In this document: one piece after another, positions 1 through 48,373 of the stretch
Layout of the letters: each line of letters begins with the position of its first letter
Position numbering within the stretch: position 1 is the first letter of the stretch
Assembly: GCA_028702535.1 (NCBI GenBank)
Contig: JAQVOR010000002.1
Location: 20,781 to 69,153 of the forward strand
Reading direction: 5' to 3'
DNA from: Bacteroidales bacterium
Lineage (GTDB): Bacteria; Bacteroidota; Bacteroidia; Bacteroidales; ML635J-15
Length of the DNA stretch: 48,373 nt
The notes under the pieces: generated by a model
Databases searched by the model: none
Told to the model about the DNA's origin: nothing
Seen by the model: only the letters and a program-made list of their open reading frames with translations
Made by a program: the position numbers and the translations under genes

Positions 1-134
1 CCCCCTAACCCCTAAGAGGGGAAAGCCAACGCTACTTCTTCTAAATATCTCTAAAATCTAAAAGGGGAATGCCAGCACTATCAGTATTGTGCGGACAGCC
101 TCCCTTCAGGGATACAGGGTGTGCGTATGGTTTT
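1..134. repeat. ~130-bp intergenic repeat, copy 1 (left boundary cut by window edge)
   Basis: ccccctaacccctaagaggggaaagccaacgctacttcttctaaatatctctaaaatctaaaaggggaatgccagcactatcagtattgtgcggacagcctcccttcagggatacagggtgtgcgtatggtttt; recurs at +196 and +789 with only a few substitutions. Confidence 0.95.
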
Positions 135-181
135 GTTGTTTTTATACATTTATTTAATTTTAATTTTAATTTTTACTGTTT

Positions 182-330
182 CTGCTTGCCTTCGCTACCC
201 CTAACCCCTAAGAGGGGAAAGCCAACGCTGCTTCTTCTAAATATCTCTAAAATCTAAAAGGGGAATGCCAGCACTATCGGTATTGTGCGGACAGCCTCCC
301 TTCAGGGATACAGGGTGTGCGTATGGTTTA
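182..330. repeat. ~150-bp intergenic repeat, copy 2
   Basis: Same sequence as copy 1, including the left extension gcttgccttcgctacc shared with copy 3. Confidence 0.95.
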
Positions 331-729
331 AGTTTTCAAAAGTTTTTTACATATTTTCTCAATTTTAATTTTCACTTCTTCAATTTTTTCTAAAACATCT
401 TTGTTACTAAACCGAATAACTGTAATACCGTAATTTTCTAAATCATTGGTTCTGGCTTTATCATACTCCTTGTTTTCTTTTATATTATGTATTTCTCCAT
501 CAACTTCTATTACTAACTTAATTGCATGACAATAAAAATCAGCTATAAAAATATTAATTGGATGTTGCTGTTTAAAACGCAAGTCCAACATTTGTTTCTT
601 TCTTAAAATATCCCATAATACCTTTTCCGCTTTTGTTGGATTTTGTCTTAACTCTTTAGCTCTCTCAAAAATAATCGGTTTTGCCCCGTAAAACATTGTT
701 CTTTCTACTGAATGATTCGGTTTTGACAT
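328..729 (-). CDS. DUF559 domain-containing protein (Vsr/REase-like endonuclease fold)
   Basis: Translation has the DUF559 signature: RAKELRQNPTKAEKVLWDILRKKQ...RFKQQHPI..FIADFYCHAIKLVIEVDGEIH...YDKARTNDLENYGITVIRF. Confidence 0.9.
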   Translation of the reverse strand: MSKPNHSVERTMFYGAKPIIFERAKELRQNPTKAEKVLWDILRKKQMLDLRFKQQHPINIFIADFYCHAIKLVIEVDGEIHNIKENKEYDKARTNDLENYGITVIRFSNKDVLEKIEEVKIKIEKICKKLLKT

Positions 730-771
730 AAATTAGTTCATTAGTTTATGATTTAGTTCAGTTTTATTGTC

Positions 772-923
772 ATCGCTTGCCTACGCTACCCCCCTAACCC
801 CTAAGAGGGGAAAGCCAACGCTACTTCTTCTAAATATCTCTAAAATCTAAAAGGGGAATGCCAGCACTATCAGTATTGTGCGGACAGCCTCCCTTCAGGG
901 ATACAGGGTGTGCGTAAGGTTTT
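772..923. repeat. ~150-bp intergenic repeat, copy 3
   Basis: cgcttgcctacgctacccccctaacccctaagagggg...cagggtgtgcgtaaggtttt; same orientation as copies 1 and 2. Confidence 0.95.
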
Positions 924-933
924 CCTCAATATT

Positions 934-1476
934 TTACAAATCACTATTCAATAATTGATAAAACAACACATCTTTATATTTTGATTTTTGGATTTTCCAT
1001 TGCTTTAGTACGCCAGAAAGTGTAAAACCGAGTTTTTCAAATAGTTTTATGCTTGCATGGTTTTCAGCATCAATATTGCACCATATTTGATTGATTACCA
1101 GAATGTTAAAGCAGTAGTTGATTATTGCTTGTATGCTTTCTTGTGCTAATCCTTGTTTTCTGTCTTCTGCATTAATCATAATTCCAATTCCTACTCGCTT
1201 ATGAAAAGGTTCAAATTCAAATAAATCAACCAATCCAACAGCTTTTTTTGTTTTTTTGTCTTCGATAATAAGACGCAACTCTTTGTTGGTGTAAATATCA
1301 TAAACTGTGTGCTCAATATGTTGTTTCAATTGCCATTTTGAAAAAGGAGATTTTGTATCGCTTACAAACCAAAAATTGGAATTGTTTTCGATAGAATATA
1401 AAAACTCAAGATCTTCGGGCTCTGGTTTTCTAAGTCTTATTGTTTCCGATTCTAATTCTGTCCAAGTTTTCGCCAT
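934..1476 (-). CDS. GNAT family N-acetyltransferase (RimJ/RimL/SpeG-like)
   Basis: ETIRLRKPEPEDLEFLYSIENN...GIGIMINAEDRKQGLAQESIQAIINYCFN...NASIKLFEKLGFTLSGVLKQW. Confidence 0.85.
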   Translation of the reverse strand: MAKTWTELESETIRLRKPEPEDLEFLYSIENNSNFWFVSDTKSPFSKWQLKQHIEHTVYDIYTNKELRLIIEDKKTKKAVGLVDLFEFEPFHKRVGIGIMINAEDRKQGLAQESIQAIINYCFNILVINQIWCNIDAENHASIKLFEKLGFTLSGVLKQWKIQKSKYKDVLFYQLLNSDL

Positions 1477-3413
1477 GATTTAAAAATAATATTAATGTCT
1501 TGTAGTATTTTGTAGTCTTTTGCATACATCATATTTAACCTTTCGATGAGTTCTGTTGAGATATTATCTTTAACAATAACACTTACGGGAGTAAAAACTC
1601 CGTTTTTAATTTTTGGTAAAAGGCTTGTGTCAGTATTTTTATCAGTACAATAAGTAACGAATGATTTACCTCCAAAAAGAATAGAAAATAGGTTTTTTAT
1701 CATTTTTCCACGCTTAGGAACAAATATTATCAAAACAGGTAGTAAAATGATAAATATAAGAGCGATAATAAAATCCAACATTCTTTTATTTCTTAGGTTT
1801 TCTGGTTTTACGATGCTATTGATGTCTATATTATAAAGTTCTCCAGTTGTATTTATCGAGTTGCTGCCTATAACAGATATTCCGTCTGGGCTGGCAATTT
1901 TATAATCTAATTTTACATTGTTGAGCTTTAACATGGTGTTAATTATCTGTTGGGATTGCAAGCTTTTTGCACAGAAAATTATCTCGTCAATCTTTTTAAT
2001 TCTAACAATTTCATCAAGTTGGTCGATTGTACCCGCAAAATATTTGTCAGAGCCTGTATTTATTGGATTTACAAAGGCACTTATTTTAATTTTTGGATTA
2101 TTATTATTTAATAAATTTACAAGTTTGGAGCTTTCTTGTTTATTACCTACGATTGCAATAAGTTTTTTACCTGGCATATTCATTTTAAAAATAGTGCGTC
2201 CAGTAAAGTGGAGTAAAAACCTTGTTAATGGTAAAACTATTGTTGTCCAGCCAGCACCTAAAAGGATTAAAGCTCTTGAAAATCTAAATTCGGCAGGCAA
2301 TAGAGAGTAGAGTACGAGTATAATAATTGCTCCGGCACCAATACCTTTAAAAATATTTTTTGTTTTTACGGGCTTGTCATATCCACCAAGAAATAGTAGA
2401 GATAATATCCATATTAAAGCATAAGCCAAAACGGCATAAATAAATAAATTCTCAGGATAAGCGTCTCCGCTTCCAAAAATATGATTAGACCATATAGGAG
2501 CAATAACTAAAAATCCTGCAATAATTACTAAAGCATCAATTATAGGAGTTATTATGCTGCGCATAAAACGATATGTTATTGCCATTGCAGCACGAATGTA
2601 TATCGCAATATTTATTAATGCACTAAAAGTTCCGGCATGTCTTTTCGAAAAGTGTTTTTTTGCAAATATTATCATCGCATTATAAAACACTAACACGTAA
2701 TTAATGCTTCCTTTTTTTGTGCTTTCTCCTTTATAGTGAATAATTGTTGTTCTAGGATAATAATAGTTTTTATAACCTGCAAGACTTATTCTGTACGACA
2801 TGTCGATATCTTCGCCATACATAAAGAAGTTTTCGTCAAGCAACCCGGTTTTATCAAGGCATTCTTTACGAAGCAGCATAAATGCTCCCGAAAGCACATC
2901 AACAACATGCGTTTCTTCTTTATCTAAATATGTTAGATGATATTTGCCAAACTTTTTGGATTTAGGGAATAATTTTGACACACCAAAAATTTTATAAAAA
3001 GCCACTTCGGGTGTTGGTAAACCACGCTTAGATTCTGGTAAAAAACGACCTTTGCCGTCAATCATTTTAACGCCCAATCCTCCTGCATCGGGATGAGAGT
3101 CCATGAAATCACACACTTTTTGTAAAGTTTTTTCTTCAATTACAGTATCAGGATTTAGCAGCAGTACATATTCTCCTTTTGATATTTTTATTGCCTGATT
3201 ATTTGCGTAGGAAAAACCGTAATTCTTTTTATTTTCGATTAAATGTACTTCAGGGAACTTCTCCTTAACCATTGAGCATGAGCCATCAACAGAGTTGTTG
3301 TCAACAACATATATCTCAGTTTCGCAATGCCTTGCAGATGCCAATACAGAGTTTAAACATTGTTCAAGAAAATGCTTAACATTATAATTTACTATAATAA
3401 CCGAAATCTTCAT
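1452..3413 (-). CDS. Family 2 glycosyltransferase fused to membrane and degenerate sugar-transferase-like C-terminal module
   Basis: N-term MKISVIIVNYNVKHFLEQCLNSVLAS...VVDNNSVDGS...LLNPDTV is GT2; C-term has TM helices, a CoA_binding_3-like segment and ENLRNKRMLDFIIALIFIILLPVLIIF...GKSFVTY...LPKIKNGVFTP. Confidence 0.85.
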   Translation of the reverse strand: MKISVIIVNYNVKHFLEQCLNSVLASARHCETEIYVVDNNSVDGSCSMVKEKFPEVHLIENKKNYGFSYANNQAIKISKGEYVLLLNPDTVIEEKTLQKVCDFMDSHPDAGGLGVKMIDGKGRFLPESKRGLPTPEVAFYKIFGVSKLFPKSKKFGKYHLTYLDKEETHVVDVLSGAFMLLRKECLDKTGLLDENFFMYGEDIDMSYRISLAGYKNYYYPRTTIIHYKGESTKKGSINYVLVFYNAMIIFAKKHFSKRHAGTFSALINIAIYIRAAMAITYRFMRSIITPIIDALVIIAGFLVIAPIWSNHIFGSGDAYPENLFIYAVLAYALIWILSLLFLGGYDKPVKTKNIFKGIGAGAIIILVLYSLLPAEFRFSRALILLGAGWTTIVLPLTRFLLHFTGRTIFKMNMPGKKLIAIVGNKQESSKLVNLLNNNNPKIKISAFVNPINTGSDKYFAGTIDQLDEIVRIKKIDEIIFCAKSLQSQQIINTMLKLNNVKLDYKIASPDGISVIGSNSINTTGELYNIDINSIVKPENLRNKRMLDFIIALIFIILLPVLIIFVPKRGKMIKNLFSILFGGKSFVTYCTDKNTDTSLLPKIKNGVFTPVSVIVKDNISTELIERLNMMYAKDYKILQDINIIFKSWRKLGQN

Positions 3414-3501
3414 AAAAACTATTAACGAACAAAAATAACAAAAAGTATTAAACCAAAGTAATTGTTTGGATGTTGTTGCAATATTAAATTTGAAAATAAT
3501 A

Positions 3502-3533
3502 TTTGTTGATACTAAACAAAATAATTAGTTTTG
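3502..3533 (+). promoter_or_regulatory. Bacteroidetes-type promoter (-33 TTTG, N20, -7 TAGTTTTG)
   Basis: TTTG 3502-3505 and TAGTTTTG 3526-3533, matching the TTTG-N19-21-TAnnTTTG consensus, just before the 3540 ATG. Confidence 0.5.
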
Positions 3534-3539
3534 TGCAGC

Positions 3540-4838
3540 ATGAATTTAAAATTAAAGAAAATCCCGTTGTCAGTCAAAATCCTTATTGGGATGTTATTGG
3601 GTGTAACTTTTGGTCTAATCGCTATTAATACAGGTTTGGTTAAATTTACAAGCGACTGGATATCTCCGTTTGGAACAATTTTTATTAAGCTTCTTAAACT
3701 TATTGCTATCCCTTTGATTCTTGTTAGTTTGATTAAAGGTATATCTGATTTAAAAGATAGAGCAAGTTTGTCGAAGATGGGATTTAGTACAATAGCACTC
3801 TATATGCTCACAACTGTGATTGCTATTTCGATAGGTTTAAGTTTGGCTTATTTGATAAAACCAGGGGATTATTTTCCTAAAGACAAGCAGGAGGTGTTGT
3901 TTGAGAAATATTCTGAATCTATTTTAGAGGGACAAAATATGGTGGCATCTTCTAAGGATGATAGTCCTATTCAGTTTTTTGTTGATATTGTTCCTGAAAA
4001 TATTTTTTTTTCTGCCACCAATAATACAATGATGCTTCAGGTTATTTTCTTTTCTATTCTTTTTGGATTAGCAATTATTACTCTTCCTCGCGATAAGACC
4101 AAAGCAGTACGTAAAGTTGTAAATTCGCTAAATGATATTGTACTTAGGATAATTGAAATAATTATGAAATTTGCTCCGATTGGAGTTTTTGCATTATTGG
4201 CAGCTGTGATTACTGATGTTGCTGGAGAAAATCCTGCTGATTCGCTCGCTCTTTTTGGTGCATTGGGAATGTATGCTTTAGTTGTTATTGTGGGATTGTT
4301 GTTAGTAGGAACAGTAATTTATCCAATATTTGCAGCCTTATTTAGCAAAATGTCATATTTTAAGTTTTTAAAGGGTATTTTCCCCGCTCAACTTCTTGCA
4401 TTTAGCACAAGTTCAAGTGCAGCAACATTACCAGTTACCAAAAAATGTGTTGACGAAAATCTCGATGTTGACGACGAGGTCAGTAGTTTTGTGTTGCCAA
4501 TTGGAGCTACGATAAATATGGATGGTACAAGTTTGTATCAGGCAGTTGCAGCAGTTTTTATTGCACAGGTGTTTGGCATTGATTTAAGTTTTAACGATAT
4601 GCTAACAATTGTATTGACTGCAACCCTTGCGTCGATTGGTTCGGCAGCAGTTCCTGGTGCAGGAATGATTATGCTTTTAATTGTTCTTGCCTCTGTTAAT
4701 ATTCCAGCCGAAGGTTTAGCACTAATTTTTGCTATCGATAGACCTTTAGATATGCTTAGAACAACAGTAAACGTAACTGGCGACTCATTGATTTCTGTAA
4801 TTATAAATAAATTTGTTGCAAAACCGAAAAAGGTTTAA
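3540..4838 (+). CDS. Dicarboxylate/amino acid:cation symporter (DAACS family)
   Basis: AFSTSSSAATLPVTKKC...LPIGATINMDGTSLYQAVAAVFIAQ...AAVPGAGMIM signature; likely ATG at 3540 rather than TTG 3531. Confidence 0.93.
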   Translation: MNLKLKKIPLSVKILIGMLLGVTFGLIAINTGLVKFTSDWISPFGTIFIKLLKLIAIPLILVSLIKGISDLKDRASLSKMGFSTIALYMLTTVIAISIGLSLAYLIKPGDYFPKDKQEVLFEKYSESILEGQNMVASSKDDSPIQFFVDIVPENIFFSATNNTMMLQVIFFSILFGLAIITLPRDKTKAVRKVVNSLNDIVLRIIEIIMKFAPIGVFALLAAVITDVAGENPADSLALFGALGMYALVVIVGLLLVGTVIYPIFAALFSKMSYFKFLKGIFPAQLLAFSTSSSAATLPVTKKCVDENLDVDDEVSSFVLPIGATINMDGTSLYQAVAAVFIAQVFGIDLSFNDMLTIVLTATLASIGSAAVPGAGMIMLLIVLASVNIPAEGLALIFAIDRPLDMLRTTVNVTGDSLISVIINKFVAKPKKV

Positions 4839-4856
4839 TTTTAGATTTTTAACAAT

Positions 4857-4930
4857 CGGGGTGTGGCGCAGTTGGTAGCGTGCTACGTTCGGGACGTAGA
4901 GGCCGGAAGTTCGAATCTTCTCACCCCGAC
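4857..4930 (+). tRNA. tRNA-Pro (anticodon CGG)
   Basis: CGGGGTG...CTACG-TTCGGGA-CGTAG...GTTCGAATC...CACCCCGA cloverleaf; 7-nt loop TTCGGGA. Confidence 0.93.
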
Positions 4931-4946
4931 TTTGATAAAATATTAT

Positions 4947-5729
4947 TTAAAGATCAAATTTTAATTGATCGGGCTTTGTATTTAAGTTTTTGTTTATTTT
5001 TTGATTATCCTCCTCGTTAATGCTTTTTTGACTAACTTGATGCTCATCATTTTGAGTAATAATTTCAAATCCACACTCTGATAGGAACTTTAAATCCTGT
5101 TCATCAGGTTCGACACCAATTGTATTCATCAAAGCATCAAATATATCTTGTAATAATGCGTTAGTTTCTTTTCGTATTTTATCAATATTTTCGACTTCTC
5201 CACGCTTTACGTTATATGTATTGTTTTTATTTTGAACAGCTTCAATAAATTTTTCGACCCAGACTTTTACTGCACCAATACCAGGATTAGTGAAATATTT
5301 TCCTCCCTCTGAGGTTCTTTTTAAATCATCGTCAAATAATTTTTGAGCAGTTCTAATCAAATGGACATCCGATTTAAACTCAGGCATATCAAAAGGATAT
5401 TTGAGATCGTAATATTCTGCAGTATTTATCGGCAACTCGCCTCTTGCAATAGCCATAGACATTGAGATAAAATAATGTCGAACAAAAATGGATGCCTTAT
5501 CAAATAAATTTAAAAATTCATTTTCTTCTTTTTTCTTTTCTACTTCGAGATAATTATCATAAACTTTTATCTTATCAAAAATATCCAAATACTTTTCTAT
5601 CTTTGAGTATATCTCCTCGTCAAATTCGGAGTTCCACTCTTCATCAGATTCAGATAAAAGCATCTCTGAACAGCTTTTTAAGATTGTATATTTCTCATTA
5701 TCTGTATTTTTAAAAACAGGTATTAGCAT
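4947..5729 (-). CDS. Hypothetical protein
   Basis: 260-aa ORF, acidic, no recognised motif; divergent from pyrH. Confidence 0.7.
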   Translation of the reverse strand: MLIPVFKNTDNEKYTILKSCSEMLLSESDEEWNSEFDEEIYSKIEKYLDIFDKIKVYDNYLEVEKKKEENEFLNLFDKASIFVRHYFISMSMAIARGELPINTAEYYDLKYPFDMPEFKSDVHLIRTAQKLFDDDLKRTSEGGKYFTNPGIGAVKVWVEKFIEAVQNKNNTYNVKRGEVENIDKIRKETNALLQDIFDALMNTIGVEPDEQDLKFLSECGFEIITQNDEHQVSQKSINEEDNQKINKNLNTKPDQLKFDL

Positions 5730-5838
5730 AAGTTTTATTTCTTAGACAAAGATAAAACCTTTTATTTAAAATTTTTGTTAGTTGAATACTAAAGTATTTA
5801 ACAAATTTTTGTTTATTTTTGTAAACGTAAAATATAAA

Positions 5839-6549
5839 ATGATGCGATTTAAACGAATATTACTAAAACTTAGTGGCGAATCTCTCGCTGCTAGTAATAA
5901 GCAAGGCATAGACGAAAGTCGTTTAATGGAGTATGCTTTTCAGATTAAAGAACTTGCTATTGCAGGTGTTGAGATAGGAATAGTTATAGGAGGCGGGAAT
6001 ATTTTTAGAGGTTTATCGGGTGAGAACAAAGGATTTGACAGAGTAAAAGGCGACCAAATGGGAATGCTCGCAACCATTATTAATTCGCTAGCTCTTAGTA
6101 GTGCGTTAGAGTCCATAGGACAAAATGCCAAAGTTTTTACTGCTTTTAAGATTGAGTCAATCGGAGAAAGATTTACAAAACCTTTTGTTATGGATACCCT
6201 TAAAAATGGCACAATATGTATTTTCTCAGGTGGCACAGGAAACCCATATTTTTCTACCGACACTGCATCAGCACTTAGAGCTATTGAAATTGAAGCCGAT
6301 GTGTTACTAAAAGGAACCCGTGTTGCTGGAGTGTATTCAGATGATCCAGAAAAAAATCCTGATGCGATAAAATTCGATAAAATTAGCTTTGACGAAGTGT
6401 ATAAAAAACAACTCAAAGTAATGGATTTGACTACTTTTACACTATGCAAAGAAAACAATATGCCAATAATTGTGTTTGATATGGACACCAAAGGCAATTT
6501 AATGAAAGTAATGAAAGACACGAAATGTGGAAGTTTAATAAGTAAGTAA
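5839..6549 (+). CDS. pyrH: UMP kinase
   Basis: MMRFKRILLKLSGESLA...GIVIGGGNIFRG...GDQMGMLATIINSLAL...GGTGNPYFSTDTASALRAIE; ORF track begins upstream at TTG 5782 but the conserved start is ATG 5839/5842. Confidence 0.97.
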   Translation: MMRFKRILLKLSGESLAASNKQGIDESRLMEYAFQIKELAIAGVEIGIVIGGGNIFRGLSGENKGFDRVKGDQMGMLATIINSLALSSALESIGQNAKVFTAFKIESIGERFTKPFVMDTLKNGTICIFSGGTGNPYFSTDTASALRAIEIEADVLLKGTRVAGVYSDDPEKNPDAIKFDKISFDEVYKKQLKVMDLTTFTLCKENNMPIIVFDMDTKGNLMKVMKDTKCGSLISK

Positions 6550-6576
6550 GGAATAATAAATAAAATATAAAATACT

Positions 6577-7137
6577 ATGGAAGACCTTGAATTATATATG
6601 GATGCAGCAAAAGAAGGAATGCAATTGGCAATATCGCATCTCACTAAGGAGTTGACAAAAGTTCGTGCCGGCAAAGCTTCACCCTCAATGCTTGATAGTG
6701 TTAAAGTTGATTACTATGGTGTAATATCGCCAATTTCGCAAGTTGCAAACGTAACTACTCCCGATGCAAAAACAATTTTTATACAGCCTTGGGATAAATC
6801 TGTACTCTCAATAATTGAAAAAGCAATTATGGCATCGAATCTTGGATTTAATCCTGCAAACAATGGTGAAGTTATCCGCATTATGGTACCGCCTTTAACA
6901 GAAGAACGCCGCTTACAGTTGGCAAAACAAGTTAAAGCACTTGGCGAAAACTCAAAAATCACTATTCGAAACCAACGCCGCGATGCTATTGATGAATTTA
7001 AAAAACTACAAAAAGATGGATTATCTGAAGATGTGACTAAAAATGCAGAAACTCAAGTCCACAAAATTCACGAAGATTTTATCAAACAAATTGACGAAAT
7101 AATAACTCTTAAAGAAAAAGAGGTAATGACAGTATAA
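6577..7137 (+). CDS. frr: Ribosome recycling factor
   Basis: LTKVRAGKASPSMLDSVKVDYYG...PPLTEERR..LAKQVKALGE; follows pyrH as usual. Confidence 0.97.
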   Translation: MEDLELYMDAAKEGMQLAISHLTKELTKVRAGKASPSMLDSVKVDYYGVISPISQVANVTTPDAKTIFIQPWDKSVLSIIEKAIMASNLGFNPANNGEVIRIMVPPLTEERRLQLAKQVKALGENSKITIRNQRRDAIDEFKKLQKDGLSEDVTKNAETQVHKIHEDFIKQIDEIITLKEKEVMTV

Positions 7138-7196
7138 TTACCACTCTATGAGTGAGCGTATAATGAATTGAGCAATAATAAACTAATCATATTCTA

Positions 7197-7898
7197 TTAT
7201 AACATTTTTTTTGGTATTGTAGCAATAAAACTTTTAAGATAAAAAGGTTCATAATAAACAAGATTTACAAATTTTTGCAGATTAAAATAATCATTAGCAA
7301 TTTTAGCCATAAACTCTGCAGAAGGATAAATAGAATCTGTAAAATCGAAATTGTCCCATTTGATAATTTCTTCGGTTTTTAATGCTCCATTACCACAAAA
7401 TAATATTTTTTTACTGCGATATTCACTAAAAGAATTCTCATTAATTATTTTTGCTTCAGTTTCTTTTATAATTGCCGTGTTTCTATCAAAAACGGCACAA
7501 TAAACTTCCATTCTTCTAGCATCAATCATCGGAATAATTAAATCATAATCTGGTTCTTTTGTTTCTTTTGCCATTTCTGCCATAATCAACAAAGTATTTA
7601 AGGCAATAAGCGGTAAATTCGCACCCAAGCAAATACCTTTAGCTGTACTCACGCCAATTCTCAAACCAGTATAAGAACCTGGACCTCCACTAATTGCAAG
7701 CGCGTCAAGCTCACTAGCGTTTAGAGAGTTCTTGTTCAAAATATCTTTTATTAAAACAGCTAATATCCGAGAATGCTGTCCATGTTCAAATCCTTGATTT
7801 GCAGGATTATCTATTCTGAGGTCAACAATATCCCCATTTTTTGATAAACTTACCGAACAAATATCTGTTGAAGTTTCAATATTTAAAATTAGTGCCAT
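7197..7898 (-). CDS. tsaB: tRNA threonylcarbamoyladenosine biosynthesis protein TsaB
   Basis: MALILNIETSTDICSVSLSKNG...LDALAISGGPGSYTGLRIGVSTAKGIC. Confidence 0.96.
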   Translation of the reverse strand: MALILNIETSTDICSVSLSKNGDIVDLRIDNPANQGFEHGQHSRILAVLIKDILNKNSLNASELDALAISGGPGSYTGLRIGVSTAKGICLGANLPLIALNTLLIMAEMAKETKEPDYDLIIPMIDARRMEVYCAVFDRNTAIIKETEAKIINENSFSEYRSKKILFCGNGALKTEEIIKWDNFDFTDSIYPSAEFMAKIANDYFNLQKFVNLVYYEPFYLKSFIATIPKKML

Positions 7899-8098
7899 AA
7901 TTAGTGCAAATTTAATAAAATGAATAAAAATAACATCAATACTAAGTTAATATTTATAACCCTGATTTACAGCATGTTAAGAAAAATGTTTGAAATATTT
8001 AATGAGTCCATGCCACGTTTTTGAGTTTATATCTGTCCATTACACAAACAAATGGTATTAAAATTGATAGTATTAAAGTAAAAGTTAAAAAAAATGAA

Positions 8099-8485
8099 AT
8101 GAAGACACTTGTTTATAATACTCCACACGGTCAATTGTCGGTTAACTACGATGGAGAGGTTACTCTAAGATTTGAAAGCCTCTATATGCAGTTGAGTAGC
8201 CAACAATTTGTGGAATTTGTAAACTTTATCAATGCCAACATTAATATAATTGCAGGAAACTCAAACGCAGAAGATGGCGACAGTTTTTATCATAAAGTAT
8301 TGCGAAACATGAAAAAAGAATATGTTGCAGAATTTAAAAAATTAATCAATCTGCCTATATATTCTCCCGATTATGAATTGGATATTTTCGATTGTCTCAA
8401 ACTTATGCAATCAAAACAAACTGGCACGATTTCTAAACTCACAGATCTTGTAAAATTTGATGCCGACAAAATTTGTCTCAACTAA
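8099..8485 (+). CDS. Hypothetical protein
   Basis: ORF 8021..8485; likely start ATG 8099 (MKTLVYNTPHGQLSVNYDGEVTLRFESLYMQLSSQQFVEFVNFIN); no recognised domain. Confidence 0.7.
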   Translation: MKTLVYNTPHGQLSVNYDGEVTLRFESLYMQLSSQQFVEFVNFINANINIIAGNSNAEDGDSFYHKVLRNMKKEYVAEFKKLINLPIYSPDYELDIFDCLKLMQSKQTGTISKLTDLVKFDADKICLN

Positions 8486-8524
8486 TGTCTGAAAAAACTC
8501 CAATAATTTAAATAAATATCGATG

Positions 8525-8607
8525 GTCGAGTACTTCGATAAAAACTGAGTTCGACAGGTAATACAGTGAGTTTATCGAACTGCTCACTGCATCGCAGCAC
8601 ATCGCAA
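8525..8607. repeat. Intergenic palindromic/dispersed repeat
   Basis: tcgagtacttcgataaaaactgagttcgacagg...gtgagtttatcgaac inverted similarity; followed by gctcactgcatcgcagcacatcgc, similar to 48036-48059. Confidence 0.65.
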
Positions 8608-8648
8608 TAGAACAAGTCAAAATGCTTAGCTTATTTGTTTGACAATCC

Positions 8649-9380
8649 CTACGCAGTAAAAACTTCGTTAAGCACTTTAAGAGATTTTATTTCAGGCAAA
8701 TTTTCAATATGTAAACCATAATAGAGTATCAAACTAGCCAAAAGTTTTTTTCTAATTGCGTAATTTACATTAAATTGCCCTAGGGAATTAAGATTAATAG
8801 TAAGCAAATCTGACAACACACTACTTAATTCAATATCGAGAGACTCTTCTACAGTTGTATAGCTAGGCAAAAACATTCCTTCTCGCAAATTAAAGTATGG
8901 AGTTAGTTCTGAATGATTATTTGTAATTTGGAATCCCAAAATTTTTGCATATTCTTTTAAAAAAACGAGATGCATATTTTGAGTTAATCCTGTTTGTTTG
9001 TTAAGTTGTAGAATAATAGACTTTAGATAATCGTAGAAAATCATATCGGTTTGCTCATCCTTTAATGTTTTAAGAATAACCTCTGCGATAAACTGTGCAA
9101 CTGAGGCTTTGTAAACATCTGTACAAATATTATTTATGGTTTCGACAAAATTGCAATATTTTAAGGTTTGAATATTACGTGTTGTTTTCAGATTCAACTC
9201 AATTTCAACAATATTTAAAGGGAAAAACAAAGCTGGTTTTACTTTATCTTTTGCTTTTGAGTTTGATATTCTAACAAAAACTGCTACTTTGCCAAGTTTT
9301 TCAGTAAACAAGTTTACTATATAGGATGCATCGCTATATTTAATTTTACTGAGAACAATGGCTTGGGTTTTGGTATTCAT
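8649..9380 (-). CDS. recO: DNA repair protein RecO
   Basis: MNTKTQAIVLSKIKYSDASYIVNLFTEKLGKVAVFVRISNSK...; Bacteroidetes RecO N-terminal OB-fold pattern. Confidence 0.9.
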   Translation of the reverse strand: MNTKTQAIVLSKIKYSDASYIVNLFTEKLGKVAVFVRISNSKAKDKVKPALFFPLNIVEIELNLKTTRNIQTLKYCNFVETINNICTDVYKASVAQFIAEVILKTLKDEQTDMIFYDYLKSIILQLNKQTGLTQNMHLVFLKEYAKILGFQITNNHSELTPYFNLREGMFLPSYTTVEESLDIELSSVLSDLLTINLNSLGQFNVNYAIRKKLLASLILYYGLHIENLPEIKSLKVLNEVFTA

Positions 9381-9383
9381 TTC

Positions 9384-11750
9384 TTAATTAATGAACAATA
9401 TTTTTGTAATATCGGTTTTTGATCCTGTTTCGTTAGTAGAAAACACAAGATAGACGCCTGTATGGACTCTATTGCCATTTAAATCTTTTCCATACCAGAC
9501 AGCAGAGCCACCTTCGGAGCGAGTTTCAAAAACGAGGTTTCCAGATATGTCAGTAATTTTAACATACGAACCTGCAACCAATCCTGACACGGTAATAGGT
9601 CCAACATAATCAGGTTTTACAGGATTAGGAAACGCATAAACACCGACATAATCGTCAGTAGCTTCTGTGGCGGTATTTCTATAAGATATCATACCTCTTG
9701 CAGTACCAAAAAACACCTCCCCAGTTTCTGGGATTATAGAAATAGCAATAATATTATTATCCAATAATGGACTATTCTCTGTTGTAAAATGGTAAATTTC
9801 TCTAAGTCCATCCTCGCTGGTGTAATACACGCCTCCTGTTTGAGTTCCGAACCATTTTTTGTTTGCTCCGTCAATATATATTGCACTTACAATTTCGTTA
9901 GCAAGAAGGATATCTGCATTATCGGTTCCGTCATTTCTTGGAATTTTAACTTGTCGTCCTTTATATGAGCCAGTTTCAAAAACATCTTCAGGATTATAAT
10001 ACACTACTGTGCCTTTATTTGTACCGACCCAGATATTGCCTTCTTTGTCTTCAGCAATTGAATAAACACTATTACTAACTATTTCTCCCTCTTCGTTTAG
10101 TACGCTAAATTGGCGATATCTATCATCAGTTTTATCATCAATCGTTCTATTATCATCAAATGCAAATAGTCCGTTTCCTTGCGGTAATATTGCCCATTTA
10201 TGATTATTTTGTGTTACAATAATATCTCCGACGTTTCTTCCACCAATAAGCGAAGAATAATCAAAACCATGCCATTTTCCATCAGTAGTCATAACATGAA
10301 ATTGAGGAGATGTGAGTGAATTTGCAACCCAAAGATTCCCTTGTTCATCAAAATCTAATCCGCCAATTCTGAGATAATCTATCCCAGGGACTTTTTTCAA
10401 TGTAGAGTTTTCTTCATTATGAACTTTATAAAACTGATTATTTCTCATTTCGACAAGTCCATGTATCCAAGAGCCCAAGAAGTATCGAGTTTTATCATTA
10501 GGGTCAATTTTAACTTTGATAAAGTCACGAAAATCCATTGGATTAAAAGTATTATTATAGTCGTATGAATTCCACATTTGTTGAGCAAAATGATAATATA
10601 TACCATGTTTCCAATTTGGACCCCAGGACAAATTCATACCACCCGCAACACCAATGAGTTCGTTTCCAATTGCATCCATATCAAACACTTCGTAACCACT
10701 TGGGCCATTAATTGGGATTTTATCATATTTCCAAGAAACTGGATTATGCACGAGACCATTCTTGTTATCAGCTATCCAGATACCTTCATGTCCATCGTAG
10801 ATTGCAAAATTTGGTCGTGGACCTTGTGTCCCATCCGGAAAACTAAATTCCCATACATGCCTAGTCTCGTTAAGATTAGCATCATAAATTTTCATCCAAT
10901 AAGTTGAACACAAATAAAACTCTTTTTCATTTCCTCCAAGATACACTATATCATTAAGCTGATTATCAAAATAGTTCCAATTATTACCATCAAACAAAAG
11001 CAAGGTATCGTTATTTTGAACTTCAGTATTATTAAAACTAACCAACAAATGGCCATTTGTATAATGGATATTACCATAATTTTGACCAGACATCCAACTA
11101 AATGGGCCAGTCTGATTTATATCAGAGAGTATTTCCCATTTTGAGAAATCGACTAATGCATTATTAAGATTACCCTTTAAAATTCCATTATCCGTAGCAA
11201 CATAAACATTATCTGCATTAATGTCAATTGCATTAATTTTAACATTTGTACCGTTTTGTCCAACATACCAAGTTTCCTTAATTTCTAACCTACTAAGATC
11301 AACAACGACAATGCCAAACCCCAAACCTAAATAAGCTATATCATCAACAAAATCCATACAATAAATAGCTTTATCTGCATTCATCGACTTTCGTTTAATA
11401 TCACTAATGTTAATAATTTTATTATCCTTGATCAAGTCAATATTTCCATTTTTATAGCCAATCACTAAATACCCTGTTGCTTTATTATAAGCAATAGACT
11501 TTACTCCACTATCGCTTAGTCCATTAATTTTTGAGATTTTAGACGTTTCGCCTGTATTAATAGAGTACTTTAACAATCCGACATCTGTAAGCATATAAAC
11601 ATCGGAGCCAGCTATAGCAATCATTTGCCCGTCATTATATGGTAGATGGTCTCTCCACTGTCCGACAGCAATTTGTCCGAAAGAAAATAGTGAAATAATC
11701 AGGAAAAAGATAAAACTTCCTAAAAAATTAATTTTTTGCATATTACTCAT
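9384..11750 (-). CDS. porZ: PorZ-like protein (beta-propeller, T9SS C-terminal domain)
   Basis: Secreted; GQWRDHLPYNDGQMIAIAGSDVYMLTDVGLLKYSINTGETSKISKINGLSDSGVKSIAYNKATGYLVIGYKNGNIDLI, multiple propeller repeats, C-term FPNPVKPDYVGPITVSGL...GVYLVF; downstream recO. Confidence 0.85.
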   Translation of the reverse strand: MSNMQKINFLGSFIFFLIISLFSFGQIAVGQWRDHLPYNDGQMIAIAGSDVYMLTDVGLLKYSINTGETSKISKINGLSDSGVKSIAYNKATGYLVIGYKNGNIDLIKDNKIINISDIKRKSMNADKAIYCMDFVDDIAYLGLGFGIVVVDLSRLEIKETWYVGQNGTNVKINAIDINADNVYVATDNGILKGNLNNALVDFSKWEILSDINQTGPFSWMSGQNYGNIHYTNGHLLVSFNNTEVQNNDTLLLFDGNNWNYFDNQLNDIVYLGGNEKEFYLCSTYWMKIYDANLNETRHVWEFSFPDGTQGPRPNFAIYDGHEGIWIADNKNGLVHNPVSWKYDKIPINGPSGYEVFDMDAIGNELIGVAGGMNLSWGPNWKHGIYYHFAQQMWNSYDYNNTFNPMDFRDFIKVKIDPNDKTRYFLGSWIHGLVEMRNNQFYKVHNEENSTLKKVPGIDYLRIGGLDFDEQGNLWVANSLTSPQFHVMTTDGKWHGFDYSSLIGGRNVGDIIVTQNNHKWAILPQGNGLFAFDDNRTIDDKTDDRYRQFSVLNEEGEIVSNSVYSIAEDKEGNIWVGTNKGTVVYYNPEDVFETGSYKGRQVKIPRNDGTDNADILLANEIVSAIYIDGANKKWFGTQTGGVYYTSEDGLREIYHFTTENSPLLDNNIIAISIIPETGEVFFGTARGMISYRNTATEATDDYVGVYAFPNPVKPDYVGPITVSGLVAGSYVKITDISGNLVFETRSEGGSAVWYGKDLNGNRVHTGVYLVFSTNETGSKTDITKILFIN

Positions 11751-11811
11751 TTAACATCATGTTTATTCATAACTAACTCTAAAACAAACAAATTATTTTA
11801 TTGTTTAGGAA

Positions 11812-12399
11812 TTATCTCTGATAGTGTCTTAAAAAATAAAAGAGTTTTTCCATAGCAATAGCTCTATGACTGATGGAGTTTTTAATAAAAGACGGCAGTT
11901 CGGCAAAAGTTTCTGTTAGTCCTTCTGGAATAAAAACAGGGTCATATCCAAATCCTCCTATTCCTCGTTTTTCATTGATTATCACACCATTTATTTCTCC
12001 CTCGAAAAAGTATTCTTTTTCATCAAGAATAAGGGCAACTATTGTTCTAAATCGTGCATTACGATATGGTGTATCTCCCATTTCGAGGAGTAGTTTTTCA
12101 ATATTATCGTTAAAATCACAATTTACTCCAGCATAACGTGCCGAATATACCCCTGGTTTACCATTAAGAATATCTACCTCAAGCCCAGTATCATCGGCAA
12201 AACAACTAATTTTACATTTCTCATAAATATATCTGGCTTTTTGAAGGGCATTTCCTTCAAGAGTTTCTTGATCTTCGGGAATTGTGTCTATACAATTAAT
12301 TTCGTTAAGACTCAAAATATCAAATTTACCTCCGGCAATTTCTTTAACCTCATCTAACTTATGCTTGTTATTTGTTGCAAAAACAAATTTATGCTCCAT
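11812..12399 (-). CDS. rdgB: Non-canonical purine NTP pyrophosphatase (RdgB/HAM1)
   Basis: [18 protein letters not shown]...[25 protein letters not shown]...[13 protein letters not shown]...[10 protein letters not shown]. Confidence 0.97.
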
Positions 12400-12400
12400 A

Positions 12401-13222
12401 TCAAAATTTTATATTATTTATTATCTGCCTTATAACTTCGGGGAAATATAAATTAGCAATTTCTTTTTTATCATTAAAATTAAAAGGTATTTCAGTCATT
12501 CCAAAACTCCCGTGTACCAATTTAGCTTCTGCATTAAATAAACTAAAGTGAACTCTAATTGCTCGCATAGCCTCAGAATTTCCACTCATATATGGATCTT
12601 TATAGTTACCTTTAATATCAAACTGATTAATAAACAAGAAATAGTCAATATTTCGTCTATCTGCAATTTGAGCAAGCACCTCTGGTTGATGAAAAACAAT
12701 ATGAAGATATTTATCTCCAACAGGTTGGCGTTTACCCACTATTTCACCTTCTACAATTCGGGTTCGGGAATTTTCCATCTCATCAAGTTTTTTTTGCTGA
12801 TTTTTCTCATGACGTTTTCGTTGAAAATAATTCATTTTTTCAATATCGTCAGGATGTTCGGGAGCATTTTGCATCGCAAGTTTTAACTCGTAACTTATTA
12901 TTGAATATAGGTCTGAGACATCTTCTTGTGCCTGTCTTGTATTATCGGACAAAAGGTTTACAACAACACATGAGTCAATCAAGGCATTGTATAATTGCAG
13001 ATTAAACTGTGTGCGAAAATACAGCATTATCTCATCATGCGTTTCCCCTGATTGTTGTGCAATAATTTCAGTAGCATCATTGTAATAAACACGAGAATCG
13101 AAAGGTACCAATAGAATTCTTTTTGTTCTATCCGCTCCTGTATTAAAATCAAGATACTCCTGTGCATATATGCCAATAGAGCCAAGCTGTGTCAAAATCA
13201 ATAACAGAAATATTTTTCTCAT
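12401..13222 (-). CDS. Hypothetical exported protein
   Basis: Signal peptide [21 protein letters not shown]; no recognised catalytic motif; immediately upstream of rdgB. Confidence 0.75.
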
Positions 13223-13268
13223 TTTTATTTATTTTTATTCTGATATAGTTTTAATCAATTCCAATGCA

Positions 13269-14570
13269 TCAGAACAGATTAATAATATCATTTCCAATTA
13301 CAAACACCATTAGTGCGAGTAGTATCAACATTCCGATAACCTGAACAGTCTCCATAAATTTATCTGACACTTTTTTTCGTGTTATAGCCTCTATTGCAAG
13401 AAATAAAGCGTGTCCGCCGTCGAGAGCAGGAATTGGCAAGATATTAACAAAAGCTAGTATCATCGAAATAATACCTGTAAGCTTCCAAAATTTAGACCAA
13501 TTCCAAACACCGCCATAAACTTTAGCAATTCCGATTGGTCCCTGCAAGCTATCTTTTGCTTTTTCTTTACCGCTAAAAATAAGTCCAAATCCTTTAATAT
13601 TTGCATGTAAAGATTCAAAAGCATCGGCCCACCCATATTTCATGGCACTCATAAAATTATATTTTTTGGATTCGTAAGATGGGAAAGATGGATAAATTCC
13701 AATTCTCCCCAGACTATCAATTTTTATCATTACAGTGTCTATGGAAAGGTTTGCGTCAACAATAAACGATAAATCTTTACCTTTATTAAGCATCAATATC
13801 TCTTTTAATTTTCCAAAACTTGGTACAGATTGATTATCAATTGCTAATATTTTTGCACCAGATTTTAATCCTGATATTTCTGCTGCCATTCCTTCTACAA
13901 GACTATCAACAGTAAACGGGAAATTATCCAAGCTAATAAAATCTCCTCCATTTTTAAGGAATGAATACAAGGTATCGGTCATTTCGAGATCAAGATTTTC
14001 ACCGTCTCTGTTTACAGTAATTATTTTGGCAAAAAACAGCTTTGTTGAAAACACATCTTCATATCTAATAGTAGGTTTGCCGTCTATTGCAACAACTTTA
14101 TCGCCAGTTTCGAATCCAAGATATCTAGCATAAGGATACGCATATATACCTTGTTCAATGTTATCGACAGGTAAATAAGATTTTGTGAACACTAAATGAG
14201 TCATTGTCAAGATTAATACTGCTGCAATAACATTCATTACAACTCCACTAAGCATAACTATCAAACGTTGCCATGCTGGCTTAGATCGAAATTCCCAGTC
14301 TTTGGGTTCTTCTTTTAACTGCTTAGTATCCAAGGATTCATCTATCATTCCAGCAATTTTCACATATCCACCTAAAGGAAGCCAGCCAATACCAAACTCG
14401 GTGTCGCCAATTTTTTTACTCCAAATTTTAAACCATGGGTCAAAGAATACAAAGAATTTTGTTACTCGAATACCAAATATTCGAGCAGCGATATAATGTC
14501 CAAATTCATGTATAACTACTAATAACGAAAGTGCCAGAATTAACTGTCCGGCCATAATAAGTCCTGCCAT
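13269..14570 (-). CDS. rseP: RIP metalloprotease RseP (site-2 protease)
   Basis: LSLLVVIHEFGHYIAARIFGIRVTKF (HExxH), PDZ segments, VNILPIPALDGGHALFL. Confidence 0.96.
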   Translation of the reverse strand: MAGLIMAGQLILALSLLVVIHEFGHYIAARIFGIRVTKFFVFFDPWFKIWSKKIGDTEFGIGWLPLGGYVKIAGMIDESLDTKQLKEEPKDWEFRSKPAWQRLIVMLSGVVMNVIAAVLILTMTHLVFTKSYLPVDNIEQGIYAYPYARYLGFETGDKVVAIDGKPTIRYEDVFSTKLFFAKIITVNRDGENLDLEMTDTLYSFLKNGGDFISLDNFPFTVDSLVEGMAAEISGLKSGAKILAIDNQSVPSFGKLKEILMLNKGKDLSFIVDANLSIDTVMIKIDSLGRIGIYPSFPSYESKKYNFMSAMKYGWADAFESLHANIKGFGLIFSGKEKAKDSLQGPIGIAKVYGGVWNWSKFWKLTGIISMILAFVNILPIPALDGGHALFLAIEAITRKKVSDKFMETVQVIGMLILLALMVFVIGNDIINLF

Positions 14571-15737
14571 TTATTTTATATTTTTAGATATTTCAAACGT
14601 TTTTATTCTAGTAATATTATCAGTGTCGAGACAATCTTTTAGGTTTGGATTTTTAATATAGTCAATTTTTTGCAAACTTTTCTCTATCAGTTCAGGCATT
14701 CCAATAAAACTAATTTTTTTATTTAAGAACAATTCTACTGCAATCTCATTTGCTGCATTCATAATGCAAGGAGCATTTCCACCAGTTTTCAAACACTCAT
14801 AAGCAATTTTTAGATTTCGAAAAGTATCCATATCGGGTTTCTCGAAACTTAATTGGGGATATTCTGCAAAAGAAAATTTATTTTTACTTGAAAAACTTCT
14901 GTTAGGATAATCAAAAGCATACTGAATAGGGATTCTCATATTTGGTACACCCAGTTGAGCTTTTATAGAGCCATCAACAAATTGCACCATTGAATGCACA
15001 ACCGACTGAGGATGCACGAGTACTTCAATTTTATCGACAGGAACGCCAAAAAGCCAACGAGCTTCGATTACTTCAAGCCCTTTATTCATAAGGCTTGCCG
15101 AGTCGATAGTTACTTTATTCCCCATAGTCCAATTTGGATGCTGCAAAGCCAGTTCGGGAGTAACATTTTTAAGAAAATCGTAAGTTTTCCCTCTAAATGG
15201 TCCGCCAGAGGCAGTGAGAATAAGTTTTTCAATATGGTAAGGATTTTCACCTGTTAGACATTGAAAAATTGCAGAATGCTCAGAATCAACTGGTACTATT
15301 TCTGCACGAGATTTTTTTAGAGCTTCAATTATTAGATGTCCTCCAACAACAAGTGTTTCTTTATTTGCTAGTGCTATTCTTTTGTGAGCTTCTACAGCAC
15401 GAATTGTAGGTAACAAACCTGCGAATCCGACCATTGCAGTTAGCACAATGTCCACGCAATCCATTTGCACGACTTGCTCAATTGATGATGCTCCTGCAAA
15501 TACTTTAACAGGATAAGTTTTAAGTGCATCTGCTAACTGATTGTATTTTGTCTCATCTCCAATAACGACGATATTTGGTTCAAATTTAATTGCTTGTTGC
15601 ACCAACAAATCAACATTTTGATTTGCAACCAAAATCTCAGCCTGAAAAAGTTCAGGATAATCTTCGATAATTTTAAGAGCTTGCGTTCCAATAGAACCCG
15701 TAGAGCCCAAAATTGCTATGTTTTTTTTCTTTTTCAC
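14571..15737 (-). CDS. dxr: 1-deoxy-D-xylulose-5-phosphate reductoisomerase
   Basis: KNIAILGSTGSIGTQALKII...ALANKETLVVGG...PVDSEHSAIFQCL...LTASGGPFRG...NWTMGNKVTIDSASLMNKGLEVIEARWLF. Confidence 0.98.
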   Translation of the reverse strand: MKKKKNIAILGSTGSIGTQALKIIEDYPELFQAEILVANQNVDLLVQQAIKFEPNIVVIGDETKYNQLADALKTYPVKVFAGASSIEQVVQMDCVDIVLTAMVGFAGLLPTIRAVEAHKRIALANKETLVVGGHLIIEALKKSRAEIVPVDSEHSAIFQCLTGENPYHIEKLILTASGGPFRGKTYDFLKNVTPELALQHPNWTMGNKVTIDSASLMNKGLEVIEARWLFGVPVDKIEVLVHPQSVVHSMVQFVDGSIKAQLGVPNMRIPIQYAFDYPNRSFSSKNKFSFAEYPQLSFEKPDMDTFRNLKIAYECLKTGGNAPCIMNAANEIAVELFLNKKISFIGMPELIEKSLQKIDYIKNPNLKDCLDTDNITRIKTFEISKNIK

Positions 15738-16570
15738 TCAAATATTATATAATCTTCAGGGTTTAAAGATAGTCCATTTCGCCATAACTCAAAATGCAAA
15801 TGTTCACCATTAGAATTTTCTCCAGAGTCGCCATATAGGGCGATTACTTCTCCAGTTTCGACAAATTGTCCAGATTTAACAAAAGAGGATTTATTATGTT
15901 TGTAAACAGATACCAGATTGTATTTGTGCTGTATGATAATTGTATAACCAGTTTTGACAGTATAATCAGACATAACAATCACACCACGAAGAGTTGCGGC
16001 AATCATAGTTTCACCAGCCGATGCAATGTCAGTTCCGAGATGTCCCATTGCTTTATTGTATGATGATATTATTATACCTTTTACTGGTGGAAAAAGATCT
16101 GGTAGGGCTTCTGCTTTATTAACAGAGTATGTAGTTTTATCTTCGATTGTCTGACGTTTGTTCTTGGGATTGTTAAACTCTTTAATTTGCTCGTCCGTAA
16201 GATTTTCAACTGGCACAACATAATCTTCATCGATAGGCACATCATTAAAAAGGACATCTCTAAGCATTTCCATATATACATCTCGTTTTTCCAGTTCTGC
16301 GACTAGGCTATCAGTTCTCAATGCGTTTTCGTAAATAAGATGTCTTGTTTCCTTATCGGGATAACCTGGAATAAACTGCTTAACTGGAGTATATACCACA
16401 ACAGCAGCAAGAGCAACAAAAATTGTAATAAATATGCTAGCCAAGAACATTATTAAACCAAATCTGTTAAATCGCATTTTGCGAATTATAGCGTAGCTTT
16501 TACCATGATATACGATAATCTGGAATTTTTTTCCAAACCATCTTATTAAACTTTTTTTCTTTTTTGTCAT
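15734..16570 (-). CDS. M23 family metallopeptidase
   Basis: N-terminal TM; GHLGTDIASAGETMIAATLRGVIVMSDYTVKTGYTIIIQH...GEHLHFELWRNG; overlaps dxr start by 4 bp. Confidence 0.9.
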   Translation of the reverse strand: MTKKKKSLIRWFGKKFQIIVYHGKSYAIIRKMRFNRFGLIMFLASIFITIFVALAAVVVYTPVKQFIPGYPDKETRHLIYENALRTDSLVAELEKRDVYMEMLRDVLFNDVPIDEDYVVPVENLTDEQIKEFNNPKNKRQTIEDKTTYSVNKAEALPDLFPPVKGIIISSYNKAMGHLGTDIASAGETMIAATLRGVIVMSDYTVKTGYTIIIQHKYNLVSVYKHNKSSFVKSGQFVETGEVIALYGDSGENSNGEHLHFELWRNGLSLNPEDYIIFE

Positions 16571-16662
16571 ATTACAAAATTTCTACAAAGATAATAAAAG
16601 TTTAAAACCAGAAAACGAGTATTAGAGACATTAAAAGCAATTGTTAGGTTGGATATAAACAG

Positions 16663-16723
16663 AAAAAAAGCCGACAGTTTTTCTATTAAACGTATTTCGT
16701 TTTCAATCCAAAACTATTGGCTT
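16663..16723 (-). terminator. Putative intrinsic terminator downstream of the PLP lyase gene
   Basis: On minus strand: aagccaatagtttt ... aaaactgtcggctttttttct imperfect stem plus T-run; lies after the stop at 16769. Confidence 0.55.
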
Positions 16724-16768
16724 ATGAAAAAGTATTGTTTTTATCCTTAATTTTAAACTACAATAGTC

Positions 16769-17950
16769 TTAAACCAATTCTAATGCGTGTTTAACATCAT
16801 CGAGGATATCTTCATAGTCTTCAATACCAACTGAGAACCTAACAAGTCCTTCGGAGATGCCTGCTGTTTCACGAGCTTCAGGAGTAAGACCAGCATGCGT
16901 CATTGAGGCAGGATGTTGAATTAGAGTTTCGACTCCCCCTAATGAAACAGCCAACATTGCGAGATGCACATTATTCATCATCGTTTCTCCAGCTTTAAAG
17001 CCACCTTTAAGGCCAAAACTAATCATTGCACCAAAGCCAGACATTTGTTTTTTAGCAAGTTCGTATTGCGGGTGCGATTTTAGTCCAGGGTATTTAACCC
17101 ACTCGACTTTTGGATGAGCCTCTAGGTATTCGGCAATTTTTTGAGCGCTCGCCTGTGAGCGATCCATACGAATAGAGAGTGTTTTTAAACCACGGTTCAC
17201 AAGATAAGCTTGATGAGGGTCCATGTTGCAACCCATATAAACCATTGTCTGACGCAATTTCTTATATACCTCTGGATCTTTAGCAATTAATGCTCCGCCA
17301 ACTATGTCAGCATGTCCGTTAATAAACTTTGTAATTGAATGTAAAGAAATATCAGCACCTAAATCAAGAGGTTTCTGAAGATATGGCGAACTAAAAGTAT
17401 TATCAACGCAGACCAAAATATTATGTTTGTGAGCTAATTCAGAAGCTGCTTTAATATCTGTAAGCACCATTGTAGGATTTGTAGGAGTCTCAATATACAA
17501 CAGTTTTGTATTTGGTTTAATAGCCTTTTCGATTTGTGACAAATCAGCAGTATCAACATAGGAATACTGTACACCAAATCTCGAAAAATCTCTCTCCATC
17601 ACAGCACGACTAGGTCCATAAACTGCTCCTGAGCTTATCATGTGAGCATCTTTATCTAACAAGGCCATATACACTGTTGATACAGCAGCCATACCACTTG
17701 ATAAAGCAATGCCTCGATAGCCGTTTTCTAACTGAGCTAATTTCTCCTCAAACGAATTGATAGTAGGATTTCCAATACGCGTATAAATATATCCAGGGTC
17801 TCTACCCGCAAAACAATCTGCACCATGCTTTGCATCTTTAAATCTAAAAGTTGATGTTTGATAAATTGGTGGTACTGCACTACCAAAAACGTCGTCGTAA
17901 TCGCCGGCGTGAATAAGTTTGGTGTTAAAACCTTTATTTTTTGTTTCCAT
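16769..17950 (-). CDS. Cys/Met metabolism PLP-dependent enzyme (methionine gamma-lyase / cystathionine gamma-synthase type)
   Basis: GFNTKLIHAGDYDDVFGSAVPPIYQTSTF...YIYTRIGNPTINSFEEKLAQLE...SLHSITKFINGHADIVGG; probable ATG at 17950 (METKNKGFN), ORF track extends to 18025. Confidence 0.92.
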   Translation of the reverse strand: METKNKGFNTKLIHAGDYDDVFGSAVPPIYQTSTFRFKDAKHGADCFAGRDPGYIYTRIGNPTINSFEEKLAQLENGYRGIALSSGMAAVSTVYMALLDKDAHMISSGAVYGPSRAVMERDFSRFGVQYSYVDTADLSQIEKAIKPNTKLLYIETPTNPTMVLTDIKAASELAHKHNILVCVDNTFSSPYLQKPLDLGADISLHSITKFINGHADIVGGALIAKDPEVYKKLRQTMVYMGCNMDPHQAYLVNRGLKTLSIRMDRSQASAQKIAEYLEAHPKVEWVKYPGLKSHPQYELAKKQMSGFGAMISFGLKGGFKAGETMMNNVHLAMLAVSLGGVETLIQHPASMTHAGLTPEARETAGISEGLVRFSVGIEDYEDILDDVKHALELV

Positions 17951-18100
17951 TTTAAAAAAAATTGTAAATACTAATATTAAAAGCACAAAAGTATAAAACT
18001 TATAGCTAAAAACGAAAAAAACCATTCTAAATAAATAACAAAATAGTTTTTAATTTTAAATCAAACATATAAAAAGATTACAACTAAACGAGAATTAATT

Positions 18101-18131
18101 TTGGACATACGAAAAATTAGACATATATTTG
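18101..18131 (+). promoter_or_regulatory. Bacteroidetes-type promoter of tRNA-Cys (TTTTGG-N20-TATATTTG)
   Basis: -33 TTTTGG around 18099-18104 and -7 TATATTTG 18124-18131, ~19 nt before the mature tRNA. Confidence 0.65.
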
Positions 18132-18149
18132 CAAACCGTAAAATGAAAC

Positions 18150-18220
18150 GGTACCTTGGCCGAGTGGCTAGGCACTGGTCTGCAAAACCAGCTACGGCGG
18201 TTCGACTCCGCCAGGTACCT
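18150..18220 (+). tRNA. tRNA-Cys (anticodon GCA)
   Basis: GGTACCT...CTGGT-CTGCAAA-ACCAG...GGCGGTTCGACTCCGCC-AGGTACC-T. Confidence 0.95.
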
Positions 18221-18227
18221 CTAAGAG

Positions 18228-18251
18228 ACACCGATTTATCGGTGTTTTTTT
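18228..18251 (+). terminator. Intrinsic terminator after tRNA-Cys
   Basis: acaccgatttatcggtgttttttt hairpin plus T-run. Confidence 0.8.
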
Positions 18252-18284
18252 ATTATATAATAATTTTTGTTATTTGATTTGATT

Positions 18285-19532
18285 TTAGATTGAATCTGCT
18301 GCCAACCAGCCAGTCGAGAATGCAATTTGCAAATTATATCCTCCTGTATTTGCGTCAAGGTCGAGTACTTCGCCAGCAAAATAAAGTCCCTTCTTAAGTT
18401 TAGATTGCATAGTTTTAGGATTTATCTCTTTAAGACAAACTCCTCCAGCAGTTATTACTGCTTCCTTAAAACCTCTATGCCCAACGACTGTAAAATCCAT
18501 ACCTTTTAATAATTCAACAATTGCTTTCCGCTCTACTGCCGATATTTGATTAGCCAGTTTGTTTTCATCTAAGCTTAAAACATTCAAAAAAACGGGGATT
18601 GCTTTTTGAGGTAATAATTTCCGAAACAAATTTCCTATTTTCTTTTTACCGTTTTCGTTAAGATCGCGCATTACTCTTGCATCAAGCTTCTCAACATCAA
18701 GAGCTGGTTTAAAGTCTATCTGAATTTTCACATCATTTCCTTTATCCAAAGCATAAACAACATTCCGACTTATGGTCAGTATTACTGGTCCCGACAAACC
18801 AAAATGAGTAAATAAAAGGTCTCCAAATTCTTCATGTTTTAATTCTCCATTAATTAATACTTTGGCATTAATGTTTTTTAAAGTAAGCCCTTGCATTTCG
18901 GCAGCGTGCATTTCTTTAGTTTCAAGTGGAACAAGTACTGGAAACAGATTTTCAATTTTATGCCCAGCATCACGAGCAAAAACATATCCGTCTCCAGAGG
19001 AGCCAGTGCCTGGATAAGATTTTCCGCCAGTACAAATAATTACATTAAAAACATCTAAAGTCTTCATTTTACTACCCTCCACATATTCAATTCCACTTAC
19101 CTCATCATTATTATTATAGTGTATTTTATTCACTTTTGCGTTAAAAATAAAATTAACGCCATTTTTTAATGCCTTTTTATATAATGCGTCTACCACATCA
19201 TCGGCTTTTTCGCTTTTAGGAAAATATCGACCTCCACGCTCAAGCATAGATTCAACTCCACACTCTTCGAGTAAGCCAATAATTTCATAAGAGAAAAACT
19301 TTTTAAAAGCTGGATATAAAAATCTACCATCAGGATAAACTTGCATAAGAAAATCGTCAATATCAGCAGAATTTGTAATGTTACATCTACCTTTACCAGT
19401 AATCATCAATTTTCGTCCAGGCAAACTCATTTTGTCGAGAACCACGACACTTAATTCTCTATCTGCGGCTCTTATTGCAGCTAGTAAGCCAGCTGCACCA
19501 GCACCTACTATTGCAACATCATGTTCTTGCAT
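18285..19532 (-). CDS. NAD(P)/FAD-dependent oxidoreductase (HI0933/YhiN family)
   Basis: DVAIVGAGAAGLLAAIRAADRELSVVVLDKMSLPGRKLMITGKGRCNITN...ICTGGKSYPGTGSSGDGY...FAGEVLDLDANTGGYNLQIAFSTG. Confidence 0.95.
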   Translation of the reverse strand: MQEHDVAIVGAGAAGLLAAIRAADRELSVVVLDKMSLPGRKLMITGKGRCNITNSADIDDFLMQVYPDGRFLYPAFKKFFSYEIIGLLEECGVESMLERGGRYFPKSEKADDVVDALYKKALKNGVNFIFNAKVNKIHYNNNDEVSGIEYVEGSKMKTLDVFNVIICTGGKSYPGTGSSGDGYVFARDAGHKIENLFPVLVPLETKEMHAAEMQGLTLKNINAKVLINGELKHEEFGDLLFTHFGLSGPVILTISRNVVYALDKGNDVKIQIDFKPALDVEKLDARVMRDLNENGKKKIGNLFRKLLPQKAIPVFLNVLSLDENKLANQISAVERKAIVELLKGMDFTVVGHRGFKEAVITAGGVCLKEINPKTMQSKLKKGLYFAGEVLDLDANTGGYNLQIAFSTGWLAADSI

Positions 19533-19585
19533 AAATTATTTTTTGTAAAAACAGAAAAACTAAAATAATATTTTTAATCGTAATT

Positions 19586-22150
19586 TTAGTTTTTCTTAAC
19601 TTTATATTCTTCGGGTACAATAATTGGAGCTACTCTTATTGGTGTTTCGCCTTGTTTAAGAACAAAAACGTTTACTCTTCTATTAAGTCGTCTCACAAGA
19701 TCATTATCAGTTGCAATAGTAATATTTTCTTTTTCGCCAAGGAATTCCATTTCTAGTTGACTATCACTAACACCTTTATTTATAAGATAATCTTTAACTT
19801 TAACTACACGATTTTGACTAAGCCCTAGATTGTAATCATCGCTACCATAGTGGTCAGTGTGTCCCGATAACTTAAATTTTGCTTTTGGATTATTCATTAG
19901 ATAATCAGCAATTATATTAAGGTTTTTCTCATACTGAGCATTAATAACATATTTATCAAAATCAAAGAAAACAGCTTCGGCAACTAATTCATTAAAAATT
20001 TCGACTTCACAATAAAAGAATTTGCCATTATCATAATTTGGTTCATTCTGGCTTCGATAATATGTTGGGACATAAGCCATAACAGTATTCACATTGTCTT
20101 CTTCGTTTAGAAACACTATTTCAGTTCTTCTGTTATATAATCTTGAGTCTGGAAAGTCATTAATAGCAATTGGCTTAGCATAACCATAAGCATTAATTTG
20201 TATCTGTGTCTCACTTGCACCATATTGCACAATTTGTTGCATAAGATTTTTAGCTCTACTTTCACTTAACTGCATATTATAAGCCAATGGACCTGTTTGC
20301 GAACAATAACCATGTATTTCGATTTTAGCTTCAGGATGTTTCTTAAGATAATCTGCAACAAGTTTAATATCCTCTGTATACTTATCATCAATAACATCAC
20401 TATCATTATCAAAGAATACATTTTTTATGCCTACTATTTGCGAATTGTCGACAATAATATTTTCAGTACTAGCAAGCTCAACATTCTCGGTATTATCGGT
20501 ACTAACAAGATCCGTAATCTCAACAGTTATATTAAGTCCAGTAATGTCCCATTTTTCATTTTGAGGGATCTCAATTGTTCTAGACATTAGGTAAGCCTCG
20601 TTATCGTAAGCAATTATTTCATAATTTCCAGCTTTTATTCCTTCGATAAAATAATTTCCATTTTCATTAACTTGCACATTTGCAATTTCTTTACCGTCAT
20701 TAACATCAACGAGTTTTACTCTAAACTGCATTAGTTTTTCTTGATCTTCTGAATTAAGCGAAATAAGTCCAGATATTGAAGCTAATTGAGGAGCTTGTTC
20801 ATCAACTAGACTAATGCAATCACATTCCTCGACCCCAATTCTTCTTTTATTATCATTTATAGGACAAAAAGCAAAAACTGGTGTATTTTCTATAACATAT
20901 CCCATGTCGTTACCAGCTGTACTAAATGGATATCCGAGATTTACCGGACTTGTCCATTTTTTATTTTGTTCATCTTTACTTGTATAAAAAACATCGAATC
21001 CTCCGACATTGGTATGAGATTCGGAGCTAAAATACAATGCATTCCCATTTCGAATTACATAAGGCATTTCTTCATGAAAAGGAGTATTTATTTCTGGTCC
21101 GGCATTAATTGGTTTTTTCCATTTTCCGTCTTCATCTCTGTCGCTATACCAGATGTCTAATCCACCTTCACCACCTCTACGTAGGCTTGTAAAATATATC
21201 CTTTGTCCATCAGCAGTAATAGTAGCGTGCGACTCCCATTTTCGTGAGTTTAGTTTTTTTACCTTTTGGGCAGGTTGATATTTCCCATCTTCAAATTTAC
21301 TAACATAAATATCTCCATTATCATAACAATCGGCAACTAAATACAATTCAGAGCCGTCTGCTGTTGCAGTCACGGGAATAAAAGGATAGGAGATTTGCAG
21401 GTCGGCACTAATTTTTTGAGGGTTAAAAAAAGTTCCATCTTCGTTTCTTTCGGCCATATATACACCGTCAAAAGGCCCTTCACTATATTCGGTATTATAG
21501 TTAATATCTGGAGGAAAAACATTATATTTACCATTTGTAAAGATGAGTCTATTTGCCTCCCAACAAAGTATGGGGCAACGTACATTAGGCTCTTGAAGTC
21601 CATTAACTACTATTTTTTCGATTTTCATTCTTTCGGTATCTATGACTTCCATAGCATCAGAACAAGATTGAATTTCTCGATCTATAAACATCCCTGGTAT
21701 CGTTTTGCGATCCTTTCGAGACATTTTTTGTTTGTAAGCATTAAAAGCATCAATTGCCTTTTCAAAATCTTTATTTAAACGATATGCTACTCCCAAATAA
21801 TATAGTGTGTTTACAGGAGCTTTATTCTCCTTGTATTTATTTTTATAATTTTTATCCACATTCTCTGATGCCAACAAAAAATAGTCAATGGCAGTTGGTA
21901 TATTTTGCTTATTTTCACCTGCTAAGTAACAATATCCGATTTTATAAACATAATTAAAATTTTGATTATTATCATTATATAACTCAAAGTACAACTCAAG
22001 TGCCTTATCAAAATTATCAAAAGCTAATAGTTCTTCTGCCTGCTTATATTTTGCTTTACCCGATAAATCATTATCAGCAAATGAGACTATATTAAAATTT
22101 AATAGCAGCAGTAGAATTATTATTAATGAATACACGTTTTTTAAAGTCAT
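19586..22150 (-). CDS. TPR / WD40-like (PD40) / tandem OmpA-domain outer-membrane-associated protein
   Basis: Signal peptide, TPR-like N-term, RIYFTSLRRGGEGGLDIWYSDR and ALYFSSESHTNVGGFDVFYTSK propeller motifs, carboxypeptidase-regulatory-like segment, two OmpA_C modules (VFFDNDSDVIDDKY..., VFFDFDKYVINAQY...GHTDHYG). Confidence 0.9.
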   Translation of the reverse strand: MTLKNVYSLIIILLLLLNFNIVSFADNDLSGKAKYKQAEELLAFDNFDKALELYFELYNDNNQNFNYVYKIGYCYLAGENKQNIPTAIDYFLLASENVDKNYKNKYKENKAPVNTLYYLGVAYRLNKDFEKAIDAFNAYKQKMSRKDRKTIPGMFIDREIQSCSDAMEVIDTERMKIEKIVVNGLQEPNVRCPILCWEANRLIFTNGKYNVFPPDINYNTEYSEGPFDGVYMAERNEDGTFFNPQKISADLQISYPFIPVTATADGSELYLVADCYDNGDIYVSKFEDGKYQPAQKVKKLNSRKWESHATITADGQRIYFTSLRRGGEGGLDIWYSDRDEDGKWKKPINAGPEINTPFHEEMPYVIRNGNALYFSSESHTNVGGFDVFYTSKDEQNKKWTSPVNLGYPFSTAGNDMGYVIENTPVFAFCPINDNKRRIGVEECDCISLVDEQAPQLASISGLISLNSEDQEKLMQFRVKLVDVNDGKEIANVQVNENGNYFIEGIKAGNYEIIAYDNEAYLMSRTIEIPQNEKWDITGLNITVEITDLVSTDNTENVELASTENIIVDNSQIVGIKNVFFDNDSDVIDDKYTEDIKLVADYLKKHPEAKIEIHGYCSQTGPLAYNMQLSESRAKNLMQQIVQYGASETQIQINAYGYAKPIAINDFPDSRLYNRRTEIVFLNEEDNVNTVMAYVPTYYRSQNEPNYDNGKFFYCEVEIFNELVAEAVFFDFDKYVINAQYEKNLNIIADYLMNNPKAKFKLSGHTDHYGSDDYNLGLSQNRVVKVKDYLINKGVSDSQLEMEFLGEKENITIATDNDLVRRLNRRVNVFVLKQGETPIRVAPIIVPEEYKVKKN

Positions 22151-22400
22151 AATATTTTAATCATTTTAAATTACAAATTTTCTAATCTACAAAAATAGGA
22201 GTTTTTTTCATATAATGTAAAAAAACAGTATAATTCTTCATTGTTTACTTTGCTCCTCCACCAACATTGTTTCATAATACTTTATTATTATTAAAACATG
22301 TTATACAACTAATCCCATATTTTAAAAGAGAATAATTTTTATAAGTAAAAAAATAAGTCTATTTTCGTAATCTAAATTCTAAACATAAAAAACTTATAAT

Positions 22401-24002
22401 ATGCAAAAATTATTACTATTAGGAGATGAAGCAATATCTCAAGGAGCTATCGACGGGGGGATATCTGGATTTTATGCTTATCCAGGTACTCCATCAACAG
22501 AGATAATGGAATATGCTCAACATTCAAAAGAAGTAAAAGCCAGCGGTATTAACTGCGTTTGGTCAGCAAATGAAAAAACTGCTATGGAGTCTGCTATCGG
22601 CATGTCGTATGTTGGTAAAAGAGCTATGGTACAGCTTAAACATGTTGGATTAAATGTTGCTGCCGATGCTTTTATTAATTCTACGATTACGGGAGTTAAT
22701 GGTGGACTAATCGTTGTTGCAGCGGATGATCCTTCTATGCACTCATCACAAAACGAACAAGATTCTAGATTTTATGGTGATTTTGCTATGATACCTATCT
22801 TAGAGCCATCAAATCAACAAGAAGCTTATGATATGGCACAAAATGGATTCGAGTTATCTGAAAAATACAATGTTCCTATTCTTGTGCGAATAACAACTCG
22901 TCTTGCACACTCAAGAGCAGGAGTTAGTACGGGTAATAAAATAGCTCAAAACCCAATAAGTTTACCTAAAGACCCAAGACAATTTGTATTACTACCAGGT
23001 ATAGCAAGAAAAAATTATAAAAAATTGTTAGAGATGCAAGAAGCAATGCAAGAAGCATCAAACAATTCGATTTATAATAAATATATTGATGGTGTCGATA
23101 AATCGATAGGCATTGTTGCATGCGGCATTTCATACAATTATCTGATGGAAAATTTCGATGGAAAATGTCCGCATCCAGTAGTAAAAATCTCGCAATACCC
23201 TATACCTGAAAATCATTTGAGAAAACTCAGAAATGAATGTCAAAGTATTTTGGTTTTAGAAGAAGGTTATCCTTTAGTTGAAAAAAACCTTAAAGGATTT
23301 TTTAACGAAGGATTACAAATAAGAGGAAGATTAGACGGTAGTTTACCACGTGATGGAGAATTAAATCCTAATTTGGTAGCAAAAGCACTCGGGTTAGAGA
23401 TTATTGAAGGAGAAGCGATTCCCGAAATAGTAAAAATGCGTCCTCCATCACTTTGTATGGGTTGCGGGCACCGAGATGTATATAATGCACTTAACGAGGC
23501 TCTAGAAGATTACGACATAGGTAGAGTTTTCGCAGACATAGGATGCTATACTTTAGGAGCCTTGCCTCCTTTTAACGCTATAAACTCATGCGTGGACATG
23601 GGAGCTTCAATAACTATGGCAATCGGAGCATCTGATGCTGGATTAGTTCCCGCAGTAGCTGTTATTGGAGACTCAACTTTTACTCACTCTGGAATGACAG
23701 GTCTTTTAGATGCCGTAATCAAAGACGCTCCTATTGTTGTGTTGATTTCGGATAATTCAACTACTGGAATGACAGGAGGTCAAGCGTCAGCAGCAAAAGG
23801 ACGTATAGTTGATATTTGTAAAGGTATTGGTGTTAATCCCGCACATATTAGAATTCTAAATCCCTTAAAAAGATTACACGAAGAAAACCTTGCCATTTTA
23901 AAAGAAGAACTAGCATATAAGGGATTATCAGTCGTAGTGGCACAAAGAGAGTGTATTCAAACTGCAATTCGCAACAAAAAAGCAGCAAAAAAAACAAAAT
24001 AA
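22401..24002 (+). CDS. iorA: Indolepyruvate:ferredoxin oxidoreductase, alpha subunit
   Basis: GDEAISQGAIDGGISGFYAYPGTPSTEIMEY...PPSLCMGCGHRD...GDSTFTHSGMTGLLDAVIKDAPIVVLISDNSTTGMTGGQ. Confidence 0.93.
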   Translation: MQKLLLLGDEAISQGAIDGGISGFYAYPGTPSTEIMEYAQHSKEVKASGINCVWSANEKTAMESAIGMSYVGKRAMVQLKHVGLNVAADAFINSTITGVNGGLIVVAADDPSMHSSQNEQDSRFYGDFAMIPILEPSNQQEAYDMAQNGFELSEKYNVPILVRITTRLAHSRAGVSTGNKIAQNPISLPKDPRQFVLLPGIARKNYKKLLEMQEAMQEASNNSIYNKYIDGVDKSIGIVACGISYNYLMENFDGKCPHPVVKISQYPIPENHLRKLRNECQSILVLEEGYPLVEKNLKGFFNEGLQIRGRLDGSLPRDGELNPNLVAKALGLEIIEGEAIPEIVKMRPPSLCMGCGHRDVYNALNEALEDYDIGRVFADIGCYTLGALPPFNAINSCVDMGASITMAIGASDAGLVPAVAVIGDSTFTHSGMTGLLDAVIKDAPIVVLISDNSTTGMTGGQASAAKGRIVDICKGIGVNPAHIRILNPLKRLHEENLAILKEELAYKGLSVVVAQRECIQTAIRNKKAAKKTK

Positions 24003-24018
24003 TCTAAAACAGATAAAA

Positions 24019-24600
24019 ATGAAAATAGATATAATTTTAGCCGGTGTAGGCGGACAAGGAATTCTAACTATCGCAGCAGTAATTGGTATGGCCGCTGTTG
24101 ATAAAAACCTTTATTTGAAACAAGCCGAAGTACATGGCATGAGCCAACGTGGAGGCGATGTGCAATCAAACTTGAGACTTTCAGACAAACCTATTTACTC
24201 TGATTTAATTACTAAAGGATGTGCCGATATAATTATATCGGTGGAACCAATGGAGGCTTTAAGGTATTTACCTTACCTCAAAAAAGGTGGTTATGTAATT
24301 ACTAATATAGTACAATTTAATAATATAGTTAATTATCCTAATGAAGATGAACTAAATGCAAGAATAAAAGCTCTACCAAATAGAATTGCTATTAATGCTG
24401 ACCAAATAGCTAAAGATTTAGGTAATACAAGAGCATCAAACATTGTTGTATTAGGTGCAGCAGTACCATTCCTTGGATTAAGTATCAAAGAGTTAGAAGG
24501 TGGAATTAAATCCTTGTTCGGATCTAAAGGAGACGATGTTGTCGAAATGAATATTACTGCACTACATGCAGGATATGAGTTCGCAAAATCAGAAATGTAA
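24019..24600 (+). CDS. iorB: Indolepyruvate:ferredoxin oxidoreductase, beta subunit
   Basis: KIDIILAGVGGQGILTIAAVIGMAA...QAEVHGMSQRGGDVQSNLRLSD; directly downstream of iorA. Confidence 0.94.
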   Translation: MKIDIILAGVGGQGILTIAAVIGMAAVDKNLYLKQAEVHGMSQRGGDVQSNLRLSDKPIYSDLITKGCADIIISVEPMEALRYLPYLKKGGYVITNIVQFNNIVNYPNEDELNARIKALPNRIAINADQIAKDLGNTRASNIVVLGAAVPFLGLSIKELEGGIKSLFGSKGDDVVEMNITALHAGYEFAKSEM

Positions 24601-24621
24601 TAATATCATATTTATAAATTG

Positions 24622-24661
24622 AATAAAGCTGTTCCCCAGTTGGTAAACAGCTTTATTTTTT
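24622..24661 (+). terminator. Intrinsic terminator after iorAB
   Basis: aataaagctgtt-ccccagttggta-aacagctttatttttttaaa: 12-bp stem plus T-run. Confidence 0.85.
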
Positions 24662-24760
24662 TAAATATCTATGTTTGTAATTATTATAATTTGAAGAATG
24701 TGTGTTCTTGCACAAAATGACAAGCGTGAAATGACAAATGACGAACGGGGGAATGGAAAA

Positions 24761-24858
24761 CCACAAGGTGGCTGAGGGTTTTCAAAGGAGACTTTGAGAC
24801 GTTTTGGCTCGCCAAAACCCTCAGTCTCCGTTGAAAATGTCTCGAAGTTAGCTTGTGG
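24761..24858. repeat. Complex intergenic fold-back element
   Basis: ccacaag/cttgtgg ends; ctgagggtttt/aaaaccctcag; ttttcaaaggagact/agtctccgttgaaaa; gttttggctcgccaaaac hairpin. Confidence 0.8.
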
Positions 24859-24915
24859 CTTTTAATTAAAAAACAATCCAAATTTTTATTAACTTTGTAC
24901 TAAATAATTTACACA

Positions 24916-26025
24916 ATGTTTTTAAAAAATTTATCGCTTATTAACTTTAAAAATTTTGACACATTCGACATCAATTTATGTGACAAAGTTAATTGTTTTA
25001 TAGGTGATAATGGTATTGGAAAGACAAACATTTTGGACAGCATACATTATTTATCCTTTTGTAAAAGTTTTGTTAATTTAAGTGACCGCCAAAATATTAA
25101 AGACGACGAAGACTTTTTTTTAATAAATGGAGATTTTTCACGTTGTAATATTGAAGAAAAAATAAGTTGTGCTTTTCAGAAAGATAAAAAAAAATCTTTT
25201 AAAAAAAATAGTGCTGAATATCAAAAATTAAGTGAGCATATAGGATTTCTTCCAGTAGTCTATACAACGCCTTATGATTCTAACCTAATACACAATGGCA
25301 GCGATGGGAGACGCAAATTTGTTGATACCATTATATCACAATTTGACAAAAGTTATTTACAAACCTTAATTTCATACAACCACATATTAGAACAACGCAA
25401 TCAAATATTAAAGAACTACTACAAAACCCGTCGTCTTGACATTGAAGAGCTTGAAATATGGGATATGCAGTTAGTCGAATTTGGCGAAAAGATTTTTAAA
25501 GCACGAAATAGTTTTATTACCGACACAAGAGAAACTTTTCAAAAATACTATAGCCTCATTTCAAATAATATGGAAAATGTAAGCCTTGAATATGTTTCGC
25601 ATTTGATTAAAGGTAATTTTGCCAAAGAGTTATCAGCTTCTGTTGATAGAGATAAGTTCTTAGGGTTTACAAGTGTTGGCGTACATAAAGATGATTTTGA
25701 TTTTTTATTAGGCAAAAATCCAATCAAAAGATTTGGTTCACAGGGGCAACAGAAAACTTTCGTTATTAGTCTTAAATTTACTCAATTCGATTATATTAAA
25801 TCAAAAACTAATTTGGCTCCAATATTGCTATTAGATGATATATTTGATAAGTTAGATAAAAAACGAGTAAAAATGATAACAGGACTGGTTTCAGATGAGA
25901 ATTTTGGTCAAATATTTATTACAGACACAAGTTATTCTCGTATGCCAAATATTTTAAATGAATTGGATATTAAACATAAAATAGTAAATTTGTCAAACAA
26001 TAAAACTGTAACTAATTATGAATAA
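24916..26025 (+). CDS. recF: DNA replication and repair protein RecF
   Basis: MFLKNLSLINFKNFDTFDINLCDKVNCFIGDNGIGKTNILDSIHYLSFCKSF...GSQGQQKTFVISLKFTQ...PILLLDDIFDKLD. Confidence 0.97.
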   Translation: MFLKNLSLINFKNFDTFDINLCDKVNCFIGDNGIGKTNILDSIHYLSFCKSFVNLSDRQNIKDDEDFFLINGDFSRCNIEEKISCAFQKDKKKSFKKNSAEYQKLSEHIGFLPVVYTTPYDSNLIHNGSDGRRKFVDTIISQFDKSYLQTLISYNHILEQRNQILKNYYKTRRLDIEELEIWDMQLVEFGEKIFKARNSFITDTRETFQKYYSLISNNMENVSLEYVSHLIKGNFAKELSASVDRDKFLGFTSVGVHKDDFDFLLGKNPIKRFGSQGQQKTFVISLKFTQFDYIKSKTNLAPILLLDDIFDKLDKKRVKMITGLVSDENFGQIFITDTSYSRMPNILNELDIKHKIVNLSNNKTVTNYE

Positions 26026-26449
26026 ATTAAATTTTTTATTGAGTCTTATATTTATCTCAATTGCGACCATTGGGTTTTCACAAAAAAACATTAAATCCGA
26101 ATATTCAAAAATGCTTATAGGAACGTGGAAAGTTGACTCTCTCGACATCGGCAATTTTAATTTAAGCCCCCAGTATGAGGAGATTGTTCGCCAAAAAATG
26201 CCTGAAATAATTGCAATGACAGAGGTGCAATTTAAGTCTGGAAGCAAATATTATAAAAAAGGTTTTGAAGGCGAACGTGAGGGAACATGGAGTATCTCAG
26301 ATAATGGACAATTTATACTAGTAAAACTTAATGGGGATAGTAAGATATCAAAAACCAAAATTATAGAACTAAGCGATCAAAAATTAATTTTAGCACCTGA
26401 AGAACCTAATTCGGCTAACTCTAAAGCATACATGTATAAAGCCGAATAA
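26018..26449 (+). CDS. Exported lipocalin-like protein
   Basis: Signal peptide; MLIGTWKVDSLDIG...FEGEREGTWSISDNGQFILVKLNG...IIELSDQKLIL; overlaps recF by 8 nt. Confidence 0.75.
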   Translation: MNKLNFLLSLIFISIATIGFSQKNIKSEYSKMLIGTWKVDSLDIGNFNLSPQYEEIVRQKMPEIIAMTEVQFKSGSKYYKKGFEGEREGTWSISDNGQFILVKLNGDSKISKTKIIELSDQKLILAPEEPNSANSKAYMYKAE

Positions 26450-26453
26450 TACT

Positions 26454-26891
26454 ATGGAATCAGAAATGCCAAAATATAAGATTGCTGTTGACTTTGACGG
26501 AACTATTGTAGAACATAGATACCCTGACATTGGAGAAATTATTCCAGGAGCTTTTGAAGTTTTACGTGAGCTACAAGAAAATGGGCATAAACTTGTACTA
26601 TGGACTGTACGTGATGGCATAGATTTACAAGCCGCCATTGACTTTTGTCTTGATTACGGCATTATGTTCTATGCTGCAAATGAAAGTTTCCCCAATGAAG
26701 AGTTTAATAAGTATATTAGTCGCAAAGTGGACGTGAACATATTTATTGATGATAGAAATATCGGTGGTTTTATAGGTTGGGATAAAATTCGTGAAATCCT
26801 TATCCCGAATTCGCCAAACAATAAGCAAGAATCTAAGTTGCAAGAAAATCATCTTAAAAAGAAAAAAGGCTTTTTTAAACGATTATTCTAA
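26454..26891 (+). CDS. HAD-like phosphatase, BT0820-type
   Basis: YKIAVDFDGTIVEHRYPDIGEIIPGAFEVLRELQENGHKLVLWTVRDG...VDVNIFIDDRNIGGFIGWD. Confidence 0.85.
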   Translation: MESEMPKYKIAVDFDGTIVEHRYPDIGEIIPGAFEVLRELQENGHKLVLWTVRDGIDLQAAIDFCLDYGIMFYAANESFPNEEFNKYISRKVDVNIFIDDRNIGGFIGWDKIREILIPNSPNNKQESKLQENHLKKKKGFFKRLF

Positions 26892-26920
26892 AAACGGGGA
26901 GGCATATATAAAATAAATAA

Positions 26921-27619
26921 CTACGATTTTTCTGGCATCACAATCTCAACAACTTCTGAATACTTTACCAATTTCCGTTTATTATTATAATAATTCGTTT
27001 TAAGAGGGCCAATTCCTTTTGAATACCAAGTGTAAATAGTAAAAAGCTCGTTTTCGGCAAATTGCATTTCTAACTTTGATGAGATCACACATGTCTCAAA
27101 TTCGCCAATATTTGTTTTTAATTTTTCGAATTTATCAACAATTCTACTAAATTCAGAAACTTTTATGTATCTGTTATCATCTGTCTCAAGTTCGACATAA
27201 GCAGCCTTTAGTGATATCCCGTTTCCTAAAAATGCAGGCATAATAAAATCTCTGCCTTGCAAATTCCAATCCTCTAAAGATATGGCAGCTAATGAGTCAA
27301 CAGGAATAAGATATAACATGTCAAGAGATATTTCTCCATCTTTATAAACGGCTTCTATTTCGGTAAAATTTAATGGTTTTTCGTATGGGTCAAATGTTTC
27401 GGCTTTTATTGTTATATAATTCACAGAGTCCGTTTCATTAACATCTGTAACTGTATAAACAGTATATCCTTGTGGAATTTGTCTTTTATTAAAATGTCCA
27501 ATCTTAATTTTTGCTCCTTTTTCATAAATAAAATATGGTGCATCATTATTTTGCGAAAATAAATTTGTACCAAAAATTAAAAACACAATAATTAAATAAT
27601 TAAAAAATAGTCTCTTCAT
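26921..27619 (-). CDS. Hypothetical exported protein (DUF3108/TapB-like)
   Basis: Signal peptide; PYFIYEKGAKIKIGHFNKRQIPQGYTVYTVTDVNETDSVNYITIKAETFD...LKTNIGEFETCVISSKLE...YTWYSKGIGPLKTNYYN. Confidence 0.65.
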   Translation of the reverse strand: MKRLFFNYLIIVFLIFGTNLFSQNNDAPYFIYEKGAKIKIGHFNKRQIPQGYTVYTVTDVNETDSVNYITIKAETFDPYEKPLNFTEIEAVYKDGEISLDMLYLIPVDSLAAISLEDWNLQGRDFIMPAFLGNGISLKAAYVELETDDNRYIKVSEFSRIVDKFEKLKTNIGEFETCVISSKLEMQFAENELFTIYTWYSKGIGPLKTNYYNNKRKLVKYSEVVEIVMPEKS

Positions 27620-27876
27620 AATCCTATGTCAATTTTGCTTGCGAAAGTAAGTTAAAATAATTAAAACTACATAACAAATACGCAACCAAAAATAAAAATT
27701 TATAGGAAAATAAAAATTGTTCATTTAAAACTGTCCCAACCACGTTATCATCAGAACATTTAATAATTATAGGCTATAAAATATTAGTACAATCCCAATA
27801 TAATATCTATCTTGCTACAAATCAGATAAGTAAGTGAGCTTACACTTAAAAACATCGACAATAAATTGTGTTACTA

Positions 27877-28473
27877 CTATATATCGGTTCGTAATTTAGT
27901 GCTATGGCGATAAAACATTAGTTTAGTTTGATATTCGTGTCTAAGCAAACCATAGATTATTACATCCTTATATTTTTCGTCACCTATAAATTGACTTTGT
28001 TTTTCGACACCTTCTTCGATAAAACCAAACCGACGTGCAATATCTTTAACTTTAATATTATCCCAGGTAGCACGTATTTCGAGACGATTAAATTTTAAAT
28101 CTTTAAAATAATGTTCGATGAACTTAGAGGATGCTACTGCTAAAATATCAAGATATTGATATTTTTCTTGAACCCAACAAGTGTATTCTGCTTTATGGTT
28201 TTGACTATCAATTTTTTGCAGACCAAGCAATCCAGCAAATACATTGTCATACTCAATTACGTAAATTAAATCGAGAATGTTATCTTTTTGTTCGGTTACA
28301 TATTTAACATATTCCTTCGCTTCTACACGAAGATTATCATTAGAAATTGTTAGCCATGCTCCCTGATAGCAACGTTGTGCACTTATAGCCTCAAAGATGT
28401 CTTCGACATCATTATTTGTCAGTAATCTTAGTTTAAGATTTTCTGAACAACGGATTTCAGTAGTTTGTTTCAT
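27877..28473 (-). CDS. GNAT family N-acetyltransferase (RimJ/RimL-like)
   Basis: LKLRLLTNNDVEDIFEAISAQR...EYTCWVQEKYQYLDILAVASSKFIEHYF...LNRLEIRATWDNIKVKDIARRFGFIEEGVE pattern. Confidence 0.82.
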   Translation of the reverse strand: MKQTTEIRCSENLKLRLLTNNDVEDIFEAISAQRCYQGAWLTISNDNLRVEAKEYVKYVTEQKDNILDLIYVIEYDNVFAGLLGLQKIDSQNHKAEYTCWVQEKYQYLDILAVASSKFIEHYFKDLKFNRLEIRATWDNIKVKDIARRFGFIEEGVEKQSQFIGDEKYKDVIIYGLLRHEYQTKLMFYRHSTKLRTDI

Positions 28474-28494
28474 AATAGGTTGATTTAGTTTTGT

Positions 28495-29517
28495 TTAATT
28501 TAGTTTCGTTTTAAATTCATCATTAAATTTTTGCCAGTCAGTACCAGTTTTATATAAATCCCTGCTAATAAACTCAAGATATCTTTCCAAAACTCCTGAC
28601 GGGAAATATCCTTTTAATGCAAATATAAGGGAAAAATCTTCACCAAAAAACACAGTTGCAGGTAATTTTATGTCGGGTTGTAACAAAGCTATTACGAGTT
28701 GATTAGGGTATCCGGGTACTTTATTCTCATTTACAAATACATTATTAGCAATTCTTAATGTATCTGGAGTATCAAAATTTATTTTAACGGGATAATAATT
28801 TTCATTAATAAAATTTGAAATTACAGGATGTGTTAAACTTGAGGCCAACATTATTTTACTCCCATTAGTAAAATCGGAGTTAATATACAATAGTATTTTT
28901 TTAGGAGCAGTATCCATAAGAGCATTTACTTTATCCAACGATAACCAATTAATTTTGCCCTCAGTATTTGACAAAGAATCTGGCATAAAAGTGTCAATAA
29001 ACCCTCTATTAAAATCATCATAACTACAATTTTTATTAATTTTTTCGGCAAAATAGACCAGAAGCGGTTCAATTTTTCTAACATCCATAAAACCAGGGAC
29101 AGGATTTATATTGTTTTCAAAATCAATATATACAATTGTAGGATACGACATTCGTCCGCCCATCAGTTCCTGTGCTAATTGATGAGATGATCTTCGTCCT
29201 GTGTTTAAATTCACATAAGATTTACCTTTATACTCCACAGTATCAGTTCCTTCGGCATTAAACTGTACAGGATAAAAATTTGCATTGATATAACTTGCTA
29301 TCTGTGGATTACTAAAAGTTTCAGCATCCATCTTTTTACACCACCCACACCAATCGGTGTACATATCAATTAGTATTGTTTTGGGATTTTCCTCATGTAG
29401 TTTAATCGCTTCTTCAAAACTCATCCAATTAACCTGATTTGGTGTTGGGGCAATTGTTTGAGCAAAAATAATTATACTAATAAAAACCGAAATACATAAT
29501 GTAATAATAGACTTCAT
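28495..29517 (-). CDS. Thioredoxin-like protein with a second, degenerate copy
   Basis: VNWMSFEEAIKLHEENPKTILIDMYTDWCGWCKKMDAETFSNPQIASYINANFYPVQFNAEG; second copy INWLSLDKVNALMDTAPKKILLYINSDFTNGSKIMLASSLTHPVISNFINENYYPVKINFD. Confidence 0.87.
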   Translation of the reverse strand: MKSIITLCISVFISIIIFAQTIAPTPNQVNWMSFEEAIKLHEENPKTILIDMYTDWCGWCKKMDAETFSNPQIASYINANFYPVQFNAEGTDTVEYKGKSYVNLNTGRRSSHQLAQELMGGRMSYPTIVYIDFENNINPVPGFMDVRKIEPLLVYFAEKINKNCSYDDFNRGFIDTFMPDSLSNTEGKINWLSLDKVNALMDTAPKKILLYINSDFTNGSKIMLASSLTHPVISNFINENYYPVKINFDTPDTLRIANNVFVNENKVPGYPNQLVIALLQPDIKLPATVFFGEDFSLIFALKGYFPSGVLERYLEFISRDLYKTGTDWQKFNDEFKTKLN

Positions 29518-29614
29518 AAATAAATTTTATTTATTTTTATACAAATTTTTCGTTAATATGTTAAAAAATTATAACTTTAAGGTTTTAAATTTAAAAATGT
29601 AAAAATAATAAGTT

Positions 29615-31072
29615 ATGAGCGAAATCAAAAATTTAAATCCTCAAAGAGTATGGAAACATTTTTATTCTTTGACTCAGATTCCGAGACCATCAAAAAAAGA
29701 AGCCAAAGTTATTGCCTTTATGAAAAAATTTGGCGAAGATCTTGGTTTAGAAACTATTGTTGATCATATTGGTAATGTAATAATACGTAAACCTGCGACT
29801 CCGGGAATGGAAAATCGCATGGGAATTGTTTTTCAGGGACACTTAGATATGGTACCTCAAAAGAATTCTGATAAAGTTCATGATTTTGAAAAAGATCCCA
29901 TCGAAGCTTATGTTGATGGCGATTGGGTAACAGCAAAAGGAACAACTCTCGGTGCAGATAACGGAATGGGATGTGCAGCAGCAATGGCGGTTTTAGAAGC
30001 TAAAGATCTTGTTCATGGTCCAGTAGAAGCTCTTTTTACAATTGATGAGGAAACTGGAATGACAGGAGCAAACGAATTAAAACCAGGTATATTGAAAGGC
30101 GACATCTTAATGAACTTAGATTCTGAAGATGAAGGCGAACTATATGTTGGTTGTGCTGGTGGCGTTGATGTTAATGTAGAAATGGATTATCAACAAATAG
30201 ATACTCCAGCAAGTCTTATAGCTTACAAACTTGAGATTACAGGTCTTAAAGGTGGACACAGCGGCATGGATATCAATATCGGACGCTCAAACTCCAATAA
30301 ACTTTTATTCCGTTTTCTAAACCATTGCATTTATCATTTTGACATTAAATTAAGTGATGTTATTGGAGGTAGCCTTCGCAACGCTATTCCTCGCGAATCA
30401 TCAGCAATAGTATTAGTTTCAGAAAAAGACGCTGCTGGTTTCGAGGCTGAAGTAAAAAAGTTTGAAACAATTTTTGCACAAGAATTTTCGGCAACCGAAC
30501 CCGAATTAAAAATGTTTGCTAAAAAAACTAATACTCCTGCAAAAGTAATGGAGCATGATGTAATGGTAAAAATTGTTAAAGCCACATTTGCTTGTCCTCA
30601 CGGCGTTGAAAGAATGAGTGATGCTATGCCAGGTCTTGTTGAGACTTCAAATAATCTTGCAATTGTAAAATGCGTTGATGGTAAATACACCGTTAACTGC
30701 CTTGTTCGTAGTTCAGTCGATTCTGCAAAAGCCGGTGCCATGTATAAAATTGGAACAATTTTCGATTTAATAGGTGCAAATGTTAGCTTTGATGGAGCTT
30801 ATCCAGGCTGGAAACCTAATATGGATTCGCCAATCCTCAAAACTATGCAAGAAACTTATCTTAAGCTATATGGAAAAACACCCGAAATTAAAGCAATTCA
30901 TGCTGGACTTGAATGTGGATTATTAGGATCTGTTTATCCAAATTGGGATATGATTTCATTTGGCCCAACAATTAGATACCCACACTCTCCAGACGAAAAA
31001 GTACATATTGAATCTGTAGAAAAATTCTGGAATTATATTGTGGAAACACTCAAAAACGTACCAATAAAATAA
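29615..31072 (+). CDS. pepD: Aminoacyl-histidine dipeptidase (PepD, M20 family)
   Basis: NLNPQRVWKHFYSLTQIPRPSKKE...VFQGHLDMVPQKNSD...TTLGADNGMGCAAAMAVLE...ALFTIDEETGMTGA...IKAIHAGLECGLL. Confidence 0.96.
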   Translation: MSEIKNLNPQRVWKHFYSLTQIPRPSKKEAKVIAFMKKFGEDLGLETIVDHIGNVIIRKPATPGMENRMGIVFQGHLDMVPQKNSDKVHDFEKDPIEAYVDGDWVTAKGTTLGADNGMGCAAAMAVLEAKDLVHGPVEALFTIDEETGMTGANELKPGILKGDILMNLDSEDEGELYVGCAGGVDVNVEMDYQQIDTPASLIAYKLEITGLKGGHSGMDINIGRSNSNKLLFRFLNHCIYHFDIKLSDVIGGSLRNAIPRESSAIVLVSEKDAAGFEAEVKKFETIFAQEFSATEPELKMFAKKTNTPAKVMEHDVMVKIVKATFACPHGVERMSDAMPGLVETSNNLAIVKCVDGKYTVNCLVRSSVDSAKAGAMYKIGTIFDLIGANVSFDGAYPGWKPNMDSPILKTMQETYLKLYGKTPEIKAIHAGLECGLLGSVYPNWDMISFGPTIRYPHSPDEKVHIESVEKFWNYIVETLKNVPIK

Positions 31073-31104
31073 TTTTTTTCATGTTTTTAGATAGTATATG
31101 GTGA

Positions 31105-31135
31105 AGAGGAGGGCGATTTGTCCTCCTTTTTTTAT
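31105..31135 (+). terminator. Intrinsic terminator after pepD
   Basis: aggagggcgatttgtcctccttttttt hairpin and T-run. Confidence 0.75.
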
Positions 31136-31271
31136 TAAATTGTCATCAATATTGTCAAGATGTGATTAACATCGTAAAATTTCAGAACTACTGCCCCCCT
31201 ATCTCTAAAATGCAGGCGGTTACTTCTATTTATTCGTAAAATATAATTGTCGTATTTTTGTTTTAGAATTA

Positions 31272-31447
31272 CGAATTGAAAATAACAGATTTCTCCCCTT
31301 GGTCGAAATGACTAGTAATTCAAATTATTAAGAGAGGCTTGGTGGCGACAAGGTCGCCACCAAGCCTCTCCTCTCCCATATTCCCAAATAATTAGTCATT
31401 TCGAATCCTAACGAAGGAAGGATGAGAAATCTGTTATTTTCAATTCG
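31272..31447. repeat. Large nested palindromic intergenic element (MITE/fold-back-like)
   Basis: Perfect 24-bp terminal inverted repeat cgaattgaaaataacagatttctc / gagaaatctgttattttcaattcg; inner near-inverted tcgaaatgactagtaatt / aataattagtcatttcga; central perfect 18-bp hairpin 31332-31370. Confidence 0.92.
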
Positions 31448-31633
31448 AATGTTTTTGTTTATTCAAGTTTATAAAATTACGACAGTAACGACTACAAAAA
31501 ATCAGGAGTTCTGAATTTAGCTCAGTAAAGGCTAAATTGGAGAAAAAATTTAGCGAAAACATTTTAATTTCCCAATTACATTTATTGAGATATTTTGTAT
31601 ATTTGCATATCAAATAACCGTAATAATGATATT

Positions 31634-33199
31634 ATGAAAAAGATTTTTTTTATTTTGCTATGCAGTATTTTTGCGATTGTAATGAATGCACAATGGACTT
31701 CTGTTATTAACCCATCCGCTTATAGTACCTACGGTGCATCAATTGTTATGGACAATCAGGGGAATATTTATTCTCTTGGAAATGTTTTTGTAAATACTAC
31801 CGAAAAAGAAAACATCATTGTCGTAAAATACAACAATTCTGGAGATACTTTGTGGACTAGAACCTACGATAACGCAGGAAACTCTGACAAGGCAACAAAA
31901 GCAGCAGTTGATTCCGAAAACAATCTCATTATTGCAGGAACAACTAGTACTTCTGCCAACGGAGATGATGTTTTATGCCTTAAATATAGCCCCAATGGTG
32001 AATTGTTAAACACTTTTACTTTTGACGGAACCGCTCATTTAGACGACAGAGCGGTGGATATTGTTATCGATGAAAACAATAATTATTATATAGGAGGTAT
32101 TAGCACTTCGACAAGTCAGCGAAATTTTATTCTAATAAAAACAAACGCCGAACTTGAAAAGACTTGGCATAAAACTCACACTCTTTATTATGGTGCTGAT
32201 TTGCGAAAAATTCATTACAACCAAACGAACCAGCAGATTGCAATAACTGGAAACTATACCGACTGGGAACATTATTTCCTAACAGCTTTAGTTGTGTATA
32301 ATAATGAAGGAACAAAAATTATTGATGAGTATTACAGAACATTAGAAGAACGTTCATCAGTGGGGTTTGATGCTATTATTACCAATGACTTGTCGGTTTA
32401 CGTTTGCGGATATGAAGCAAATGAAGAAACAAATGTTAACGATGCATTATTGATGAAATACAATCAGAACGGAGACGTTTTATGGACTAAAAAAGTATAT
32501 TCTGAATCCATAGGAGCAGCATTCAAATCGATGATTATTGACAATGCAGCCAATGTTTTTATTACTGGTAAAGATGGGGCAAATGCAATAACTGCAAAAT
32601 ATGATACTGATGGAAATCAAATTTGGATAGAGTCGCATACTAGCAAATCTAGCTTTTCAACAAATGATACTTATGAGAGTATTAAGCAATCTAATGATGG
32701 GAGTATTTTTGTTACAGCCAGTAATATGCCAGCTAATGGCGGAGGTGCAATGATAATTAAATACAATGAGAGTGGTCAGCACCAATGGACACAATACTAC
32801 AACGGCTCAGTAACTGGACTCGATGAGCCTGTTAGTTTTTGCCTTGACGAGAATGGCAATCAATTCCTCTTGGTAAACTCTAGAAATTCAACCAATTATA
32901 TTAATATGGTTACTGTAATGTTTCTCAATCAATCGAGTCAATCTAGTCAGATATCAACTAAAGAAAATAATTTTTGCGTTTATCCAAACCCTGCAAATAA
33001 TTACTGCTATTTTAATAATATCTTTTCGGAGGATATAAATCTTAAAATTTATTCTTCCGAAGGAAAACTAATCCGTCAATCTGTAATTAAAAGCGATGTC
33101 GAACAGTTTTCTTTAGAAGGCATCCCTAATGGAATATATTTCATACAGTTTGAGTCTGGTAAGCAATCTTATTCAACTAAATTATCAGTTCAAAAATAA
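31634..33199 (+). CDS. SBBP/propeller-repeat secreted protein with T9SS type A sorting domain
   Basis: Signal peptide MKKIFFILLCSIFAIVMNAQ (start 31634); repeated GDTLWTRTYD/GDVLWTKK/GNQIWIESH; C-term NFCVYPNPANNYCYFNNIF...GIYFIQFESGKQSYSTKLSVQK. Confidence 0.87.
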   Translation: MKKIFFILLCSIFAIVMNAQWTSVINPSAYSTYGASIVMDNQGNIYSLGNVFVNTTEKENIIVVKYNNSGDTLWTRTYDNAGNSDKATKAAVDSENNLIIAGTTSTSANGDDVLCLKYSPNGELLNTFTFDGTAHLDDRAVDIVIDENNNYYIGGISTSTSQRNFILIKTNAELEKTWHKTHTLYYGADLRKIHYNQTNQQIAITGNYTDWEHYFLTALVVYNNEGTKIIDEYYRTLEERSSVGFDAIITNDLSVYVCGYEANEETNVNDALLMKYNQNGDVLWTKKVYSESIGAAFKSMIIDNAANVFITGKDGANAITAKYDTDGNQIWIESHTSKSSFSTNDTYESIKQSNDGSIFVTASNMPANGGGAMIIKYNESGQHQWTQYYNGSVTGLDEPVSFCLDENGNQFLLVNSRNSTNYINMVTVMFLNQSSQSSQISTKENNFCVYPNPANNYCYFNNIFSEDINLKIYSSEGKLIRQSVIKSDVEQFSLEGIPNGIYFIQFESGKQSYSTKLSVQK

Positions 33200-33221
33200 A
33201 AGTGATTGATAAAATTGTTTT

Positions 33222-34280
33222 TTATATTTCAAACTTTTCGCCCACAAACACGTCCACAAGTTTAATGTTTTGTTTTTTTGCTTCAACTAAGATTCTCGTT
33301 TTTGGTTCGTACCAAGGGTGTAAAGCTAAACTAAAAGCCATATTATGGATAGGTAAAAGTAATTTTGCGTCAAGGTCTTTAGCTGCTAATACAGTTTGCT
33401 CGGGCAACATGTGTATTTCTTTCCAGAGTTCATTGTATTGCCCACACTCTAACATGGCTAAGTCAATTGGACCATATTTTTCTTTTATTTCTTTAAAGCC
33501 TCCAAAATATCCAGAGTCGCCACTAAAGTAAATAGATTTGCCTTTATATTTTACTAACCACGATGCCCACAAAGTATAATTTCGTTTATTCGCTCTACGT
33601 CCACTAAAATGTTGGGCAGGAGTACAAACAAGTTCTAAATCATCTTGTAAAAACTCTTCCCACCAATCTGCTTCAATAATTTTGGTTTTATCAATTTTCC
33701 ATTTTTCAAGATGTGTTCCAACTCCAAGTGGCACATAAAACTTATCTATCTGGTTTTTAAGTTTGATAATCGTCTCATAATCAAGATGATCGTAATGGTC
33801 GTGAGAAATAATAACAGCATCAATTTTTCCTAGTGATTCTAAATCTGCATCATCAAATTTTAAAGAATTATCAAATCGTTTTACAAATGCAGGAAAAGGT
33901 GAAGCGAATTTTGATAACATGGGATCAAAAAGCAATCTTGTACTGCCAACATCCAATACAACTGCCGAATGTCCCAACCAAGTTACTCGAATTATATTGG
34001 CATCTGATTGTGCTAAGTGCATGTTTGGATTATCAACTATTTTTATATTATTAGGTGGACGTTTTTGCTTTCGGAGTTTAAGAAATTGATGAAAAATCGA
34101 TTTAAATTTTCTAAAATTCATTCTTACACCGATATTGCCTGGATTAACAAACTGTTTTCCATTAAAATTAGCACAATTCTGTATTTTTAAGTTGTTTTTA
34201 TCTGGAACTGCTCCAAAATGGTCAGCTCTAATTAGCAGACTAGCCAACAAAAGACATAAGATTATTAAAATTATCAACAT
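33222..34280 (-). CDS. MBL-fold metallo-hydrolase (NAPE-PLD/UlaG-like)
   Basis: VTWLGHSAVVLDVGSTRLLFDPML...DAVIISHDHYDHLDYETI...SIYFSGDSGYFGGFKEI. Confidence 0.92.
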   Translation of the reverse strand: MLIILIILCLLLASLLIRADHFGAVPDKNNLKIQNCANFNGKQFVNPGNIGVRMNFRKFKSIFHQFLKLRKQKRPPNNIKIVDNPNMHLAQSDANIIRVTWLGHSAVVLDVGSTRLLFDPMLSKFASPFPAFVKRFDNSLKFDDADLESLGKIDAVIISHDHYDHLDYETIIKLKNQIDKFYVPLGVGTHLEKWKIDKTKIIEADWWEEFLQDDLELVCTPAQHFSGRRANKRNYTLWASWLVKYKGKSIYFSGDSGYFGGFKEIKEKYGPIDLAMLECGQYNELWKEIHMLPEQTVLAAKDLDAKLLLPIHNMAFSLALHPWYEPKTRILVEAKKQNIKLVDVFVGEKFEI

Positions 34281-34348
34281 ATAACTATTATTATCCTCAT
34301 CATTCTATGTAAAAATTAGTTTTATAATAAGCACTATATGTTGATATT

Positions 34349-35092
34349 TTATTTTAAAAACCCCTGTTTTTTTAATACACTTAATAATACTTTAGAGAAA
34401 TGCTCATTATTATCTTTCGGATATCTAACATCTGTAAACACTTGTGCAAGAGTCTCTTTATTATTTTCTGCAATAAACTGCTTACTATCCTGTCGAGACT
34501 CTTTTTCGGCATATAATTTATTAATGTCTTCAGGAGTATAATCCTTATATCTTTCATAGTGTACAACCGCTTCTGCTGGAAGTCTGTCAGTAAGTTCTGG
34601 AGTTTCGTCTGGGTATCCAATTGTTACAGCGGTAACTGGCACTACTCCTTTCGGAAGATTTAAAACATCAATAATTTTATCGGCATTATATATTGCAGTA
34701 CCAAGGTAGCAAATCCCCAAACCGTTTGCTTCAGCCTCAACACAGGCATTTTGGGCAGCTATTATCGCATCAATCGCAGCAGTAAGAAACGACAAAAAAT
34801 TATCATATCCTGGCTCGGCATTTCTTTGACTACACCACTTGTTAAAACGATTAAAATCGGCACAAAAAGTAAGAATTGCAGGAGCATTTTTTACCATTGG
34901 CTGATTAAAATGTGCAGGAGCTAATTCGTCTTTTATTTTAGAATCTGTAGTAACAATAATCGAATAAACCTGCATATTTCCAGTATTAGAAGCTCGAATC
35001 GCAGCCCCTAAAATACTGTCCATTACAGTTTTGGGAATTAACTTATCGGTATATTTTCTAATTGTGCGGTGTTCTTGAATTTCTTTAAGCAT
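34349..35092 (-). CDS. Nitroreductase family protein
   Basis: EIQEHRTIRKYTDKLIPKTVMDSILGAAIRASNTGNMQVYSIIVTTD...ACVEAEANGLGICYLG. Confidence 0.92.
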   Translation of the reverse strand: MLKEIQEHRTIRKYTDKLIPKTVMDSILGAAIRASNTGNMQVYSIIVTTDSKIKDELAPAHFNQPMVKNAPAILTFCADFNRFNKWCSQRNAEPGYDNFLSFLTAAIDAIIAAQNACVEAEANGLGICYLGTAIYNADKIIDVLNLPKGVVPVTAVTIGYPDETPELTDRLPAEAVVHYERYKDYTPEDINKLYAEKESRQDSKQFIAENNKETLAQVFTDVRYPKDNNEHFSKVLLSVLKKQGFLK

Positions 35093-35351
35093 ACTTCTTG
35101 TTTTTATTTAATGCAAAGATAAAAATTGAATTTTAAATATAGCGAGAATTAGTCATACTTCTACAAACTGCAATTCTAAAGCTTTGAAAGTCTTGCCTTT
35201 AACAATCTTCCATAAAAACCAAATTTTCAAAGTTTTTGAACAGAGCAAAAAATATACTTAAGATTTGTTTGGGAGCAGCCCCTTAGTTTTGCTAAAGTAA
35301 AAAACCCGCAAAGTATCGGAGTTTTTTATTACTTTTGTAAAAAAATAATTC

Positions 35352-36659
35352 ATGGGAAATATCGTAGCAATAGTAGGAAGACCAAATGTCGGCAAATCAA
35401 CACTTTTTAATCGTTTGATTGAACGTCGCGAAGCAATAGTTGACAATGAAAGTGGTGTTACACGCGATCGAATATACGGACATTCTGTTTGGAACGGTAA
35501 AGAATTTTCTGTTGTTGATACTGGAGGTTTTGTAGATAATTCGAAAGATATTTTTGAGCAAGAAATAGCCAAACAGGTATTTATTGCAATTGAGGAAGCT
35601 GATGTGATAATTTTTGTACTTGATGTGGAATCGGGAGTTACAGATTTAGACTTAGCTGTTGCGGAAATACTTCGCAAAACAAAAAAACCAGTTTTTTTGG
35701 CTGCCAATAAAGTTGATACTAATGCTCGTATTGCAGATAGCTATGAATTTTATAATCTCGGATTAGGAGAAGTCTTTTGCATTTCGGCAATGACTGGTTC
35801 TGGAACTGGAGAAATTCTTGATGCCGTTGCTGAGGAGCTCTCTAACGAAGAGCCTCACGACGAAGATAATCTTCCGAGAATTACAATAGTTGGTCGTCCA
35901 AATGTTGGAAAATCATCGCTAACAAATGTTTTAATCGGGACAGAAAGAAATATTGTAACAGAAATTGCTGGGACCACTCGCGATTCAATAAATACACGAT
36001 ATAATAAATTCGGATTTGACTTTATGCTGGTTGATACCGCTGGAGTAAGAAGGAAAAATCGAGTTAGCGAGAATCTGGAGTTTTATTCTGTGATGCGTGC
36101 GATTAGAGCAATTGAGCATTCGGATGTTTGTGTGCTTATGATTGATGCAAGCCTCGGTTTTGAGGCTCAAGATCAAAATATACTTAATCTTATCCGCAAA
36201 AACAAAAAAGGTATTGTAATAGTTGTCAATAAATGGGATCTTATCGAAAAATCGACAAACTCCGTTAAAGAATTTACTAAGCAAATTATGGATAAAATAG
36301 CACCATTTAATGATATCCCAATATTATTTGTGTCGGTACTTAACAAACAACGCATACATAATGTTATCGAAACAGCTATCAAAGTTTATGAAAGTCGCAC
36401 ACAAAGAATCGCAACAGGGGTTTTAAATGAAGTAATGCTCGAAGCTATCGAAGCTTATGCTCCTCCAGTACTAAAAGGTAAACGAGTTAGAATTAAATAT
36501 GTAACACAATTACCTACACCCACTCCTGTTTTTGCTTTTTTTACAAACCTTCCACAATATATTCGCGAACCTTACAAAAGATACCTTGAAAATAAACTTC
36601 GTGAGAATTTTGATTTTACAGGAGTACCCATAGTGTTAGTGTTCAGAGATAAAGGATAA
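35352..36659 (+). CDS. der: Ribosome biogenesis GTPase Der (EngA)
   Basis: Two GTPase domains: [18 protein letters not shown]...DTGG and [20 protein letters not shown]...DTAG; C-term KH-like domain. Confidence 0.98.
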
Positions 36660-36691
36660 AAAATAAATCATCGTAAAAGAAAGACGCAAGT

Positions 36692-37750
36692 TTATTCAAA
36701 TTCATTGCGATATGTTACATAATTTCGCCATTTATCAATACATTCTTGCATGTCTTCAGGTAAAGCAGAGTCAAAGTACACATTTTCGCCACTTGAAGGA
36801 TGCACAAACCCAAGTGATTTTGCATGTAAAGCTTGTCGTGGTAATATTTTGAAACAATTTTCGACAAATTGCTTATATTTTGTAAATGTAGTTCCTTTAA
36901 GAATTTTGTCACCACCATATTCGGCATCATTAAACAAGGGGTGTCCAATATGTTTTAGATGTACTCTAATTTGGTGAGTTCGCCCAGTTTCCAAGCGGCA
37001 TTCGATAAGATTAACATAGCCTAATCTTTCTAAGACTTTATAATGTGTAATTGCTTCTTTACCGTATTCGCCATCGGGAAAAACATCCATTACTTTTCGG
37101 TTTTTAAGATTACGTCCCACATGTCCTGTAATAATGCCTGATTCTTCTGGTAGATTTCCCCACACCAAAGCAGTATATGAGCGTTTACATGAATGGTCAA
37201 AGAATTGCTTTGCTAATTTATTTAGAGCTATTTCCGATTTTGCAATTACAAGTAATCCCGATGTATCTTTATCTATTCGGTGTACTAATCCTGGTCTCAC
37301 TTCCTTACCAGTAAACATTGGTAAGTCTTTAAAACGATAAGCCAAAGCATTAACAAGAGTTCCGTCATGATGTCCATAACTAGGATGTACAACCATACCA
37401 GGTTTCTTGTTTACGATTACAAAATGCTCATCCTCAAAAAAAATATCTAATGGGATATCTTGGGCTATAAGTTCGTTTTCAGTTTTTGGGAAACTAAGAA
37501 CAATACTCACAACATCGCCGGGCTTAACTTTATAACTGTTTTTAGAAGGTTTTTGATTAACGAGAATATTTCCTGCATCAGCAGCATTTTGAATTCTATT
37601 TCGTGATGTTGAGGCCATTCGACAAACAAGATATTTATCTAATCTCATTGGTTTTTGACCTTGTTCAATTTCTAAACGATGATGTTCATAAAGTTCTGAT
37701 TGTTCAAACTCGTCATTCTGCTCGGCACTGTCGAAATCTTCTTGGATCAT
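36692..37750 (-). CDS. RluA/RluD family pseudouridine synthase
   Basis: S4 domain MRLDKYLVCRMASTSRNRIQ; GLVHRIDKDTSGLLVIAKSE; LETGRTHQIRVHLKHIGHPLFND. Confidence 0.95.
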   Translation of the reverse strand: MIQEDFDSAEQNDEFEQSELYEHHRLEIEQGQKPMRLDKYLVCRMASTSRNRIQNAADAGNILVNQKPSKNSYKVKPGDVVSIVLSFPKTENELIAQDIPLDIFFEDEHFVIVNKKPGMVVHPSYGHHDGTLVNALAYRFKDLPMFTGKEVRPGLVHRIDKDTSGLLVIAKSEIALNKLAKQFFDHSCKRSYTALVWGNLPEESGIITGHVGRNLKNRKVMDVFPDGEYGKEAITHYKVLERLGYVNLIECRLETGRTHQIRVHLKHIGHPLFNDAEYGGDKILKGTTFTKYKQFVENCFKILPRQALHAKSLGFVHPSSGENVYFDSALPEDMQECIDKWRNYVTYRNEFE

Positions 37751-39607
37751 TTATCTGAGAATAAGTATTTTTTTTGTTTTAAAGCTACTAGCTTCAGAAA
37801 CTGGACGTATAAAATATGTTCCTTGTTCCAAGTCTCCGACAAAAACATCCTCTCGGCCATTAAATTGACGAACAAGCCTACCTGTCGCATCATAAATCGC
37901 AACAAATTTTGGTGGAATTTCAGAAAGGATTTTCACATAATCAGATGCCGGATTAGGATAAATATCATATTCTGATTTTACGATTTCGGGTTTATATACC
38001 GCCCTAGATTTTGCATATCCAAAAACTGGTCTAATCATCATAGCTCCATTATATGCAGAAGCCTGCCACTCTCCTGACACATTATAAAACACTTTAGAGC
38101 CAGCATCATTATTTAGGTCGTAACCACAATTTAACATATCGTCAGTTGTTTTTATCCAACCAATATAAAATGTGGTATCTATATAAATACTTGTGTCCAA
38201 AGAATAATACAAAAATCCGTTTGTTTGATCACTATAATAAGGTTTTACACCAATTTTCTGAAAAATTGTATCTCCAGGTATTCCATCATTATCACTCCAG
38301 ATTGTAAGATAAAAATATTTTCGATTCGCTTCATTTAATGTCTGGTTAAAGTAAATGTAAACTCCTTTTAGAATATCAGCTTTAAGTGGTGTAAACTTAC
38401 AAGCCAAACTTGAGTAGGCAGTTCCCTGTCCTGAAATACCATAACCTCTTTCGGCCGAGCCATCATCATAAGCATAATAATTGTTAAAATCCTGATAATA
38501 ATATGATGTATCATTCCAGCGATATATGGAGAGATCTTCAGCCCCATCAATTTTAAGATATCCTTTAAGTAAAAAGCGAGCTGAGTCCTCAGTATTAGAA
38601 GTAAAATTATAAGGTATTGCTCTAGTATATTCTATAGTTTGAAGAGGCTCAATATTTTCATTATCCTCTAACATTGAGTATGTTGGAGTATCGCCATATA
38701 TATCAGTTATTATAACTCGACGATTGACATTCATTACATCCACACCATAAGTACTTTTGTATGTAAATGTGATAGAATCATTTACTATATTTCCTGTATA
38801 ATCTTTAAAATGATTCCAAGGTACAGCCTCCCAGCCGATTAGTTTTGATCCAAAATCTTTTATAAAAGCGACATCATTTGCAAGAGTATCATCCCATGAT
38901 CTATTTTTATCAAGCTTAACAAAGTCAATATTCCAAATATCGGTATTGCTAACCCAACTAGGTTCATAATTGGAGCTAATACTAGCATAATTTAATAATC
39001 TGAATTGGAATCCTTTAACGAGATATGTAGGGTCTATTATTGGTATTAGCGCTAGCTTAAAAGTATCCATTGCCTCTCCACCGGGAGCATTCCAAACACT
39101 TTTCCAATCGGTAGAAGGAGACTTAAACTGTAGTACGAGAGAATCTCGTACCTCTGGTGAGTTTCCATTTCCACCAGCTTGATAATAAAAACTAAGATAA
39201 AGAGAATCTGCGACACTCAACCCAAGATTTATGGGTGCAGATGTTAAATAATCGGCAATACTGCTGCTCAATGAAGGCAAATGAGTATAAACTGCCCCAA
39301 AATTATCGATAGCATCTAGGCTTGCTGCCCCCATCGAAATTGGATTGACGGCATAATCTTTATTTATATAAGCAAATTTATCAATCCATTTAGTCGAATC
39401 GGGATAAATAAATGATTTTGAAAAATCATCGAAAAAAGGCAAGTCCAAAGTATCAATTGCTTTTGTATGACGATTTGAAATAACAGCATAGTATTTTTCA
39501 CTATAATTCTTCAACTGCTGATTACCGCAATCTATCAAAACTTCTTGTGCATTAAGCACAAAACTGATTATTATTAGTACAGATATTAATATTATTGTTC
39601 TTTTCAT
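37751..39607 (-). CDS. Exported protein with T9SS type A sorting domain
   Basis: Signal peptide; C-term YDIYPNPASDYVKILSEIPPKFVAIYDATGRLVRQFNG...GTYFIRPVSEASSFKTKKILILR. Confidence 0.85.
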   Translation of the reverse strand: MKRTIILISVLIIISFVLNAQEVLIDCGNQQLKNYSEKYYAVISNRHTKAIDTLDLPFFDDFSKSFIYPDSTKWIDKFAYINKDYAVNPISMGAASLDAIDNFGAVYTHLPSLSSSIADYLTSAPINLGLSVADSLYLSFYYQAGGNGNSPEVRDSLVLQFKSPSTDWKSVWNAPGGEAMDTFKLALIPIIDPTYLVKGFQFRLLNYASISSNYEPSWVSNTDIWNIDFVKLDKNRSWDDTLANDVAFIKDFGSKLIGWEAVPWNHFKDYTGNIVNDSITFTYKSTYGVDVMNVNRRVIITDIYGDTPTYSMLEDNENIEPLQTIEYTRAIPYNFTSNTEDSARFLLKGYLKIDGAEDLSIYRWNDTSYYYQDFNNYYAYDDGSAERGYGISGQGTAYSSLACKFTPLKADILKGVYIYFNQTLNEANRKYFYLTIWSDNDGIPGDTIFQKIGVKPYYSDQTNGFLYYSLDTSIYIDTTFYIGWIKTTDDMLNCGYDLNNDAGSKVFYNVSGEWQASAYNGAMMIRPVFGYAKSRAVYKPEIVKSEYDIYPNPASDYVKILSEIPPKFVAIYDATGRLVRQFNGREDVFVGDLEQGTYFIRPVSEASSFKTKKILILR

Positions 39608-39609
39608 AT

Positions 39610-40464
39610 TTATTCTGTTTCATTTTCTGCATTCTCGGCAGTTTCTTCAGCCTCCAACATTTTTGCCTCAATCAAACTTTCGTCTGCAGTTAGCCAAATA
39701 TCAACATTATAACCCAAATTCACTTCGTTTATTGTGCTATATCCTGGAGATTGTTTATAAACTTTAGCATTTATCGAATCTTTTCTATTTCTCACAGTTT
39801 CGTCATAATTTACCGCACCAGTATTAAGGAATAAATCCAATAGATTATTACTTGCTTTTTTATATGTTAATCCAATAAGTGAAGGTACTAAAGTCGTTTT
39901 ATCGCTAAGTCCCAGCCCTAGTATCATATCTATTTTAGACCCTTTTTTAATTTTTGTTCCTGCTATAATTTCATCGCCATCGTGTAATTGTCTGATAACA
40001 ACGTTTGCCGCTATATCGGGAACATATCTAAGGTTTCCGACCACTAGTCCGTATGATTCGGCAAGTGAATTAGCCTGTCTAATAGAATAACCAACAAATT
40101 GAGGCATCGAAATCATCTCATCGTTTTTTGAGTTTACTATTAGATATAATTTTCTTCCTTTCTTTACTAGAGCTTCGGGTTCAGGGGTTTGTTCGGCAAT
40201 TGCGCCTTTATCAACGTTATCATCAAATATTGTATCAATTATTACATAATCAAAACTTTCATTTTTCAGAAGTGCAATCGCATCTTCGGTTTGCATTCCA
40301 ATTAATGTTGGTACAGTAACTGATTTACCATGTTGTGTATAAAATTTCAAATATATGTTTAATACGACAATCACAATAAAAATAAAAGCAATTGCACCTA
40401 AGAAGTTAAACAGGAATACTTTACTAATCAAAAATTTGAAAAGTTTATATAATTTATCTTTCAT
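39610..40464 (-). CDS. Membrane-anchored PASTA-domain protein
   Basis: N-terminal TM; VTVPTLIGMQTEDAIALLKNESFDYVIID...ISMPQFVGYSIRQANSLAESYGLVVG...LVPSLIGLTYKKASNNLLDLFLNTGAV; no kinase domain. Confidence 0.9.
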   Translation of the reverse strand: MKDKLYKLFKFLISKVFLFNFLGAIAFIFIVIVVLNIYLKFYTQHGKSVTVPTLIGMQTEDAIALLKNESFDYVIIDTIFDDNVDKGAIAEQTPEPEALVKKGRKLYLIVNSKNDEMISMPQFVGYSIRQANSLAESYGLVVGNLRYVPDIAANVVIRQLHDGDEIIAGTKIKKGSKIDMILGLGLSDKTTLVPSLIGLTYKKASNNLLDLFLNTGAVNYDETVRNRKDSINAKVYKQSPGYSTINEVNLGYNVDIWLTADESLIEAKMLEAEETAENAENETE

Positions 40465-40529
40465 TTTCTACAAATTTTTTAATTGTGTAAAAATATTAAA
40501 AATAATAGAATAATCAATATTTGGAACAA

Positions 40530-40556
40530 AAAAAAGGCTGTAAAAACAGCCTTTAT
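40530..40556 (-). terminator. Intrinsic terminator for the type B T9SS cargo gene
   Basis: Minus strand: aaaggctgtttttacagccttttttttg; just downstream of the stop at 40561. Confidence 0.85.
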
Positions 40557-40560
40557 ATTT

Positions 40561-43500
40561 TTAATATACGACAACTACAACACCAGTAAACGGCTCCATC
40601 CCATTTCGCAGATCAATTACATACTGATATGAACCAGCTGGAACATATTTACCTTTCCACTTTCCATCCCAGAAATCTTCATTTGACTTCGCCTGATAAA
40701 TATGCTGTCCCCATCTGTTAAACACATTAACATAAGCACTTGGATACATTTCGATATAGTCAATTTCCCATGTATCATTAATCCCATCACCATTAGGTGT
40801 AAATGCGTTAGGGATACCAAGACATAATTTATTACTACCTTGAACATTTACCCCAAGAGCTTTTATACAACCATTAGCATCAGTAATAGTGATATAATAG
40901 TTTCCAGCTTTAAGAGATGATATGCTACTTATTGTTTCTCCGCTATTCCACTCGAAGCTATAAGGTAAAGTACCACCCTCGACTGCAACAATTACCGACC
41001 CATCATTAAAACCTTTACATGAAACTCCAGAAACTTGTGTCTCTACTATCAAGGCTGATGGTTCACTAATTGAGAATAATGCTTCTTTTACACAGTTATT
41101 GGCATCATAAACTTGAGCACTATATTGACCTGCACTAAGAGACGATATCTGAGTACCACTAGCAATAAACTCATTAAATTGAAACCAATGTATTGAATAT
41201 GGTGGTGTGCCACCGGTTCCAGTAGCAATAGCCATTCCGTCATATCTACCAAAACACGAAACATCAGAAATTGTTACACTTAAACCAACAATATTGTCTG
41301 GTTGAGTAATAACCACAACTTCGTTTACCGAACAAGCGTTAAAATCTTGCACAACAACAGAATATGTACCTGCACTTAAATTAGAAAGGCTATTAGATGT
41401 AGGGCCATGATTCCAAGCATATACGTAAGGTGGCGTCCCTCCTACAGCATTTATTAATGCTGAGCCATTATTTTCGCCTCTACATAAAACATTCGTATGT
41501 TCTATATTTATAGTCATTATCTCGGGTTGAATAACCTCATAAGTCGCTACACCAGAGCAGCCATAACTATCACTAACGCTAACCGAATAAGTCCCTGCTC
41601 CAATTCCAGATAGATTTTGTGTTGTCTGACCTGGCACCGACCAATTATAAGTGTAAGGAATAGAACCATTTAACATATTGGCTTGTAATACTGCTGTATT
41701 CTGACCAAAACAAAACACTTCTTGAATTTGCACAATATCGACTGTTCCAGCACCAAAAAAACCTACAGTAGCGGTTGATACAACGCTACAATTATTAGCA
41801 TCTGTAACAGTAACTTGATAGTCGCCTGGGTGTAATCCCGTAACATGATTGCCAGAGTGTCCTTCAGAGATATTGATTGTATATCCACCTGCTCCACCAC
41901 TTACATTAGTTATTATTTCTCCATCAAAAAAGCCACATTCTGTTGGAACAGTAGTAATATCGACAACAATTTCCGGTGGATTGGTTAGGGTATGGCAAAT
42001 TACCAGATTACACGAACCTGCATCTGTAATGGTAACACAAATAGGTATTCCGCCGATTAATCCAGTTGCTAGATTAGATGTAGAGCCATTTGTCCAAATG
42101 AAATTATATGGAGCTGTTCCAGAAGTCACATTTACTTGTATCTGACCAGTAGGCTCTTGATAACACAATGGATTAGTTGTAACTATGTCTGCTATTATGC
42201 CTTCATTAACTACAATAGCTATACTTGCACTAACAGTACATGAATTTGCATCTGTAACAACCACCGAATAAGTTCCTGCATCAGTTGTTACACAATTTGA
42301 GATAAGTGGGTCTTCATTGATTGAACTAAAAAATCCAGGTCCTGTCCAACTATAACTTGCACCAACTACAGAAGTTGCATTTAATTGTATATTTTCACCC
42401 TCGCAATACGGAGAATCTGCACTAATACTTACAGGCGTAACCGCATTTATAGTTACATCAGTTGATACGGTTTCAGTACATCCGGCAGCATCAGTAACTG
42501 TAAGCATATAAGTACCAGACATACCAATATTAGCATTAGGTCTTGTAGGATTTTGTTGTGAAGAAGTAAAAGTACTAGGTCCAGTCCAGCTATAAGTAGC
42601 TGTCCCATCATCACAATCTGCCAACAGTTCAATTGTTCCACCTGCACATACTGGTGAGTTACTTGTCGCTGTAGAATTTAAAGGTGGAGATCCAAGCATT
42701 TGGACAGAATCTATGAACTCGCAAATTCCTTCGGAGTCAGTTATAGTAAGACCATAAACTCCATTGCATAATGATGATATAGTTAAAGCATTTGAAGTAA
42801 AGCCTGCTGGGCCACTCCAATCGACAAAGTAAGGAGGAGTTCCGCCTGTAATATTTGAGACAATAATCTCTCCATTACAGTCTCCACCACCACAACCTGA
42901 CGCAGCAGTAATATCAATATCAGCAGTTACTCCTACAACGGTAAAAAACAATTGGTTTTCTTCATTAACATTATTACATTTATCTTCTACACTACCATCA
43001 ATTAAAGTTAGTACATAATCACCCGATTGAGAAAGCAAATCTCCAAGTTGTAATGTCCAAACATCATCGTACCAAGTACCAGCATAGGTATTAGAAGATG
43101 CGGATGTACAAACTATACTATAGGTTTCATCTATCGAATATGTTCCTGCTGGACCTGTTAGAACAAAATCAGCTGGTTGAACACTTGAACACCATATCGC
43201 TTCACTAAACTGGACAGTTAATGAAGAAGACCCACAATATGGATCATAAACAAGACTTTCCATTTCAGGACTTGAGTTATCGACAATGGTCGCAGTACTG
43301 GCACCAAAATTTATAGAATATCCATTTTGAGTTGAACTAAAATTAGACACAGTTAGGACATAAGTTTCACCTGCATTTATAGATAGAGGTGCATTAAACA
43401 AGTTATTTTCGACTGGGCCTATACAATGTGACGAACCTGAGCCTAAACCAGTAATTCCATTACCTGCAAAAGAGAAATTACAACTAACTGGCGGATGTGC

Positions 43501-44256
43501 CTGCCAATTAATTAAATCAAGACAAGTAACTCCGCTGTTAAGGCTATACAAAGCCCAGTCATAGTCATCACTAAGATTTACTGGAGTAATTGTAAATGCA
43601 AGATTGCCAGATGTTTGAGCAGTAAAAGTGTACCACACATTATTACGCTCGCCAGTTACCAAACAATTTGGACAATTATTTACATTTGCTGACATTCCAT
43701 ATTGCTCATAAAAATTAAAGATATCATAGTAATGTCCAGTACCCACATAAGATTGAGGGTGATTTGAAAAACTATTACATAATGGACGGGCACCAAGACA
43801 ATCTTGCTCGGTAGGTGTAGGTAAGTATTTATAAGCTATTGTGCCAAGAGCTGTACCATTGGTTAGACACGAAAACTCATATAAACCAATTGAATACGTA
43901 CCACTAGTTGGGCATACCCACACCAATTCTGCTCCGTAACCACAATGGTCATCATTAAAATCATAAGTAATAGTTCCGTCTTGATTGTGTAAATCTATCC
44001 GTGGATCATTTGAATATGTTCCTCCCCCCTGACAAAATGAAAATATTATTACTTCTCCTGCGACGATAGTAAAAGTATATCTGTCACCAGCTTGCGCACC
44101 CGCTAGTGTCTGCCAATTATTATTTGGAGTAATGCTTCCAGCCAATGTGCTACCTGTACATGCGTATGTATTTTCAGAAATCAACAATAATGTTGCAATT
44201 AAAACAGAAAAGATAAAGATAAATAAGTGTTTCATAGCTAGTAAGTTAATTATCAA
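40561..44256 (-). CDS. Large SprB-repeat protein with gliding-motility-associated (T9SS type B) C-terminal domain
   Basis: Repeated GGTPPYxxxW...GxYxxxVxDxxxC units; C-term LGIPNAFTPNGDGINDTWEI...VNVFNRWGQHIYQAK...WDGKWKGKYVPAGSYQYVIDL; likely start MKHLFIFIFS at 44235. Confidence 0.93.
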   Translation of the reverse strand: MIINLLAMKHLFIFIFSVLIATLLLISENTYACTGSTLAGSITPNNNWQTLAGAQAGDRYTFTIVAGEVIIFSFCQGGGTYSNDPRIDLHNQDGTITYDFNDDHCGYGAELVWVCPTSGTYSIGLYEFSCLTNGTALGTIAYKYLPTPTEQDCLGARPLCNSFSNHPQSYVGTGHYYDIFNFYEQYGMSANVNNCPNCLVTGERNNVWYTFTAQTSGNLAFTITPVNLSDDYDWALYSLNSGVTCLDLINWQAHPPVSCNFSFAGNGITGLGSGSSHCIGPVENNLFNAPLSINAGETYVLTVSNFSSTQNGYSINFGASTATIVDNSSPEMESLVYDPYCGSSSLTVQFSEAIWCSSVQPADFVLTGPAGTYSIDETYSIVCTSASSNTYAGTWYDDVWTLQLGDLLSQSGDYVLTLIDGSVEDKCNNVNEENQLFFTVVGVTADIDITAASGCGGGDCNGEIIVSNITGGTPPYFVDWSGPAGFTSNALTISSLCNGVYGLTITDSEGICEFIDSVQMLGSPPLNSTATSNSPVCAGGTIELLADCDDGTATYSWTGPSTFTSSQQNPTRPNANIGMSGTYMLTVTDAAGCTETVSTDVTINAVTPVSISADSPYCEGENIQLNATSVVGASYSWTGPGFFSSINEDPLISNCVTTDAGTYSVVVTDANSCTVSASIAIVVNEGIIADIVTTNPLCYQEPTGQIQVNVTSGTAPYNFIWTNGSTSNLATGLIGGIPICVTITDAGSCNLVICHTLTNPPEIVVDITTVPTECGFFDGEIITNVSGGAGGYTINISEGHSGNHVTGLHPGDYQVTVTDANNCSVVSTATVGFFGAGTVDIVQIQEVFCFGQNTAVLQANMLNGSIPYTYNWSVPGQTTQNLSGIGAGTYSVSVSDSYGCSGVATYEVIQPEIMTINIEHTNVLCRGENNGSALINAVGGTPPYVYAWNHGPTSNSLSNLSAGTYSVVVQDFNACSVNEVVVITQPDNIVGLSVTISDVSCFGRYDGMAIATGTGGTPPYSIHWFQFNEFIASGTQISSLSAGQYSAQVYDANNCVKEALFSISEPSALIVETQVSGVSCKGFNDGSVIVAVEGGTLPYSFEWNSGETISSISSLKAGNYYITITDANGCIKALGVNVQGSNKLCLGIPNAFTPNGDGINDTWEIDYIEMYPSAYVNVFNRWGQHIYQAKSNEDFWDGKWKGKYVPAGSYQYVIDLRNGMEPFTGVVVVVY

Positions 44257-44885
44257 TATTGGTTGATTTCAAAAATATCTGGTTGTGCTAAAATTTTTTG
44301 CTGCTTATCTTCTGTATAACTATCAAATTGTTCCTGAGAAATTACAATGGGATATTTGGCAGTTCCATTAGACTTTTGCTTTTTATATTTACGTTTATTA
44401 TTTTCAATCCACTGCTCTTTTGCAATGCGATAATTTTCGGCATCTAAAATTTTATCTCCAGTACTAACATATTGAGGGAAATCGTCTGTAGGAGAATAAA
44501 AATCAGCCCTTGCAGCTTTCGCATTTTTATCGATTAATAATTTCCCATCTATTGAAACTGAGCTAAACTCAAAATCGTATCCATGAGATTGCAAAATTGG
44601 ACGAATATATTCGGGACTAATTTCATAAGGCAAGAATAACTGACATCGAGTTTTTAAAGAAGAACTTGTAAAAATGCGACCTTTTATCACGTTTGGGTCT
44701 GCTAATAAGTCTTTCATCAATGTAGCTCTTGCTGCGTCATCTTCATTTAATCCTTTAACTTGAAAATAAACAGTTTTAAGACCATCAGCATCTTTTACAT
44801 CGACAAACTCCATTATATTTTGAGTAAAAATAGCAGAAAAAGGTATGATTAAAAATGTCACAAGCACTAAAATTTTACATTTCAT
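44253..44885 (-). CDS. Hypothetical exported protein co-directional with the type B T9SS cargo
   Basis: Signal peptide MKCKILVLVTFLIIPFSAIFTQ; 210 aa, no firmly recognised domain. Confidence 0.75.
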   Translation of the reverse strand: MKCKILVLVTFLIIPFSAIFTQNIMEFVDVKDADGLKTVYFQVKGLNEDDAARATLMKDLLADPNVIKGRIFTSSSLKTRCQLFLPYEISPEYIRPILQSHGYDFEFSSVSIDGKLLIDKNAKAARADFYSPTDDFPQYVSTGDKILDAENYRIAKEQWIENNKRKYKKQKSNGTAKYPIVISQEQFDSYTEDKQQKILAQPDIFEINQY

Positions 44886-45005
44886 AGCAAAAATATTAAT
44901 AAAAAAATCATTTTTCTAACAAAGCACTAATAGTTTATAAACTATATCTCAATCTTCAAATACAAATATAACAAATTTACAATATAAAAATGTTTTTTCA
45001 CTTAA

Positions 45006-45060
45006 AACAAGACGAAAAAAAAAAAAAGGTTGCCTACCTAAAATTTAAAGGCATTTTTTA
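45006..45060 (-). terminator. Possible intrinsic terminator downstream of LysM gene
   Basis: Minus strand: tgcctttaaattttaggtaggcaacctttttttttttt; short stem but long T-run. Confidence 0.4.
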
Positions 45061-45156
45061 TTCAAAAAACTTGAATATTTACAAAAAACAAAATCAACTT
45101 AAACCAAAATATAATAAAAATTCTAATTATTTCTAACAAGTTTAAAATGTGTCAGC

Positions 45157-47079
45157 TTATCTATTATTCTCATCAGAAACTATTTTTATTTGAGGATAGA
45201 CCAGTCCAAAAGTAAAATCTTCTTGGAGTTTGTAGATATAAACACAAGAATTAGAAAAAGCACCAGGGGCATATTTAGGTTTTGAGGCATATATGAAATC
45301 TCCCGACAAGCCTTTAATTGTATCCCTACAGCTAAAACATCTTGAAAATTCTTTTCCATGACGCAATAATTTTGCAATTATCAAACTTGCTGCATCCATA
45401 GCCAAAAACGAGTATTCATCTGGTGTACACAAAAATGTTTCTTGATATTTAGTTATAAATACATTTGTTAATGAATCGGAATAATCAATATCTAAATCAG
45501 TAAAATAACTAAATTTTATTTTACGAAAATAATTAGGGTCTATAGTTTCGAAACTCAATAGTGCTTCTGGACCTATAAGGGTAATTTCGTGATTTCTAAT
45601 CGGGAATAACTCCGTAAATATTTTAATTGTGGTTGTTTCGTGAGCAAATGGAAGAATAAAGACATTTTCTTTTTCTTCCGAAATCATAGATTTTAGTGAT
45701 ACTAACGACTTTCCATTAAAGCGTATTGTGTTTACTTGTATATTGACAGTATCTGTTATCAGATCTATTGCATTTTTATAATCCATAGCGATTTTTATTT
45801 GATCTGGGGTCGCACCTTGAATAATCAAGTAATTATTTTGCGAATTTTTGGAAACATAATCGGCAACTTTATCGCACAAAAAATCATTACTAGTACGCAA
45901 AGTAATATTATTTGAAAATTTCTCAACAATATCACTATCAGTTACAAATGGTAGAATAATGCTAACAGTATCATTCTTAAAATTAGAATTAAAATACTCC
46001 ACTTGACTTTTATATGCAGGTCCAATAATAAGGTCGGAGCCATTTAACTGATTATTTTTGAGTATGTCCGTTAAAATAGTATTGTCATCGCCAATATCAT
46101 AAACTTTAAGAACAATTTTAACATCCGCAGATTTATATTGCTCAAGTCCGATTAAAAGTCCCGAATAAAAAGAAACTACTTTTTCAGTTATCGGATAAAG
46201 TCTTTGATTTTTGGTGCTCTCCTCCTGATTATATAAACTTCTCATATTTGAGGAAACATCAAATGGTAACAAAACGCTAATAACAAAATGATTACCTTGC
46301 TTATACCACATTATAGAATCACAAATACTTTCACTTATAAAGATTGTGCTATCAACAGAAAAAGCTACTTTAACCAAGCTGTCAACTAATCGTTGTTGAT
46401 CAGTAAGAGGCTCTTTGCTCTTTTTAGGAATTTTAATCAAATCACCAACTTTAAGAGTGTTTTCATCCAAACTAGGATTTGCTAATAAAATCTCGCTTTG
46501 TTTCACTTCAAATATTCTGCAAAGCCGATATAATGTCTCTCCTTTTTCAACTAAATGATAATAATAATTTACAGTATCCTTTTCATTATCAGAACCTTTA
46601 CTATCTAAAACAATTGGTTGTGTATCTAAAACACTCGTGGGGAATACTATTTCTTGTCCAACCTTTATTCCTCTATTCGGTTTAACATTTTCATTAAGCT
46701 CATAAAACTCATCTTCGGTAATCCCATATTTGCGACATAAAGAGTATAAGGTATCGCCTGGTTTAACTATATATTTTATTTTTTTTCCGTCATCAGATAT
46801 TTCAAATATCACAGGAATTTTAATAATTTGATCTACAAAAATTTCGGATTTTAGACCAATATTTACCTCATTAAGTATTGCCTCTGTAACTCCATAAGCT
46901 TTACAAATCGAATACAGAGTTTGCCCAGCCTCAACAGTATGCAAATAATACTTGCTGCCATCAATTACAACTTTTTCGTCTGATTTTATAATCTCAACCT
47001 GTGAAAAAGAATATATAACAGGCATCAACACTAAAACAATTATACTAAGTATTCTTTTCATCTCTAATTTACTTATCAA
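45157..47079 (-). CDS. LysM-repeat protein with PBP1-like C-terminal region
   Basis: Three LysM modules (YYLHTVEAGQTLYSICKAYGVTEAILNEVN, KYIVKPGDTLYSLCRKYGITEDEFYELN, YYHLVEKGETLYRLCRIFEVKQSEILLAN), then a periplasmic-binding-like region. Confidence 0.88.
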   Translation of the reverse strand: MISKLEMKRILSIIVLVLMPVIYSFSQVEIIKSDEKVVIDGSKYYLHTVEAGQTLYSICKAYGVTEAILNEVNIGLKSEIFVDQIIKIPVIFEISDDGKKIKYIVKPGDTLYSLCRKYGITEDEFYELNENVKPNRGIKVGQEIVFPTSVLDTQPIVLDSKGSDNEKDTVNYYYHLVEKGETLYRLCRIFEVKQSEILLANPSLDENTLKVGDLIKIPKKSKEPLTDQQRLVDSLVKVAFSVDSTIFISESICDSIMWYKQGNHFVISVLLPFDVSSNMRSLYNQEESTKNQRLYPITEKVVSFYSGLLIGLEQYKSADVKIVLKVYDIGDDNTILTDILKNNQLNGSDLIIGPAYKSQVEYFNSNFKNDTVSIILPFVTDSDIVEKFSNNITLRTSNDFLCDKVADYVSKNSQNNYLIIQGATPDQIKIAMDYKNAIDLITDTVNIQVNTIRFNGKSLVSLKSMISEEKENVFILPFAHETTTIKIFTELFPIRNHEITLIGPEALLSFETIDPNYFRKIKFSYFTDLDIDYSDSLTNVFITKYQETFLCTPDEYSFLAMDAASLIIAKLLRHGKEFSRCFSCRDTIKGLSGDFIYASKPKYAPGAFSNSCVYIYKLQEDFTFGLVYPQIKIVSDENNR

Positions 47080-47192
47080 CTGACAAAATTAAAAAATTAT
47101 TTACATTAAACCTTTTTTATAATAAACTAATTTCAAATAGCAAATTACTTTTGGCAATATTTAAAATCAAATACTACACCAAAATACATTTA

Positions 47193-47870
47193 TCAAGATG
47201 TACGGCTAATATCCAATAGGTTTTTGTGATTTAAAATTATTATATCTTTAGCTTTAAGTTCGATTATATTTTCCTGTTCAAACTCTTTTAGCAATTTTAT
47301 TGTACTTTCAGTAGAAACTGATGCAAATTCGGCGAGATCCTGACGGGTAAGAAGTGTAAAAACGTTTTCACTGGCAAATTCTGGCGAAGACAAGTAAATT
47401 ATTGCAGAAGCTAATTTACCACGCATCTGTTTGTACGAAATATTTTTAATTATCTCGTAAAATCGTGCTTCATTTTTACAATTTTTAGAACTTATTCGCA
47501 TTGAGAACTCGGCATTTTCAAATAATAAATTTCTCAAAGCCTCTTTATCTATCATACAGATACTTGAGTTTCGCAAAGCTGTTGCAGTATAATTATATGT
47601 ATCATCACCAAATATTGACGAAAAAGCTAAAAACTCCCCAGTATGAGCCAAACGAATATTAATTTGCTTCTCAAACCCAGTTTGGAGCGATATTTTAACA
47701 AGTCCATCAATGATATACATAACATAAGGAGAGAACGCTCCCTGTTTAAATATCTGCTCTCTTTTTAAATACTGCAATTGTTTCTTTTTGTCACTGATAA
47801 ACTCAAGCTCTTCAGGATATAAAGTCTGAAAACATTTAGAATTATCTTCTATGCTACTTTTATTTTCCAT
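47193..47870 (-). CDS. Crp/Fnr family transcriptional regulator
   Basis: cNMP-binding-like N-term (YLKREQIFKQGAFSPYVMYIIDGLVKI), HTH region LLTRQDLAEFASVSTESTIKLLKEFEQENII. Confidence 0.92.
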   Translation of the reverse strand: MENKSSIEDNSKCFQTLYPEELEFISDKKKQLQYLKREQIFKQGAFSPYVMYIIDGLVKISLQTGFEKQINIRLAHTGEFLAFSSIFGDDTYNYTATALRNSSICMIDKEALRNLLFENAEFSMRISSKNCKNEARFYEIIKNISYKQMRGKLASAIIYLSSPEFASENVFTLLTRQDLAEFASVSTESTIKLLKEFEQENIIELKAKDIIILNHKNLLDISRTS

Positions 47871-47983
47871 AATTCGACCAATTTATGCAAAAATACACAA
47901 TTTAATCAATCAATTAGGTTTTAATCCAGGGCAAACGCATACTTTAATTTTAATACAAATAGAAAAAATATTTATAATTGTTT

Positions 47984-48060
47984 ATGCCCCTTCGACACTT
48001 CGGCGTTGCTCACTTCGGCAGGCTCACTTCGGCAGGCTCAGTGCATCGCAGGGCATCGCC
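47984..48060. repeat. Intergenic tandem/dispersed repeat
   Basis: gctcacttcggcag in tandem at 48008-48021 and 48022-48035, followed by gctcagtgcatcgcagggcatcgc, which resembles 8582-8605. Confidence 0.75.
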
Positions 48061-48068
48061 TCTGGGCA

Positions 48069-48084
48069 ATATATATATATATAT
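48069..48084. repeat. (AT)8 dinucleotide tract
   Basis: atatatatatatatat directly read. Confidence 0.9.
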
Positions 48085-48103
48085 CTTGGAGACTCTTTTT
48101 TAC

Positions 48104-48135
48104 TGACATATATGCCCAAGAGGGCAAATATGTTA
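48104..48135. repeat. Intergenic hairpin
   Basis: tgacatatatgccc-aaga-gggcaaatatgtta, 12 of 14 positions complementary. Confidence 0.6.
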
Positions 48136-48373
48136 GACCAATTTGATATCAAAACGACCGAAATAAACTTATAATATTTTTTTTACAATCTTTCAATTTT
48201 CAGTATAGCACCAGTTACGGTTAAAATTTCAAGAGAATTAAAACGAAAATAAATAATTTATCGAGTGTTTTGGTGTCATTTTGGTATTATAGCCCGTTAG
48301 ATACTGTGTTCAATTCCAAATTTATTTTACATTTATTTTGTATTTATTTTAATTATTTTTAATTTTGTTGTTG

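Follow-up and report, generated by a model that had tools for sequence, protein, structure and literature searches.

The DUF559 gene near the start of the window (by which we mean the whole stretch of 48,373 nucleotides analysed here) is likely to be one member of a widespread partnership between a nuclease and the repeats that flank its gene, in which the nuclease acts on its own repeats. The DUF559 family is widespread and has no known function. Genes of this family are associated with flanking repeats of one motif type, the repeats match the subtype of the nuclease, whole units are present or absent at compared sites, and gene-less copies of the repeats are dispersed; from this we infer that the repeats are cleaved and mobilised. 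The repeats belong, as judged from their sequence, to the BoxC/PIT/TM class of intrastrand-triplex motifs, and DUF559 seems to be the enzyme, so far missing, by which repeats of the BoxC type are moved or maintained.

The repeats and the DUF559 protein of the window

The repeats that flank DUF559 genes share a common design, formed by a C-rich arm (Y), a loop, a complementary G-rich arm (R1), a gap of 1–8 nt and a second G-rich block (R2); one such set is hereafter called a triplex-type half-site. The features of the window locus were located by repeat search (repeat copies), by motif scan (half-sites) and by Pfam, with a structure model for DUF559, as follows:

1–134, minus strand: repeat copy 1; its 5′ edge is the window border and a scaffold gap, with 100 N before it in the contig
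101–120, plus strand: half-site of copy 1 (Y-loop-R-gap-R mirror), TCCCT TC AGGGA TAC AGGGT
197–330, minus strand: repeat copy 2; its final bases overlap the DUF559 stop codon
197–217, minus strand: half-site of copy 2, read on the minus strand as CCCCT CTT AGGGG TTA GGGGT
297–316, plus strand: half-site of copy 2
328–729, minus strand: DUF559 gene, 133 amino acids, predicted Vsr/EDxHD-type PD-(D/E)XK fold (Pfam E = 2.5e-32)
788–923, minus strand: repeat copy 3, lying 5′ of the DUF559 gene and 10 bp from the GNAT stop codon
788–810, minus strand: half-site of copy 3
890–909, plus strand: half-site of copy 3
934–1476, minus strand: GNAT acetyltransferase gene, a conserved flank gene outside the unit and the anchor for the empty-site comparison

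The original prediction had described three near-identical repeats in the same orientation, the second and third of which surround the DUF559 ORF, and this was borne out: the three copies, at 1–134, 197–330 and 790–923, are direct, 134 bp long and 97–99% identical (copy 2, 97%; copy 3, 99%), with spacings of 196 and 593, and copies 2 and 3 flank the sole DUF559 gene of the genome. The DUF559 stop codon, placed by the prediction at the edge of copy 2, lies inside its last bases, and the predicted distance of about 10 bp between copy 3 and the GNAT stop codon also held. The length foreseen for the repeat (about 130 bp) stands, but the view of it as a single element is corrected, since the positions and strands of the half-sites make each 134-bp repeat a pair of inverted half-sites with the R2 tags at the outer ends. 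The five half-sites, all inside the three repeats, are the only triplex-type motifs that a motif scan with 5-bp stems found in the whole 48-kb window; their 5-bp stems fall below the 6-nt minimum of Holder et al. (PMC4666352). Further copies had been expected upstream, and the contig does carry two there, followed by a convergent HSDR_N_2 gene; as the 300 bp on each side of the N gap are 99% identical, these two copies may be an assembly duplicate and the copy number is uncertain. The 100-N scaffold gap that separates them from the window copies lies at L010:6682-6781.

A genome search found no further site of the full repeat in the 3.49-Mb genome outside this locus; half-length copies of about 40–50 bp, with 82–89% identity, occur at seven other places. 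Rfam gave no match to positions 1–3000 of the window. Single-stranded folding of the window repeat was no better than that of shuffled sequences, a result weighed neither way because the duplex-only energy models used are blind to a third strand and give it no score.

The DUF559 protein of the window matches the family (PF04480) with a Pfam score of 111.4 bits, against a gathering cut-off of 20.6. Its AlphaFold2 model (mean pLDDT 78) matches 3HRL, the gonococcal DUF559 protein NGO0050 of N. gonorrhoeae (E = 1e-7), the catalytic domain of I-Bth0305I (3R3P; E = 8.5e-5) and E. coli Vsr (1VSR; E about 0.06–0.09), in line with the Vsr-like fold that had been anticipated. The modelled protein has the core fold and the acidic/His pattern of the PD-(D/E)XK nucleases of the Vsr/EDxHD type, and five residues (E35, D64, E75, D77 and H81) are invariant across seven relatives, which is consistent with a predicted activity as a PD-(D/E)XK-type nuclease.

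DUF559 is also found inside large methylase proteins (L063:112-2526 and L064:82-2724), as a domain accompanied by a Type ISP-like specificity domain or an N6_N4 methylase, and these embedded domains have the highest DUF559 scores of the survey; such proteins are probably single-chain restriction enzymes in which DUF559 does the cleaving. On cyanobacterial plasmids (L169, L174, L176), the neighbours of DUF559 genes or domains are DUF1156/DUF499 or the BREX defence genes PglX/BrxC.

Triplex-type repeats around DUF559 genes

DUF559 loci were collected from relatives (six close ones), a public genome scan and 178 genomes of Bacteroidota. For each gene, the 400 bp upstream were compared with the 400 bp downstream and a flank match of at least 40 bits was scored as bracketing; the 85 standalone DUF559 genes, mostly from Bacteroidota and with some from CPR, were set against 141 other ORFs of 90–220 amino acids from the same loci. 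Matching flank repeats were found for 52/85 DUF559 genes and for 2/141 control ORFs (Fisher p = 7e-26), and at a threshold of at least 100 bits the counts were 24 and 0; the enrichment check suggested with the original prediction thus came out in its favour. The flanking copies are direct, as in the window, or inverted, and their sequence is particular to each locus; about a third of the DUF559 loci are without flank repeats. DUF559 genes at contig ends are expected if flank repeats break assemblies, so that surveys of draft genomes would undercount the pairing. On contigs of three genomes (G043, G052 and G054), the contig end is no more than about 150 bp away from several DUF559 genes.

Two CPR (Nomurabacteria) loci are also bracketed. 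In a plasmid collection, a DUF559 locus of N. gonorrhoeae lies between 114-bp direct repeats (89%), a Deinococcus gene lies between 56-bp inverted repeats (95%) and a Picosynechococcus gene has similar flanks; this set is small and not random, and the breadth beyond Bacteroidota consists of the two CPR loci and nine plasmid-collection records.

The same comparison bears on the idea that DUF559 is a restriction or defence nuclease whose repeats reflect recombination in defence islands. The insertion of DUF559 into Type ISP-like methylase proteins, its proximity to BREX genes on cyanobacterial plasmids and the HSDR_N_2 gene that adjoins the window unit all speak for it; however, where units were looked at closely, the neighbours were housekeeping genes and no methylase was present, and neighbouring genes in the same loci are hardly ever bracketed (the 2/141 above), and we regard this explanation as quite unlikely.

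A strict form of the motif (stem of at least 6, mirror match of at least 0.85, within 400 bp of the gene) is present near 41/79 DUF559 genes, as against 0/75 control genes and 0/79 dinucleotide-shuffled flanks, and is absent from the remaining 38/79 loci. It occurs on both sides of the gene for 15/79 DUF559 genes and 0/75 controls. In asymmetric motifs, a mirror of R1 accounts better for R2 in 54 cases and a direct copy in 10. Opposite G of R1, R2 has G in 239/240 cases; opposite A, it has T in 51, A in 47 and C in 2, of which the informative part is the even split between T and A and not the rarity of other bases, since the match score itself permits T opposite A. At the level of sequence, a mirror block that places A or T opposite A marks a purine-motif intrastrand triplex and not an alternative hairpin.

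A role for the repeats as transcription terminators, or as mRNA-stabilising hairpins of small convergent genes, would account for G/C-rich hairpins at gene ends and for the overlap of at least one copy with a stop codon. It is nevertheless highly improbable: the motifs also occur upstream of the gene, the third block with its mirror repeat plays no role in a terminator, and neighbour genes of similar size are without motifs. A plain terminator reading had been dropped, with 0 terminator-like sites at window positions 1–1500 (0.9 in shuffles).

BoxC repeats have been known in E. coli since the 1990s. The BoxC/PIT/TM class is represented by 23 copies in E. coli MG1655, including five inverted pairs, and extends to more than 260 genomes; no mobility genes were found near the motifs, variability is raised at such motifs in E. 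coli with no enzyme named, and the E. coli motif was shown to fold as a triplex in vitro (Holder et al., 2015, PMC4666352).

The ycjD gene of MG1655 (b1289) is a DUF559 gene, and the gap between ycjD and fabI contains a BoxC copy, CCCTCGCCCCTCTGGGGAGAGGGTTAGGGTGAGGGG, whose sequence is the same as that of entries 19 and 22 in Table 1 of Holder et al. (PMC4666352). Since about 18 sites among 4,300 genes would put a BoxC next to roughly 1% of genes, the single case of ycjD is suggestive only. The stretch that contains ycjD and its BoxC (L197:2480-3420) is a presence/absence polymorphism, most of it being lacking from about 2,060/5,395 E. coli genomes, and in three inspected E. coli genomes (L198, L199, L200) efflux-operon genes replace ycjD in the sapF-fabI interval. 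Immediately upstream of the annotated ycjD start, and overlapping it, is a long inverted repeat, CACCTCATTCTGACAAAAGATTAAATCTTGTCAGAATGAGGTG (L197:2480-3420).

Subtype matching, shared sites and gene-less copies

The genus of one surveyed genome, G226, has the strict motif at 37/54 of its DUF559 loci. Within this one genus, and at non-orthologous sites, similarity between DUF559 proteins goes with similarity between their motifs (Mantel rho 0.709, reached in 0/2000 permutations; 593 pairs). Proteins of the DKKQY type are accompanied by the loop TTTTC in several species, and those of the HNL type by CCCCTCC...GGGGTGGTT. The covariation is weak when all families are taken together (rho 0.058), presumably because motifs saturate over such distances.

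One intergenic site of the same genus was compared in 20 species. A DUF559 gene of type A is present in 3/20, with repeat A in 3/3 and repeat B in none; a gene of type B, about 40% identical to A, is present in 6/20, with repeat B in 6/6 and repeat A in none. In the other 11/20 there is neither a gene nor repeat A or B, and four of these species have a gene-less pair or a copy of a third repeat. Unit A is absent from close relatives of G226 whose left flanks are 94–96% identical. The remaining intergenic content, beyond the unit, also differs between close species at this site, which fits replacement templated by repair as well as it fits insertion.

For the window's own unit, orthologous sites that are empty were found in three relatives (G010, G012 and G003), so that the empty-site comparison called for earlier also gave sites without the unit. 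In G010, where the flanking genes are 87–88% identical, DUF559 is absent and one partial repeat directly follows HSDR_N_2; in G012 and G003 there is neither DUF559 nor repeat. Beside the leftover half-repeat of G010, the 3′ end of HSDR_N_2 is present a second time in truncated form (L164:5117-5201).

The DUF559-flanking repeats of 15 genomes were then searched for in their own genomes, giving 27–52 matches in five of the 15 and 3–17 in the others. Most of the additional copies in G226 form inverted pairs, 30–200 bp apart and with no gene between them; these pairs share their outer ends, ACCCCACC...GGTGGGGT, with the gene-bearing unit and have unrelated spacers. No target-site duplication was apparent at ten inverted pairs inspected by eye. 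By analogy, the gene-less inverted pairs resemble REPINs. Among the 178 Bacteroidota genomes, DUF559 is present in 27/35 genomes with the consensus CCTCACCCC-n-CCCTCTCC and in 70/143 without it (p = 0.004), and in 8/35 genomes the consensus motif is present and DUF559 was not detected.

Genomes of the latter kind are what would be expected if DUF559 were a passive passenger, caught between repeats that are moved or recombined by another enzyme or by spontaneous instability. The swapping of whole intergenic contents at the site compared in the G226 genus, and the raised variability of the motifs in E. coli, for which no enzyme was named (Holder et al., 2015, PMC4666352), can be read in the same way. 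A passenger, however, should not covary with the repeat, whereas the repeat sequence tracks the DUF559 subtype both at non-orthologous sites and at the one shared site; the strict motif on both sides of DUF559 genes (15/79), unseen in the 75 control genes, also argues against it, and we consider a passenger unlikely.

A true homing element is a possibility to which we give more weight, though it is still doubtful. DUF559 would then cut gene-less repeat sites and its gene would be copied in by double-strand-break repair, the repeats being immobile alone. The homing endonuclease I-Bth0305I is the nearest characterised relative by fold, the repeat-gene-repeat layout offers ready homology arms, target-site duplications were not apparent at the ten inverted pairs, the gene-less orthologous site of G010 carries a partial repeat, and the wholesale intergenic replacement at the compared site resembles co-conversion. 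Against this, gene-less inverted pairs far outnumber genes, which implies that the repeats also spread alone; moreover, homing enzymes normally cut only alleles without the intron or gene, and full repeats on the flanks would leave the target intact. Pure homing is in any case a special case of a nuclease acting on repeats, and the two readings overlap.

A proposed nuclease–repeat partnership and its relation to known systems

For the partnership proposed here, in which DUF559 acts on its own repeats, the following mechanism can be envisaged. Repeats of the BoxC type could form an intrastrand triplex, in which a mirror repeat supplies the third strand to a G/C-rich hairpin; the nuclease would recognise its own repeat, probably in a folded or single-stranded form, and would nick or cut it at or near the tag. 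Cutting would spread either the repeat alone, in the manner of a REPIN, or the repeat-gene-repeat unit as a whole; the copying would be templated by repair, with homology provided by the repeats or by flanking genes, or would follow a REP-like route. Such a mechanism would lie between REP/RAYT and homing. A bolder form of the proposal, which we put forward tentatively and at slightly less than even chances, is that DUF559 proteins are structure-specific nucleases for intrastrand-triplex DNA and the cognate mobilisers of BoxC-type repeats across bacteria, with the folded triplex rather than a hairpin tag as substrate, and form a class apart from the HUH REPtrons.

The REP/RAYT systems and their REPINs offer the closest parallels in layout: a nuclease gene in single copy between tagged palindromic repeats, dispersed gene-less inverted pairs, subtype matching, an intergenic location and the absence of target-site duplication. 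This layout is found for the DUF559 group; in the genome that contains the window, dispersal is seen for half-repeats only. The enzyme there is an HUH (Y1) tyrosine transposase and the tag is GTAG, whereas here a Vsr/EDxHD-type DUF559 protein is paired with a tag formed by a G/C block that mirrors the stem, a triplex motif. As neither the HUH enzyme nor the GTAG tag is found, we class the DUF559 system as a variant kind of repeat-nuclease system and not as RAYT. With BoxC/PIT/TM, the DUF559-flanking repeats share the C-G-G blocks, the mirror third strand, the size and the inverted pairs; Holder et al. (PMC4666352) did not mention DUF559, and the nuclease partner is proposed here. The open-access literature, which was the scope of our search (subscription papers and preprints lay outside it), yielded no report linking DUF559 with these repeats.

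The EDxHD homing endonucleases, I-Bth0305I among them, provide the closest solved fold outside DUF559 and are likewise encoded by small mobile nuclease genes; as for homing endonucleases, gene-less alleles exist at the compared sites. The DUF559 unit differs in that it is not in an intron and is flanked by its own repeats, which also occur alone. Unit A of the G226 genus and the Deinococcus plasmid gene recall MITEs and IS elements in lying inside inverted repeats, unit A having gene-less miniatures elsewhere; unlike these elements, DUF559 units are without a DDE or other transposase, often have direct flank copies and show no apparent target-site duplication. E. coli YcjD and N. gonorrhoeae NGO0050 are DUF559 proteins from a different phylum; as noted above, ycjD has a BoxC as neighbour and a gonococcal DUF559 locus has direct repeats on both sides.

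Taken as a whole, the proposal from which this work started, that the nuclease is packaged with its own intergenic repeat in a layout like that of REP/RAYT or of a homing unit, is strongly supported by the statistics, the empty sites and the covariation. Three points go beyond it: the repeats belong to an orphan class already described, the pairing extends to several phyla, and in G010 an orthologous site without the gene keeps a partial repeat. The link between BoxC and DUF559 gives a testable role both to repeats without a known mechanism of spread and to a protein family of unknown function, and the question is answerable in a standard laboratory strain, as E. coli K-12 has ycjD and 23 BoxC copies. 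If the link is true, the way of life of REP/RAYT would have arisen independently with an unrelated nuclease.
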